Part shown: one piece after another, positions 1-64,000 of the stretch
Position numbering within the stretch: position 1 is the first letter of the stretch
How the letters are laid out: each line of letters starts with the position of its first letter
Assembly: GCF_000517545.1 (NCBI RefSeq)
Contig: NZ_BAIV01000006.1
Location: forward strand, 124,001-188,000
Length of the DNA stretch: 64,000 bases
DNA from: Bacteroides reticulotermitis JCM 10512
GTDB taxonomy: Bacteria > Bacteroidota > Bacteroidia > Bacteroidales > Bacteroidaceae
Direction of reading: 5' to 3'
Program-made: the position numbers and the translations under genes
Notes under the pieces: generated by a model
Database searches by the model: none
The model's input: only the letters and a program-made list of their open reading frames with translations
Told to the model about the DNA's origin: nothing

Positions 1-72
1 AAGAGAGCGTCACAATGGCTAAAGTGCGTTCTGGAGGGGGAAGAGGAGATCGTTTCTACGGTCAGAATATAG
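1..72 (+). CDS. C-terminal tail of an unidentified gene cut by the window edge
   Basis: Frame 1 is open from the first base to a TAG at 70-72 and would encode 23 residues, with a plausible composition (starting KRASQWLK and ending STVRI). It is too short to assign to a family. An overlapping frame from the ATG at 15 is also open to about position 90 but is rich in Gly and Arg and looks less natural. The call rests only on frame openness and residue composition. Confidence 0.3.
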   Translation, partial: KRASQWLKCVLEGEEEIVSTVRI

Positions 73-175
73 GCCAATCAACAATCTAATACGCGGAAAA
101 GGAGTAGAAATCAAACACTTAAAAGTAAGCATGAGAATTGTTTTATGACCCAATAAGTTATTAATTTCTTTGTAT

Positions 176-208
176 TTTGCTGAATATTAGAAAATAAATG
201 TAAATTTG
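176..208 (+). promoter_or_regulatory. Bacteroidetes-type promoter for the FemAB/GNAT-like gene
   Basis: A TTTG at 176-179 is followed after 21 bases by TAAATTTG at 201-208, which matches the -33 TTTG and -7 TAnnTTTG pattern. The ATG at 216 lies only 7 bases downstream, so the transcript would have almost no leader. Confidence 0.45.
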
Positions 209-215
209 CCATTCT

Positions 216-1212
216 ATGCCACTTAAACTGACTACATATTATCGCGGAGAAGATATTCCAGAGTTACCTGGGAAAAACACATTCCACTCCAAAGAGTTGT
301 TTCATATCTATGAAGCGACACCGGGATATACACCTGTTCTTATTGTAGCATTCGACAAGGATCGCCCAGTAGCAAGGTTATTGGCTGCTATCCGCAAATC
401 AAAAAGATGGCTACCCGCTTTTCTAGTCCGCCAATGCATAGTGTATGGTTCCGGCGAATTTCTGGACGAGAGCCTTGCCAACGATAAAGAAAAGGAAGAA
501 GAGGTGTTTGGTGAGATTCTGAAAAGCCTGACTCAAGAAGCAGCGCGTAAATGTGTACTGATTGAATTCCGTAACTTAGATAATGCCATGTTCGGGTATC
601 GTTTTTTTCGTGCGAACCAATTCTTTCCGGTAAACTGGCTTCGAGTACGCAACTCACTGCATAGTTCGAAAAGTGCGGAAGCTCGTTTCAGTCCGTCTCT
701 CTCCGACAAATAAAAAAGGGCTAAAGAATGGAGCCAAAGTAGAAGAGACTAACTCCCCTGAGGATATTAAAGCCTTTTCGAAAATGCTGCATAAAGTATA
801 TTCTTCTCGCATACGCAGGTATTTCCCGAACAACAACTTTTTCAATCACATGGATAAATGGTTGATAAAAGGTAGCCACGGAAAAATATTCGTTGTGAGA
901 TACAAGGAGAAAATCATAGGAGGATCTGTTTGTATATACTCAGACGACAATGCCTTTTTATGGTTTTCCGGAGGAATGCGAAAAACATATGCCCTGCAAT
1001 ACCCTGGGATCCTAGCTGTATGGAAAGCTTTAAATGATGCTCACGAGCGAGGATACCGCCACATGGAGTTCATGGATGTGGGACTACCATTTAGAAAACA
1101 TGGTTATCGTGACTTCGTTCTCCGCTTTGGCGGCAAACAAAGCAGTACTCGCCGGTGGTTCCGAATCAGCTGGTCATGGCTCAATAAATTAATGATAAAA
1201 TTCTATGTCTAA
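216..1212 (+). CDS. FemAB/GNAT-like acyltransferase, frameshifted
   Basis: Two frames join into one protein of about 331 residues. The N-terminal part (216 to about 700) holds a FemAB-like lobe. The C-terminal part (from about 715) continues with the KKGLKNGA segment and a second acyltransferase lobe including the hydrophobic run KIIGGSVCIYSD and the FMDVGLPFRKHGYRDF segment typical of Bacteroidales proteins of this kind. The frames fit if one TC is surplus in the TC run at 696-703 and one A is missing from the run at 712-717. Such proteins are usually near peptidoglycan or capsule genes and may transfer amino acids or acyl groups; the substrate is unknown. Family assignment is from overall sequence character and is moderate. 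The break is probably a sequencing error. Confidence 0.6.
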
Positions 1213-1508
1213 AAAGAGTATTTAGACAACTCTATTCGAATACTTTTCATCGCCGTTTATCACCCCATTCTTTCTCATAACCGAGATATAATCAGAAACT
1301 TAAAGATTAATCTCCATACTCAAGAAAGAGGATATAACACCGCTTACGCTTCTCTCAAGGGAATCAGACCGAACACACCATTTTCTTTGTCCATCCAGCA
1401 GCTTAAATTAATTGCATAAATATTTCTTTATTAAGCAAGAATTGATTTCCTTTGTGCTGTTTTATGCTATGCAGGCACATGTTTAAACTCAAATTAAAAA
1501 AGATAATT

Positions 1509-1912
1509 ATGAAGATTTCACACATCGAGCATCTAGGTATCGCTGTAAAAAGCATCGAAGAAGCCCTTCCGTATTATGAGAATGTATTAGGTTTGAAATG
1601 CTACAACATCGAGACTGTGGAAGACCAGAAGGTACGAACCGCCTTTTTGAAAGTAGGCGACACTAAAATTGAACTTCTGGAACCAACTTGCCCCGAAAGT
1701 ACAATCGCTAAATTTATAGAAAACAAAGGAGTAGGTGTTCACCACGTTGCGTTTGCCGTAGAAGATGGCGTAGCCAATGCATTGGCAGAAGCTGAGAGTA
1801 AAGAAATTCGTCTGATTGACAAGAGCCCCCGTAAAGGCGCCGAAGGATTACAGATAGCTTTCCTTCACCCAAGTCTACCTTAGGTGTACTGACCGAACTC
1901 TGTGAACACTAA
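1509..1912 (+). CDS. mce: Methylmalonyl-CoA epimerase (VOC fold), one-base frameshift near the end
   Basis: Interconverts (R)- and (S)-methylmalonyl-CoA in the succinate-propionate pathway. The start at ATG 1509 gives MKISHIEHLGIAVKS, the usual VOC N-terminus with the metal-binding His (HIEH). A second His pair sits in GVGVHHVAFAVED and the C-terminal region contains RKGAEG. As given, the frame ends early at 1883. Adding one C to the CCC at 1868-1870 restores the expected tail (HPKSTLGVLTELCEH) and a stop at 1910-1912, for 134 residues, the normal family length. The gene lies 29 bases before the decarboxylase alpha subunit, so it is the first gene of that operon. The longer open frame from 1452 is unlikely to be translated. 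Confidence 0.9.
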
Positions 1913-1941
1913 TCTTTAAAACTACCAAACAATAAGAAGTT

Positions 1942-3495
1942 ATGAGTAATCAACTTGAAAAAATTAAAGAGCTTATTGAGCGTCGCGCCATTGCACGTAT
2001 TGGCGGCGGCGATAAAGCAATTGCGAAACAACACGAGAAAGGTAAATATACGGCTCGCGAACGGATAGCTATGCTATTGGATGAAGGAAGCTTCGAAGAA
2101 ATGGATATGTTCGTAGAACATAGATGTACTAACTTCGGCATGGAGAAAAAACACTACCCGGGTGATGGTGTAGTAACCGGCTGTGGAACAATTGAAGGTC
2201 GTTTGATATACATCTTCGCACAAGACTTTACTGTTTCAGCAGGTTCTCTCTCAGAAACCATGTCGCTGAAAATCTGTAAAGTCATGGATCAAGCCATGAA
2301 AATGGGTGCTCCTTGTATCGGTATCAATGACTCGGGTGGCGCACGTATCCAGGAAGGTATCAATGCACTTGCAGGATATGCCGAAATCTTCCAAAGAAAC
2401 ATTCTGGCTTCAGGAGTTATTCCTCAGATTTCAGGGATCTTTGGCCCATGTGCCGGAGGTGCGGTATACTCTCCTGCCCTAACCGACTTTACCTTAATGA
2501 TGGAAGGTACTTCTTATATGTTCCTTACCGGACCGAAAGTAGTGAAGACTGTGACAGGTGAAGATGTTAGTCAGGAAAATCTGGGAGGTGCCAGTGTACA
2601 CTCAACCAAATCGGGCGTGACTCATTTTACAGCTACTACCGAAGAAGAAGGCCTTGCATTGATTCGCAAACTATTAGGCTTTATTCCTCAAAATAACTTA
2701 GAAGAACCCCCTTATCTAGATTGTACCGATCCAATCGACCGTCTGGAAGACTCATTAAATGAAATCATCCCCGACAGTCCTAACAAGCCATACAATATGT
2801 ACGAAGTAATAGGTGCAATTGTAGACAATGGCGAATTCCTTGAAATTCAAAAAGATTATGCAAAGAATATCATTATCGGTTTTGCCCGCTTCAACGGACA
2901 ATCAGTAGGTATTGTTGCCAATCAACCACAATATTTAGCCGGTGTACTTGATAGCAATGCTTCGCGTAAAGCCGCACGTTTCGTTCGCTTCTGCGACGCA
3001 TTCAATATTCCACTCGTATCGTTGGTAGACGTTCCGGGTTTCTTACCGGGTACGGGACAGGAATACAACGGAGTAATTCTGCATGGTGCCAAACTGCTTT
3101 ATGCTTATGGAGAAGCTACGGTACCTAAAGTAACGGTAACTTTACGCAAATCGTACGGTGGTTCACACATTGTGATGAGTTGTAAACAACTTCGTGGTGA
3201 TATGAACTATGCATGGCCTACAGCCGAAATTGCGGTAATGGGTGGTGCAGGAGCCGTAGAGGTATTGTATGCGAGAGAAGCCAAAGAGCAAGAGAATCCG
3301 GTTCAGTTCCTGGCAGAAAAAGAAGCGGAATACACCAAATTATTTGCTAATCCTTATAATGCAGCCAAATACGGTTATATCGACGACGTTATCGAACCGC
3401 GTAATACTCGTTTCCGTGTTATCCGCGCTTTGCAACAATTGCAGACTAAAAAACTGATAAACCCAGCAAAGAAGCATGGTAATATTCCATTGTAA
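1942..3495 (+). CDS. mmdA: Methylmalonyl-CoA decarboxylase alpha subunit (carboxyltransferase)
   Basis: A 517-residue biotin-dependent carboxyltransferase, full length for the family. It carries the acyl-CoA binding SGGARIQEG (131-139), the oxyanion segment [13 protein letters not shown] (168-180), [12 protein letters not shown] (196-207) and, in the second half, [13 protein letters not shown] and GGSHIVMS. It transfers the carboxyl group of methylmalonyl-CoA to biotin on the carrier protein, giving propionyl-CoA. The neighbouring epimerase, OadG-like subunit and biotin carrier favour the decarboxylase over an ATP-dependent propionyl-CoA carboxylase, since no biotin carboxylase gene is present. 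The enzyme is cytoplasmic, docking on the membrane subunits. Confidence 0.93.
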
Positions 3496-3520
3496 TCGAA
3501 CTTAATTTATTAAAACAAGA

Positions 3521-4141
3521 ATGATTATGAACAAAACCAAAATCGGAATATTCTTTTCTTTGTTACTGATGCTTGGTTTGTCTTTCTTCCAAGAAGGAAA
3601 CTCAAGCAATAAGCTGGCGTTGAACGAAGTGCAAATGGATACCAAGAGCAACCTCCAAGACGACGGGCTTCACAGTACATGGATTGAAACATTCAACATT
3701 TCTTCATATAGCAGCTCCGAATCAGCTGTTACTCCAAGTACAAACGATGAAACAGCCGGACGTTGTCTGAAAGTTGAAAATTACGGGCAATATACCGAAG
3801 CAGGTATCGGAATGTCCGCTTCGACAATAGCAATCGTATTTGTCGGATTGATTCTTCTATTCATTGTCTTTAAAATTATTGGTAAACCTGCCAACCGCAC
3901 AAGTAACCCGAATGCGTCGAAAGCCGTAGATACTGACAAACAGTACGAAGCTGTACAACAGCCATCGGAAGAAGCACAAGGTGAGGTTTATGCAGCGATA
4001 GCAATGGCTTTGCACGAAATGCAAGAAGAGGAAGTACATGACGTAGAAGAAACAGTACTAACTATCACTCGCGTAAAACGCAGCTATTCGCCATGGAGTT
4101 CTAAAATCTACACGTTGCGTGAAACTCCTCACAGAAAGTAA
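3521..4141 (+). CDS. OadG-like membrane subunit of the decarboxylase
   Basis: A 206-residue protein with an N-terminal hydrophobic stretch (about 5-24) and a second membrane segment at 99-120 (ASTIAIVFVGLILLFIVFKI). A charged cytoplasmic tail ends with SPWSSKIYTL, a signature of Bacteroidetes OadG-type subunits. In sodium-pump decarboxylases this small subunit anchors the alpha subunit and assembles the complex. It lies between mmdA (25 bases) and the biotin carrier (23 bases), which supports one transcript. An ATG two codons downstream (3527) is an equally possible start. Confidence 0.75.
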   Translation: MIMNKTKIGIFFSLLLMLGLSFFQEGNSSNKLALNEVQMDTKSNLQDDGLHSTWIETFNISSYSSSESAVTPSTNDETAGRCLKVENYGQYTEAGIGMSASTIAIVFVGLILLFIVFKIIGKPANRTSNPNASKAVDTDKQYEAVQQPSEEAQGEVYAAIAMALHEMQEEEVHDVEETVLTITRVKRSYSPWSSKIYTLRETPHRK

Positions 4142-4164
4142 TTCACTCCTTAATAGTAAAAACG

Positions 4165-4596
4165 ATGAAAGAATATAAATATAAAATCAACGGTAACTTA
4201 TACAAAGTAACCATCGGAAATATCGAAGATAATATTGCTCAAGTAGAAGTGAATGGTACCTCCTACAACGTAGAATTGGAAAAGCAACCCGTTAAGAAAG
4301 TTGTTAAGCCAGTTGTACGTCCGGTACCTACTACGCCTGCTCCACCGACCACACAAGTCGTAAAGCCAGCCGCCCCGGTAAGCAAATCAGGTGTTAAGTC
4401 TCCGCTACCAGGCGTAATTCTCGATATCAAAGTCAACGTAGGCGATAGCGTAAAGAAAGGACAGACTATACTTATCCTAGAGGCCATGAAAATGGAGAAT
4501 AATATCAATGCCGATAAGGATGGTAAAGTGACTGCTATCAATGTAAGCAGAGGTGACTCTGTGCTTGAAGGAACCGACCTGATAATTATCGAATAA
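4165..4596 (+). CDS. mmdC: Biotin carboxyl carrier protein of methylmalonyl-CoA decarboxylase
   Basis: A 143-residue protein. Residues 1-40 form a small lead domain, 42-72 is a flexible Pro/Ala/Val linker (KPVVRPVPTTPAPPTT), and 75-143 is a biotinyl domain with the canonical AMKM (107-110), so Lys109 carries biotin. It shuttles the carboxyl group from the alpha subunit to the membrane decarboxylase subunit. It is the last recognisable gene of the operon. The beta subunit, usual in such clusters, is not present in the 1.36 kb that follow. Confidence 0.9.
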   Translation: MKEYKYKINGNLYKVTIGNIEDNIAQVEVNGTSYNVELEKQPVKKVVKPVVRPVPTTPAPPTTQVVKPAAPVSKSGVKSPLPGVILDIKVNVGDSVKKGQTILILEAMKMENNINADKDGKVTAINVSRGDSVLEGTDLIIIE

Positions 4597-4745
4597 AGTA
4601 TAGGAGCCAACTTACCAGCTAACGATTAAGCTTGTTCCCCGGATTTATGCCGGATTGATAAACATCGTGCTTCTGAGTATATGGTAATGGCTTTTATCGG
4701 TAGATATTACACGCACTTGGTTTTCGTTAACTAACGATACAAGCG

Positions 4746-4800
4746 TTTATAAGAAACGATGCGGATGTTTATAATAAACGTTCGCATCGTTTCTTATAAA
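4746..4800. repeat. 55-base near-perfect palindrome
   Basis: TTTATAAGAAACGATGCG (4746-4763) is exactly complementary to CGCATCGTTTCTTATAAA (4783-4800). The bases between also pair around position 4773 except for two G-T pairs, so arms of 27 bases meet with a one-base centre. It has no loop or U-run of a normal terminator. It could be a protein-binding site, a cruciform or the remnant of a mobile end. Confidence 0.8.
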
Positions 4801-4956
4801 TGTTCTCTACACTTTCCCGACTACTCCCACAAGTGTGTCACTGGATTCCCTACCAATTTATTAATATTCCTTTTCTGCTCTCTCCTCGAAGCTGTTTGGC
4901 TTCTTCATCAATTTAGATGCAAGTCTGTTTCCCCAGACATCCACTCCCCCTCCCCC

Positions 4957-5140
4957 TACATACAAGAAAAAATATTTTATCTCTCATAGTCTCATCATTT
5001 TTCAATTAACAATCGAACAATCAACACATTAGACAATGAGAGATACTTTCAAAAAGAGGTATCTCTCATCATTTTCTCGCATTTTCACCCCTTTTTGGAG
5101 GTATCTCTCATGTTTTTTGAAGGATCTCTCATTCATTTTA
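4957..5140 (+). repeat. Copy A of a dispersed ATCTCTCAT intergenic repeat
   Basis: About 184 bases resembling, in opposite orientation, the sequence at 28104-28288. Shared blocks in order are an ACAAGAAA..AAATATTT run, ATCTCTCAT followed by GTCTCAT, a hairpin with stem ATGAGAGATAC (5036-5046) and GTATCTCTCAT (5059-5069), and two more ATCTCTCAT copies ending in GGATCTCTCATTCA. Motifs and spacing are kept while loops differ. Confidence 0.75.
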
Positions 5141-5417
5141 GGTGCATTTTAGTGATACAATCTAGGGGAATAGACTCATCTACAAACTAATTAATCGGTA
5201 AGACACGCAATTGAAACAAGTGATGGAATGTAAACAGATGTCTAGCCATGGTCACTTTTTGCTATAAACACCTGATTGATAGTTTGATGTATTGCGTCTA
5301 CTTTTCTCAGACTGATCTATCCAATACATAATACTAATTTCCAGAGGCTATGTACTTGGCAAAAATCTCCCAGCAGATAGTAGTAATCAACTAGTAAAAG
5401 GCATTTTTTGCCATTAC

Positions 5418-5518
5418 ATTTCCTGTTCCACATCTGTGGAACAGCTGACTCACATAATGTGGAACAGGTGTCGCACATATTGTGAAACGCCCGTCGCACA
5501 TAATGTGGAACAGGAAAT
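5418..5518. repeat. 23-bp tandem repeat inside 16-base inverted repeats
   Basis: ATTTCCTGTTCCACAT (5418-5433) and ATGTGGAACAGGAAAT (5503-5518) are exact reverse complements. Between them are three 23-base units at 5435-5457, 5458-5480 and 5481-5503, each starting TGTGRAAC and ending in CACATAA or CACATAT, plus a partial fourth from 5504. CTGTTCCACA (5423-5432) and TGTGGAACAG (5435-5444) also form a hairpin with a 2-base loop. There are no spacers, so it is not CRISPR. Confidence 0.8.
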
Positions 5519-5907
5519 AAAAGGAAATAAACCTGAAAAAAGACTACTTAGATCCACTAATAGTTGCGCACAATACGGTTTAAGAAAAGACTTGTTTGGT
5601 AAATTGAATAGTCTGTTTTTTGAGAAGATGAGCAATAGCTATCGCTCATTGGAATAAAGTGATCCTAAAAAAAGAAGACGCAAAATAAGCAGCTGATATA
5701 CTGAACGATATGCAAAAAAGTGATAAAGTCATGAGGTGTTGTATCATTGTGCAAAGTGCTTCTGTCAAGCCCCGCTGATAAAATTAGGAACACAGAAGAG
5801 CTACACGGATATTGTACAGTTTGCCAAAAGAGTCAAAACTTAAATAGTACTCAGGTAAAAAGAGAGATCCCATACTTCTGCAAGTGACCCTAATAAGCGC
5901 ATAAAAA

Positions 5908-5940
5908 AAGAGGGCATATCGTTTTCAGATACGCCCTCTT
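5908..5940 (-). terminator. Rho-independent terminator of the aldolase gene
   Basis: The stem GAGGGCATATC (5910-5920) and GATACGCCCTC (5928-5938) has a 7-base loop. Reading leftward it is followed by a run of seven T residues, and it lies just past the aldolase stop. Confidence 0.85.
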
Positions 5941-5960
5941 CCTATTAATTATAGGTTGAG

Positions 5961-6965
5961 TTATTCAGCCAATTTGTTATCAGAGCCAAGTACACTCACA
6001 ATTTTGTGCTTATACAGTTTCTCCATATTGTCACGAGCTGGGCCTAAATATTTACGTGGGTCGAACTCAGCCGGTTTTTCAGCAAACACTCTGCGTACAG
6101 CAGCAGTCATAGCCAAACGTGAGTCAGAGTCGATGTTGATCTTACAAACAGAAGATTTAGCTGCTTTACGCAACTCTTCTTCCGGAATACCGATAGCAGC
6201 TTTCAAAGCACCACCAAATTTATTGATTGTTTCCACTTCTTCTTCAGGAACAGAAGATGATCCATGAAGTACGATAGGGAAACCTGGAAGTTCTTTCATT
6301 ACACCATCCAATACATCGAATGCCAAAGGAGGAGGTACCATGCGGCCAGTAACCGGGTCAACATGACACTGTTCCGGAGTGAATTTGAAAGCACCGTGAG
6401 AAGTACCAATAGAAATAGCCAAGCTATCGCAACCTGTTTTAGTTACGAAGTCTACCACTTCTTCCGGTTTAGTATATGTATGGTGTTCAGCAACTACGTC
6501 ATCTTCTACACCAGCCAATACACCAAGTTCACCTTCAACAGTTACGTCGAATTGATGAGCATATTCAACCACTTTCTTAGTAAGAGCTACGTTTTCATCA
6601 TAAGGAAGATGAGAACCATCGATCATTACTGAAGAGAAGCCTGAATCGATACAAGACTTGCAAGTCTCGAAAGTATCACCGTGGTCAAGATGAAGAACGA
6701 TCTCTGGTTTTGCACAGCCCAATTCTTTTGCGTATTCAACAGCACCTTGAGCCATGAAGCGCAACAGAGTAGCGTTAGCGTATTGACGTGCTCCTTTAGA
6801 AACCTGAAGAATCACGGGTGATTTAGTTTCTGCAGCAGCCTTGATAATAGCCTGCAGCTGTTCCATATTGTTGAAGTTAAAAGCCGGGATAGCGTATCCA
6901 CCTTTAATAGCTTTAGCAAACATTTCTCTAGTGTTTACCAGCCCTAAATCTTTGTAATTAATCAT
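5961..6965 (-). CDS. fba: Class II fructose-bisphosphate aldolase
   Basis: A 334-residue zinc aldolase that splits fructose-1,6-bisphosphate into glyceraldehyde-3-phosphate and dihydroxyacetone phosphate. It has LHLDHGD (91-97) with catalytic Asp94 and zinc ligand His95, the EGELG segment (144-148), the GTSHGA loop (187-192) and the zinc and phosphate loop HGSSS (234-238). The length and N-terminus (MINYKDLGLVNTREMF) fit type B enzymes of Bacteroidetes. It is monocistronic, with a TACTTTTG element upstream and a strong terminator downstream. Confidence 0.95.
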   Translation of the reverse strand: MINYKDLGLVNTREMFAKAIKGGYAIPAFNFNNMEQLQAIIKAAAETKSPVILQVSKGARQYANATLLRFMAQGAVEYAKELGCAKPEIVLHLDHGDTFETCKSCIDSGFSSVMIDGSHLPYDENVALTKKVVEYAHQFDVTVEGELGVLAGVEDDVVAEHHTYTKPEEVVDFVTKTGCDSLAISIGTSHGAFKFTPEQCHVDPVTGRMVPPPLAFDVLDGVMKELPGFPIVLHGSSSVPEEEVETINKFGGALKAAIGIPEEELRKAAKSSVCKINIDSDSRLAMTAAVRRVFAEKPAEFDPRKYLGPARDNMEKLYKHKIVSVLGSDNKLAE

Positions 6966-7004
6966 TTTGTTTAAAGTTTATTGTTAGTGAATAAAAATTC
7001 TACG

Positions 7005-7012
7005 CAAAAGTA
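7005..7012 (-). promoter_or_regulatory. -7 element for fba
   Basis: Reads TACTTTTG on the minus strand, matching TAnnTTTG, 40 bases upstream of the fba ATG. No good -33 TTTG is seen. The rest of the roughly 300-base gap up to the L31 promoter shows nothing recognisable. Confidence 0.6.
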
Positions 7013-7317
7013 AGCATTATCCTTCTAATAGCGAAGCCGGAAAAGAAAATATAGTAGAAAAAGCTTTAAATCGACGCCAATTATTTGAATAAAGAACCGG
7101 CTTAATATCAGATTGTAATGTCGAAATAGCAATAAAGGCTCTCTATTCGCGGAATTCACGCATGCAAAAGATAAGCTAAAAAGCCTAGTTGGCCGATATA
7201 TAAGTAAAGGAACAGAGACCAAGGTCAGCGATCTTAAAACATATAGTAAAAAAGGTATCCGCAGACAAAAAACTGAATCTTTTTCAGCAAAACGTTTTCT
7301 TATTCAGGTAAATGCAT

Positions 7318-7325
7318 TATCTTTG
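7318..7325 (+). promoter_or_regulatory. -7 element for the L31 gene
   Basis: TATCTTTG matches TAnnTTTG and is followed by GCGCCC. The leader to the ATG at 7401 would be about 70 bases, which leaves room for leader control of this ribosomal protein gene, though no specific structure was identified. Confidence 0.65.
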
Positions 7326-7400
7326 CGCCCTGAAAGTAACCATTACACTATTTCTTACCAAAATAGTACGAATATAATAATTTAAAAATTAGATACTGAA

Positions 7401-7655
7401 ATGAAAAAAGGTATTCATCCAGAAAACTACCGTCCAGTAGTATTCAAAGATATGTCAAATGGTGATATGTTCTTGTCTCGTTCAACTGTAAACGCTAAAG
7501 AAGACGTTGAATTTGAAGGTGAAACTTACCCGTTGATAAAGATTGAAATTTCAAATACTTCTCACCCGTTCTATACAGGTAAATCTACATTGGTAGATAC
7601 AGCCGGACGTGTTGACAAGTTCATGAGCCGTTACGGAGACCGTAAAAAGAAATAA
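7401..7655 (+). CDS. rpmE2: 50S ribosomal protein L31 type B
   Basis: An 84-residue protein that begins [19 protein letters not shown] and contains [21 protein letters not shown], the L31 signature. It has no CxxC zinc motif, so it is the zinc-independent type B form. It binds the large ribosomal subunit at the bridge to the small subunit. It is monocistronic, with its own promoter and terminator. Confidence 0.97.
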
Positions 7656-7675
7656 TTGCACTACTCAATAAGTGT

Positions 7676-7718
7676 AAAAAAAGAGAAGATGTCCCTTGGA
7701 TATTTTCTCTTTTTTTTG
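7676..7718 (+). terminator. Rho-independent terminator after rpmE2
   Basis: AAAAAGAGAAGATGTCC pairs with GGATATTTTCTCTTTTT across a short CTT loop with one internal mismatch, ending in a run of T, about 20 bases past the stop. Confidence 0.85.
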
Positions 7719-7738
7719 TATATTTCGAACCAGAATCA

Positions 7739-7768
7739 TTGAGTTCTCAAAACTAGTTCGTAATTTTG
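7739..7768 (+). promoter_or_regulatory. Promoter for the class A PBP
   Basis: TTG at 7739-7741, a 19-base gap and TAATTTTG at 7761-7768 give both Bacteroidetes promoter elements at normal spacing. The ATG is at 7792. Confidence 0.7.
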
Positions 7769-7791
7769 CGCCGTATTAGAACCAATACATT

Positions 7792-10265
7792 ATGGTAAAA
7801 TTTGATTCCCGCACATGGGTATCACGCGGAATAAGCGTTTTTCATTATTTAAAGAGTAAGTGTAATGCCTTTTGGAAGTGGTATAAACATCTCTTTCATC
7901 AAGCAAGTTGGTATAAAAAAGGCCTAGTTTCACTCACTACCTTTATTGCCTTATTTCTCATTTACCTGATCATGGTAGACGTAAACTTCTTATGGCTATT
8001 TGGTAAATCACCCAGTCTATCCAGCATCCACAACCCCGAGCAACCCATTGCCTCTGAATTATACAGTTCCGATGGAAAACTAATTGGAAAATTCTTTCGC
8101 GAGAATCGAACCCCGGTGAAATATGAGGAAATCTCTCCGGTGCTGATAAAGACCTTAATCAACACCGAAGATGAGCGTTTCTACCAGCATTTCGGCATTG
8201 ACTTTCAAGGCGTATTTGCTGCTATCAAAGACATGATGCGTGGAGAAGCCCGTGGAGCTAGTACCATCACCCAACAGTTGGTCAAGAACATGTTCAAGGT
8301 GCGCTCCCAATACTCTACCGGACTACTTGGCAAGCTCCCCGGACTGAAATTATTGGTCATGAAATCAAAAGAGTGGATTACCGCGGTAAAGATCGAGTGC
8401 TTTTATAGCAAAGAAGAGATCCTGACGATGTACTTAAACACCGTCGACTTTGGCAGTAATGCTTATGGAATAAAGACAGCGGCATCCACCTACTTCCACA
8501 CAACTCCTCAAAATATCACATACGAACAGGCGGCAACTTTGGTCGGACTCCTAAAAGCTACCACAACATACAATCCACGCCTCAACCCAAAGAATAGTTT
8601 AAAGCGTCGCAATGTAGTTTTGGAGAACTTACTTCAGCATAAAATTCTGTCGCGCGCAGAGTTTGATTCTTTAAAACAGATACCGATTCAGTTAAACTAT
8701 AATATTGAAAGCAACTACAACGGTGAAGCTCTCTATTTCCGTGAAGCGGTAGCCAATGACTTACAAAAGTGGTGCAAAGAGAATGACAAAGACATTTATA
8801 CCGATGGACTGAAAATATACACGACGGTCGACAGCCGCATGCAAAAATACGCAGAAGCTGCTGTAGATAAGCAAATGCGCATCGTACAACGAAACTTCGA
8901 CAACCACTGGGGAAAACAGAACCCGTGGCGTGATCGTAATCATCAGGAGATACCTAACTTTATAGAGAACCTGGCAAAAAGCACAGTTTCCTACAAACAG
9001 TTAGAGCAGAAATTCCCCAATCAACCGGATTCTATTCAGTATTACCTGAATCTCCCCCACCGCCTTAAAGTATTTGATTATAATTTAGGCAGCCGAGATA
9101 CAACTATTAGCACCATGGACTCCATTCGCTATATGGAGCGCTTCATGCATACCGGATTTGTTGCCATTGAACCACAAACCGGTTATGTAAAAGCCTGGGT
9201 GGGTGACGTCAATTTCAACTCATGGAAATATGACAAAGTAATTTCCAAGCGTCAGCCGGGATCGACTTTCAAGCTCTTTGTATATGCTGCCGGAATGGAA
9301 GCCGGTATGTCACCTTGCGATGAGCGTATCGATCAAAGTGTAGTATGGGATGTTATCGAAGACGGCAAACCTGCGCAATGGATTCCTCATAATGCCAATG
9401 GAGGAGCAACCGGTGACACGATGTCGCTGAAATGCGCGTTCGCCCAATCGGTCAACACCATCGCCGTGCAAGTAGCCAAAGAAGTGGGCATTCCCGCTAT
9501 TGTGCGAACGGCACATGCAATGGGCGTTAAAACGCCTTTAGAGGAAACTCCGGCTATCAGCTTGGAGCTTCTGACGTCTCATTGCTCGAATTAGTAAATG
9601 CTTACACTACGCCGATCAATGACGGGCAATCTCATGATCCGGTTTTAGTTACCCGCATTGAGGACCAAAACGGGAATATACTTTATGAATACAAGGCTCC
9701 GCCCCCCACGCAAGCTATCCCCTATGAAACCGCTTTCCTTATGACTGAGATGCTAAAAGGAGGTATGACCGAACCCGGAGGTACATCAAAAGCTCTTTGG
9801 GCCTATGATCTTTTCCGATACGATACCGATTTTGGCGGTAAGACCGGTACATCTTCCAACCACTCCGACGCTTGGTTTGTAGGAGTAACACCTAAGCTAG
9901 TAGGCGGTGCATGGGTCGGTGGCGAACATCGTAGCATCCATTTCCGCACCGGAGAGCTTGGACAAGGAAGTCGTACGGCACTCCCTATCTTCGCTTACTT
10001 CATGGAGCAGGTTCTAAAAGATAAAGATCTTCCGCAATACCGAGGTAAGTTTCCGACCACTCCCAAAGAGAAAATAAGCAAACCATACGGTTGTAATGGA
10101 GATTATCGTCCGGTTCCGAGAGATACCGATTCTGTAGCAATCGTCTTGCCGGATAGTCTCATCGCCGACGAGGAAGAGCTGCAGAAGATCAATCTTAAAG
10201 ATCATATTGAACAGAACCAATTAATCGAACAAAATAGTAAAACGATTCGAATACCTAGTAGATAA
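7792..10265 (+). CDS. mrcA: Class A penicillin-binding protein (PBP1A-type), one-base frameshift
   Basis: A bifunctional peptidoglycan glycosyltransferase and transpeptidase of about 824 residues once repaired. One membrane anchor lies at about 46-66. The GT51 domain has the catalytic Glu126 in TEDERFYQHFG and GASTITQQLVKN (155-166). The transpeptidase has QPGSTFK with nucleophile Ser491, SVN at 553-555 and, after the break, GGKTGTSS. The frame ends at 9594 because one G is missing from the GG at 9564-9565; restoring it yields AISLGASDVSLLELVNAYTT. The protein faces the periplasm. The same peptidoglycan theme continues in PBP1C 5.6 kb downstream. The frameshift is likely a sequencing error. 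Confidence 0.92.
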
Positions 10266-10305
10266 AAAAAGCCGATAAAAAGGACTGTCCAAAATAAAAA
10301 AAGAC

Positions 10306-10313
10306 TATATTTG
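10306..10313 (+). promoter_or_regulatory. -7 element for the alpha-2-macroglobulin gene
   Basis: TATATTTG matches TAnnTTTG and lies 28 bases before the ATG at 10342, in the 76-base gap after the PBP gene. Confidence 0.6.
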
Positions 10314-10341
10314 CTTCATTGTTACACAAAAATGCATAACC

Positions 10342-13300
10342 ATGAAGCAAGTTAGACAATCCTTATCCTTTCTTTGGGTATCTATTCTCATCCTCGGATT
10401 TTATTCATGTGCCGGAACTCCAAAAGATATTGTTCCCTCTGCTGAATATGCTCCATACGTAACTGCTTACACAGGCGGGGTCATCTCGCAAACCTCAAGT
10501 GTGCGTATTGAACTGACCCAAGAACAGTCAATGGTTGATCTGAACAACGAATTGAAAGAAAACCCTTTCAGTTTCTCCCCTTCGTTGAAAGGAAAAGCTT
10601 ATTGGGTAAATAACAATACCATTGAATTTGTCCCTGAAGAAGGCCAGTTGAAACCGGGAAAGCTTTATGAAGCATCTTTTCAACTTGGCGACTTTGTCAA
10701 AGTAGATAGCAAGTTGAAAGAATTCAACTTTTCCTTCCGGGTACAAGAACGGAACTTTACGCTCTACACAGAACCCATAAATATTACGGCTTCACAACCT
10801 GATGTCGCTAATATCAAAGGTGAAATCCATTTTAGCGATGCAGTAGCCAAAGAGCAGGTCGAGCAGATGTTCACCGTTACTGCTGATAATGGGCAAAAGT
10901 ACCCCGTCAAGATTACCGCTACAGATAATCCGGCTAAGTACCAGTTCGCCATAAACAGCATTTCGAAAGCTAAGCAAGACTTCACCCTTGAAATAAAGGT
11001 GCAAGGGAAAGCGGTAAACATCGAACGGGAACAGGTTGAGAAGATAACAATTCCGGCAAAAGACGCATTCCAATTCCTATCGGCCCGACGCATTGAGCAA
11101 CCTGAAAATGGAATAGAAGTCGTATTCTCCGAGCCTTTAAGCGAGTCACAAGATTTAAAAGGATTGATCGAAATACCGGAAATCACAAATTACATATTCC
11201 AGATCAAAGACAACAAAGTCAATATCTATTTTGAAGCCGGACAGCTTAACAAAGCGACTTTGAATATTAATGAAGGAATTAAAAACCTAAAAGATAAGCG
11301 ATTGGGAACCTCCCATTCCATTTCTTTCAGTGAAATGAACCTGAAGCCGCAAGTGGAAATGCCGGTAGAAGGCGCTATACTCCCCGACTCTAAGAACTTA
11401 ATCATTCCTTTCCGTGCAGTCAACCTTTATGCGGTCGACCTGAGTGTCATTCGTATTTACGAGAATAACATTCTTGGGTTTATGCAAAGCAACTCACTCG
11501 CTTCGGCAAGCGAACTGCGTCGTTTTGGACGATTGATTTATAAGAAAACTCTGTGGTTAAGCAAAGACGCGTCGAAAGACGTTCATAAATGGGAAGACTA
11601 TTCCATTGATTTGGCCGGACTAATTCAGCAAGAACCCGGAGCAATTTACCGCATCGTACTCTCTTTCAAACAAGAGTATTCCGCCTATCCTTGCGGAGGC
11701 GGTGAGCAAGAGAAGGCTATCAGCTTTGCCGACGATGGGCCTAGTCTGACAAAGGTATCGTCAGGCATAACGGATGAAGAGGAGGAAGCGTGGGATATAC
11801 CAAACTCCTATTATTACTATACCGGCAACGAACCGATCAACTGGAACGACTACAATTGGCAAGAGCGTGACAACCCTTGTCATCCATCCTATTATATGCA
11901 ATCTTCCGAGCAGCCTCTTGCAATGTGTTGGCTTCTAATCTGGGAATGATTGTAAAGCGTAACTCACTAAATAAGCTATGGATAGCAGTCAACAACATAC
12001 TGACTACCGAGCCGGTGGGGAAAGCAAAAGTGACCGTCTACAACTATCAGTTGCAACCCATTGGAACTGCTGAGACAGATGGTGATGGATTCGCTTTGAT
12101 AAGTTCCAAAGGAGTTCCTTTCATTGTAATGGCGGAATCCGACAAGCAAAAAGTTTATGTGAAAGTTGTCGATGGAGAAGAACAATCCACCAGCCGATTT
12201 GATGTAGGCGGTAAAGAAGTCCAAAAAGGATTGAAAGGCTTTATTTATGGTGAAAGAGGTGTATGGCGTCCGGGAGACACCTTACATATCGCATTCATCT
12301 TGCAAGATCAGGAAAAACGGATTCCTGATAAACACCCGGTAGCGTTGGAACTCTTTAACCCAAGAGGACAGTTCTATACCAAACTAATATCGACCAACGG
12401 CCTTCATGGTTTCTACACATTCAGTGTTCCTACCAAAGCGGAAGATCCAACCGGCTTTTGGAATGCGTATATTAAAATAGGTGGAACAGCCTTCCATAAA
12501 TCGTTGCGTATTGAAACCATCAAGCCGAACCGTTTGAAGATTAACCTCAAACTTCCGGGAAGTATTATCAAAGCAGCCGATAGTGAAGTACACGCGAACC
12601 TCTCGTCAGCCTGGCTGACCGGGGCCACCGCATCCGGATTGAAAGTTAAATCCGAAATGACATTGTCGAGAGTAAACACACAATTCAAGAACTATAACCA
12701 ATACTTATTCAATAATCCGGCGAGCGAATTCTCGACAGTCAAGACAGATGTATTCAGCGGCACTTTAGATGCAAGCGGTAACGCAAGCTTCCCGCTGAAA
12801 CTTCCGAATGCCGAAAATGCTCCGGGTATGCTGAATGCCAGTATAACGACTCGCGTGTTCGAACCGGGAGGAGATGCAAGCATACATACGTTGTCTGTAC
12901 CGTTCTCACCCTTCCAGTCGTATGTCGGTATTAATCTGAATCAGCCCAAAGGCAAATACATTGAAACAGATAAAGACCATGTGTTTGACCTTGTAACTGT
13001 AAATGCAGAAGGCAAACCAATAAGTCGCTCCAACCTGGAATACAAGATTTATCGCATCAGTTGGAGCTGGTGGTGGGAGAACAGTAGTGACTCCTTCGGC
13101 TCTTATATCAATAGTCCGTCCATAACTCCCGTATCAAGTGGAGTTGTATCGACCAAAGGAGGAAAAGGCTCATTTACATTCCGCGTAACTACCCGGAATG
13201 GGGACGTTATCTGGTATATGTGAAAGATCGGGAAAGCGGACATGCCACCGGAGGAGCCGTATTTATTGATTGGCCCGAATCACGTGGCCGCTCAAACAAA

Positions 13301-15933
13301 GCAGATCCGAGCGGAATCAAAATGCTTTCTTTCTCATTGGATAAAGACAGCTATGAAATTGGCGAAAACATAACAGCGACTATTCCGGCTGCGGCAGGAG
13401 GCCGTGCACTCGTTTCACTCGAAAATGGTACGTCTGTGCTCCGTAGGGAGTGGATTGAGGTAAACGATAAGGGAGATACCAAATACCAATTCAAGGCAAC
13501 TTCTGAAATGGCTCCGAATGTCTACCTACATATCAGTTTATTGCAGCCACATGCCCAGACGGTTAACGATCTTCCGATCCGTATGTACGGGGTAATGCCT
13601 GTCTTTGTTACTGATAAGCAGACTGTGCTGCAACCACAAATCAAGATGCCGGATGTTCTCCGTCCTGAAACAGCTTTCAATGTGACGGTCAACGAGAAGA
13701 ATGGTAAGCCTATGACCTATACGCTGGCCATTGTTGACGATGGTTTGCTGGATCTGACTAACTTCAAGACGCCTGATCCTTGGAATGATTTCTATGCACG
13801 CGAAGCACTAGGCATCCGAACTTGGGATATGTATGATAATGTATTGGGTGCATCAGCCGGCAGATACAGTTCGCTATTCAGTACCGGAGGTGATGAAACG
13901 TTGAAACCGGCAGATACCAAAGCCAATCGCTTCAAGCCGGTTGTGAAATACCTCGGCCCTTTCTATATAGGTAAAGGCAAGAGTCAAACCCATCAGATCA
14001 CCCTACCGATGTACGTAGGTTCGGTGCGCGCCATGGTCGTAGCCGGACAAGACGGTGCTTACGGTAAAGCGGAGAAAAACGCCTTCGTACGTACCCCACT
14101 GATGTTACTTTCTACACTTCCACGCGTAATCAGTACCCAAGAAGAAATCTTGGTGCCGGTTAATGTTTTCGCGATGGAGAAGAATGTAAAGGCGGTAACA
14201 GTTACACTCAGTAGCAATGGCCCCACACAGATAGTCGGTAGCAGCCAACAGTCTCTTACATTTACGGAGACAGGAGATAAGATGGTGTTCTTCAAAATCA
14301 AGACAGGAAGCAAAACCGGTAAGGTAACCATTCACCTAGCCGCTTCCGGTGGAGGACAACAGACCAAAGAGACGATCGAAATAGATGTACGCAATCCGAA
14401 TCCGGCAGTTACGCTTCGAGAAAGCCAATGGATCGAGTCCGGAAAAAGCAAAGAGCTGAGCTATACTATCGAAGGATCCGCACAAGAGAATCATGCGCAA
14501 CTGGAAGCCTCGCGGATACCATCTGTGGATATAAGTCGCCGGTTCGACTTCTTATATGACTATCAACATAACTGTACGGAGCAGATTACCTCCAAAGGGC
14601 TCCCGCTATTATTTATCGGACAATTCAAAGCGGTAGATGATAAAGAATCCAAGCGGATCAAAGAAAACGTGCAAGAAGCTGTTAAGCAATTATATGCCGC
14701 CAACTTCCGAATGGAGGATTTGTTTACTGGCCGGGAAATGCTTCTGCGGATGAATGGGTGACCTCCTACGCAGGTATGTTCCTCAGTCTCGCGCAAGAAA
14801 AAGGATATGCGGTGAATAGCAATGTGTTGAACAAATGGAAGCGCTTCCAACGGGCTGCTGCTCAGAACTGGCGTGCGCCTCAAGAAGCAAACACTTGGTA
14901 TTATTGGCAGTCTGACTTGCAACAATCATTCCGTCTCTTCACGCTTGCCTTAGCCGGTGCTCCCGAACAAGGTGCGATGAACCGAATGAAAGAAATGAGC
15001 AACCTGTCTCAACAAGCCCGTTGGCGATTGGCAGCCGCCTATGCGCTAACCGGAAAGACGAAACCCGCTAATGAGTTGATATTCCAAGTCCAGACAACCG
15101 TCAAACCCTACTCGTCTAACAATTGGGTGTATGGCTCTTACGATCGGGACGAAGCTATGATTCTGGAAACGTTGATCTTGATGAATAGAGAGAAAGACGC
15201 ACTGACTCAAGCTAAGATCGTATCGGCAAACTTGACGAAAGAGAGTTGGTTCAGCACGCAATCGACGGCATTCTCGTTAATGGCAATGGGACGGTTGGCT
15301 GAAAAGCTATCCGGTACACTGGACTTTACTTGGAAACTCAACAACAAACAACAAGCGGCAGTTAAATCAGCGAAAGCGATTTTCACTACCGAGTTGCCTA
15401 ACAAGCCGGGTCACGGAACAGTGAGCGTAAGCAATAAAGGTAAAGGTGTATTGCATGTCGATTTGGTAACCCGGACACGTTTGTTGAACGATACGTTGCC
15501 CGCCATCGCCAATAATCTACACCTGACCGTAAGGTATACCGATATGAACGGTTCGCTGATTCATGTGGAAGAGATCAGACAAGGTACCGACTTCCAAGCA
15601 GTAGTTACGGTTTCCAATATCAGTGGAACGACTGATTACAACAACCTGGCTCTGACTCATATCATTCCGTCGGGTTGGGAAATCTACAACGAGCGAATGG
15701 TTAGTACAGCACAAACTGCCACTTCCTCAGATAAGTATGATTATCGGGATATCCGGGATGACCGCATACTGACCTATTTCAATCTACGTCAGGGAGAATC
15801 GAAAACATTCATCGCAAGGTTACAAGCTAGCTATGCGGGTAACTTTGTATTGCCCGCCATCCAATGCGAGGCCATGTACGATTCCAATGCACAAGCACGT
15901 ACTAAAGCCGGTAAGTGTCAGGTTATCCGATAA
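10342..15933 (+). CDS. Bacterial alpha-2-macroglobulin lipoprotein, three frameshifts
   Basis: Four collinear frames join into one protein of about 1864 residues. It begins with a lipoprotein signal (ILGFYSC), followed by MG-type beta domains, a bait-like region and a C-terminal thioester and receptor-like section. The thioester motif CTEQ is encoded at 14573-14584 (HNCTEQITSKGLPLL). Family members trap proteases by covalent thioester capture and guard the periplasm. Breaks fit single missing bases in the CC at 11906-11907, the AA at 13187-13188 and the CC at 14700-14701. After repair the joins read RAASCNVLASNLG, FRVNYPEWGRYLVYVKDR and QLPNGGFVYWPGNASADEW, as expected for the family. PBP1C starts 6 bases downstream, the classical yfhM-pbpC pairing. 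Confidence 0.9.
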
Positions 15934-15939
15934 GAACGA

Positions 15940-18240
15940 ATGAAAATACGTAGAAGCATATCACGCAAGCAGAAAGTTATACTGGGGTGTAGTATCATTT
16001 TGCTTACGTGGTATGCTTTCTGCTTACCCCGCCAGTTATTCCATTTCCCCTATTCGACCGTCGTGACCGACCGGAACGAGGAACTTTTGGGAGCACGCAT
16101 TGCTTCTGATGGGCAATGGCGTTTTCCTCCCAGACAAACGACACCCGATAAAATAAAACAATGCCTCATCGAGTTCGAAGACCGCCACTTCTACCGCCAT
16201 TGGGGAGTCAATCCGCTGGCAATAGGAAGGGCCTTTTATCAGAATCTGAAAGAAAAGCGTATTGTCAGTGGTGGAAGTACGCTTACCATGCAAACCATCC
16301 GACTTGCACGAAACGAGCCACGTACTTTCGGGGAGAAGATAATCGAAATGATCTGGGCTACCCGGTTGGAATTTCGCTATTCGAAAGAGAAGATACTCTC
16401 TCTATACATCTCACACGCCCCCTTCGGAGGAAATGTGGTAGGGTTGGATGCGGCGGCCTGGCGTTATTTCGGTCATTCGGCCGAGGATTTGTCGTGGGCT
16501 GAGTCGGCAACTCTTGCCGTATTGCCGAATGCTCCCGCCATGATCCATTTATCCAAAGGCAGAAAAGCCTTACTCGCCAAACGGAATCGCCTGTTGAAAC
16601 AACTTCTTGCAAAGGGAAAGTTGCCTCTTTCCGATTATGAGTTGGCGATCAGCGAACCTCTTCCCGACGAACCACACCCACTTCCACAAGTGGCACCCTA
16701 CTTGGTCAGTCGCTTTTATCAGGAAAAGAACGGTGAATACAATGTGTCGACCATTGACAAAAGTACTCAGAAGCAGATCGAAGAATTAGCCGAACGTTGG
16801 AGCAACGAGTTTAACCGGAGTGACATTCGGAATATGGCTATTTTGGTTATTGACATACGCACCAATCAGGTTGTCGCCTATTGTGGAAATGTACACTTCA
16901 CACGCCAAAAGCAGGGGAATCAAGTAGATGTGATTCAGGCACCAAGAAGTACGGGTAGCATCCTGAAACCTTTTCTCTACTATACGATGCTTCAGGAAGG
17001 ATCGTTGTTGCCGCATACCCTGCTGCCCGACATTCCGATAAACATCAACGGGTTTGCCCCGCAAAATTTCAATTTGCACTTTGAAGGAGCAGTTCCTGCT
17101 TCGGAAGCATTGGCACGTTCACTGAATATTCCCTCAGTCACCATGTTGCAACAATACGGAGTTCCGAAGTTCCACCACTTCCTGCAACAGATAGGTTTGA
17201 AAACCATCACCCGTTCGCCATCGCATTACGGTTTGTCACTCATCCTCGGTGGAGCGGAAGCCACACTCTGGGATGTTACAAACGCTTATGCCAATATGGG
17301 ACGCAGTTTATTAAAGCAACCGCAAACGTCCGCCAGGTTACTTCTCAACACGCCCGAGACAATTCTGCCGGGAACTTTTGAGCCGGGTGCCGTATGGCAG
17401 GTATTCGATGCGATCAAAGAGGTAAACCGTCCCGAAGAAATTGATTGGAAAGCGATCCCCTCCATGCAACCCATAGCGTGGAAGACCGGAACAAGTTATG
17501 GCTTCCGCGATGCCTGGGCGGTTGGCGTCACTCCCCGCTATGCGGTCGGAGTATGGGTGGGCAACGCAACGGGCGAAGGCAAACCCGAGTTAATCGGTGC
17601 TCGTACAGCCGGTCCGGTTCTGTTCGATGTGTTTAATATCCTTCCATCTGCACATTGGTTCGAACGTCCCACAGGGATATTCGTTGAAGCTGAAGTCTGC
17701 CGGGAGTCGGGACATTTGAAAAGCCGCTTCTGTGCTGATACCGATACACTCCTTATTCTACCGGCCGGACTGAAAACGGAAGCCTGTCCGTATCATCACC
17801 TCGTAACGTTATCAGCCGACGAGACACATCGGGTTTATGAGAATTGCGCCAATGCAGAACCTACAATCCGTAAATCCTGGTTTAGTCTGCCTCCCGTATG
17901 GGAATGGTACTACAAGCAACACCATCCCGAGTACAAACCGCTTCCTCCTTTCAAGGCCGGATGTGGAGAAGCCTCGCTCCTCCCGATGCAGTTTATTTAC
18001 CCGTCGCCCAATGCTCGTATCAAGTTGCCCAAACAGCTTGATGGCAGTAGAGGATTCCTGACTGTGGAGCTTGCGCATAGCAATCCAAACACAATTATCT
18101 TCTGGCATTTGGACAACACCTATCTTACACAGACACAAGACTTTCACAAGCTTTCGCTACAACCTGCGCCGGGCAAACATTCGCTGACTGCCGTTGACAG
18201 TGAAGGCAATACGGTTTCCACCACATTCTTTATCGAGTAA
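15940..18240 (+). CDS. pbpC: Penicillin-binding protein 1C
   Basis: A 766-residue class A PBP. It has an N-terminal membrane anchor (about 13-30) and a GT51 domain with Glu80 in FEDRHFYRHWG and GGSTLTMQ (111-118). The transpeptidase has Ser340 in STGSILK, SLN (394-396) and KTG (515-517). A C-terminal PBP1C-specific beta domain ends the protein (about 690-766, NTIIFWHLDNTYL). It polymerises and cross-links peptidoglycan in the periplasm. It is separated from the macroglobulin stop by only 6 bases, so they are co-transcribed and probably act together where the wall is repaired after a breach. The frame is intact. Confidence 0.94.
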   Translation: MKIRRSISRKQKVILGCSIILLTWYAFCLPRQLFHFPYSTVVTDRNEELLGARIASDGQWRFPPRQTTPDKIKQCLIEFEDRHFYRHWGVNPLAIGRAFYQNLKEKRIVSGGSTLTMQTIRLARNEPRTFGEKIIEMIWATRLEFRYSKEKILSLYISHAPFGGNVVGLDAAAWRYFGHSAEDLSWAESATLAVLPNAPAMIHLSKGRKALLAKRNRLLKQLLAKGKLPLSDYELAISEPLPDEPHPLPQVAPYLVSRFYQEKNGEYNVSTIDKSTQKQIEELAERWSNEFNRSDIRNMAILVIDIRTNQVVAYCGNVHFTRQKQGNQVDVIQAPRSTGSILKPFLYYTMLQEGSLLPHTLLPDIPININGFAPQNFNLHFEGAVPASEALARSLNIPSVTMLQQYGVPKFHHFLQQIGLKTITRSPSHYGLSLILGGAEATLWDVTNAYANMGRSLLKQPQTSARLLLNTPETILPGTFEPGAVWQVFDAIKEVNRPEEIDWKAIPSMQPIAWKTGTSYGFRDAWAVGVTPRYAVGVWVGNATGEGKPELIGARTAGPVLFDVFNILPSAHWFERPTGIFVEAEVCRESGHLKSRFCADTDTLLILPAGLKTEACPYHHLVTLSADETHRVYENCANAEPTIRKSWFSLPPVWEWYYKQHHPEYKPLPPFKAGCGEASLLPMQFIYPSPNARIKLPKQLDGSRGFLTVELAHSNPNTIIFWHLDNTYLTQTQDFHKLSLQPAPGKHSLTAVDSEGNTVSTTFFIE

Positions 18241-18253
18241 GCGATGATTTCGT

Positions 18254-18261
18254 TATCTTTG
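18254..18261 (+). promoter_or_regulatory. -7 element just before the MFS gene
   Basis: TATCTTTG lies 4 bases before the ATG at 18266, so transcription would start at or next to the start codon. No clear -33 element is seen. Confidence 0.45.
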
Positions 18262-18265
18262 TAGC

Positions 18266-19440
18266 ATGAAAAAGTCGCTTAAAGAAAACGGAGGACTACC
18301 CGCATCTATACTTTGGACATTGGCTATCGTAGCCGGTGTATCGGTAGCCAACCTCTACTATAATCAGCCACTACTGAATATGATACGCCACGAACTCGGT
18401 GTATCTGAGTTTAAAACGAACCTGATTGCGATGGTAACGCAAATCGGTTATGCGCTCGGGCTGTTATTCATCATCCACTGGGCGACTTATACCAGCGCAA
18501 GAAGATTATTCTGGTAAACTTCACCATCCTGATTCTCTCGTTGCTGACCATCGGATTATCGCATGACATTCATCTGATCCTAGGGGCTTCGCTCCTCACC
18601 GGTATCTGTTCCGTAATTCCACAGATTTTTATTCCGATAGCCTCTCAGTTCTCTAAGCCTGAGAACAAAGGGCGCAATGTAGGCATTGTCGTTTCCGGTT
18701 TGCTGACAGGTATTCTCGCTTCGCGAGTAGTCAGTGGTTTTGTCGGCGAGTGGTTCGGCTGGCGTGAGATGTACTTCATCGCCGCAGGACTCATGTTCAT
18801 CTGCGCCATCGTAGTACTCAGCATCCTACCCAACATACAACCTAACTTTAAAGGGAAGTACAGTGATCTGATGAAATCACTCTTCTCACTGCTCAAAGAA
18901 TATCCGCAACTACGTATTTACTCCATTCGTTCCGGATTGGCCTTCGGCTCCTTTCTGGCGATGTGGTCTTGTTTGGCATTCAAAATGGGAGAAGCTCCCT
19001 TCTTCGCCAGCAGTGATGTCATCGGTTTACTCGGACTTTGCGGTGTGGCCGGTGCCTTATCGGCTTCGCTCGTAGGAAAATATGTAAAACAAGTCGGCGT
19101 GCGTCCCTTCAATTTTATAGGATGCGCATTGCTCCTCTTCGCCTGGTTGCTACTCTATATGGGAGAAAACCTGTATGCGGGCATTATAGCAGGTATCATA
19201 ATCATCGATGTTGGCATGCAATGTATTCAGCTAAGCAACCAAACCAGTATATTCGAACTTTGTCCGAAGGCGTCGAACCGTATCAATACGATCTTCATGA
19301 CTACTTATTTCATCGGAGGATCGTTGGGTACTTTTCTGGCGGGAACCTTTTGGCAATTGCATGGGTGGCACGGTGTTGTGGGAGTCGGTGCTATCCTAAC
19401 CAGTTTATCGTTGTTGATTACCATTCTCAGCAAAAAGTAA
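18266..19440 (+). CDS. MFS transporter, one-base frameshift
   Basis: A 391-residue major facilitator with about 12 membrane segments once repaired. The N-terminus runs TLAIVAGVSVANLYYNQPLL, a pattern seen in drug or sugar exporter-like MFS proteins of Bacteroidetes. The loop between helices 2 and 3 (PLGDLYQRKK) appears only after one C is added to the CC at 18475-18476; as given, the frame stops at 18517. The substrate is unknown. It starts 25 bases after pbpC and could share its transcript, though a -7 element precedes it. Confidence 0.85.
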
Positions 19441-19494
19441 AGCAGATTAAAACAAACTGTCGGCAAAACCGTTTAATATAAAACCCGAAAGCAA

Positions 19495-19916
19495 ATGAAA
19501 TATGGAGTCAGCAAGCAATTCTTACTCATCACAGCAGGACTTGTCTGGATAATAGCCGGAGTCAATGTGTTACGAATAGGAATTATTACTTGGATGAATT
19601 GTACCGAAAACTGGTTATTGGAAGTTGGAGAAGCGACTGTTGTATTCCTTTTATTCTATCTATTGATCTTCCGTAAGCTCTATATCAAGCATACCCGCCG
19701 AATCGAAGAAAAGGAATCGGAGAAACACGCCCCTCTTTCCTTTTTCGATACCAAAGGCTGGTTGATCATGCATTCATGATTGCCTTAGGGGTTACCATCC
19801 GGCGTTTCCAACTACTTCCCGAAAGTTTTATTTCGGTGTTTTATACGGGATTGTCCACTGCTCTCATACTGACAGGCATACTGTTTCTTCGTTATTGGTG
19901 GCTGAGACGTAATTGA
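19495..19916 (+). CDS. Small membrane protein of unknown function, one-base frameshift
   Basis: As given, the frame stops at 19779 (94 residues). Adding one G at 19770 continues it through WLIMAFMIALGVTIRRF to a TGA at 19914-19916, for 140 residues. The repaired protein has four hydrophobic segments: LLITAGLVWIIAGVNVL, a central run ending FLLFYLLIF, MAFMIALGV and ALILTGILFL. There is no recognised catalytic motif. It sits 54 bases after the MFS gene and 26 bases before the ferritin-like/VIT1 gene, probably in one operon. Confidence 0.7.
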
Positions 19917-19942
19917 TCGGATGGAGCAAGCCGACTTTTTAA

Positions 19943-20827
19943 ATGATTAAATATATGGAACTAACAGAACAAGATAGAAAAGATTTCCTCCGCTTCCAAC
20001 GCAATGAGATAACCGAGAGCCTGGTATACGAGCGTTTGGCCTCTATTGAAAAAGATGAATCGAACCGGAAAACCCTCCGACTGATTGCTGCAGAGGAACG
20101 TTCACACTACCATATACTCAAGAAATATACCGGCCAAGACGTAGCTCCCAGCCGGAAACGTTTAGTGCGTTTTTATCTGCTTGCCCGTATATTAGGCATC
20201 ACATTTGCCATTAAGCTGATGGAGTCCGGCGAAGAAAATGCGCACAATAATTATGATAAGTATACTTACCTGCCCGATCTGCAAGAATTAGCTCAGGAGG
20301 AAAAAGTACATGAAGGCAAACTGATCGCACTCATCAATGAAGAGCGGCTGGATTATATGGGTTCTGTCGTCTTGGGTTTAAATGACGCACTTGTAGAATT
20401 CACCGGTGCATTGGCAGGATTCACCTTGGCCTTAAGCGATAGCAAACTGATTGCGCTCACCGGTAGCATTACCGGTATTGCAGCCGCCTTATCCATGGCT
20501 TCTTCCGAATATCTGTCGACTAAATCGGAAGGTGGAGAAGGCAAGAAGCCGGCAAAAGCAGCCATTTACACCGGCATCGCTTACCTGATTACGGTCGTTG
20601 CACTTGTAACTCCCTTCATTTTAATCAGCAATGTAATAGCCGCACTGGGTGTTATGTTGTTCATGGCGTTGACTATCATTGCTTTATTCAACTACTATTA
20701 TGCTGTTGCCCGGGGAGAAAGCTTCCGCAAGCGGTTCACCGAGATGGCAGTACTCAGCTTTAGTGTCGCAGCGATCAGCTTCCTGATAGGATATGCGCTC
20801 AAAACGTTTACAGGAATCGACGCTTAA
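19943..20827 (+). CDS. Ferritin-like domain fused to a VIT1/CCC1 metal transporter
   Basis: A 294-residue protein. Residues 1-130 form a ferritin-like four-helix domain with acidic metal-ligand motifs (ESLVYERLASIE, AAEERSHYHIL, AQEEKVHEGKL). Residues 140-294 form a VIT1/CCC1 membrane domain with five hydrophobic helices and the signature LGLNDALVEFTGALAGFTLAL followed by MASSEYLSTKSE. Characterised relatives (membrane-bound ferritin, MbfA-type) export iron or manganese under metal excess. Its direction and metal here are inferred. The second Met (19955, MELTEQDRK) may be the true start. No iron-regulator site was recognised upstream. Confidence 0.85.
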   Translation: MIKYMELTEQDRKDFLRFQRNEITESLVYERLASIEKDESNRKTLRLIAAEERSHYHILKKYTGQDVAPSRKRLVRFYLLARILGITFAIKLMESGEENAHNNYDKYTYLPDLQELAQEEKVHEGKLIALINEERLDYMGSVVLGLNDALVEFTGALAGFTLALSDSKLIALTGSITGIAAALSMASSEYLSTKSEGGEGKKPAKAAIYTGIAYLITVVALVTPFILISNVIAALGVMLFMALTIIALFNYYYAVARGESFRKRFTEMAVLSFSVAAISFLIGYALKTFTGIDA

Positions 20828-21016
20828 CTAAAAAACATCTCCCGTACTCAAAGAGCGAGGCCCTGCGAGTACTTCCAAGTTCCCCCCCCGAACAGATTCG
20901 CTTCGGGGGAATTCGAGCTGCGACCGTTAATAAGGCTTCAAAGCTAAACAAAGTGGTACATCTTTTGTTACTTCGATAAAAGAGAAACAGAATATAAACC
21001 TAAACAATAAAAAGAG

Positions 21017-21610
21017 ATGAAAACACTTATTCTATTCGTAACAATGGCATTAGTGGGTGCGGGCCATACAGCATCCTATGCCCAAAAAGGGAATACGGTT
21101 TCTAACACCGTAGATAAAAAAGTACAAAAAGAAGCTAAAAAAGCCAAGATGCGTGCCGAAGAGGAAGCGATTAACCAAGCTTCCTACGAGCTGGCCTTGG
21201 ATGCCCTGAAAAACAAACAATTCGTTTTGGAAGCCGACAAAGTGACCTTCCGCAACGGTATGAGCACATTTGTGACATCGAACACCAATTTTGTTTTGAT
21301 GGATAAGAACAGGAGTACGGTTCAGGTGGCTTTCGACACAGCCTATCCCGGTCCGAACGGTATCGGTGGCGTTACGGTGGACGGGAACGCATCCAACCTG
21401 AAAATGACGGTCGACAAGAAAGGGAATGTCAACTATTCGTTCAATGCACAAGGAATAGGCATCTCCGCACAAATCTTTATAACGATGACCAGTGGTAGTA
21501 ATAAAGCCAGCGTTACGGTCAATCCGAACTTCAGCAACCGCAATCTGACACTCAACGGAGAGATCGTTCCCTTGGAGCAATCGAACCTTTTCAAAGGCCG
21601 CTCCTGGTAA
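21017..21610 (+). CDS. Secreted DUF4251-family protein
   Basis: A 197-residue protein with a signal peptide (about 1-22, ending ASYAQ), a Lys-rich stretch (23-50), then a beta-rich domain with FVLEADKVTFRNG, a stretch around NFVLMDKNRSTVQVAF and a C-terminal NLTLNGEIVP. This is the pattern of the DUF4251 family common in Bacteroidales. The function is unknown. It is followed by a strong terminator. Upstream (20828-21016) is a short gap with a run of eight C residues (20882-20889) in a hairpin-like CCCCCGAA..TTCGGGGG sequence. Confidence 0.75.
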   Translation: MKTLILFVTMALVGAGHTASYAQKGNTVSNTVDKKVQKEAKKAKMRAEEEAINQASYELALDALKNKQFVLEADKVTFRNGMSTFVTSNTNFVLMDKNRSTVQVAFDTAYPGPNGIGGVTVDGNASNLKMTVDKKGNVNYSFNAQGIGISAQIFITMTSGSNKASVTVNPNFSNRNLTLNGEIVPLEQSNLFKGRSW

Positions 21611-21632
21611 GAAGAAATGAAGAAACTCGGGT

Positions 21633-21678
21633 AACTCCGCTACAAATTACATAAAAAGCGTACATTTGTAGCGGAGTT
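21633..21678 (+). terminator. Terminator after the DUF4251 gene
   Basis: A perfect 15-base stem: AACTCCGCTACAAAT (21633-21647) and its complement at 21664-21678, with a 16-base loop and a T-rich tail. The tail overlaps the promoter of the next gene. Confidence 0.85.
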
Positions 21679-21682
21679 TTTC

Positions 21683-21690
21683 TATTTTTG
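21683..21690 (+). promoter_or_regulatory. -7 element for the response regulator
   Basis: TATTTTTG, 8 bases before the ATG at 21699, directly after the terminator stem. The leader would be only a few bases long. Confidence 0.55.
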
Positions 21691-21698
21691 CAAACATT

Positions 21699-22361
21699 AT
21701 GAGAGAATACATCATCGCAGACAACCAAGATATTAGCAGAGCCGGACTTATGTTTCTGCTCAGCAGAATAAAGGAAATAGATGTTCTTCGGGAAGCAGAT
21801 AACAAAACAGAACTGATTCGCGAGATACGCCTACACCCCCAGGCTGTGGTGATTCTGGACTATACACTCTTCGACTTTGCCGGTGCCGACGAACTGATCG
21901 TGCTCCAGCAACGGTTCAAAGAAGTGAACTGGATTCTATTTTCCGACGAACTGAGTATGAGCTTCTTACGACAGATTCTATTCAGCAGCATGGCCTTTAG
22001 TGTCGTCATGAAGGACAACTCCAAAGAAGAAATCCTGAGTGCCATTCAATGTGCTTCGCGCAAAGAACGATTCATCTGCAATCATGTCAGTAACCTCTTG
22101 CTTTCAGGGGCAGGTTCTCCCGGAAGCGTCAGCAATACCGTCAACGATCATCTGCTGACACAAACAGAAAAAAACATTCTCAAAGAAATCGCTTTAGGCA
22201 AAACTACCAAAGAGATCGCTTCGGAAAAGAACCTGAGTTTCCACACCATCAACAGCCACCGCAAGAACATATTCCGGAAACTGGGTGTAAACAACGTACA
22301 CGAAGCGACCAAATATGCCATGCGGGCAGGAATTGTCGATTTGGCAGAATACTATATCTAA
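21699..22361 (+). CDS. NarL/FixJ-type response regulator
   Basis: A 220-residue protein with a receiver domain (1-120) holding the acidic pocket Asp9, the phospho-acceptor Asp54 ([10 protein letters not shown]) and the conserved Lys in VVMKDNS. The LuxR-type helix-turn-helix lies at about 150-215 ([22 protein letters not shown]). No histidine kinase gene is adjacent, so its partner is unknown. Its stop overlaps the stop of the convergent mnmA by four bases. It could control the DUF4251 or transporter genes upstream, but nothing in the sequence shows this. Confidence 0.88.
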
Positions 22362-23434
22362 ATCGTAATTTCTCCGCTACCGATACACAGTTCGGACGCT
22401 TCATCATAGATCACCCCGAACTGTCCGGGAGCAATGCCTTGCAGTTTCTCCGAAGACAAGATACGGTATCCGTTATCTTCCCTGATCAGTTTCCCTTTGG
22501 CAAACTCCGGCGTATGCCGAATCTTAAAGGTTATGTCTACTTCGCTGGTACGATCTCCCCACGGATTCTCCGTAATGAAATGGAAATCTTCGAAACGGAA
22601 CTCGTTGCCGTATTGGGTTTCCACGCCATAGCCATGCGAAACATAGATAATATTGGCTTCCACATCTTTCTTGATCACAAACCAAGGCCCGCCACTCAGT
22701 CCCAAGCCTTTCCGTTGTCCAATGGTGTGAAACCAATATCCGTGATGCGTTCCTACTTTCTTTCCCGTCTCCAGTTCGATGATCGGGCCTTCTTTCTCAC
22801 CCAAAAAGCGACGAACGAAGTCGTTGTAGTTAATCTTTCCCAGGAAACAGATTCCCTGACTATCTTTCCGCCGTGCACTGGGCAGTGCGGCCGAAACAGC
22901 AAGCTGGCGAACCTCCTGTTTCATCAGATGTCCGATGGGGAACATCAGCTTAGACACCTGCAAAGCATCTATCTGCGCGAGAAAATCGGTTTGGTCTTTC
23001 AACGGGTCTTTAGCCGTAGCCAGCCACGTCTTCCCGTCTCGGATTTGTGTGGTGGCATAATGCCCGGTTGCGGTAAAGTCGAAATCCTTTCCGACCTTCT
23101 GTTCAAAGCAGCCGAATTTAATCAGCTTGTTACACATCACATCGGGATTCGGAGTCAGCCCCTTGCGGATCTTATCAATCGCATAAGCCGCCACGTTGTC
23201 CCAATACTCGCGATGCAAGTCAATGATTTCCAACGGCAGGCCATACTTGCGAGCCGTAGCCGTTGCCAGTTCGATATCTTCTTCCGCCGAGCAATCCATA
23301 TAGTCGGCGCCGTCCATACCAATCTTGATGTAGAAAAGAGAGGGCTTATACCCTTGCTCACAAAGGAGGTGTACGACCACTGAACTGTCGACACCTCCCG
23401 ATAACAATGCAGCTATCTTCTTATTATCTTCCAT
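22358..23434 (-). CDS. mnmA: tRNA-specific 2-thiouridylase MnmA
   Basis: Installs the 2-thio group on wobble uridine 34 of tRNAs for Lys, Glu and Gln. The start at 23434 ([18 protein letters not shown]) places the PP-loop SGGVDSS at residues 12-18. The first catalytic Cys lies in [13 protein letters not shown] and the second in [10 protein letters not shown] beta-barrel C-terminal domain ends the 358-residue protein. The frame is open 24 codons further upstream, but that extension is unlike the family. The frame is intact. Confidence 0.93.
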
Positions 23435-23534
23435 TAAATTCCTTTTTACAAGTTCGCCTTCCCCTGCCAAAGCCTGCCTGCACGTTGCTCTGCCGACAGC
23501 CATCATCCGATGGAAGGACGAAACCTGAATCTAT

Positions 23535-24006
23535 CTATACAATATTTAATTCCATTTTAATGTTACAACGTTCATAAGCAGCATTCAGGTTCGGCACTTC
23601 CTGAAAACCCAATTTACGGTAGAGTGCAATAGACGAAGCCAGACGCGTATTCCCTTCCAAAACAATTTTCCGGACTTCATGTTCACGCGCATACGCTAAT
23701 AATGCTTCGCCCAGAAGAGTTCCGATTCCTCTTCCCTGATATTGGGGAGACACTGCCATTTTAGCCAGTTCATAATAACCTTCGGGAGCATGCTTGATAA
23801 GCGCGCAGCACCCCACCGGTTTCCCCTGTCCGTTTACAGCAAAGAAGATTTGTCCGCCTTGCTTCAGAATGTATCGCTCGGGGTCGTTAAGTACGACACG
23901 ATCAGAACTCTCCAAATGGAAGAAAGTCTGTATCCATTCTAAATTAAGACGAACAAAAATCTCTTAGGTAAACGGGTTGATACAGTTCTATTCTCAACTC
24001 GTTCAT
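23535..24006 (-). CDS. GNAT N-acetyltransferase, frameshifted near the N-terminus
   Basis: The main part has the acetyl-CoA loop in SPQYQGRGIGTLL and the C-terminal NTRLASSIALYRKLGF, both GNAT hallmarks. The frame that carries them opens without a good start at 23915. Just upstream another frame starts with ATG at 24006 and reads MNELRIELYQPVYLRDFCS. Removing one base, or restoring two, near 23943-23952 joins it to LNLEWIQTFFHLE. The repaired protein has about 157 residues. It starts 12 bases after the metY stop, so the two form an operon. The acetyl acceptor is unknown. Confidence 0.75.
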
Positions 24007-24018
24007 AGCGTCATGCTA

Positions 24019-25305
24019 TTAAATTTTAGCCAAGGCCTGATCCAAATCTGCAATAATATCATCAATATGCTCCGTACCAACCGACAAGCGGATTGTACTT
24101 TGCTTAATACCTTGTTCCAACAGTTCCTTTTCGCTCAACTGCGAGTGGGTGGTGGTAGCCGGGTGAATCACCAGCGATTTCACATCCGCCACGTTAGCCA
24201 ACAACGAGAAGATCTCCAAGCTGTCAATCAGTTTATGCGCTTCTGCCTGTCCCCCTTTAATTTCAAATGTAAAGATAGAGCCTCCCCCGTTAGGGAAATA
24301 CTTCTGATACAGTGCATGATCGGGATGCGAAGGTAAAGCCGGATGATTGACCAGATCTACTTTAGGATGTTTTTTCAAGTAGTCGACCACTTTCAACGCA
24401 TTCTCTACGTGACGTTCAACACGCAAAGAGAGTGTTTCCAATCCTTGCAAAAGGATGAAAGCATTGAACGGGCTGATAGCCGCACCCGTATCGCGCAACA
24501 ATACCGCACGGATACGTACCGCATAAGCTGCCGGGCCTGCCGCATCGACAAAACGAACGCCGTGATAACTTGGGTCCGGTTCGGTGAGTTGCGGGAATTT
24601 GCCGGAGGCCACCCAGTCGAACTTACCGGAGTCTACTATAACGCCACCGAGTGAGGAACCATGTCCACCGATAAACTTAGTAGCCGAATGAATCACTATA
24701 TCAGCACCATGCTCGATGGGGCGAATGAGGTATGGAGTACCGAATGTATTGTCGATAAGCAAAGGGATTTTGTGCCGGTGAGCTATTTCAGCCACAGCAT
24801 CAATATCAATCAGGTTGCAGTTCGGGTTGCCGAACGTTTCAATGAACAAGGCTTTGGTGTTATCCTGAATGGCTCGTTCAAAGTTCTGCAAATCAGTCGG
24901 ATCGACAAAAGTTGTAGTTACTCCATAGGTAGGCAACGTATGTGCCAACAAATTGTATGTTCCCCCGTAGATTGTTTTGGCAGACACAATGTGGTCGCCG
25001 GCACGGGTAATGTTTTCGAAAGCATAGGTAACCGCGGCAGCACCGGAAGCGACAGCCAGTCCGGCAACTCCTCCTTCGAGGGCAGCAACGCGCTTTTCGA
25101 ACACATCTTGTGTCGAGTTGGTCAACCGTCCGTAAATGTTACCCGGATCCTGAAGCCCGAAGCGAGCAGCAGCATGCGCCGAGTTGCGGAACACATACGA
25201 AGTGGTTTGATAAATAGGAACGGCGCGCGCATCAGTTGCGGGGTCGGGAGTCTCTTGACCTACATGTAGTTGTAGTGTTTCAAAGTGTAATTTCTTTGGT
25301 TCCAT
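24019..25305 (-). CDS. metY: O-acetylhomoserine sulfhydrylase (PLP-dependent)
   Basis: About 428 residues of the Cys/Met metabolism PLP family. It uses sulfide and O-acetylhomoserine to make homocysteine. Features seen are [14 protein letters not shown] at the N-terminus, the [20 protein letters not shown] segment, the pyridoxal-binding aspartate in [12 protein letters not shown] and the Schiff-base lysine in [12 protein letters not shown]. The start is set at ATG 25305 (25311 is also possible), because the only good -7 element lies at 25351-25358, downstream of the longer open frame's first codon. No SAM riboswitch was recognised in the short leader. Confidence 0.92.
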
Positions 25306-25350
25306 TTGCATTCTATATTTAGTTAATACCGATTGAAAACTTCGATGATG

Positions 25351-25358
25351 CAAAGATA
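25351..25358 (-). promoter_or_regulatory. -7 element for metY
   Basis: Reads TATCTTTG on the minus strand, with the start codon about 45 bases downstream. Confidence 0.65.
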
Positions 25359-25436
25359 AGGGAAGATCAGCGTATTACCAATCACATATTGAAGTCATTT
25401 TTGTACCATAATCGTGGTAAATCACGAAGAATTTCC

Positions 25437-25444
25437 TACATTTG
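25437..25444 (+). promoter_or_regulatory. -7 element for the S41 protease gene
   Basis: TACATTTG matches TAnnTTTG, 25 bases before the ATG at 25469. It is divergent from the metY promoter. Confidence 0.65.
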
Positions 25445-25468
25445 CGAACTGAAAAGCTTATAAAGACG

Positions 25469-26884
25469 ATGAATTTAAGAAAGATAATCCTTTTACCGGT
25501 TGCTACGGTTATAGTAATATGCAGCTTCGTATCCTGCGGTCAAGACCGTTGGCCGGAGTATGCACCGCGTATCGCTTTAGATAGTTGGATATACGATGTC
25601 ATGCAGGAAAATTACTTATGGTACAACCAAATGGCTTCGCAAGAAGATTTAAATCTTTTTTTGAGACCAGCCGAATTCTTAGCCAAAGCGAAGATCAGCA
25701 CCGACAATTACTCTTCTGTAGACTCCATTCGGCCAATTCCATTGCCGGTCTATGGTTTCGACTATTCGCTGGTGCGCAATCCGGATAACGATACAGCCTA
25801 TAACGCACTTATTACGTACGTCATCCCCAACTCTCCCGCAGATGTCGCCGGACTGAAACGAGGTAACTGGATCATGAAAGTAGATACTTCCTTTATTAGT
25901 AAGAAGTATGAAGCAAAATGGTTGCAAGGAGTTGACATGCGCCGATTGGTGATGGGTAAATGGACGCAAATCGAAATCGAACCCGACCCCGGAGAAGAGG
26001 AACCGACAGAACCGGTATACGAATACAAAGTGTTGCCCACTAAAGATACATTGGATCTGGGCGTAGCCGCTATTGTAGAAGATACACCTATCCATACGTA
26101 TAAAACGCTGTCGCTCAAAGACGGAAGCGAAGTGGGTTATCTAATGTACAACAGCTTCACCGCCGGGACAAACCACGAACCGGAAAAGTATAACGATATG
26201 CTACGTGCGATCTCCGTCGAACTCAGCCAGAAGAATATTAACCGGCTCATTCTGGACTTGCGCTACAACGCCGGCGGAAGCATGGACTGTGCGCAACTAC
26301 TGGGCACACTTATGGTACCTCCTTCTTTTCTCGACCAACCGATGGTGAACCTGAAATACAACGATAAGAACACGGCTAAAGACAAGGCTATAACTTTCGA
26401 CCAATCGTTGCTGGGTTCCGGCAAGAATCTGGATTTGACAACGCTCGTCGTTTTATTTAGCAGCCAGACAGCCGGTGCACCGGAGATGATGATATTCGGA
26501 GTCAATGGCAAAATAGGGAAAGTGGTTGGTATAGGTAATTCCACCAAGGGGCAAAATGTGGCTACGGAACGATTCGTTCATGAAGATTTCGGATGGGCAG
26601 TCAACCCAGTGGTATGTACCATAGTCGATGCAGAGAACAAAACATACGGCTCTTTCCAACCAACCTTCGCGGTAAGCAATGCTTCGACCGATTACGCGAA
26701 CTTCCTTCCGTTTGGCGATCCCAAGGAAACGTTGTTAAGCAAAGCGATTGAGTATATGGAAACGGGAACAGTTGTTACCTCAAAAACGTCCAAAACAAAC
26801 GGTGTAACTGCCCCACTAAAAATAGAGAAAAGCGTGAAAAGTCCGGCTAGCCTGCGCTTCGCCAAAGGCCTGCAAATCAAATAA
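25469..26884 (+). CDS. S41 family peptidase lipoprotein
   Basis: About 471 residues beginning at ATG 25469 with a lipoprotein signal (ICSFVSC, Cys near residue 23). An N-terminal helical segment (SWIYDVMQENYLWYN) is followed by a PDZ-like region (YVIPNSPADVAGLKRGNW) and the C-terminal-processing-protease domain. The catalytic Ser is in FSSQTAGAPEMM and RYNAGGSMDC is the usual preceding loop. The conserved lysine of some S41 enzymes is not clearly placed here. Probably an outer-membrane or periplasmic protease; its substrate is unknown. The next gene starts 2 bases after its stop. Confidence 0.88.
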   Translation: MNLRKIILLPVATVIVICSFVSCGQDRWPEYAPRIALDSWIYDVMQENYLWYNQMASQEDLNLFLRPAEFLAKAKISTDNYSSVDSIRPIPLPVYGFDYSLVRNPDNDTAYNALITYVIPNSPADVAGLKRGNWIMKVDTSFISKKYEAKWLQGVDMRRLVMGKWTQIEIEPDPGEEEPTEPVYEYKVLPTKDTLDLGVAAIVEDTPIHTYKTLSLKDGSEVGYLMYNSFTAGTNHEPEKYNDMLRAISVELSQKNINRLILDLRYNAGGSMDCAQLLGTLMVPPSFLDQPMVNLKYNDKNTAKDKAITFDQSLLGSGKNLDLTTLVVLFSSQTAGAPEMMIFGVNGKIGKVVGIGNSTKGQNVATERFVHEDFGWAVNPVVCTIVDAENKTYGSFQPTFAVSNASTDYANFLPFGDPKETLLSKAIEYMETGTVVTSKTSKTNGVTAPLKIEKSVKSPASLRFAKGLQIK

Positions 26885-26886
26885 GC

Positions 26887-27753
26887 ATGAGGAAAATCGC
26901 TGCAATTCTACTATTTTCTGTATGCCTAGCGGGCTGTTCCGACTCTGACGATAACGAGACACCCCGTTCGTTCAACCGGATTCTGTTGACGGAAGTATGC
27001 AACGGAGCATCTAGCTATAATATTAAAAGGAGCGAAGAGTATCGGTATGTCGGCGGACGGATGATGAGTCGTACCGTCAGCCAACAATTTATAGCACCGG
27101 GTACCGAACCTGTAGAAAGCACTCGTGTCTCTTTCGCATACGCTGACGATCACAACTCGGTGACGCTGACCGACGAGGTCGATACCAAGCGCAACTACTC
27201 ACTTGATGCCGATGGTTATGCTACCGAATGCCTCTACGAAGCTTATAAAGATCGCCGACTCTATACTTTTTCCTACACAAACGGGTATCTGACGCAACTT
27301 ACTGAGAAGTTACTTCCGGCATACGGTTCGGGAGAAGGCGCTCTTTTTCATACGCTCGACTTGGCTTACAGTAATGGCAGCCTTGCTTCTATCGCATCTT
27401 CTTCTTTCAGGGACTCCCCAACCACCCCAACTAATCAATTCCGGACTATCTGCGAAGCAGGCACGGACAAGAATGTATACGCTTTTCCTTGTCTGGAACT
27501 TCTGGACACATATCCGCTCACTTTCCATCACGAAGCGCTCTTTGCCGGTATGCTCGGTAAAGTTTCACAGCACTTAATAGCCCGGTCATACCCGGAGCAA
27601 ACAATTGGCAAGTATTCCGAATCGACTGCCTATACATACGAATTCAATGCTCAGAAGAAACCAACCACCATCCGCAAACGTATGACGTATACGGGAGGTA
27701 AGGAGCAAGATATATATCCCAACCAACGGGATATCGCCATTACCATCGAGTAA
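26887..27753 (+). CDS. DUF4595-like lipoprotein
   Basis: A 288-residue protein with a clear lipobox (LAGCSDSDDN, Cys about 17). The rest is beta-rich with repeated YxYxNGYL-like strands (YTFSYTNGYLTQL, LDLAYSNGSLASI, YTYEFNAQKKPTTI) resembling RHS- or DUF4595-type repeats. The function is unknown. Tight coupling to the S41 protease suggests it is a surface partner or substrate. Confidence 0.7.
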   Translation: MRKIAAILLFSVCLAGCSDSDDNETPRSFNRILLTEVCNGASSYNIKRSEEYRYVGGRMMSRTVSQQFIAPGTEPVESTRVSFAYADDHNSVTLTDEVDTKRNYSLDADGYATECLYEAYKDRRLYTFSYTNGYLTQLTEKLLPAYGSGEGALFHTLDLAYSNGSLASIASSSFRDSPTTPTNQFRTICEAGTDKNVYAFPCLELLDTYPLTFHHEALFAGMLGKVSQHLIARSYPEQTIGKYSESTAYTYEFNAQKKPTTIRKRMTYTGGKEQDIYPNQRDIAITIE

Positions 27754-27803
27754 TTCGGTTTGATTCCCTATCAAACACGCAAAAAGAAGTACTGTACTTG
27801 CCT

Positions 27804-27930
27804 GTTTCATGCCAGTGAAACTTTTGTTTCCTCGGCCGAAACTTTTGTTTCTCCAGCAGGAAACTTTTTTCTCATCACTAAGAGAATAAATTCTCACCTA
27901 GATGAAACTTTTTTCTCATCGGCATGAAAC
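27804..27930. repeat. Array of GTTTC-N7/8-GAAAC mini-hairpins, copy 1
   Basis: About six units of 20-24 bases. Each has a GTTTC or CTCAT/CTCAC half-site, 4-8 bases, then GAAAC or GAGAA, and a T-rich spacer. The first three are GTTTC-ATGCCAGT-GAAAC, GTTTC-CTCGGCC-GAAAC and GTTTC-TCCAGCAG-GAAAC. A related array lies at 49017-49130. Confidence 0.7.
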
Positions 27931-28103
27931 AACTGAGACAACCGGTTGTTTTTCCTAAAACAAAGGGAGAAACCTTGCCAATCAACGGACTTCCGCAATT
28001 AACTGGAACTAGCATTCGCACCTCGGCAACCGAGCGAGCGTCACGGCAACCGCCACCACTTCTCGAAAAACAAAGCCATACTTCAGACGGAATACGGTTC
28101 AAA

Positions 28104-28288
28104 GTGAATGAGAGATCCCTCAAAATTGATGAGAGATAGGCTCAAAAAAGGGCAAAAACAGGAGGAAATGATGAGAGATAGCACTTTTGGGAAGTATCTC
28201 TCATTGCGTATCACACTGATTTACTGCCTATTAATCAACAAACAATGAGACCATGAGAGATGAAATATTTTTTCTTTCTTGTAGAGGG
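28104..28288 (-). repeat. Copy B of the dispersed ATCTCTCAT intergenic repeat
   Basis: The inverted, diverged counterpart of 4957-5140. Read leftward it shows the same order: ACAAGAAAG and an A-rich AAATATTT block, ATCTCTCAT followed by GTCTCAT, a hairpin with stems at 28171-28180 and 28195-28204, and two further ATCTCTCAT motifs. Confidence 0.75.
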
Positions 28289-28660
28289 GAATGATATAAG
28301 TAGGAAACGGAAACGTTGGCCGACAATAGCCTGACCGGTAAGTATTAAGAGTCTAGCCTTCAGCTATTAATACCCCAGTACTCAACTAACTAGTGCCAGT
28401 ACTCGGGCTGTTACATTCAGGTACCTGAATTACCATAAGCAAGCACTAAGGTTTCTATAAGCAAGTATTTAAGTTATCTCCAACAAGCAAACAAATTAGC
28501 CTAAACGAGCATTCAGCTTACTCCGACCGAGCGGCCGATTGCATCCGAACTCCCGGAATATTCAGAGCGAACGCCCAAGGAAGTCCGTACATCCGTTTCG
28601 CTTGATCCCCAAAGATGCTTGTTTGCCTATAAAACGACTACGGTTTGGGAGGACGGCCCG

Positions 28661-28692
28661 GCATTGTGACGGCAAATTTGCCGTCACAATGC
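28661..28692. repeat. 32-base perfect palindrome
   Basis: GCATTGTGACGGCAAA (28661-28676) is immediately followed by its exact reverse complement (28677-28692), with no loop. Confidence 0.85.
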
Positions 28693-28766
28693 TGTCACCG
28701 CCTGCTGTCACAAACTTAACTACTTAGAATCAATCCGTTAAGCATCACTTTGTGACAAGTGACAGC
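28691..28766. repeat. Nested GTGACA inverted repeats
   Basis: GCTGTCAC (28691-28698) pairs with GTGACAGC (28759-28766) and TGTCACAAA (28706-28714) pairs with TTTGTGACA (28749-28757), leaving a loop of about 34 bases. Confidence 0.65.
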
Positions 28767-28843
28767 GCTTTATTTAAAACAACTCGTAGGAGCGAGCAAT
28801 CGGTTCGCTTAAGTAGTAAGTCAAAGCGAATTTAGCCACGCTT

Positions 28844-29661
28844 TTATTTCCGAAAGAATTTATCGAAGAACAGGATCTGGTAGTCAATCGAATTATTCCA
28901 ATAATCGCTGGTATGTCCACCCGGACGCGTGATGAAGTCGTGTCCGATCTTCCTTGCCAGCAGACTGTTGTGCAAGTCCTTATTTACATTGAGGAAGAAG
29001 TCGCTCTCACCGCAATCAACAATGATGGCCAAGTCGCCATTCTCTATTTTATCAAGCTGATTAATCACCGTGTACTCATCCCACTGCTTCTTGTTAGAGG
29101 CGAACTCCCCTAGTTGCTTAGCCATTTCCCAGTTCAGCGGGAACGGGCGAATATCCACTCCACGCTTGTGCTGCCTGCTCCTCCAAAGGTGTCTTTATGG
29201 CGAAGCGCATTCCACATCGCTCCATGGCCACCCATACTCAAACCTGTGATGGCACGCCCTTTGCGGTCGGCTACGGTTTTATAATGTCCGTCGATATAGT
29301 TCACAAGTTCCGAGGAGATAAAGGTTTCGTATCGGTACGCCGGATCTTTCGGACTATCCCAGTACCAGCTATTCTTTCCATCCGGACAAACAAAGATAAT
29401 CCCCTTTTCATCGGCTATCTGGGGCAAGTTGCGTTTCAACTGAATCCATGTTTTAGCATTACCGCCATACCCGTGCAACAGGTAAATAACCGGACAAGCG
29501 GTTGCTTTCTTGCCCAATCCCGCATCGGGCACAACGACAACGACTTCTACATTTTTATTCATTGCAGGGCTTTTCACGAGCAATGTATCGACCTTAGCTG
29601 CATAACCGGAAATTGTCCAAAGCAGCAAGGCCAGAACAAGTAAATTCTTTTTCTTCTTCAT
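28844..29661 (-). CDS. Secreted alpha/beta-hydrolase esterase, one-base frameshift
   Basis: About 272 residues after repair. A signal peptide (ISGYAAK) is followed by an esterase D-like fold: YLLHGYGGNAKTW (oxyanion region), the nucleophile elbow GLSMGGHG, an Asp in IVDCGESDFF and the catalytic His in RPGGHTSDYW. The frame breaks near 29163; adding one base turns the end of the first part into GGAGSTSGGVDIRPFPLNW. Relatives include acetyl- and feruloyl-type carbohydrate esterases, but no PUL gene is adjacent, so the substrate is open. The gene starts 11 bases after the zinc-ribbon gene stop and is probably co-transcribed. Confidence 0.85.
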
Positions 29662-29672
29662 TGTATTATTAG

Positions 29673-30115
29673 TTAATCACATAATTCTTCATCTTTCTCA
29701 GGCACAGGAAATTCGGACACAGGCATTTCAAAGTCCCGGTCGCACTCCCGGCAGATGTATTCCCAGTGATTCTTTCCCGGAGGAATGGAGCTAAAGCAGC
29801 AAAGACAGCAGCCCCGATAGCACGTATACGATTCTTTTTCTTCAGAACAAACTTAATATTGGAGGAGCCGCAATACGGGCACAACTTGAATTCGTCGGGC
29901 CAAGCCTGATTACGTTTCAACACCCGGATAGCCTCCGCATAATCCTCTTCATCAACTAAAATGTCCACGCCCGAAATGTAATCGACAAAGCCGACCAATA
30001 GTGAAGAAAAGTTTTCATTATGCAAAACGGAATCGATCCCCTCATTCGCCAATGCCCCTTGAAGGATGTGTGCCTGGGCCGCATTACTACAAGTAATCAG
30101 TCGAATTGTCTTCAT
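29673..30115 (-). CDS. DUF2007-like signal-transducing domain with zinc ribbon, frameshifted
   Basis: The N-terminal 75 residues (TCSNAAQAHILQGALANEGI then VDILVDEEDYAEAIRVL) match the small DUF2007 fold found beside PII-like proteins. A CPYCGS pair follows. As given, the C-terminus is garbled and runs to 29669. Adding one base near 29784-29785 replaces it with HWEYICRECDRDFEMP and a stop at 29673-29675. That supplies the second CxxC pair of a zinc ribbon, giving 147 residues. The function is unknown. A TATTTTTG -7 element lies upstream at 30145-30152. Confidence 0.75.
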
Positions 30116-30144
30116 TTAACAAGATATTAGTTAGATTAGTAAAG

Positions 30145-30152
30145 CAAAAATA
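30145..30152 (-). promoter_or_regulatory. -7 element for the zinc-ribbon and esterase pair
   Basis: Reads TATTTTTG on the minus strand, about 30 bases upstream of the ATG at 30115. Confidence 0.5.
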
Positions 30153-30186
30153 AAGGAAAAAAATGTAAACACAAAGTTTTTTTGCT

Positions 30187-30194
30187 TAACTTTG
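30187..30194 (+). promoter_or_regulatory. -7 element for the TonB receptor gene
   Basis: TAACTTTG matches TAnnTTTG, 19 bases before the ATG at 30214. Confidence 0.6.
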
Positions 30195-30213
30195 TCCCAC
30201 TAAACTATTGGGT

Positions 30214-32588
30214 ATGCGTAGACTGTTCTCTTTTTTGATCATGCTAAGTTGTGTTATGACAGTTCTTATAGCTCAACCACAGCATTCGTTGAAGGGTATT
30301 GTTATTGACAAACACAGTCGGCAACCTTTGGAATTCATCAATGTACAAGTGATGGGACTGAGTAAAGGAGCCGTAACCGACGCCAACGGACAGTTTGCCA
30401 TTACAAGCGTACCACCAGGCATTTATCGCCTGCAAGCCTCAGCCATCGGGTATCAAACGAACCTTACACCGGAGTACATCCTTTCGGGGAAAGATCTCTA
30501 CGTTTCAATCGAAATAGAAGAGAACTTAACCGAGTTGGAAGGAGTCACCGTTACCTCTTCCCCTATCCGGCGAAATATAGAAAGTCCGGTTGGACTGCGC
30601 ATCATCGGTCTACAGGAAATAGAGAAGAGTCCCGGGGCCAATCGCGATATTTCCCGCATCGTACAATCTTATCCGGGAGTCGGCTTCTCACCCATCGGTT
30701 ATCGCAACGACCTGATTGTTCGCGGTGGTGGCCCGTCGGAGAATCGTTTTTATCTGGATGGCGTAGAGATTCCCAATATCAATCATTTCAGTACGCAGGG
30801 TGCGTCGGGGGGACCGGTAGGCATCATCAATGCTGACCTGATCCGCGAAGTAAACTTCTATTCGGGAGCTTTCCCCGGTTACAGTAATAATGCGTTGAGT
30901 TCGGTGATCGACTTCAAACTTCGGGACGGCAACATGGACCGCAACTCACTGAAAGCTACTTTGGGTGCTTCGGAGGTTTCGCTCTCTTCCAACGGACATC
31001 TAAGCGAGAAGACATCCTATCTGGTGTCGGTACGCCAATCGTACCTGCAATTCCTGTTTGACCAGCTGGGGCTGCCTTTCTTGCCGACCTTTACGGACGC
31101 GCAATTCAAAATCAAAACCCGCCTGAACGCGTATAACGAGCTAACAGTTTTGGGACTGGGCGGAATTGATCAGATGAAGCTCAACACCAAAGCCGACGAC
31201 GAAGACAATCAATACATCCTGAGTTATCTTCCTAAGATACAGCAGGAGACGTTCACATTGGGAGCGGTTTACCGACACTATGCCGGCGCGCACGTACAGA
31301 CGGTCGTAGTAAGCATAATTATCTGAATAACCGGAACACCAAGTTTCTGAACAACGACGAGAGTTTACCGGAGAATCTCATTCTTCGCCTGCGTTCGGTG
31401 GAGCAGGACACGAAGTTACGGTTGGAGAACACCTCTTCTTTCCGGAACTGGAAAATAAACATAGGCGCCAACCTGAACTATACGCAGTACACCAATACGA
31501 CTTTCCAACGGGTTTTCATTCGGAGCGGGCAAACTTACGACTATCATACCTACCTGGGCATACTCCACTGGGGATTGTTCGGCACAATCAACTATACATC
31601 GCAGGACGAACGTTTCACCGCATCGTTGGGATTGAGGGCGGATGCCAACAACCACGCTGCTGCCATGAAGCAATTGTCCGACCAGCTTTCGCCCAGACTC
31701 TCGCTTTCGTATCGACTCACCGAGCAGCTTTCTGCCAGCGGAAGTGCCGGCTTGTATTATCAACTCCCGCCGTACACCGGCATGGGTTTTAAGGATTCGC
31801 ACGACCGCCTGATCAATAAGCAGTTGTCGTATATGAGCGTCAGCCAGTTCAGTGCCGGTTTGAGTTGGCAGAAAAACAATATGTTCGAATTGACTGTGGA
31901 AGGATTCTATAAAGATTATAATAAGGTACCGGTTTCAATAGCCGACGGTATCCCGCTAACGTGTAAAGGGAATGAATACGGAGTCGTGGGCAACGAAGCG
32001 CTGGCATCTACCGCACAGGGACGTTCGTACGGCGTTGAGCTTTTGTTTAAATGGCTGATTGCCCAAAAGCTGAATTTAGCTTCTTCCATAACGCTCTTCA
32101 AGAGCGAGTATCGTACGAATAAGGAGAGTGAATATATCAATTCGGCCTGGGATAACCGCTTTATTTTTAACGTTCGGGGAACGTATAACCTCCCCCGTAA
32201 CTGGAGCGTGGGCATGAAGATCAGTTGCATAGGTGGCGCGCCTTATACGCCTTATGACGTGGATAAGTCGTCCTTGGTTACCGCATGGGATGCGCAGGCA
32301 AAGCCTTATTATGATTATAGCAGATACAACGAGGAACGGCTTTCGACATTTGCCCAAGCTGATATCCGGATCGATAAGACTTTCTATCTGAAACATTGCA
32401 TGCTGGGATTCTATATCGATCTGCAAAATATCACAGCCAGCAAACTTAAACAGGCGGATGTACTCATGAGCACAGGCGTGATAGCCAACCCGGAAGCTCC
32501 GCAGGCAGAAAGACGGTACAACATGAAAACAATCAAACAAGATAGCGGAACGCTACTTCCCACACTGGGAATCACTTTTGAATATTAA
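30214..32588 (+). CDS. TonB-dependent outer-membrane receptor, one-base frameshift
   Basis: About 791 residues after repair. There is a signal peptide (1-21, ending TVLIAQ), an N-terminal carboxypeptidase-D-like domain (KGIVIDKHSRQPLEFINVQV), a plug domain (VRGGGPSENRFYLDGVEIPN) and a beta-barrel ending in LPTLGITFEY with the terminal aromatic residue. The frame breaks because one C is missing at 31314; with it the sequence reads VVVSHNYLNNRNTKF. No SusD partner is adjacent, so this is a stand-alone receptor, ligand unknown. The M48 peptidase gene follows 34 bases after the stop. Confidence 0.88.
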
Positions 32589-32622
32589 TTATTTTTTATA
32601 TTACAAACCAACAAAAACAACA

Positions 32623-33414
32623 ATGATGAAAAAGCAATTTGCAGTAATGGCTCTTCTTTTATTAGCTATGAACAGTTTTAATGCGTCGGCACAATTTGGT
32701 AAAAAGATCAATTTGGGCAAAGCTTTGCAAGCCGGCAAAGATGCTGTACAGGCTATAACACTATCCGATGCTGATATTGCCGCGATGAGTAGAGAGTACA
32801 TGGTCTGGATGGATGAACATAATCCGCTGACCAAACCGGAGACTGAGTATGGAAAACGTCTAGAAAAGCTGACCGGCAACATTAAAGAAGTAGACGGGAT
32901 GAAACTGAATTTCGGTGTATATGAAGTGGTGGACGTGAACGCCTTTGCCTGTGGCGATGGTAGCGTACGCATTTGTGCCGGACTAATGGACATCATGACC
33001 GACGACGAAGTAATGGCCGTAATCGGACACGAGATCGGACACGTAGTGAATACGGACTCCAAAGACGCGATGAAGAATGCGTATCTTCGTTCGGCAGTTA
33101 AGAATGCCGCCGGAGCGACTAACGAGAAAGTAGCCAAGCTTACGGAATCTGAACTGGGAGCTATGGCGGAAGCGCTGGCGGGCGCACAGTACTCTCAGAA
33201 GCAGGAAAACGCTGCTGATGATTATGGCGTTGAGTTCTGTGTAAAGAACAATATCGACCCGCACGCTATGGCTAAATCGTTGACTAAATTGTCTGAACTA
33301 TCGAGTGGAGCAGCTGAATCATCGTATGTGCAAAGAATGTTTTCTTCACATCCGGACACAGCGAAACGCATTCAACGTGCAACCGCCAAGGCTGACAGTT
33401 ACACGAAGAAATAA
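32623..33414 (+). CDS. Secreted M48 family metallopeptidase
   Basis: About 263 residues from ATG 32623 (MMKKQFAVMALLLL) with a signal peptide ending ASAQ. The catalytic zinc motif HEIGH lies in VMAVIGHEIGHVVNTD and the third ligand Glu in the QENAADDYGVEFC segment. Relatives (LoiP/BepA/YcaL type) degrade or chaperone misfolded outer-membrane proteins. Its place right after a TonB receptor fits an envelope quality role, but that is inference. It is followed by a strong hairpin. Confidence 0.9.
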   Translation: MMKKQFAVMALLLLAMNSFNASAQFGKKINLGKALQAGKDAVQAITLSDADIAAMSREYMVWMDEHNPLTKPETEYGKRLEKLTGNIKEVDGMKLNFGVYEVVDVNAFACGDGSVRICAGLMDIMTDDEVMAVIGHEIGHVVNTDSKDAMKNAYLRSAVKNAAGATNEKVAKLTESELGAMAEALAGAQYSQKQENAADDYGVEFCVKNNIDPHAMAKSLTKLSELSSGAAESSYVQRMFSSHPDTAKRIQRATAKADSYTKK

Positions 33415-33436
33415 AGTATTTTTATGCTAAATTACT

Positions 33437-33480
33437 AACCGGGGGTTATTGCGTTTGTATAAGCGTCGTAATTCCCGGTT
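33437..33480 (+). terminator. Terminator-like hairpin after the M48 gene
   Basis: AACCGGG (33437-33443) pairs with CCCGGTT (33474-33480), with further pairing inside, followed by a short T-rich stretch. Confidence 0.6.
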
Positions 33481-33596
33481 TTCGTTGGATAGGAAAACAG
33501 ACAAATATTATTAAATATTCACGCTTATGCAGCCGGATATTTGCATCCGGCCGCCATTTCATCTAAATTCGTAGCATTAACCATTTAACTCCATTT

Positions 33597-34889
33597 ATGG
33601 AATTTTTAATAATCATTCTTCTCCTTTTAGTCAACGGCGTTTTCGCCATGTACGAAATCGCCTTAGTCTCTTCCAGTAAAGCACGTCTCGAGACTGCTGC
33701 CGGCAAAGGCAACAAATCGGCTCGCAACGTACTCAGACAATTGGAAGAACCGGAAAAGTTCTTATCTACAATCCAAATCGGCATTACATTAATCGGTATT
33801 ATTTCGGGTGCTTTCGGTGGTGTTGCTATCGCCGATGAGGTGACTCCCCTATTTGCCATGATACCGGGTGCGGAAATGTATGCCCGCAACCTGGCCATGA
33901 TAACGACCGTAGCGCTAATCACCTACCTATCGCTTATTATCGGTGAGCTGGTTCCTAAATCCATAGCACTTAGCAACCCCGAAAGGTATGCGACTCTTTT
34001 CTGTCCGTTCATCATGATGTTGACCAAAATCTCCTATCCTTTTGTATGGTTGCTCAGTGTCTCCACCCGTCTGCTCAACAGACTGATCGGGTTGAAAAGC
34101 GAAGAGCGCTCTATGACTCAGGAGGAGATCAAAATGATTCTGCACCAAAGTTCCGAACAGGGAGTTATTAATAAGGGAGAAACTGAAATGCTTCGCGATG
34201 TATTCCGTTTCTCCGACAAACGTGCCAACGAACTGATGACTTATCGCCGGGATCTGATCATCTTACATCCGGAGAACACGAAAGAGGAGGTATTACAAAC
34301 CATCGAGAACGAGCATTTCAGCAAATACTTGCTCGTAGATGAGCATAAAGATGAGGTTGTCGGAGTGGTTTCCGTAAAAGATATCATCTTAATGGTGGGC
34401 AGCGACAAGGAATTCAATCTGCGGGAAATAGCGCGTCCACCTCTGTTTATTCCGGAAAGTTTATACGCAAATAAAGTTTTAGAGCTATTCAAAAAGAACA
34501 AAAATAAGTTTGGAATTGTTGTTAACGAGTATGGTGGCATAGAAGGCATCCTCACGTTACATGATCTGACCGAAAGTATCTTTGGTGATATTCTTGAGGA
34601 GGACGAAATGGAAGAGGAAGAAATTGTCCGTAGAAAAGACGGTTCAATGTTAGTGGAAGCTTCGATGAACATCGGTGACTTCATGGAAGAGATGGGAATC
34701 TTTTCGTATGATGATCTTGATTCGGAAGACTTCACAACCCTAAGCGGACTGACTATGTTTCTCATCGGACGAGTTCCGAAAGCAGGCGATATCTTTACGT
34801 ACAAGAACCTGCAATTCGAGGTAGTCGATATGGATAGAGGCCGGGTAGATAAATTACTTGTCACCAAACAAGATGATGACGAAGAGTAA
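33597..34889 (+). CDS. CNNM/CorC (HlyC-type) transporter with CBS domains
   Basis: A 430-residue protein. An N-terminal DUF21 membrane domain (1 to about 190) has IILLLLVNGVFAMYEIALV, the STIQIGITLIGIISGAFGG helix and the conserved GELVPKSIAL. A CBS pair follows (about 200-330, containing KYLLVDEHKDEVVGVVSVKD and IVVNEYGGIEGILTL). A C-terminal CorC/HlyC domain lies at about 345-425. The family handles magnesium or cobalt efflux or sensing; the hemolysin name is historical. No gene in the neighbourhood narrows the role. The frame is intact. Confidence 0.9.
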   Translation: MEFLIIILLLLVNGVFAMYEIALVSSSKARLETAAGKGNKSARNVLRQLEEPEKFLSTIQIGITLIGIISGAFGGVAIADEVTPLFAMIPGAEMYARNLAMITTVALITYLSLIIGELVPKSIALSNPERYATLFCPFIMMLTKISYPFVWLLSVSTRLLNRLIGLKSEERSMTQEEIKMILHQSSEQGVINKGETEMLRDVFRFSDKRANELMTYRRDLIILHPENTKEEVLQTIENEHFSKYLLVDEHKDEVVGVVSVKDIILMVGSDKEFNLREIARPPLFIPESLYANKVLELFKKNKNKFGIVVNEYGGIEGILTLHDLTESIFGDILEEDEMEEEEIVRRKDGSMLVEASMNIGDFMEEMGIFSYDDLDSEDFTTLSGLTMFLIGRVPKAGDIFTYKNLQFEVVDMDRGRVDKLLVTKQDDDEE

Positions 34890-34939
34890 GTGAGTGAATA
34901 AACTCACTTTTTATGAGTATAAACGTAACAAACTTAACA

Positions 34940-35419
34940 ATGAAAAAAGTATTTATGATGGTAGCTGTTGTAGCTGCTCTGGCATCTTGTCAATCAAAAG
35001 CAAACAAAGGATCGGAAGCCGGTTCGGATAGTCTTGCCGTAGAAGTAGCCAGCCCTCTTTCAGAAACTTCCGAAGTATATCAAGGCACACTTCCCGCTGC
35101 CGATGGCCCGGGTATCGATTATGTATTGGCACTCAATACGGCTGTCAATGGCACCGATACCATTTATAGCCTGGAGATGACCTATTTAGATGCCGAAGGT
35201 CCGGGTAAGAATAAGTCTTTCACATTCAAAGGCAAACAAGAAAGCATTAGCAAAGTGGTGAATCAAAAAACGAAACGCGGCTACAAGCTAAGTGCCGATC
35301 ATGATGATACACCGGTCTATTTTGTAGTTGTGAATGACAGTACTCTTCGTTTAGTAAACGAAAACCTAGAAGAAGCTCAAACCAATTTGAACTACAACTT
35401 GGTTAAGGTGAAGAAATAA
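34940..35419 (+). CDS. NlpE-like lipoprotein
   Basis: About 159 residues from ATG 34940 (MKKVFMMVAVVAALASC, lipobox Cys17). After a low-complexity linker, the domain YQGTLPAADGPGIDYVLAL resembles the N-terminal domain of NlpE, a copper-resistance and envelope-stress lipoprotein, but the CxxC metal motif is absent. The frame is also open from 34913, which is unlikely to be used. It is followed by a 25-base stem-loop. Confidence 0.75.
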   Translation: MKKVFMMVAVVAALASCQSKANKGSEAGSDSLAVEVASPLSETSEVYQGTLPAADGPGIDYVLALNTAVNGTDTIYSLEMTYLDAEGPGKNKSFTFKGKQESISKVVNQKTKRGYKLSADHDDTPVYFVVVNDSTLRLVNENLEEAQTNLNYNLVKVKK

Positions 35420-35434
35420 TTGGATACAATTATA

Positions 35435-35487
35435 CCCAAACAAAGATGCTCTGTGAAATCTAATTTCGCAGAGCATCTTTGTTTGGG
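35435..35487. terminator. Long stem-loop between convergent genes
   Basis: A 25-base stem (35435-35459 with 35463-35487) with one G-T pair and a 3-base loop, built around AAAGATGCTCTG. It lies between the NlpE-like gene (+) and the DUF1634 gene (-). It can serve both directions, although U-runs are weak. Confidence 0.65.
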
Positions 35488-35544
35488 CCCGGTGGGTCAT
35501 TATATCACGTGGAACGTCAACCGAGTTGCATCCCACCCGAAAGA

Positions 35545-35958
35545 TTAATGCAGCCCCAGTATCATATTGGCTAATATGATAGCCAACACAATCAAGGTAA
35601 TGCACACGTAGAGATAGTCTTTCTCGATAAGAAACGAGAAAGCTGAGAAGGCAACGCGTATAATGGGAGTAGCAATCAATACAAGCACTCCCAGCTGAAT
35701 AATAGCCGCTCCGTCGAAACTCAGAACACCCGATAGAATCGTGTTCAACTCTCTCAGATACTGATCGACTCCCGGAAAGGGTTGTCCCGAAGGCGTAGGT
35801 GTATAGTCGGCCGTTTTGGAGTGATGCTGCAAAAGATATATAACCCCGCCAAACACTGTGATTAGACTTGATAAAATAACTCCGTAACGAAGGAGTTTAC
35901 CTATATATTGTTCAACATCCCGTTGCTCCCAATATGTTCGTGAAAATAGATGTTTCAT
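35545..35958 (-). CDS. DUF1634 membrane protein
   Basis: A 137-residue protein with three hydrophobic segments (GVILSSLITVFGGVIYLL, IQLGVLVLIATPIIRVAFSA, LYVCITLIVLAIILANMIL). DUF1634 proteins are typically encoded next to TauE/SafE permeases, as here (25 bases). The role is unknown, probably an accessory subunit of the permease. Confidence 0.85.
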   Translation of the reverse strand: MKHLFSRTYWEQRDVEQYIGKLLRYGVILSSLITVFGGVIYLLQHHSKTADYTPTPSGQPFPGVDQYLRELNTILSGVLSFDGAAIIQLGVLVLIATPIIRVAFSAFSFLIEKDYLYVCITLIVLAIILANMILGLH

Positions 35959-35983
35959 CTTGAATTCTGACTTTTAGTTAAGA

Positions 35984-36823
35984 TTAGAGTTTCCCGGTAA
36001 TGCCGTTGTACATCATAGACAGGGCAAGAATAAATATAACCACACTAAATAGTTGGCGCAACCGCTTTACATTTGCTTTCGGCAAAATCTTAGATCCGAT
36101 AAATGCGCCTAATAATACGCCTACTACAATAGGCATGCACAATCCCGGATCGATATATCCTCTCTGTAGGTAAATAACAGCACTGGCCGCAGCCGTAACT
36201 CCAACCATAAAGTTACTGGTTGTGGTCGACACCTTAAATGGTATCTTCATCGCTGTATCCATGGCTAACACTTTCAGTGCACCCGAGCCGATACCCAGTA
36301 ATCCGGATAAGATTCCGGCTAGCGTCATCAAGGAGTAGCCTGTTGCTACGTTTTGGACTTTATATGCTACAACCCCATCTTTCGTGGGATATGAACTATT
36401 GAGTTTTAGCTTAGCGGCAAGTTTGTCTTCAGGAGCGTTGGGGTCGGAATGATCTTCCTTCTTCGTTATGGTTCGTATGGCAGAGAAGATGAGTACACAC
36501 CCGAATAGAATAGCAATGTACTGTTTATCAAGCCAAATCGCTATAACTGCCCCCATAACAGCACCTGTTGTAGTGGCGATCTCGAGAAACATACCAATGC
36601 GAACATTCGTTATCCCTTCTTTGATGTAGGCCGCTGCCGCACCCGAAGAACTGGCTATCGATGTTACCAGAGCCGCTCCAATGGCATACCTCATATCAAC
36701 ACCAAAACCTAAAGTCAACAAGGGAATAACAACTACTCCCCCGCCCAATCCGGTCAGAGCTCCTAAAAAACCCGCTAATATCGCTCCTAGAAACAATATT
36801 AGGATAAATACACTTATTGACAT
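35984..36823 (-). CDS. TauE/SafE family permease
   Basis: A 279-residue membrane protein of about eight segments. It has the family motif GFLGALTGLGGGVVVIPLL near the N-terminus and its internal repeat AGILSGLLGIGSGALKVLAMD in the second half. These permeases export sulfite, sulfoacetate or related small organic anions; the substrate here is unknown. The downstream DUF1634 gene is its partner. A TACCTTTG -7 element precedes it. Confidence 0.9.
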   Translation of the reverse strand: MSISVFILILFLGAILAGFLGALTGLGGGVVVIPLLTLGFGVDMRYAIGAALVTSIASSSGAAAAYIKEGITNVRIGMFLEIATTTGAVMGAVIAIWLDKQYIAILFGCVLIFSAIRTITKKEDHSDPNAPEDKLAAKLKLNSSYPTKDGVVAYKVQNVATGYSLMTLAGILSGLLGIGSGALKVLAMDTAMKIPFKVSTTTSNFMVGVTAAASAVIYLQRGYIDPGLCMPIVVGVLLGAFIGSKILPKANVKRLRQLFSVVIFILALSMMYNGITGKL

Positions 36824-36848
36824 ATAATTGCGTTTTGTTATTAGTCGA

Positions 36849-36856
36849 CAAAGGTA
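36849..36856 (-). promoter_or_regulatory. -7 element for the TauE/DUF1634 operon
   Basis: Reads TACCTTTG on the minus strand, 25 bases upstream of the ATG at 36823. Confidence 0.6.
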
Positions 36857-36984
36857 CGGTTTTCTGTTATTTACAGTAATTATTAGGAGCTTTTATTGCA
36901 TTATATATCTCTTCTAGTAAGTTTTTTATCTTCTTTCGGCGGTTTATGATCGGTGACAGCAGCGAAAATAAAGTACGGGGTCAC

Positions 36985-38205
36985 TTACCCGAGTACATTC
37001 TTACCCTCTTGCAGACGCTTCAATCGGAGCAGAGCTTCTATATAATAATAGTCGGCATAGATAATGGAAGCGTCTATTTCCGAATGGTTCGGCCAATGCC
37101 CGGTGCTATGCAACAGGAAAGACGGTTTACTCTTTCCACTCTGGTACGCATTAGAACTCATACTGGTCAGCATCTCAATAGCGGCATCTTTATATTGTTT
37201 CCCCTTTCCGTTGGGTAGATAGGTAGACAGTTCGAGAAGGGCGGATGCGACAACAGCAGCAGCCGAAGCATCACGGGGTGCATTGGGAATGGAAGGATCA
37301 TCAAAATCCCAGTAAGGAACTTTATCTTCGGGAAGACGATTCAGATAGACATCGGTCACCTTCTGTGCAAAATCCAGGTATTTAGTATCTTTCGTTTCGC
37401 GATAAACAACCGTATATCCATAAATTGCCCATGCCTGTCCGCGTGCCCACATGGTACTATCCGCATAGCCCTGATGAGTCACTCCTTTAATCAGATTACC
37501 GGTAATGGTATCGTATACGGCTACATGATAGGAAGTATAGTCAGGGCGGAACTGACATTTCATTGTCTTATCGGCATGCGAGACCGCAATATCATACAAA
37601 TACGGATTCCCTCCATTCTTGGACGCCCAGAAGAGCATTTCCAAGTTAATCATATTGTCCATAATGGTATTATGTGGCCAATTGCGAGGTCCTACTTCCC
37701 GAGGCCAGGATAGCATTGTGCCGACTATCGGATTAAATAAGGTAGCCAAGGAATCGGCAGTATCGAGAATCACTTGTTTGTAAGCCGGTGTTTGGGTTAG
37801 CCGATAGCCGTTTCCGTAACTACAGAATATAAGAAAGCCTAAGTCATGATCGTAAGCCGGTGTCTTGGCAAGAAACTCCAACGAGTGGGTAAACTTCTCA
37901 GCCTCTTCCAGAATGTGCTTATCCTGCGTATATTCATAGTCGTACCACAACACTCCAGGCCAGAAGCCGGCACACCATTCTTCCTTAGTAGCTTTCCGAC
38001 AATTCCAGTGATTTTCATCCGCCATTATATTACGGGGCATCATTGTATAATCAATCCCGGAATCGGTTTTAAGCTCCGTAAGCGTGCGCAATGTTTGCTC
38101 CGCACAATAGTCTAATGCTTTATTCACATCCAGCATACCGGAGGGGCGTTGAGTACATGCACATAAACCCAGCATCACAGCCATACCTACCACAATCTTC
38201 TTCAT
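36985..38205 (-). CDS. GH88-family unsaturated uronyl hydrolase lipoprotein
   Basis: A 406-residue (alpha/alpha)6-barrel enzyme that hydrolyses the unsaturated uronic acid left at the non-reducing end of oligosaccharides by polysaccharide lyases. A lipobox lies at LCAC (Cys17). The two catalytic Asp motifs are present: YDHDLGF (118-124, Asp121) and IMDNMINLE (Asp183). GYADSTMWARGQAW and the C-terminal EIDASIIYADYYYIEALLR are also typical. It is the natural next step after the two lyase-like enzymes of this locus and is the last gene of the operon. Confidence 0.9.
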   Translation of the reverse strand: MKKIVVGMAVMLGLCACTQRPSGMLDVNKALDYCAEQTLRTLTELKTDSGIDYTMMPRNIMADENHWNCRKATKEEWCAGFWPGVLWYDYEYTQDKHILEEAEKFTHSLEFLAKTPAYDHDLGFLIFCSYGNGYRLTQTPAYKQVILDTADSLATLFNPIVGTMLSWPREVGPRNWPHNTIMDNMINLEMLFWASKNGGNPYLYDIAVSHADKTMKCQFRPDYTSYHVAVYDTITGNLIKGVTHQGYADSTMWARGQAWAIYGYTVVYRETKDTKYLDFAQKVTDVYLNRLPEDKVPYWDFDDPSIPNAPRDASAAAVVASALLELSTYLPNGKGKQYKDAAIEMLTSMSSNAYQSGKSKPSFLLHSTGHWPNHSEIDASIIYADYYYIEALLRLKRLQEGKNVLG

Positions 38206-38253
38206 TTTTATTCGTATATCTTCCCGTTAGTTCTTATTCTTTTCAACTCTCTT

Positions 38254-39903
38254 TTATTTGCTCATCCGGAACCAGTCTACGTCAGTCCAGCCGCGGTTAC
38301 CTGGGTTAGGAGTGACACAAAACACCCCCACTTTGGCACCGATCCATTTACCCTGCCGGGCTTTAAACGAATCACCTGCTGCGATATATTTCTTTCCGTC
38401 TAAGCTGTAAGCGAACGTACAAACAGCTCCCTTACGTACTTTAACCTGTAAATAGATCGTCTTCCATTCATTATCGGCTACGCCCGGCATTATCAAGTGC
38501 TCGGCGGGGAAACTGGTTAGCTCGACCAGTTGTTCGGGGTTTTGCAACTCGGCGTCTTTACAAACGACTTGTTGCAACACAAAGGAGTCACCCGATTTAC
38601 GCAAGGACAGGTAACTATAATCCCAGCCCATAATGATAAGTCCGGCTTGTTCCCCATCTTGTTTAGCGGTGAAGGTCATCTTGGTTGTAGCCGTAAACTC
38701 TTCTGCCGGGAACTTCTGCATCAACAGATTGGGTACTTCCCAGAAGTTGACAAACTTGTCCGACAGGCTTCCTGCGTACAATCGAAGGTATCCCAGTTCA
38801 GTTGTAAACCCGTAAGTCTCCAGTTTATTGGCATGCCATTGCCACTGAAGTCCCAACCGGCGTGAATTGAATTCATCACTTTCCGGTGGAGTAGCTATGG
38901 GATATGTCTGACCGACATTTGGTTTCTTATAGGTAGTGACGGGCTCTCCACATCCGTCTTTATCTTTATCCACTCCGATAATCGGCCAGTCAGCTTTCCA
39001 TTCCATCGGATTCAGATGTATCACCCGTCCGTAAGCACCCTGATCCTGAAAGTGCACAAACCAGGATTCATTGGTATGGGTATCGACCCAAGCTCCTTGA
39101 TGAGGACCATTAATCGTTGAGTTTCCTTGTGCCATGACAATCTTCGACTCGTAAGGCCCGTAGATTTTTTTGGAACGGAGTACCAATTGCCAACCGGTAG
39201 CAACACCGCCTGCCGGAGCGAAAATATAGTAATAGCCGTTGCGCTTATAGAGTTTGGGACCTTCGATCGTGTGGTTCTTGCCATCGTTGCCATCGAATAC
39301 CATCACCGGATCAGTGATAACTTGGGTTCCTTCGGCATTCATTTCGCAGATTACCAAGATGCTGTTTACTCCACTCCGACTACCGGCATAGGCATATATC
39401 AAATAGGCTTTTCCGTCTTCATCCCACAAAGGCGTGGCATCGATCAATCCCTTACCGGCTTTCACTAATACGGGCTTTTCCCACGCACCTATCGGGTCTT
39501 TGGTCTTTATCCTATAAATTCCATAATCCGGATCGCCCCAATAAATATAGAATTCTCCGTTATGAAAACGAATGGATGGAGCCCATACCCCTTTGCCGTG
39601 CTGTGCTTTATTGAAAAAGTCTTCGGGTTCTTGCACCGGCAACGCATAATTCACCAACGACCAATTGACCAAGTCGCGAGAGTGCAAAATGGGAAGCCCC
39701 GGGATGCAATTGAAGCTGGAAGCCGTCATATAGAAATCGCCATTGGCTGCGCAAACATCGGGATCGGAGTAATCGGCATAAAGAACCGGGTTCTGATAAG
39801 TTCCGTTTCCCTTATCAGCTACCCAGGTCTTCGAAATCTCTTGCGAACCAACTGAAGTACAACAAGCTATTATCCCTGCTAAAAACAGAATCTTTTTACA
39901 CAT
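38254..39903 (-). CDS. GH43-family glycoside hydrolase with C-terminal beta-sandwich
   Basis: About 549 residues from ATG 39903, with a signal peptide (CCTSVGSQ). The five-blade GH43 propeller has base Asp47 in YADYSDPDV, the transition Asp in GLIDATPLWDEDG and the acid Glu in HTIEGPKLYKRNG. A C-terminal beta-sandwich follows (about 350-549, LGLQWQWHANK to GWTDVDWFRMSK), as in xylosidase- or arabinofuranosidase-type members (GH43 subfamily 12-like, by recall). It cuts alpha-L-arabinose or beta-D-xylose units; specificity is not decided here. It lies 48 bases before GH88. The frame is intact. Confidence 0.9.
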   Translation of the reverse strand: MCKKILFLAGIIACCTSVGSQEISKTWVADKGNGTYQNPVLYADYSDPDVCAANGDFYMTASSFNCIPGLPILHSRDLVNWSLVNYALPVQEPEDFFNKAQHGKGVWAPSIRFHNGEFYIYWGDPDYGIYRIKTKDPIGAWEKPVLVKAGKGLIDATPLWDEDGKAYLIYAYAGSRSGVNSILVICEMNAEGTQVITDPVMVFDGNDGKNHTIEGPKLYKRNGYYYIFAPAGGVATGWQLVLRSKKIYGPYESKIVMAQGNSTINGPHQGAWVDTHTNESWFVHFQDQGAYGRVIHLNPMEWKADWPIIGVDKDKDGCGEPVTTYKKPNVGQTYPIATPPESDEFNSRRLGLQWQWHANKLETYGFTTELGYLRLYAGSLSDKFVNFWEVPNLLMQKFPAEEFTATTKMTFTAKQDGEQAGLIIMGWDYSYLSLRKSGDSFVLQQVVCKDAELQNPEQLVELTSFPAEHLIMPGVADNEWKTIYLQVKVRKGAVCTFAYSLDGKKYIAAGDSFKARQGKWIGAKVGVFCVTPNPGNRGWTDVDWFRMSK

Positions 39904-40052
39904 ATATATACCTAATAAATCGTTCAATACTAAATCGTCATTCCTAAAAACAAAATCCTTTTACCTCTTTAAAACTCATTACCTTACTTCGTAACTCTTG
40001 ATTATCTGTTTACCTTAAAGCTCTTTGAATGACCTTTATGCTTATATATACG

Positions 40053-40082
40053 AAGGGGATTAGGTAAATACCTAATCCCCTT
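40053..40082. promoter_or_regulatory. Perfect hairpin between the lyase-like gene and GH43
   Basis: AAGGGGATTAGGTA (40053-40066), two bases, then its exact complement (40069-40082). It lies 38 bases past the lyase-like gene stop. Leftward transcripts have no U-run after it, so it may be a processing or attenuation site, or a stabiliser of the SusCD-lyase transcript, more than a full terminator. Confidence 0.5.
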
Positions 40083-40119
40083 GCAACTTTTTCTCTAAAA
40101 ACTCAATGAGCTTATGCTC

Positions 40120-41523
40120 CTATTTCCGATACATCATCAAAGTACCCCATCCCAATTGATCAAATGCACCGCTATTTGACCCGTAACGGGTGTCCCCTGT
40201 TCCTCCTTCGGGACGTAACTTCTCCGCAAATTTCTCAGCATACGTATATCCGCTACTGATACCTTTCACCTTCGCATAATGATTGTACAGAATCTCCCAT
40301 CCGGGACGAGGCGTACCGCGTCCGGCATCATCAGCTACTGATGTGTGAATAGCACCGTGGTTCTTGTCTTTGCACGCACAATCAATGCAATATTTATATT
40401 CGTCAAATGGCATCTTGTCGGCGGTAATCAACCAAGCACCTGTCGAATTTACATTGTCGGCTCCTCCCCGCAGATTAAAGAGGGCGGTATATTCTCCCAT
40501 CTTCATCACAGCGTTGTCGTTAGCCGCAAAGAAGTCTAATTCGGGAACGGCAGGATTGTATTTATAAAACGAATAGGCCATTTGACATAGGTTAGCTGTA
40601 ACAGCTACCGACATCATAGCATGTCCTTGGTCACGGCCGCTTTCCTGATTCTGGCAAATCGTTTCTCCTGTTTTCAAAGGATCGGTAAATGTTCCCTGAA
40701 TCAGATTTACAATGCTTCCATTACCGCCTCCAGTATGGAAGTAGTTGACAGCATAGTTCACCATTTCATCGTTCTCGGTCAAAATGCCGATAGCCATATA
40801 AGAGCATAAGTTAACCAGATCCCAGTTAGACCAATAATGGAAAATACAAGATGTACTTTCCTTACTCCAATGATAGGTCAGGAACTGTTTGTTTTTGGAA
40901 GCGAATACCGTTACGATCCAGTCCTTGAAATGAGCTAAGTCGGTAGGAGCCCATCCGGAATAAGTCTGCATAATCTCAGCTGCATTGGCAAATGTATAGC
41001 CCTGACAACCGGCAGCCAACATCTGGTTGGCATCGTTCGACTTGATCTCCTTACAGGTAGTCGCCCAATCATTCAACACCTTAACAGAAGCGTCGGCGTA
41101 CTTTTCATCACCGGTTAGCTTCCATAACATAGCCATCTGGTAGGCAGCTGCCGCATCGTACATAGCGGGAGCATAGTTTTCTTTACCGTCAGCCGTAATC
41201 CCGGTAGCATCTCCACGCACGATCAAAGTCTGCGGATTAGACGCATAAGGCAGTTGTGTGAATCGGTTATTCTTTAATGCGGTGAACTCATCTTTAACTG
41301 CCTGAGGAGCGGTTCCATCATCCAACATTGTCTTTACCCGGGCAAAGTCTTCGCCGTTGTACATTCCACACGGATGGGTGTATGTGTATTTAGCCTCAAC
41401 AGGTACCTTACCTCCCTCTTCCGGCATCGTTAGATCTACCACACCAAATTCATTTTCCCGGCAGCTGGTTTGCACTGCCAATAGCAGTGCCAAACCTAGT
41501 AGCTTTATACTTTTCTTATTCAT
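40120..41523 (-). CDS. Alginate-lyase-fold polysaccharide lyase lipoprotein, cassette 1
   Basis: A 467-residue lipoprotein (LAVQTSC, Cys21) with an alpha-barrel alginate-lyase-family domain. Seen features are YTYTHPCGMYNGEDFARVK, AAAAYQMAMLWKLTGDEKYAD, FANAAEIMQTYSGW, CIFHYWSNWDLVNLCSYM and NQESGRDQGHAMMSV, which offers Arg, Asp and His for catalysis. PRPGWEILYNHY and LRPEGG lie near the end. It resembles the group now placed around PL38 (glucuronan or mannuronate lyases), from recall. It is a paralogue of 59907-61184. It probably cleaves a uronate-containing backbone or branch at the cell surface, feeding GH88. The frame is intact. Confidence 0.75.
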   Translation of the reverse strand: MNKKSIKLLGLALLLAVQTSCRENEFGVVDLTMPEEGGKVPVEAKYTYTHPCGMYNGEDFARVKTMLDDGTAPQAVKDEFTALKNNRFTQLPYASNPQTLIVRGDATGITADGKENYAPAMYDAAAAYQMAMLWKLTGDEKYADASVKVLNDWATTCKEIKSNDANQMLAAGCQGYTFANAAEIMQTYSGWAPTDLAHFKDWIVTVFASKNKQFLTYHWSKESTSCIFHYWSNWDLVNLCSYMAIGILTENDEMVNYAVNYFHTGGGNGSIVNLIQGTFTDPLKTGETICQNQESGRDQGHAMMSVAVTANLCQMAYSFYKYNPAVPELDFFAANDNAVMKMGEYTALFNLRGGADNVNSTGAWLITADKMPFDEYKYCIDCACKDKNHGAIHTSVADDAGRGTPRPGWEILYNHYAKVKGISSGYTYAEKFAEKLRPEGGTGDTRYGSNSGAFDQLGWGTLMMYRK

Positions 41524-41553
41524 ATATTTCCTTTTGAATAATTCATTAAATCA

Positions 41554-43098
41554 TTATTTTATCACATCGTAGGTCAATCCTTCCGACTCAATGTACGCTT
41601 TCACATCATCCAATGTTTTGAATGTCTGTACCCAGTAAACATTATAGGTCGGTTTGGTAGCCCCAACGATATCAGCATACTTAAACTGGAGAGTCGGGAA
41701 CTCCGCAACAGCAGTTGTCGGAAGAGCACCACCTGTTGCCCACTTCTGAGTTGCCAAATTGTAGATGAATACATGGCTATTGTCACTACACTTATAATCA
41801 TGTAGCCATTTATTGTTATTTCCATCCAGACCACCCGAGTATTTCACGTCGGCAGCTGTTCCGGAAGCATCGAGCGTTATGTTTCTTGCACCTCCGGTAG
41901 CATCTTGCACATCGTCCATACGAACCGCGAAAATAGGATAAGTACCGGCATGCAACCAAGTTTTGGCACTGTAGCATTTCAGGTCACCACGCCACTTCGA
42001 ACCACTCGCTTTAGTTGTTACCTTGATGTAAGAACCTTCTTTGTTCCATTCGTGTGATTCTGCATTCGTCGCATTATACCAGGTATAGTTCTCCGTACGG
42101 AACAGTTCGCGAACCAATCCTTCTTCCAGATGTAATTTAACAGAGGAACTCTTTTTGGTATCCGGACAAGTTGCCGTAATCGTAACGTCACCAAACACAC
42201 CATTCTGATTGAAAGTTACTACGCCCGCACTGACGGTAGCAATTGTTTCGTTGCTGGTAGTCCATTCGATTAATGACTTCGTACAATCTTCGGGAACCGT
42301 GGTATAGCTCAGCGTTATTCCCTTGTCGGCAATGGCAAACACGTAACCATTGTCTACGGAATAGGTCTGATCGATGGTAACATCTTCAGGCGGTACACGT
42401 CTATCAACTGTTATCTCTTTGCTTGCTACAATAGCTGAACCGTCCAGCGAGGTTGCCGTAATGGTAACTTTGGAGTGAATCTCATCATTCTCCAGGCCGG
42501 TAACAAGTCCGTGCATATCTACCGTAGCCACCGTTTCATCGGAACTGCTCCACTTAACGGTTCTGTACGTTGCGGTTTTCGGTAGAATAGTGGCAGTAAG
42601 CTGCAGCGTTTCACCACCATATACATTGTCGGCTGCCGAACTGATTGTTATTTCCTCCGCTGCAACCAATTCATCTACTACCATCACTTTGAGATTGCAA
42701 TAGACTCCACTGCCCGAATACATAGCCACAGGCGCTACCTGAACAATGGAATATCCGGTACCGGCTCCGCTAACGGCTGTCACTTTGCCATTATCGACTG
42801 TGGCCACAGCAGGGTTTGAAGTAGTCCAAACAACATCCTGATACGTTATATTATCCGGAGCCATTGTATATTTTAAATCGACACTTTCTCCTTTTATCAT
42901 AGGTAATACACTAGCACCTGTTTCATCTGCATAGATAAGCTGCTGCGTAGCCGGAGACAAATCAAACACGATGGAGGAAGGACAAATAGATCCGGGTAGA
43001 TCGGACATAGCATCGTCATCACTACAAGAAGAGACCATGAGTGTCGAGACAGCACCCAGCATAAGGAGCGCCAGTCTGGTTTTCATTCTATATTTCAT
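41554..43098 (-). CDS. Surface glycan-binding lipoprotein with Ig-like repeats, cassette 1
   Basis: About 514 residues. A lipobox MVSSC is followed by Ser/Asp residues typical of surface export (CSDDD). Three to four bacterial Ig-like (BIG2) domains each carry a W-T/S-S-x-N/D-x-x-x-A-T-V motif (VWTTSNPAVATV, VKWSSSDETVATV, IEWTTSNETIATV). A C-terminal domain of about 190 residues rich in Trp and Tyr (TENYTWYNATNAESHEW, YNVYWVQTFKTLDD) may bind glycan. Its position just after SusD is that of SusE/F-type binding proteins. The start at 43098 (MKYR) matches the paralogue; 43110 and 43086 are alternatives. Confidence 0.8.
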   Translation of the reverse strand: MKYRMKTRLALLMLGAVSTLMVSSCSDDDAMSDLPGSICPSSIVFDLSPATQQLIYADETGASVLPMIKGESVDLKYTMAPDNITYQDVVWTTSNPAVATVDNGKVTAVSGAGTGYSIVQVAPVAMYSGSGVYCNLKVMVVDELVAAEEITISSAADNVYGGETLQLTATILPKTATYRTVKWSSSDETVATVDMHGLVTGLENDEIHSKVTITATSLDGSAIVASKEITVDRRVPPEDVTIDQTYSVDNGYVFAIADKGITLSYTTVPEDCTKSLIEWTTSNETIATVSAGVVTFNQNGVFGDVTITATCPDTKKSSSVKLHLEEGLVRELFRTENYTWYNATNAESHEWNKEGSYIKVTTKASGSKWRGDLKCYSAKTWLHAGTYPIFAVRMDDVQDATGGARNITLDASGTAADVKYSGGLDGNNNKWLHDYKCSDNSHVFIYNLATQKWATGGALPTTAVAEFPTLQFKYADIVGATKPTYNVYWVQTFKTLDDVKAYIESEGLTYDVIK

Positions 43099-43137
43099 AT
43101 TATCTATCATACTCTTTTTATTATATAATTTGACTTA

Positions 43138-44874
43138 TTATTTCCATCCCGGATTTTGCTCCAGCTTCGGATTCAACTGCAATTGATCGGAAGGTAATGG
43201 ATATAAATATAGCTTATCGGCCCAAACCCGACCATCATAAAGGATAATACAGCCATCGCTATTCAAGGCACGCGACTGATTGGTCCAGTGAGACTCGAAC
43301 CAAGTACCTGTATACTTCACGCCAAGCTGATTCTCAACCATTTCTTTCGGAGCAGTAGCCCAACGTTTCAAGTCGTCAATACGGAAACCTTCAAGTACCA
43401 GTTCCAAGGTACGTTCCCGACGGATCTCTTCACGCATAGAGAGTTGATTGTTTGAAACGAACGTATTGCTTAACTTCGGCATATCCGGATTGATACGTGT
43501 GCGAACAAGGTTGAGAGATAAATCCAAATCGGTATCCTCAATGCTACCATCCAATTCGTAACAAGCTTCGGCGTAGTTCAACAGAACCTCGGCATAACGA
43601 ATAACCGGATAGTCCATAGACTCTTGTGTATCGGCCACCAAGCGTTCTACCGCCCATTTATGATTCTGGTATCCGCTATTTGAAGTTACGGAAAGAGTCA
43701 ACGCTCTTGTCAAATCTTGGCTATCCCAAGTAGAACGTGAATTATTGGTCGTATTATTCCAATACTTATCACCATGCTGCATCAAGGTAGTTGTCATTCG
43801 ATTATCACGATTCTGGAATTCGTCAGTTACACCTACGTACTTCTTAAAGAGCGGAGATTTATCAATAGGCAGTCCATCCGAGCACAGATACAAGTTGGCC
43901 CATTTGCGGGTTACGAAAGTAGCGTTCGCCAGATAGCCCTTCGTGATATTGGTGCCAATACCATCTTCCAACCGATGGCGACGCGATAAGATGTATTCGG
44001 TATTATCCGTTTTAGTCAGACGAGCCGGGTTACAGGCGGCATCTTCCAGAATAAACATATAGCGGTAGCTTTCTACCCCAAGCTTTTCATTGTAAAACAG
44101 ACTAAAGCGCTTGCCGGAAATGACCTTAGAAGCGGCATCTTTAGCAATCGTCAACAGAGCCTTGCTACGTTCCGTATTCGTTGTCGCAGTACTTCCGTTT
44201 GTATGGAACTTCTGCCAAGTTCCTTCGTACAAGGCTACTCGAGAAAGCATGGCCCAAGCGGCGTCCTTGGTTACTCTGCCAGCTTCCGCTTTTTCGGGCA
44301 ATCCATTGATCGACTCCTGCAAGTCCTGTACAATCTGATCAATGACAACAGATCGATCGTCACGCGCTACATGAAGTTCGGGAGAATTTAAGTCCAACGG
44401 TTTGGTAACCTTAATAACGTTTCCAAAGAGCTGTACCAGTTCGAAATAGCAATACGCACGGAAGAACTTGGCTTCAGCTACCGGAACGGCAATAGACGCT
44501 TTATCGGCAAAAGACTCCGCTTTGCTTAATAGCAGATTCGTATAGTAAATACGTGTGTACAGTGTTGTATAGTTACCATCACTTTCAGGGATCGAATTCG
44601 TACCTTTACTGTATGTGTTTACAGAAGCACCCGCAATAAGGTCGGAACGCCAATCACTATGAGGGCCATCACTGGTACCGCACATATAGGTAGTCGAGCT
44701 ATGAAAGTCGCGGGTCCAGGTATAGAACTGATTCGTGAATAACTGGAAACTAGATGCTTTATTCCAAACGATAGCATCATTCAATTCTGCCTTCGGCTCA
44801 AGATCCAGACAAGAAGTTGTCAGCATACTCAATAAAGAAAGGCAAGCTATTTTTATGTATTGTTTCTTTTTCAT
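43138..44874 (-). CDS. SusD/RagB family lipoprotein, cassette 1
   Basis: A 578-residue outer-membrane lipoprotein (LTTSCLDLEPKAEL) that captures glycan and forms the lid of the SusC transporter. The TPR-like helices include AEAKFFRAYCYFELVQLFGNV. The SusD-type C-terminal hallmarks are MREEIRRERTLELVLEGFRIDDLKRW and YPLPSDQLQLNPKLEQNPGW. It starts 11 bases after the SusC stop. Large stretches match the partial SusD at the right edge (for example LSRVALYEGTWQKF and DEFQNRDNRM). Confidence 0.95.
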   Translation of the reverse strand: MKKKQYIKIACLSLLSMLTTSCLDLEPKAELNDAIVWNKASSFQLFTNQFYTWTRDFHSSTTYMCGTSDGPHSDWRSDLIAGASVNTYSKGTNSIPESDGNYTTLYTRIYYTNLLLSKAESFADKASIAVPVAEAKFFRAYCYFELVQLFGNVIKVTKPLDLNSPELHVARDDRSVVIDQIVQDLQESINGLPEKAEAGRVTKDAAWAMLSRVALYEGTWQKFHTNGSTATTNTERSKALLTIAKDAASKVISGKRFSLFYNEKLGVESYRYMFILEDAACNPARLTKTDNTEYILSRRHRLEDGIGTNITKGYLANATFVTRKWANLYLCSDGLPIDKSPLFKKYVGVTDEFQNRDNRMTTTLMQHGDKYWNNTTNNSRSTWDSQDLTRALTLSVTSNSGYQNHKWAVERLVADTQESMDYPVIRYAEVLLNYAEACYELDGSIEDTDLDLSLNLVRTRINPDMPKLSNTFVSNNQLSMREEIRRERTLELVLEGFRIDDLKRWATAPKEMVENQLGVKYTGTWFESHWTNQSRALNSDGCIILYDGRVWADKLYLYPLPSDQLQLNPKLEQNPGWK

Positions 44875-44885
44875 CAGATATTAAT

Positions 44886-47800
44886 TTAGAAAGTTAAGTT
44901 CACGCCAAAAGTAAAGTTACGGGTAAAGGGATAACGTTTCAAACCGGAAACATCGCGAGTAGCTTCCGGATCCCATCCGTCTTTAATTTTAGTAGTTTCC
45001 CAAAGATCCGCTCCCGTCACATACAGACGAGCGCCCTGAATGACTTTCGTCTTACTCAGCATATCAGCAGGGAAAGTATATCCGATAGTCACATTCTTCA
45101 AACGAAGGTACCGTCCATCCTGAGCGGTGATAGAAGATGCCTGGTAGTTATAATTGTTGATCTCGCTATTGTTGGTATAAGGAGCATAATAGGCGTTCGG
45201 AGTAGAAGTGTTCCACGTATTGCCGATAGAAGATGTTATCGTATTGGTATAGTTGGAACGGAAAGGAACAGTCCAGTTGTCGATACCCCGATAAATAAAC
45301 CGGTTGGCCGAACCTTGGAAGATCACATTAATATCAAATCCTTTATACGCCGCTCCTAAATTGAATGAGTACGAGATTTCGGGAGTATCACTTCCTAAGT
45401 AGATATAATCCTTATAATCGAGTACGCCGTCACCGTTTTCGTCGCAGAACATATTGTCACCTACACGCAATTCAGCCGGCATACCGATACCGTTATTGTT
45501 ATAATACTTAGCTTGATAAGCCGCCAACTGCTCTTCATTCTGGATCTTACCACCGTAACGCAGTCCGAATATCGAATTCAGCGGATATCCTTGTTGTGTC
45601 CCCTTGTACCCGGAACTAATAACCGTTGTACCACCAAAGTCCACCAATTCGTTTCGAGTAAACGTGAAGTTTCCACCCGCATGATAGTCTACTTCTCCGA
45701 TCTTACCGCGATAAGCTAACTGACCTTCAAATCCCCAGCCCTTAAACTTACCGGCATTGGAAGTCGGTGCTTTATCACCCAAAATACCCGGATAGGTAAC
45801 CTCGACCAACATATTGTTGTTCCGCTTCATAAAAGCTTCTACCGTACCGGTGAGGCGACCGTTGAGGAATCCAAAATCTACTGCGATGTTGTAGTTTTTA
45901 ATACGTTCCCAATTACGGGTTGTAGAAGCGAATTTCCCATTAGTAGCAATGTAAGAAAGTTTATCCGAACCTACAAAAGCGCCGGTTCCGGACACTAGCT
46001 TATAAAACAGATAACCATCATAATTATCAATACCACTCTGGCTACCCATTTCGGCATAAGAAGCACGCAGCTTCAGATCACTCAGGAAATCGACATCTTT
46101 CAGGAACGCTTCCTGCTTTAAACGCCATCCCAGAGAGAAACCGTAGAAAAGATCCCAACGGTTCTCCGGTTGGAACTTCGACGAACCATCATACCGGGCA
46201 TTAACCTCAACGAGGTAGCGGCTGTCATAATCATAATTAAGACGACCAAAATAGGACATATTAGCATTCTGATAATTATTTTTCTTCATGGCTTCGTCCT
46301 TATCAGCCAAAGTCAACGAGCCGGTACCGTTGATAATATCAACGCCAGCGAGGATGTCGGTATAGTTGGCCCCATAGTAACTCATGTCCTTGAACTCGTA
46401 TTGAGTACCCAACGTCAGACTCAGGTTATGCTTCTGAGCAAAAGTCTTGTGCGCATTGATATAACCGGAGAACGAGTAGAAATCGGTGCGCGAAGTTGTT
46501 TGCTGATAATATGATTTCTCTTGCGAAGGATCGACAAGCGTCTGCGAGTTACCGACAAAGTTATAATACGTAATTGCATTCTGCACGGTGCTGCGACTGG
46601 CAGTAGAAGTATTATAACCCACGTTAACACTGGCATCCAACCAATCGGTTACTTTGGCATTCAGCGTTTCACTGATATTGATCGCCGAGACAGACAGTTT
46701 GTTGTCTCCTCCCTGTTCTACTTTAGAAACGGGTGATCCCCATGTTCCCCAAGCATAAGGTTTTCCATCGGATGTTTTCAACGGAAGTCCGGGCATCGGC
46801 ATCGATACTGTCAGCACAGAACCGATCAAGGTAGGTGACACCTGCTCCTGACGATTGTATGAGATAGCGGATTCCAATGAGATATTACGATTGAACTTAT
46901 ACGTGTTGTTGACACGGAAGTTATAGCGGTTGTTATTGTTATTACCGTATTGCAACGTAGAACCATCGTACAAATAGTTCAATGAAACACGATACGAAGA
47001 TTTGTCCGATCCGCCGGATATGCTCAGGCTTTGTTCGGTAGACCAAGTCGTATCAAAGAGTGAACCCAACCAGTTTACGCTATCATCAAACACGAAGTCT
47101 TTCACATCCGTAAAAGCTGCTGATCCAAAAGGATTGGCACTTGTTTCCAAGTCGATATAAGAATTCTTATATTTTTTAGCCAACTGGGCATACGTATACC
47201 ACACGTTAGATGTATTATTGTCGTTGGACAAAGCAGACATTACGCCGTCCGCCCATTGGTCGATGTTCATCAATTCGGGCATCAAGCAACGGTTTTCATA
47301 GTGGCAGTAGCCCCATACTCAACCTTTACCTTACCTTCAACTCCTTTTTTGGTGGTGATCAAAACAACTCCACCGGCTGCTCGCGAACCATAAATGGCTG
47401 CCGAACCATCTTTAAGGAAGTTGATTGTTTCAATGTCATTGGGGTTGAGCAGACGCATGTCGTTGACACTATTACACGCTACCCCATCGATGATAATCAA
47501 TGGTTCGGTCGAGTTTTTAGAAGAAGAACCACGAAGATTCAAACTCCAGCTCTCGTCGCCCGGTGCGGAAGACCCGCGGGTTATCATAACTCCGGCAACC
47601 TGTCCCTGTAAAGCTTCTAAGGGGCTCGAAAGGCCTCCCTTTTCTTGAAAGGATTTGGCTCCGACTACGGTTACAGCACCTGTCAACGATTCTTTCTTTT
47701 GAGTTCCGTAACCCACTACTACGACTTCATCCAGCAGTTCGCTATCTTCCATCAATTTAACATTGATAGTCGATTGAGCGGTTACTGTTATTATCTGATC

Positions 47801-48109
47801 CTTGTAACCAATGTAGCTGAATTTCAAGTTTGTCCCAGCCGAAGCATTGATAGAGTAGTTACCATCGATATCGGTAATCGTTCCGCCGACTCCACCTACT
47901 ACACTGACATTGACTCCAATCAGCGGTTCGCCATTCGGGTCGACTACCTTGCCTTGAATCTTCTTTTGTGCTTGTGCCACTACCTGATTTTCATTTTGAT
48001 CAGCATTAGCCCAGGCCCTTGAAGCAGGACATAGCCCTAACATCAATCCTAATGCAAGCACGATTGTCTTGTTAGGCCGCGAATTAAAAATTAATCCTCT
48101 TTGTTTCAT
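44886..48109 (-). CDS. SusC/RagA family TonB-dependent transporter, cassette 1, one-base frameshift
   Basis: About 1074 residues after repair. There is a signal peptide (about 1-35), a carboxypeptidase-D-like domain (KIQGKVVDPNGEPLIGVNVSV), the SusC signature VVVGYGTQKKESLTGAV and a plug (EALQGQVAGVMITRGSSAPG, IYGSRAAGGVVLITTKKG). The barrel ends FTFGVNLTF. There is no N-terminal STN domain, so direct anti-sigma signalling is not expected. The frame breaks at the AA of 47284-47285, where one base is missing. It imports large oligosaccharides together with the SusD lid protein. Confidence 0.93.
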
Positions 48110-48248
48110 AAAATTAAATTTGAGGTTTAAAAATAGTATTTATTTCTTCTTTTCTAAAATTAGACGGAGTATAAGAATGGCTCCGAATTAATTCTGACTC
48201 TTGTTCCATATATGCAAAATGTTGTTATTAAGTAATTTAAGCAATGAA

Positions 48249-48764
48249 TTAAATGCATTTTTTAAAGCATTCGCGCATCTCACGCCGTCCCAGAAAAAGG
48301 TGATTTTCTACGGTACGCCGACTGAGTTGAAGCGTACCGGCTATTTCGGTCGAAGTCTTTCCTTGGTAACGGTTCAGGGTATAGACCAGGCGACGCTGCT
48401 CCGGAAAAGCACCGAGTATGCGTAGTTCTGTCTGCGCCAGATCATTGGCGATGACTTTTTCTTCTGTCTCGTTGGTGGAAGTAACCGAATAGTCGTATAG
48501 ATAACTATTTATCTCCTGCTTCTTATAATAGCGACGGATATAGTCGGTCACAATGTTGCGCGCGATTGTAAACAGGAAGTACTTCACGGTATCCGGACGA
48601 AGCATTTGCTTATAATCCAGCAGACGTACAAATACATCCTGGGTCAGATCTTCTGCTTCGTAGCGATGGGTGATGCGATACGTTATATAGGAAAGAATTA
48701 CCTGATAATATTCTTCGTAAGAACGGGTAATGATGTTGTTGGAAGTGTTAGTTGCTGTCTTCAT
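48249..48764 (-). CDS. ECF-type RNA polymerase sigma factor
   Basis: About 171 residues from ATG 48764. Sigma region 2 lies at about 45-80 (YEAEDLTQDVFVRLLDY then YFLFTIARNIVTDYIRR) and region 4 near the end (FPEQRRLVYTLNRYQGKTSTEIAGTLQLSRRTVENHLFLGR). The open frame extends to 48791, but the -7 element at 48796-48803 places transcription start after that codon. No FecR-type anti-sigma gene is adjacent and the downstream SusC lacks an STN domain, so its control is unclear. It sits 139 bases upstream of SusC and may drive that cassette. Confidence 0.88.
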   Translation of the reverse strand: MKTATNTSNNIITRSYEEYYQVILSYITYRITHRYEAEDLTQDVFVRLLDYKQMLRPDTVKYFLFTIARNIVTDYIRRYYKKQEINSYLYDYSVTSTNETEEKVIANDLAQTELRILGAFPEQRRLVYTLNRYQGKTSTEIAGTLQLSRRTVENHLFLGRREMRECFKKCI

Positions 48765-48795
48765 AATACGATCTTTTTCGGTTTCTATCACATTG

Positions 48796-48803
48796 CAAAT
48801 ATA
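48796..48803 (-). promoter_or_regulatory. -7 element for the ECF sigma gene
   Basis: Reads TATATTTG on the minus strand, 31 bases upstream of the chosen ATG at 48764. Confidence 0.55.
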
Positions 48804-49016
48804 GAATGGATTATGAAGATACCTACCGGGAAAAGGTACGGATCGATCTCAACGTATCGAGCTAGACTAATTAGCAACCAACCAACTGTATACCAGCCAA
48901 ATAAAACAAAGAAACCCGCAGTCTCATATTATTAAATGAGACTTATTTCCTATTGTCCGGCACCTTTCTGCCCGAAAGAGGGTTGCTTTTCGGAAACTCA
49001 TGGCTTGTTTCGGTTT

Positions 49017-49130
49017 GTTTCATGCCTGTGAGAATTTTGTTTCCTCGGTATGAAACAAAATTCTCACCGTGAAGAGAAAAAAGTTTCCCATGGAGGAAAC
49101 AATAGTTCTCTGGGCAGAAACAGAAATTTC
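49017..49130. repeat. Array of GTTTC/GAAAC mini-hairpins, copy 2
   Basis: Units such as GTTTC-CTCGGTAT-GAAAC, TTCTC-ACCGTGAA-GAGAA and GTTTC-CCATGGAG-GAAAC are separated by A- or T-runs. The opening GTTTCATGCCTGTGA closely matches GTTTCATGCCAGTGA of copy 1. Confidence 0.7.
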
Positions 49131-49383
49131 CAAGCGATGCAACTGTTCAGTACACCGCTTCTTTTCGGGCAACACCCATGTTCTATTGCCAACTTACTCG
49201 TAGAAAGATGGGAACTAAGCACAAACCTTCGCTAACCGACCAAGGAAAAGACCTTTCATTAGCCCGTAAAGTATCAGTTTTCGCCCTCCTGTAATTTTTT
49301 CTTTTCAAAAGGTCTTTGTCAGCGGTCACAAGCATATACCTAACAGACTGATTGCAGGCAATTAAGTATGCGGAAGTAAGCCC

Positions 49384-49416
49384 GTGACAGATAGGTGACA
49401 ACAATTAGGCTGTCAC
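49384..49416. repeat. GTGACA inverted motifs, second locus
   Basis: GTGACAG (49384-49390) and GTGACA (49395-49400) are followed by CTGTCAC (49410-49416), allowing a hairpin with a stem of 7 bases. Confidence 0.5.
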
Positions 49417-49545
49417 AACGCAATGAAATCTCACATAGGTTATTCTTTTGAAAGTAAATACCCGATTGATAAGGAAATAGAAAACAATGGCTAGCACATT
49501 CATAGGAAGGTAAACAGCAGGTAGAGACCAGATCGAGACCGTCCT

Positions 49546-52336
49546 TTATTCCTCTTTATCCGTTCCTCCGATGCTTCGGATATACTCATTGGGAGTAACG
49601 CCAGTACTCTTTTTAAATGAACGGAAGAACGAAGCACGCGAACTAAAACCGCAAAGTTCCGCCAACGCACTCAGCGTGTAACGGGCATACTGACTGTCGG
49701 TTACAATCTTTTTGAAGCGCATCACCCGATATTCATTAATGAAGTCATAATAAGATTGCTTGAGATACTGGTTCAACAGATAGGACAAGGAGTGAGAAGA
49801 GACCTTTAAAGCGGTTGCCAAATCACCCATTTTCAGTTCCGGATTGATGTAAGGATGCTCGGCCTCAACATAAGCCACCAAACGTTCATAAAGTTCCTTG
49901 CATTCCGCATCGGTCAACCGATTGGTTTTATACTTCTCTTCGGGCTGAGGTTCTTCGTGAAGAGTTTCCACAGCCGTTTCTTCCTCCGGTTTCTCTTTCT
50001 GTGAGAGAGCAGACACCATGGCACGGCGTATCGGTCGCCAGACATAATAGCGGATAAGCAAAACACCGGTGACGACCAACACACAAAGAAGTCCCCAGCC
50101 CCACCAAGATTAAGGGAGAGATCTTTACTTCATACACAGCCTCGGATTGCTCATTGCCCGGAAGACGTACCCGAAAGGAGTACTTCCCCGCCGCTAGTCC
50201 GTAGTAAGCCACCTCGCTCTGGGCAGTCAGTAGCTTCCAGGCGGAATCAACTCCTTCCAAACGATATTCGTACAGAAGAGCGGAAGGAAGGCCATAGGCG
50301 AAATCGGTAAAGCTGAAAGTCAGGTTATTCTGATCATGCGCCAACTCTTGTCCCATGACCGATATTCCATTGGCCAATACATCGGTAAACACGATGGGAC
50401 GTACTTTGTGACGCACTTCATTCACTTTGGCAGGATCTACATAAATCAGTCCTTTGGTGTTGCCGAACCACAAGATTCCTCGCTCATCCTTATAAGCCGT
50501 TCCATTCGTAAAAGTAGGTCCTGGCACGCCATCATTAAAGCTGAAAGAGTCGTACTCCTCTCCTTCTCCTTTCATTCGTATCAACCCGTCGTTGCAACCT
50601 ATCCAGAGCCAGTTCAGATTATCTTCCACGATCGACATCAAGGAATTGTCGGGCAAAGCGGATAGTATCGGTAAGTTGCGGTAACGCTCCATGGACAGGG
50701 TTGACGTAAACAAACTGCCTTTTTCACGAATAAAGTACAGATTATGCTGGCTGTCTTCGTAAATGGTTCGCACCTTATCCTTGTGGACAAAGCCTTCAGG
50801 GAACACATTGGAGCGGAGACTTTGGGAAGTCGGGTCGTATATACACATCCCGGTTTCCGTAGCAATCCAGCCCTTACCGGTAGAATCAAAATTGATTTCG
50901 TAGACATTACCTTCCGGCAATTGCGAATTGGCGCTGTTGTAGTTCTTAATCTCCTTCGTCTGTCCGTCGTAGCAGAACAATCCCTGAGAGGTTCCGATCC
51001 ACAGATGCCCCTTTGTATCAGGCCGTATACAGAAGATGTGCCCTTTCTGAAAGAGTTCGGCATCACCTTGCGTGAAGTATTTAAGCGATAGGGTTTGGGG
51101 ATTAAGCACCATCATGCCGCCGCCATAAGTACCCACATAGTATTCGCCTTCGTAGAAACAGATGGTGAGGATCAGGTCGGACGTCAGCACCGGTTTCACG
51201 AAGCTCTTGACGATGCCGGTCGACTCGTTGATGTAAAACAAACCGTCACGGGAACCAATCACTTTCTCTTCGCCCCGATTCTCAAAAGAGCGTATGGAGA
51301 GGTTGGTGGAGTTAAACAGAGGAGGATAAGCATAGGTTTGGAAAAGCCCGTTTTGATAGAGCGAGTAATCTAATCCGGCTTGGAAGTGTCCCACCCAAAG
51401 CGCATTCCGATCATCTACCAACAGCGAGTAGACGGAGTTACTGCGAATGCCGTCTTTGTTGGTCAGTTCGTGACAGAAGCTACGTACCACCTGCTCTTTC
51501 TTATGCGATAGGAAATGCACACCATTGCCATCTGTAGCCACATAAATCAGATCTTTCCCATCACTGGATATATCGGAAATAACGTCGCACCCCAAAGAAA
51601 CGGTATGCGAAAAGGCTTGTCGGGTCATGTCGAAGCGAACAACTCCTTGGCTCATCGTGCCCAAATAGAGGGTTTGCCCAATGCGGGCTAAGCAACGAAA
51701 GTAATCTGCTTCGGGCACGTTCTCCCAGAAATGCCAGGAATCTATCTTTTTACTTTTCAGCGAATAGGCATATAGTCCCTGCACCGTAGCCATCCAAAGC
51801 ACATCTTTATCTTCGCTCAGACAGATATCCATGATCCGGTTGCAGGCAGCCAGCATGTTTTTATCGATGGGAACGTGCGTGAATTGTCCGCCTTCCTGAA
51901 TATACAACCCTTTATCGGTGCCGATATAAAGCGTTTCTCCATCAGCCAACAGGGCGTTTACCGTAAAGTCTATTTTCTCGGAGACGATGCGTTCTAGTTC
52001 GTGAGTCGAATGGTTTAATCGCCAAAGACCGATACCATTGCCCACCCATAGCTGTTTGCTGTCGGTTTCGGCAATGCAGTTGACTCGTTTCTTACGACCG
52101 AAGTCTATGCCTCGGAATTCGAAATGTTTGACTTTCACGCCATCAAAACGATCCAGACAGTTGTCGGTACCTAGCCAAACGAAGCCCTCCGAATCTTTAT
52201 AAATAGCGTTAACCAACAATCCGGATAAGCCGTCAGTCATCACAACATTACGAAATGTATAGTTCTGTGCCTGCGAATTTATTCCGCAAACCAGACAAAC
52301 AACAATTGTAATGAGGTATTTAACTACGTCTTTCAC
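49546..52336 (-). CDS. Membrane sensor-AraC regulator: Reg_prop propeller, Y_Y_Y, no kinase, one-base frameshift
   Basis: About 929 residues after repair. A signal peptide (1-23) leads into periplasmic Reg_prop propeller repeats (DSEGFVWLGTDNCLDRFDG, KGHLWIGTSQGLFCYDG, WLWIGCNDGLIRM). A Y_Y_Y domain follows (EYRLEGVDSAWKLL), then a membrane segment and a 45-residue acidic linker. It ends in an AraC-type helix-turn-helix (LSALAELCGFSSRASFFRSFKKSTGVTPNEY). HisKA, HATPase and receiver domains, standard in hybrid two-component sensors of PULs, are absent. The join lies at 50110-50113, where one surplus base separates KISPL from SWWGWGLLCVLVV. It probably senses oligosaccharide in the periplasm and activates the PUL directly. 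A TATCTTTG element lies upstream. Confidence 0.88.
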
Positions 52337-52370
52337 TTCGTATGATCCTTTTTTCAGATTAAACTTGTTA

Positions 52371-52378
52371 CAAAGATA
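52371..52378 (-). promoter_or_regulatory. -7 element for the sensor-regulator gene
   Basis: Reads TATCTTTG on the minus strand, 34 bases upstream of the ATG at 52336. Confidence 0.65.
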
Positions 52379-52421
52379 CTATTTCTTTATTAAAAACAGA
52401 GAGATTCCACAGGCAATCTCC

Positions 52422-53972
52422 TTACTCTTCTACCCGCACGTTTAGCCGCGAATCCACTAATTTAACGGGGACATTATGCAGAATGACTCCGGCCTTTTCG
52501 GCGTCCCCAACGGTTATTCCATTTAATAATAGTTCATTTACATTTACAGCAACAAGCGGCGTTCGAGGATCAGGCGACTCAGAAATAAACGAACAATTAT
52601 TGACTTCAACCTTTTCTACATTGCGCATAAATAGTCCGTAACTGGGCAAATTGCGCCAGACAGTAGGTTGCGGATATCCCTTCTCATCTTCTATCACGTC
52701 TCTGAAAGAAGCCCAATACTTATCCGGGAACATATTCTTCGCCATATCATGTCGTACACCTTCTATCAGCTCCCGGGTTAAGAAGTTACCTTCTGTCAGG
52801 CCTCCCTTATTCACCAAGCGAATATTATTCAGATAGATGTTCTCTATCTTCTGTTGAGGTATGCCGGATATCGAAGAGCAAAAGTTCCCCGTACCATAGG
52901 CCGTAATATTACTAATGTTTATATTCCGCATTTGACCGACAGGAGGTGTAGGCGCGCTTTCGATGTGCTTACGCCCTCGGTTGCCCAACCGGACATACAA
53001 CGGACACGCTGTTCCCTGAATCAAGATGTTGTGAATCGATACGCCATCCATAACCCCTCCGTCCACAATCTCCAGTGACAAGGCGGTGATGCCTGTCGGA
53101 GTAGATTTAATAGTACGTTGACCGGCAAAGCGACTGGGCGTCACGATGCAGTCGGTTATCGAAATATTCTTAAACCCACCGGTCGATTCTGTCCCGCATT
53201 TAATGGCATTGGCAAAGCTACTGACGACGCAATTATGGATGAGTATATTTTCACAAGGGGCTTCTCCTGTACTTTTCAGCACGATCCCGTCGTCATCTGA
53301 ATCAATCACACTGTTGGACAAGACAAACCGGCGGCATCCGTCTATATCGATGCCGTCATTGTTACCATTGCCGTGGTTGAAGACGTGCGTATTGGTTACG
53401 AGTACGTCTTCACAATTCAAATAGTGCTGATTCCAGATGGCCGAATTAAGCATGGTGATATCACTGACGGTAACGTTTCGGCAGGAGATGAAAAGGATAT
53501 TCCGCGGGCGTCCGTTACAATCACCGGCAACACCGCTCACACGTCCTTTTTTACCTTTCCCTTTTCCGTCAATGGTTCCCGGGCCAGTAATGCGAATGTT
53601 ATGCGCTCCCTCGGCATAGATTATTGATGTCCACCCTCCGGCATCTTTGAGCGAGCGGTACGAGGCCGGTGGAATAAGTGGAAAATCCGCATAGTTATCA
53701 CTTGCTTCCAGACGAGCTCCATTACTTAAATGGAGTTCGACATTATCTTTGAGGAAAATGGTTCCGGTGCGAAACGTGCCCGCCGGAATCACAACCCGTC
53801 CTCCTCCGTTTTGAGAAGCAGACTCAATGGCCTGATTAATGGCCTGTGTATTTATTTGCAGAGAGTCCGCAGACGCTCCGTAGGTCAAGATGTTATAATC
53901 GTAACCTTTAATTTGTGCATTAGCCCCCAAGCAACAAACTAAGCATAAAATTAAAATCCAACGCCTCTTCAT
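52422..53972 (-). CDS. GH28-family pectic glycoside hydrolase
   Basis: About 516 residues from ATG 53972 with a signal peptide (LGANAQ). A right-handed beta-helix enzyme with the GH28 catalytic pattern: NNDGIDIDGC and DSDDDGIVLK, which supply the three Asp residues, and KCGTESTGGFKNI in place of the classical GHG. This variant is common in Bacteroidetes enzymes acting on galacturonic-acid linkages of rhamnogalacturonans. It is the strongest single clue that the PUL substrate is pectic. It ends 43 bases upstream of the sensor's -7 element. Confidence 0.9.
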   Translation of the reverse strand: MKRRWILILCLVCCLGANAQIKGYDYNILTYGASADSLQINTQAINQAIESASQNGGGRVVIPAGTFRTGTIFLKDNVELHLSNGARLEASDNYADFPLIPPASYRSLKDAGGWTSIIYAEGAHNIRITGPGTIDGKGKGKKGRVSGVAGDCNGRPRNILFISCRNVTVSDITMLNSAIWNQHYLNCEDVLVTNTHVFNHGNGNNDGIDIDGCRRFVLSNSVIDSDDDGIVLKSTGEAPCENILIHNCVVSSFANAIKCGTESTGGFKNISITDCIVTPSRFAGQRTIKSTPTGITALSLEIVDGGVMDGVSIHNILIQGTACPLYVRLGNRGRKHIESAPTPPVGQMRNINISNITAYGTGNFCSSISGIPQQKIENIYLNNIRLVNKGGLTEGNFLTRELIEGVRHDMAKNMFPDKYWASFRDVIEDEKGYPQPTVWRNLPSYGLFMRNVEKVEVNNCSFISESPDPRTPLVAVNVNELLLNGITVGDAEKAGVILHNVPVKLVDSRLNVRVEE

Positions 53973-54054
53973 ATATGAATACATATTTATAATATATATA
54001 CGAAGAGGTGTTGGACTTTACTCAATACCAACTGATTTATTATGGATATGCAGG

Positions 54055-56514
54055 CTAATTGCCCGCTTTAATCAGGTAAGTCTTTCCTTCTTGAGTTTCA
54101 AACGTATTGATATAGTACTTTCCATCGCGTACTTGTTTGGACTCCGCACCTTCTATTTGAAGTGGCGTTTCTGTTCTGAGCACACACTTATTTCCTTTAT
54201 TCGACTTAATCTTGGCCTGCTTCAACTGATGGTTGGCCCACACAATATCAACCTCAAAGTTGCCCCGGGCTTTCAAACCGGTTATATTCCCTGACGGCCA
54301 GGCATTGGGGAGGGCGGGCAACAAATGCAACTCTTTCAAGTGACTTTGCAGGAGCATCTCCATAAATCCGGCTGTTGCTCCAAAGTTCCCGTCAATCTGA
54401 AAAGGCGGATGCGCGTCAAAAAAGTTCGGATACGTTCCACCTACTCCACCCGCCGTAGGCTCGCAATAGCGCATGATTTCGCGAATCATTTTATAAGCAT
54501 GGTCGCCGTCCAGCAAGCGAGCGGCAAAATTAATCTTCCATCCTTTACTCCATCCGGTACCTTCATCCCCGCGAAGGGCAAAAGTCTTATCGGCAGCTTG
54601 CGCTAGTTCAGGAGTGGTCAGAGGAGATATCTGTCGTCCCGGATGCAACCCGAACAGATGTGACAAGTGTCGATGATGGGGATCTGTTTCTTTATAATCC
54701 TTACTCCATTCCTGCAATTGTCCCTGTGCACCGATGCGATAAGGAAACAAACGGGCTGTTTTCTCAACCAACTGTTTGCGGAACTTCTTGTCGATGTTCA
54801 GTATTTCGGAAGCTTCAATCAGGTTGGTAAAAAGATCTCGTATGATTGCGATATCCATTGTAGTTGCCTCCGACACCGCATGCCGCTTATTGTCAAACCA
54901 GAAAAGGTTCTCGGGCGTAGTGGACGGCGAAGTGATCAGATAACCGTCTTTCTCTATCAACCAATCGAAACAGAACAAGGCAGCCTCTTTCATCACTGGA
55001 TAGGCCTCGTTCTTTAAGAATTGCGTGTCGCCTGTAAAGCAGTAGTGTTCCCACAAATGCTGAGAAAGCCAATTGCCACCCATATACCAATTAGCCCAAA
55101 CCGGATCGCCATCGCCACAATTGCCAACGGGATTGCTCAACCCCCAAATGTCTGAGTTGTGATGCGCCACCCATCCTCTTGCATGATAGTACTCTTTAGC
55201 AGTTACCTTACCGGTTTGCGACAGATCTTTAATCCAGCGCAAAAGAGGTTGATGCATCTCCGACAGGTTGCCGACCTCGGCAGGCCAATAGTTCATCTGC
55301 GTATTAATATTGATTGTGTAGTTCGAACTCCATGGTGGGCGAAAATCCTTATTCCACAGTCCTTGCAGGTTAGCTGCCGAACCGCCGGGACGTGAAGAAG
55401 ATATCAATAAATATCGGCCGTACTGGAAATAAAGCACTTCTAAAGCCGGATCATAATTGCCGTACGAGTATAACTTCAAGCGGAAGTCAGAAGGCAGTTT
55501 GTCATTCACTTTATTATTTAATGTATCGGTCAACTGCAACGATACCCGATCAAAATAGGATTTATAATCTGCAACGTGTCTTTGCTTCAACACGTCGAAG
55601 TCAGAAAGAACCGCTTTATCCATGCGGCGTTGCGAGATCAGTTTCTCATCCTTCCCTTCCGAATCGGGATGTTTGTTAAACCCGTTGAAGCTTGTGGCGG
55701 CAGATAAGAAAAGGGTCAGTTGGTCGGCATTCTTCACATGAATACCTTTTTCATCGGACAAGATAGTCCCTCCGACAGGTACAGCTTTCAGAATTGCTTG
55801 GAATCGCATTCCTCCGAGTCCGTTCGCATCTTCTTGTTCGATGGCTTTCTTGTCCGGTCGGTTGTAATAGCTCGGAGCCACATAGGCAGGTGCTTGACCG
55901 TTCATGAAAAGTTGGTTATCGTCGTGGGGCAAAATGACATTCTTTACCAAGCTGCTCAAGCTGATATCTAACGTAAGCTTTTCGGGTTGACTGGCTGTAA
56001 AGCGGACAATCAACACACTATCCGGAGCGGAAGTAAACACTTCGCGGATGTACTTCACGCCGCCCACCTCAAAAGAGGTCGTGGCAATTGCTTCATCCAA
56101 GCGTAACTCTCTCACATACCCGTGAGGAGAAGCTTTACCTTCAAAGCTCTGCTTAATACGCAGGTCTCCCAAAGGAAGGAAGCTTTCCGAAAAATGCCCC
56201 TGCATCTTCCGGCAAAGATTGCTTGCCGTTTGGTAATCATCCTTAGCTAACGCATCTCGAATAGGCTGAAGATAGTTATACGCTTCAGGATTGACATTCT
56301 TCTTTTGCGGACCACCGGACCACAGAGTTCCTTCATTCAGCTGTATCAATTCTTCTTCTACACCGCCAAATATCATGGCACCAATCTGTCCGTTACCAAT
56401 TGGCAAAGCTTCCACCCATTGTGTCGCGGGTTGCTCATACCAGAGTCTCAAATTCTCTTGCGCACTCAGTGGTATAGCCAGCAACGCCAACACCCATAAC
56501 CCGATTCTTTTCAT
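54055..56514 (-). CDS. GH95-family alpha-L-fucosidase or alpha-L-galactosidase
   Basis: About 819 residues from ATG 56514 ([19 protein letters not shown]), with a signal peptide. It has the N-terminal GH95 beta-domain ([19 protein letters not shown]) and an (alpha/alpha)6 barrel. The conserved residues match the family: Asn in [10 protein letters not shown], the acid Glu in [11 protein letters not shown] (54904-54939) and the Asp in [12 protein letters not shown] (near 54381-54399). Members remove terminal alpha-L-fucose or alpha-L-galactose, both found on plant cell-wall side chains. The longer open frame to 56610 has no signal-like start. The frame is intact. Confidence 0.92.
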
Positions 56515-56671
56515 TTCCTTGTCTTTATGTGTTTTTATAAATCTACGTTTAACGTGCTGAATATACTTAAAGTTAGCGGAAAGTATGATACAAACCTTAA
56601 CTTTTTTCACTTATTCCACATTATTCGGTCGGATTCAGCTCGTTTACGTATCGCTACAAACACGGTCAGTC

Positions 56672-59814
<3,143 letters not shown>

Positions 59815-59906
59815 TTAAATAAGTTCAACGAAACGAGTTATCAGTAAACAGTGTGCCAAAAGCTCAAGCTATTACGCAACAATGAACTTCTGGCACAATC
59901 ATCTGT

Positions 59907-61184
59907 TTAATACTCTCTTATAGGATCAGCAACCTGATCTTCTCCGGGTTCAATCGGTTCTCTGGTATACATTAACGTACCAAAACCCATGTCATCCGAT
60001 TCCGCACTGCCACGATGCCCGCCACCTTCCGGCCTCAACGTGCGTGCAAACGCTCTTGAATAATAAGGATTAGCTCCTTTTACTTTATAATGATTGTAGA
60101 TCAGTTCCCAGCCCGGACGTGCCCGTCCTTGTCCATCGGGATCAACTACATTGTGCCATCCTTCTTTATAGGAAAAATAAGGAGTATATGGCATCACAGG
60201 TATTTGATTCGACACCAGATTATATTTCGCCGTATATTCGCACAAATCAAGGATCACATTATTATCATAAGCAAACAGATCGGTCTCAATCGCGTTATAC
60301 ACCATCTGACAGAAATAACCATGTTGCGGAATATTCAGCGTAGAGTGTCCCTGATCACGCCCCATCTCCTGACTCTGCGCGAATGTTTCCACCTTTCCAT
60401 CCGGATCTTTATGACGGGCCACTACCGAATTCTTAATGCATCCGGCACCTGCTCCATTATAAAAATAGTTCAAAGCCATATTCACTTTGTCCGAATCATC
60501 GCACAAGATACCAATTGACAGAATAGACACCATGGCAGGAAGGTCCCAACTCATCCATGCTTCATTAGCCGGACTTCCGTTATGGTCGAACAAGAAGGTA
60601 TAACATACTGGATAAAACACATCGACAAGCCACTGTTTGAAATTCTCAAAATCCGTTTTATTCCACCCTTCGTAACTACGCATAATTTCGGCAGCATTCG
60701 CATACTGATAACCGGTAAATCCTGCTACCAAGATCGCTTCTTTGCCAACAATCGACTTGCAGTTCTTCGCCCATTCATTCAACACCCGGATGGAAGCATC
60801 CGCATAATCGGAATCACCAGTCATCTTCCACATCAGGGCCAACTGGTACGCAGCCGCTCCATCGTCACTAATCGCATTATATCCACCACCCGGTCTCTCT
60901 ATTTTTGAAACAGGACGCGGCTGATACGTCTTTTTAGCCCGCGGGCTTTCCTGTAACTTTTCAAATCCCATCAACCAAGGCTGTTTCTTTTCTACCATCG
61001 CTTTCTGACGTGCATATTCAAAGTCCGCATCCGTATGCAACATACAGGGATGTGTGAATGTGTAGGTCGGCGAAGAAGGCCAATTGTCAATACCCGAAGT
61101 CTTTTCTTCTGTAAATTCGGGTGCACAACTCGTGTTCAAAGACAGCAGTGTGCACAGTATCGTATAAATAAAAATCCTTTTCAT
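59907..61184 (-). CDS. Alginate-lyase-fold polysaccharide lyase lipoprotein, cassette 2
   Basis: A 425-residue lipoprotein (LSLNTSC, Cys20) paralogous to 40120-41523. Shared blocks include YTFTHPCMLHTDADFEYAR, AAAYQLALMWKMTGDSDYADASIRVLNEWA (here quoted in two runs), YANAAEIMRSYEGW, QSQEMGRDQGHSTL, RARPGWELIYNHY and LRPEGG. It keeps the Arg-Asp-His cluster. The C-terminus carries an extra 15-residue acidic tail. Specificity is unknown and may differ from the first copy, which would explain keeping both. It is 33 bases after the Ig-like protein and about 90 before GH2. The frame is intact. Confidence 0.75.
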   Translation of the reverse strand: MKRIFIYTILCTLLSLNTSCAPEFTEEKTSGIDNWPSSPTYTFTHPCMLHTDADFEYARQKAMVEKKQPWLMGFEKLQESPRAKKTYQPRPVSKIERPGGGYNAISDDGAAAYQLALMWKMTGDSDYADASIRVLNEWAKNCKSIVGKEAILVAGFTGYQYANAAEIMRSYEGWNKTDFENFKQWLVDVFYPVCYTFLFDHNGSPANEAWMSWDLPAMVSILSIGILCDDSDKVNMALNYFYNGAGAGCIKNSVVARHKDPDGKVETFAQSQEMGRDQGHSTLNIPQHGYFCQMVYNAIETDLFAYDNNVILDLCEYTAKYNLVSNQIPVMPYTPYFSYKEGWHNVVDPDGQGRARPGWELIYNHYKVKGANPYYSRAFARTLRPEGGGHRGSAESDDMGFGTLMYTREPIEPGEDQVADPIREY

Positions 61185-61216
61185 AATCTTAATATTTTAT
61201 CATATCCCGATTGTTT

Positions 61217-62681
61217 TCAGTCTATCAAGTTCTCTTTTCTCAAAAAGTTATTCAGTTCTTCTTCCGATTTGAATGATTTCACCCAATACATATCCATGTA
61301 ATTATCACCCGCTTCGTCTACCTTCATTTCCCATATTTCATAGATATAACGGTCGATGATAACCTTGGAAGTAATTCTCACAGATCCGAAAGTATACCCT
61401 TCGCGGGATAAGTCGAAATAATGAATGGTTCCCTGATTATTATTGAGATTAATCTGATGCATCGCATTGTTTTTAGCTCCGCCTGTAGGGGTATAATATC
61501 CTCCCCAACCTTTATTCTTTGTATCCCAGATATTCACCAGGTAATTAGGACCTTTCTCCGACTTGCTTTATACTTAAAGCGAGTCGCGATAATCGGATAA
61601 GCATCAGGCGCGAAAGTCGTCTCTCCTTTCCTATAGATAAGTCCTTTATAATTAACACCGCCAACAAATACAGGACTCACGGTTAATCTCTTTTCTGCTT
61701 CCGTATCTCCGGTTACTTCAAGTTTCGAAGCGTTACCGGACCATATATCCCAGTTGTTATTACCATACATAAATGTATCATTGATTTTTCCTTCGGCAAC
61801 CGTTACTTCAAAAGACTTCTCAAACGTTCCCAGCTTGGCAGTCAACGTAGTAGTTCCATACGCTTTCACCGTATAGACTCCGGTATATTCATCGATACTT
61901 ACCACGTTCTGATTCGCACTATACCAATGCAAAGCCGACGAAGTAGCATTCTCGGGTTGTACCTTAATATTCAGTTTGGAGACCTCAGACAATGCTAAGA
62001 CACGATCCGCATCTTCAACAACTACATCCGTCACCGGTATCACCTCATTCACTTTCACTTCAATGGTTTTCGTCACTCCACTACCATCCAGTGCAGCGAC
62101 CTTGATCCGTGCGATACCCGACTTTAAGCCTGTCACCATTCCAGTTTCCGACACTGATGCAATCGCTGGCGTTTCGCTAGTCCACTTCACGGTCCAATAA
62201 GTTGCGTTTTCAGGAACAATAGCAGCATTCAATTGTAAAGTACTGGTTTCAAAGGTCTCCGGATTCTTGGGAGTAACTATAAGTTCTTTCACTTTAATAA
62301 TCTCAGCTACGACCTGAACCTTTAGCGAAGCAGTAGCTACATATCCTACTTTAGAACGAGCCAATACATTGGCTTCTCCCACTTTATGCGCAGAAATGCG
62401 TCCATCAGAATCGACTGTTGCCACTTCCGTATTATCGGATACCCAAATCACCTCTTTGGTGGTTGCATGATCAGGAGCAACCGAATACGACACCAACGAA
62501 TCGGTACCGACCAGAAGCGGTAGAGGATTGGTAACATTCAGTTTGATAGTAGTTAAGATGGATGCTTCACCTAACGATTCATACGTTTTATCATCCGTAC
62601 ATGCTCCTAGTATCACTAATAAGCATGGTACCGTCACGAAGCTCTTAATGCCTTCTTTATTTGTATACTAATGTATTTCAT
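61217..62681 (-). CDS. Surface glycan-binding lipoprotein with Ig-like repeats, cassette 2, two frameshifts
   Basis: About 488 residues after repair. The lipoprotein signal is best read from ATG 62681 (MKYI) through VTVPCLLVILGAC, which needs one base added near 62667-62668. BIG2 repeats follow (VIWVSDNTEVATV, VKWTSETPAIASV, LHWYSANQNVVSI). The C-terminal domain is split at 61551-61552, where one G is missing on the coding strand; repair gives SRRKGPNYLVNIWDTKNKG. It ends with MYWVKSFKSEEELNNFL, which mirrors YWVQTFKTLDDVKAYI of its paralogue at 41554-43098. It is placed right after SusD, as in cassette 1. Confidence 0.78.
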
Positions 62682-62707
62682 AATCACCTATATTATGTTT
62701 CAGTGCA

Positions 62708-64000
62708 TCATTCACCCCATCCTGGGTTCTGCTTTAAATTCGTATTAAGTCTCAATTGGTCAGCGGGCAACGGATAGAGGTAATTCTTGTTACTCCACTG
62801 TCGGCCACTCTCCATCACGATGCAACCTTCGGCATCCGTAGCATTCGACATATCACTCCATTTCTTCTCAAATTCCGTTCCCTTCCATTTTATGCCCAAC
62901 AGACTCTGGTTCATCTCGCTGACTGCCGTATTCCAACGTTTCAAGTCATCCATTCGGAAGCCTTCGTGAATTAGCTCTATCGTACGTTCCCGGCGAATTT
63001 CAGTCCGAAGGTTCAAATTGTGTTTCTTAGCAAATTCGACTGTCAAGCCTTCCATAGTTGGATTGACACGTTTGCGGACCAGATTCAACGTAAGATTGAG
63101 GGCATCCGTGACCGCCTGATCATCAGCTTTCCCTTCACTCTCATGCAGTTCATATACAGCCTCGGCATAGTTCAACAAGACTTCCGCATAACGAATAATC
63201 GGGTAATCATATCCTTCTTTACCGCTGGCAACTTTGCGTTCCGTAGCCCATTTCTGACAGAAATAGCCACTTCTTGACGTAGGCTCGAATGATTTATAGA
63301 AAGCAATTTCTAAATCAGTCGCATCTTCTTTCCAAGTAATTCGGCCATTCGCATTTCCCCAATACGGACGTCCAGCTATCATCATGGAATTCTGCATCCG
63401 ATTGTCGCGGTTCTGAAATTCGGAAGTCATACTAGCATACATTGTTTCATTGGTAGGATCAACGGGTATACCTGTATTGGTCAAATACAGATTTGCCATT
63501 TTACGTGTCATGAAAACAGCTTTGTTTAAAAAGCCCTGTGTGATGTTGAATCCTATCGGACTAATGACCTCATCATATCTTCTGGTGAAGATGTACTCTG
63601 TATTGCCACTCTTGGTAATGTTCTCCGGATTTGATTGCGTATTTTCGAGTATAAAGAGATACTTATACGAGAAATTGCCCAGCTTCTCCGATTTGAATAA
63701 AGAGAAAATCCCACTGCCCATAACTTCCTTTGCAGCATCTACTGCAATTGTCAACAGTTCTTTGGTTCTTTCACCTTTATTGTCTCTGAATTTCTGCCAA
63801 GTACCTTCATAGAGAGCAACCCGAGATAAAAAAGCTTGAGCGGCTTCTACCGATACACGTCCTGCTTGAGCAGCCGTAAGAGTCTTATAAGCAGGTAACC
63901 CTTTAATCGCATCTTGCAGGTCTTGCATGATGAAATCGATCACCTCTTCACGCGAATTTTGTGCTTTCTTCAATTCTGGAGAATTAATATCCAGCGGTTC
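62708..64000 (-). CDS. SusD/RagB family lipoprotein, cassette 2, cut by the window edge
   Basis: The reading frame is open through the right edge (PLDINSPELKKAQNSREEV at the boundary), so the N-terminus and lipobox are missing and the Met at 63973 is not the start. About 430 C-terminal residues are present. SusD hallmarks seen are YAEVLLNYAEAVYEL, RTEIRRERTIELIHEGFRMDDLKRW and YPLPADQLRLNTNLKQNPGW. It is strongly similar to the SusD at 43138-44874. The SusC of this cassette should lie just beyond position 64000. Confidence 0.93.
   Translation of the reverse strand, partial: EPLDINSPELKKAQNSREEVIDFIMQDLQDAIKGLPAYKTLTAAQAGRVSVEAAQAFLSRVALYEGTWQKFRDNKGERTKELLTIAVDAAKEVMGSGIFSLFKSEKLGNFSYKYLFILENTQSNPENITKSGNTEYIFTRRYDEVISPIGFNITQGFLNKAVFMTRKMANLYLTNTGIPVDPTNETMYASMTSEFQNRDNRMQNSMMIAGRPYWGNANGRITWKEDATDLEIAFYKSFEPTSRSGYFCQKWATERKVASGKEGYDYPIIRYAEVLLNYAEAVYELHESEGKADDQAVTDALNLTLNLVRKRVNPTMEGLTVEFAKKHNLNLRTEIRRERTIELIHEGFRMDDLKRWNTAVSEMNQSLLGIKWKGTEFEKKWSDMSNATDAEGCIVMESGRQWSNKNYLYPLPADQLRLNTNLKQNPGWGE

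Follow-up and report, generated by a model that had tools for sequence, protein, structure and literature searches.

A sensor joined directly to AraC, in two broken frames

How could a periplasmic sensor drive transcription when neither a kinase nor a receiver lies between it and its DNA-binding domain? This question is raised by REG, a gene at 49546..52336 of the window (the whole 64,000-nt stretch of Bacteroides reticulotermitis JCM 10512 DNA that was analysed), whose product a sequence-only reading had described as a propeller sensor joined to AraC without a kinase. Based on open reading frames, Pfam and intact relatives, REG comprises a Reg_prop/Y_Y_Y sensor, a membrane helix, a linker and an AraC domain, and is frame-split near 50110. 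It lies on the minus strand, as do the operator-like sites, the promoter element and the sigma, SusC and SusD genes described below.

REG appears as two overlapping frames. The first (49928-52336; 802 aa) begins with a signal-peptide-like segment of about 24 aa (52265..52336), assigned from the sequence and from a helix at residues 2-18 in the structural model of the relative L002. It continues with the periplasmic sensor (50129..52231), in which Reg_prop repeats (E 7e-30) are followed by Y_Y_Y (50129-50296; E 3e-11), an assignment made with Pfam and the fold of the L002 model. The second frame (49546-50082; 178 aa) has an HTH_18/HTH_AraC-type end (HTH_18 E 6e-15). This AraC frame stays open upstream as far as the stop at 50110-50112. 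It covers the membrane helix (50038..50106; seen in the sequence and as helix 745-774 of the L002 model) and a cytoplasmic linker of about 35 aa (49933..50037; sequence and L002 model), which lead into the AraC output module (49567..49932, with HTH_18 at 49576-49821), identified by Pfam and HTH trees.

Gaps in DNA alignments with relatives place a net one-base frame slip within about 50100-50127 (50100..50127), which upholds the earlier placement of the join near 50110; judged by these alignments, the two frames are one gene broken by that slip. Since such breaks look frequent across this assembly, the adjacent SusC gene being another case, a sequence error is likelier than a true pseudogene in the strain. 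Only 20 of the 41 HTCS genes in the same genome retain, at Y_Y_Y, a frame that reaches 1200 aa, genes at contig ends included. A break close to the join, together with 21 of 41 HTCS genes lacking a 1200-aa frame, would also suit a different explanation, namely that REG is a degenerate or mis-assembled HTCS whose kinase and receiver were lost through deletion or assembly error. The relatives and the AraC domain argue against this.

The layout is conserved among relatives

A sensor search over 301 genomes of the family Bacteroidaceae (E up to 1e-60; three candidates scored per genome) yielded matches in at least 26 genomes, the closest being 79% identical. Among the 29 relatives that were fetched, 28 encode the identical order of parts in a single frame of 872-979 aa; they end in AraC, and their hydrophobic helix is mostly found around residue 750. 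The exception is L011, with two in-frame TGA stops. Two further rows of the sensor search lay outside the fetched 29, and one of these had a frame of only 657 aa. The direct join of propeller sensor to AraC is therefore real, and with relatives intact and equal in length and layout, no large assembly deletion was found at 50000-50120.

Pfam scans of 18 members detected Reg_prop in 18, HTH_18 in 18, HTH_AraC in 17 and Y_Y_Y in 11 (E up to 0.01). HisKA, HATPase_c and Response_reg were found in none of these 18. The exclusion of a phosphorelay, first proposed for the window gene, is thus borne out across a conserved layout.

The same architecture occurs elsewhere in Bacteroidales. Full-length members are present among the best 80 loci of a wider contig scan in Bacteroides, Parabacteroides, Phocaeicola, Prevotella, Paraprevotella, Dysgonomonas and others; these 80 also include more distant matches in Arenibacter, Flagellimonas and Aestuariibaculum, and about the last 30 align at the AraC end only. 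B. cellulosilyticus and B. acidifaciens are among the Bacteroides in which the gene occurs. Distant matches along REG were also seen outside Bacteroidota, on Candidatus Aminicenantes MAG contigs (L093, L096 and L099). The only records returned by a search of plasmid DNA were two from Bacteroides finegoldii.

The structure predicted by AlphaFold2 for the intact relative L002 reaches a mean pLDDT of 85, with the helix at 745-774, an AraC domain near pLDDT 90 and a linker stretch (774-812) below 50. Its best Foldseek matches in the PDB are the HTCS sensors BT4663 (4a2m), BT3049 (3v9f) and BT4673 (3ott). The linker had been described as acidic and about 45 residues long; it is indeed acidic in the window copy, at about 35 residues, but not in the family average (mean 8.7 D+E versus 10.9 K+R). 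Among 71 sequences, some proteins being represented twice, the linker could be measured by rule in 49 and was 23 to 70 residues long.

A long linker of low model confidence and a single membrane helix are what regulated proteolysis would call for, whereby cleavage in or near the helix frees a soluble AraC activator. However, linker length and sequence vary among relatives. A specific cleavage site finds no support, because the alignment of relatives has no fixed linker motif.

The AraC domain lies outside the HTCS clade

Among the 43 Y_Y_Y genes in the window's genome, 39 have a HisKA match within about 300 bp, and two further ones show the usual long distance from Y_Y_Y to HTH_18 (1351 and 1558 bp). 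HTH_18 lies within about 310 bp of Y_Y_Y only in REG (308 bp) and its paralogue (295 bp), compared with 983-1603 bp in the other 41 cases.

Trees of 96 domains placed all 21 HTCS AraC domains in one clade (SH support 0.90, ultrafast bootstrap 97) and all 61 propeller and other non-HTCS AraC modules in one clade (SH 0.70, ultrafast bootstrap 99), although the non-HTCS module group is not a neutral sample, since most of it was found via a motif in the REG AraC domain. For the tree sample, 43 of the 93 HTH_18 matches in the genome were excised and 38 used, five partial or odd ones having been dropped by eye. Three own-genome domains were classed as non-HTCS membrane modules by eye, two of them with a strong hydrophobic segment. 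Of seven other non-HTCS modules scanned with Pfam, two have TPR, and the remaining five show no known domain at the N-terminus. The 33 Bacteroidales propeller AraC domains group together (bootstrap 69; 0.92 in the other tree, where L110 is included), and four flavobacterial ones are set apart (bootstrap 100). This separation in the trees hints that the propeller-AraC fusion arose more than once.

We therefore rejected the idea that REG is an HTCS stripped of its kinase: its AraC domain lies outside the HTCS clade, 28 of the 29 relatives fetched are unbroken and agree in length and layout, and a nearby HisKA accompanies 39 of the 43 Y_Y_Y genes, a close HTH_18 only REG and its paralogue. Decay or mis-assembly of an HTCS is scarcely credible as the origin of this gene.

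A sigma factor gene ahead of SusC and SusD accompanies REG

Downstream of REG lies the gene of an ECF-like sigma factor, SIG (48249..48764), with Sigma70_r2 and Sigma70_r4_2 by Pfam and a start codon set by alignment with relatives. A SusC-like transporter gene follows (44886..48109), frame-split near 47285 and with CarbopepD_reg_2 and Plug but no STN in its N-terminal piece, and then the gene of a SusD-like protein (43138..44874; Pfam). The enzymes encoded near REG in the window include GH28, GH95, GH2, GH43 and an alginate-lyase-family protein; they suggest, without naming it, a plant cell-wall glycan as substrate of the locus. A 31-codon frame between SIG and SusC (48114-48209), which four close relatives (L051, L052, L078 and L031) also have, was considered as a gene, but coding is unsupported because differences fall on all codon positions (e.g. 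11, 4, 8).

REG, SIG and SusC occur in this order in 12 of the 17 loci compared with the window genes, with SusD next in 11. Across the 51 Bacteroidales loci whose downstream sequence extends 2.2 kb or further, SIG lies on the same strand at most 2.1 kb downstream of REG in 34, within 1 kb upstream in two and in neither position in 15; four duplicate loci were removed from this count, in which close relatives remain. SIG was found near REG in none of six flavobacterial loci and none of three other distant loci with room. With 15 Bacteroidales loci and all flavobacterial and distant ones lacking a nearby SIG, the pairing is not obligatory. The intact REG paralogue in the same genome (L039) likewise has neither SIG nor an operator nearby.

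At the level of genomes, SIG matches with E up to 1e-40 divided the 301 family genomes into 22 with REG and SIG, two with SIG only, four with REG only and 273 with neither (Fisher p 3e-27 for co-occurrence, relatedness ignored). With a SIG threshold of 1e-25, the corresponding numbers were 23, 18, three and 257. These counts are lower bounds, as the SIG search scored 11 and the REG search three candidates per genome; genome G108, counted as REG-negative, does carry a propeller-AraC gene.

An ECF-like sigma factor beside SusC/SusD is also a feature that REG loci share with FecI/FecR PUL systems. In contrast to these, the next long frame after SIG begins at most 276 nt on in the 19 loci measured, which leaves no room for an anti-sigma gene, and STN is absent from SusC in the window and in 10 of 10 relatives scanned. 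Neither the adjacent anti-sigma gene nor the STN-bearing SusC by which a FecI-type sigma would be recognised was thus found in the window or its relatives. Against TIGR02985, SIG scores 118.6, below the cut-off of 126.4, which one ordinary sigma factor of the genome passes (152).

The missing anti-sigma gene, the missing STN and the co-occurrence of REG and SIG could all be accommodated if REG were mainly a membrane anti-sigma-like partner that holds and then frees SIG, its AraC domain being secondary. But SIG-clade sigma factors occur behind HTCS genes too (L171, L172, L179-L182 and L186-L188). In the window's genome, three of 41 HTCS genes are followed within 2 kb by an ECF sigma gene, and two of these sigmas fit the SIG model well. 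Fourteen further sigma-match loci include seven in which, by motif, an HTCS-like gene lies at most 1.4 kb upstream, one (L189) with a convergent propeller-AraC gene that falls below the 1e-60 threshold, and six with neither in the stretch examined.

Just beyond the window, an HTCS-like gene in several short frames (L150; G000:C92:192000-200000) has a Y_Y_Y-to-HTH_18 distance of 983 bp, compared with 1351-1603 bp in the other HTCS genes of the genome, and perhaps misses its receiver. A SIG-clade sigma gene (L176) lies divergently a few kb from it.

A rigid two-site element precedes SIG

Upstream of SIG in the window, a proximal operator-like site, GTCT-N6-AT-N4-TGAGAT (48839..48869), was identified by a motif in divergent loci and a leave-one-out matrix. 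A promoter element of the form TAnnTTTG (TATATTTG; 48796..48803), found by motif, lies 66 bp from its start. A motif search further revealed a distal operator-like site, the palindrome AGTCTCA-N10-TGAGACT (48919..48944), 75 bp from the proximal one.

This arrangement recurs. In 27 of 37 loci, TAnnTTTG follows the best REG-SIG intergenic site under the leave-one-out matrix at a distance of exactly 66 bp; in L070 and L098 the matrix chose an upstream copy and the proximal copy fits too, which raises the number to 29, of which 22 remain after dereplication at 70% identity. As a control, only 2 of 710 high-scoring matches elsewhere share the +66 TAnnTTTG offset. A second palindromic copy, which departs from the 14 fixed bases at 0-4 positions, is found 73-76 bp upstream in 24 of the 29 loci and 65 bp upstream in three, and is missing in L041 and L071. 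In a motif-free lag test, whose lag classes were fixed after 65 and 75 had appeared, 19 of the 29 loci left after dereplication had their best self-match at 64-66 or 74-76 bp (24 of all 36; L049 has no box), against a mean of 3.4 and a maximum of 9 over 300 single-base shuffles. Relatedness is uncorrected throughout these operator statistics.

The exact composite pattern occurs at nine places in the 301 genomes, all nine directly upstream of SIG, and its reverse at none; all but one of these places had been inspected before the pattern was written. It is present in eight of the 22 genomes with both REG and SIG and absent from 14. The operator core has two occurrences in the window's genome, one of them here. 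That the palindrome before SIG is a plain terminator is less likely, because a related site recurs at constant distance from the promoter. The conserved predicted target of REG looks like the promoter of the sigma-SusCD operon.

No 65/75-bp pattern was seen at the nine HTCS-SIG loci; among these, L172 has 21-bp direct repeats, L180 a top lag of 75 at a chance-like 10/14, and L181 no TAnnTTTG box. Inspection by eye found no SIG-specific promoter. At L190 (G163:C1, about 2186208), a second SIG gene 9 kb from the first carries an identical operator-promoter element, so that one regulator may control two operons. An operator-like site 8 kb downstream of REG, near a contig end (L058:20825), possibly precedes a SIG gene beyond that end.

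Operator score rises with the identity of the AraC domain to that of L053 (Spearman 0.75, p 1e-7, 36 of 37 loci, relatedness uncorrected). One exception, L069, has a strong site despite a fairly divergent AraC domain (58% identity), and L066, L071 and L090 have weak sites, though their first HTH resembles the main type. In eight of 37 loci the main site is missing, and the AraC domains of these loci differ to a varying degree. Other candidate tandem pairs were found blind in L063 and L064 (75 bp apart) and in L048 (61 bp apart). Candidate pairs 64-65 bp apart in L077, L079 and L081 were chosen by eye, where the blind scan favoured other lags and the motif-free lag test gave 64 for L081. No recognisable tandem site was found in L049 and L084.

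Both an anti-sigma-like role of REG and a foreign owner of the sites have to be weighed against these data. An operator and a promoter that precede SIG, with an operator score that tracks the AraC domain, speak against the former, which we consider very improbable. The tandem sites could also be bound by SIG itself or by an unlinked factor, with REG merely adjoining. Yet across the 301 genomes the exact element stands only before SIG genes, and the site score drops as the adjacent AraC domain diverges, relatedness again being uncorrected. In addition, the TAnnTTTG box, which we take to be the Bacteroides -7 element, presumably points to the housekeeping sigma factor rather than SIG. Service to another regulator is therefore likewise very improbable, and we proceed with REG as the predicted user of the element.

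Discussion

An architecture that is conserved, free of phosphorelay domains, linked to SIG and accompanied by a rigid two-site promoter element is best explained if REG is a membrane-anchored one-component activator of the sigma-SusCD operon, which we hold to be probable. The periplasmic propeller and Y_Y_Y part would sense an oligosaccharide, as suggested by the fold that it shares with HTCS sensors, and the signal would pass the membrane via the single helix and the flexible linker, probably carried by a rearrangement within a dimer. The membrane-held AraC domains are predicted to occupy a pair of sites that lie on one face of the DNA, about 75 or 65 bp from each other. Binding upstream of the TAnnTTTG promoter would then activate the ECF-like sigma gene, which in many relatives is closely followed by SusC. 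Because no anti-sigma gene lies between SIG and SusC, the level of SIG, as set by REG, probably controls SIG's own promoters. The non-phosphorelay signalling proposed by the sequence-only reading is thus supported, with a membrane one-component mode fitting the conserved layout and the 18 phosphorelay-free members best.

Other one-component proteins offer a frame for this model. With a non-HTCS AraC clade and a membrane segment, REG classifies as a one-component AraC protein, and the AraC domains of TPR-AraC and polytopic-AraC proteins belong to the same broad clade. These differ from REG N-terminally, where they have TPR (L113, L125) or, in L101, L104, L120, L122 and L123, several hydrophobic stretches and no Pfam domain. 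None of the 29 loci matched at the AraC end only has SIG nearby, a weak control because these loci come mostly from other orders. ToxR-like factors, whose DNA-binding domain is tethered to the membrane, have a comparable mode of action and differ in topology, in their winged-helix domain and in family.

REG resembles HTCS proteins (BT4663, BT3049, BT0366) in a sensor fold with propellers and Y_Y_Y, in its PUL setting and in its AraC-class end, and HTCS genes can also stand upstream of the same sigma clade. It differs from them by the lack of kinase and receiver (18 of 18 members) and by an AraC domain of a different clade. Moreover, its candidate tandem sites are 65 or 73-76 bp apart, whereas the available part of PMC3878776 gives an average of 21 bp for HTCS. 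The same part describes predicted tandem sites of SusR-like regulators with centres 67 or 77 bp apart, a spacing attributed there to large proteins that sit as dimers on a single face of the DNA. Consistent with this, the candidate sites of REG are 6-7 helical turns apart in 27 of 29 loci, and SusR-like regulators (BT3705, BT3091) are described as membrane proteins with a periplasmic sensor and a cytoplasmic DNA-binding domain, as is predicted for REG. Given 67/77 bp for SusR-like regulators versus 21 bp for HTCS (PMC3878776, available part), wide spacing is a plausible mark of membrane one-component regulators.

The likeness to SusR that had been drawn from the window gene is thus a fair functional parallel. 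Kinship is a separate question, since the C-terminal DNA-binding domain of SusR is reported to have no similarity to known DNA-binding domains (PMC3878776, available part). REG, unlike SusR, for which the published description alone served as comparison, combines HTH_18/HTH_AraC with a Reg_prop/Y_Y_Y sensor.

Spacing also bears on proteolytic release. Wide spacing could also arise from a soluble dimer that loops the DNA, but the wide fixed spacing of the REG sites is that of membrane-bound SusR-like regulators, as far as the available part of PMC3878776 describes them. Together with the variable linker, this makes the release route unlikely, and we favour REG acting from the membrane.

Regulators of Bacteroides polysaccharide loci named in the available parts of PMC3878776 and PMC6874557 are SusR-like, HTCS and ECF/anti-sigma. 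The available part of PMC3404733 has 'one-component system' as a label in a figure legend and does not describe the propeller-AraC architecture. In a literature search that covered few subscription papers, we recognised no publication describing this architecture, which may be in print. New here are the linkage to SIG and the two-site operator/TAnnTTTG element beside propeller-AraC genes. Whether REG exemplifies a further regulator class appears evenly balanced to us: kinase-less propeller-AraC proteins at the membrane, with sites 6 or 7 turns apart, would feed a sigma-SusCD node that HTCS also feed, and widely spaced tandem sites would in general mark dimeric regulators tethered to the membrane, SusR among them.

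The REG family mixes features of the SusR-like, HTCS and ECF/anti-sigma kinds, and an operator is predicted for it. One can therefore test directly how sugar sensing in the periplasm can switch on genes from the membrane without phosphate, and why wide spacing of sites might suit SusR-like proteins. For the locus itself, a sigma factor without an adjacent anti-sigma factor gains a predicted controller. If REG does represent a further class, one sigma-SusCD node would accept either REG input or the phosphorelay input of an HTCS.
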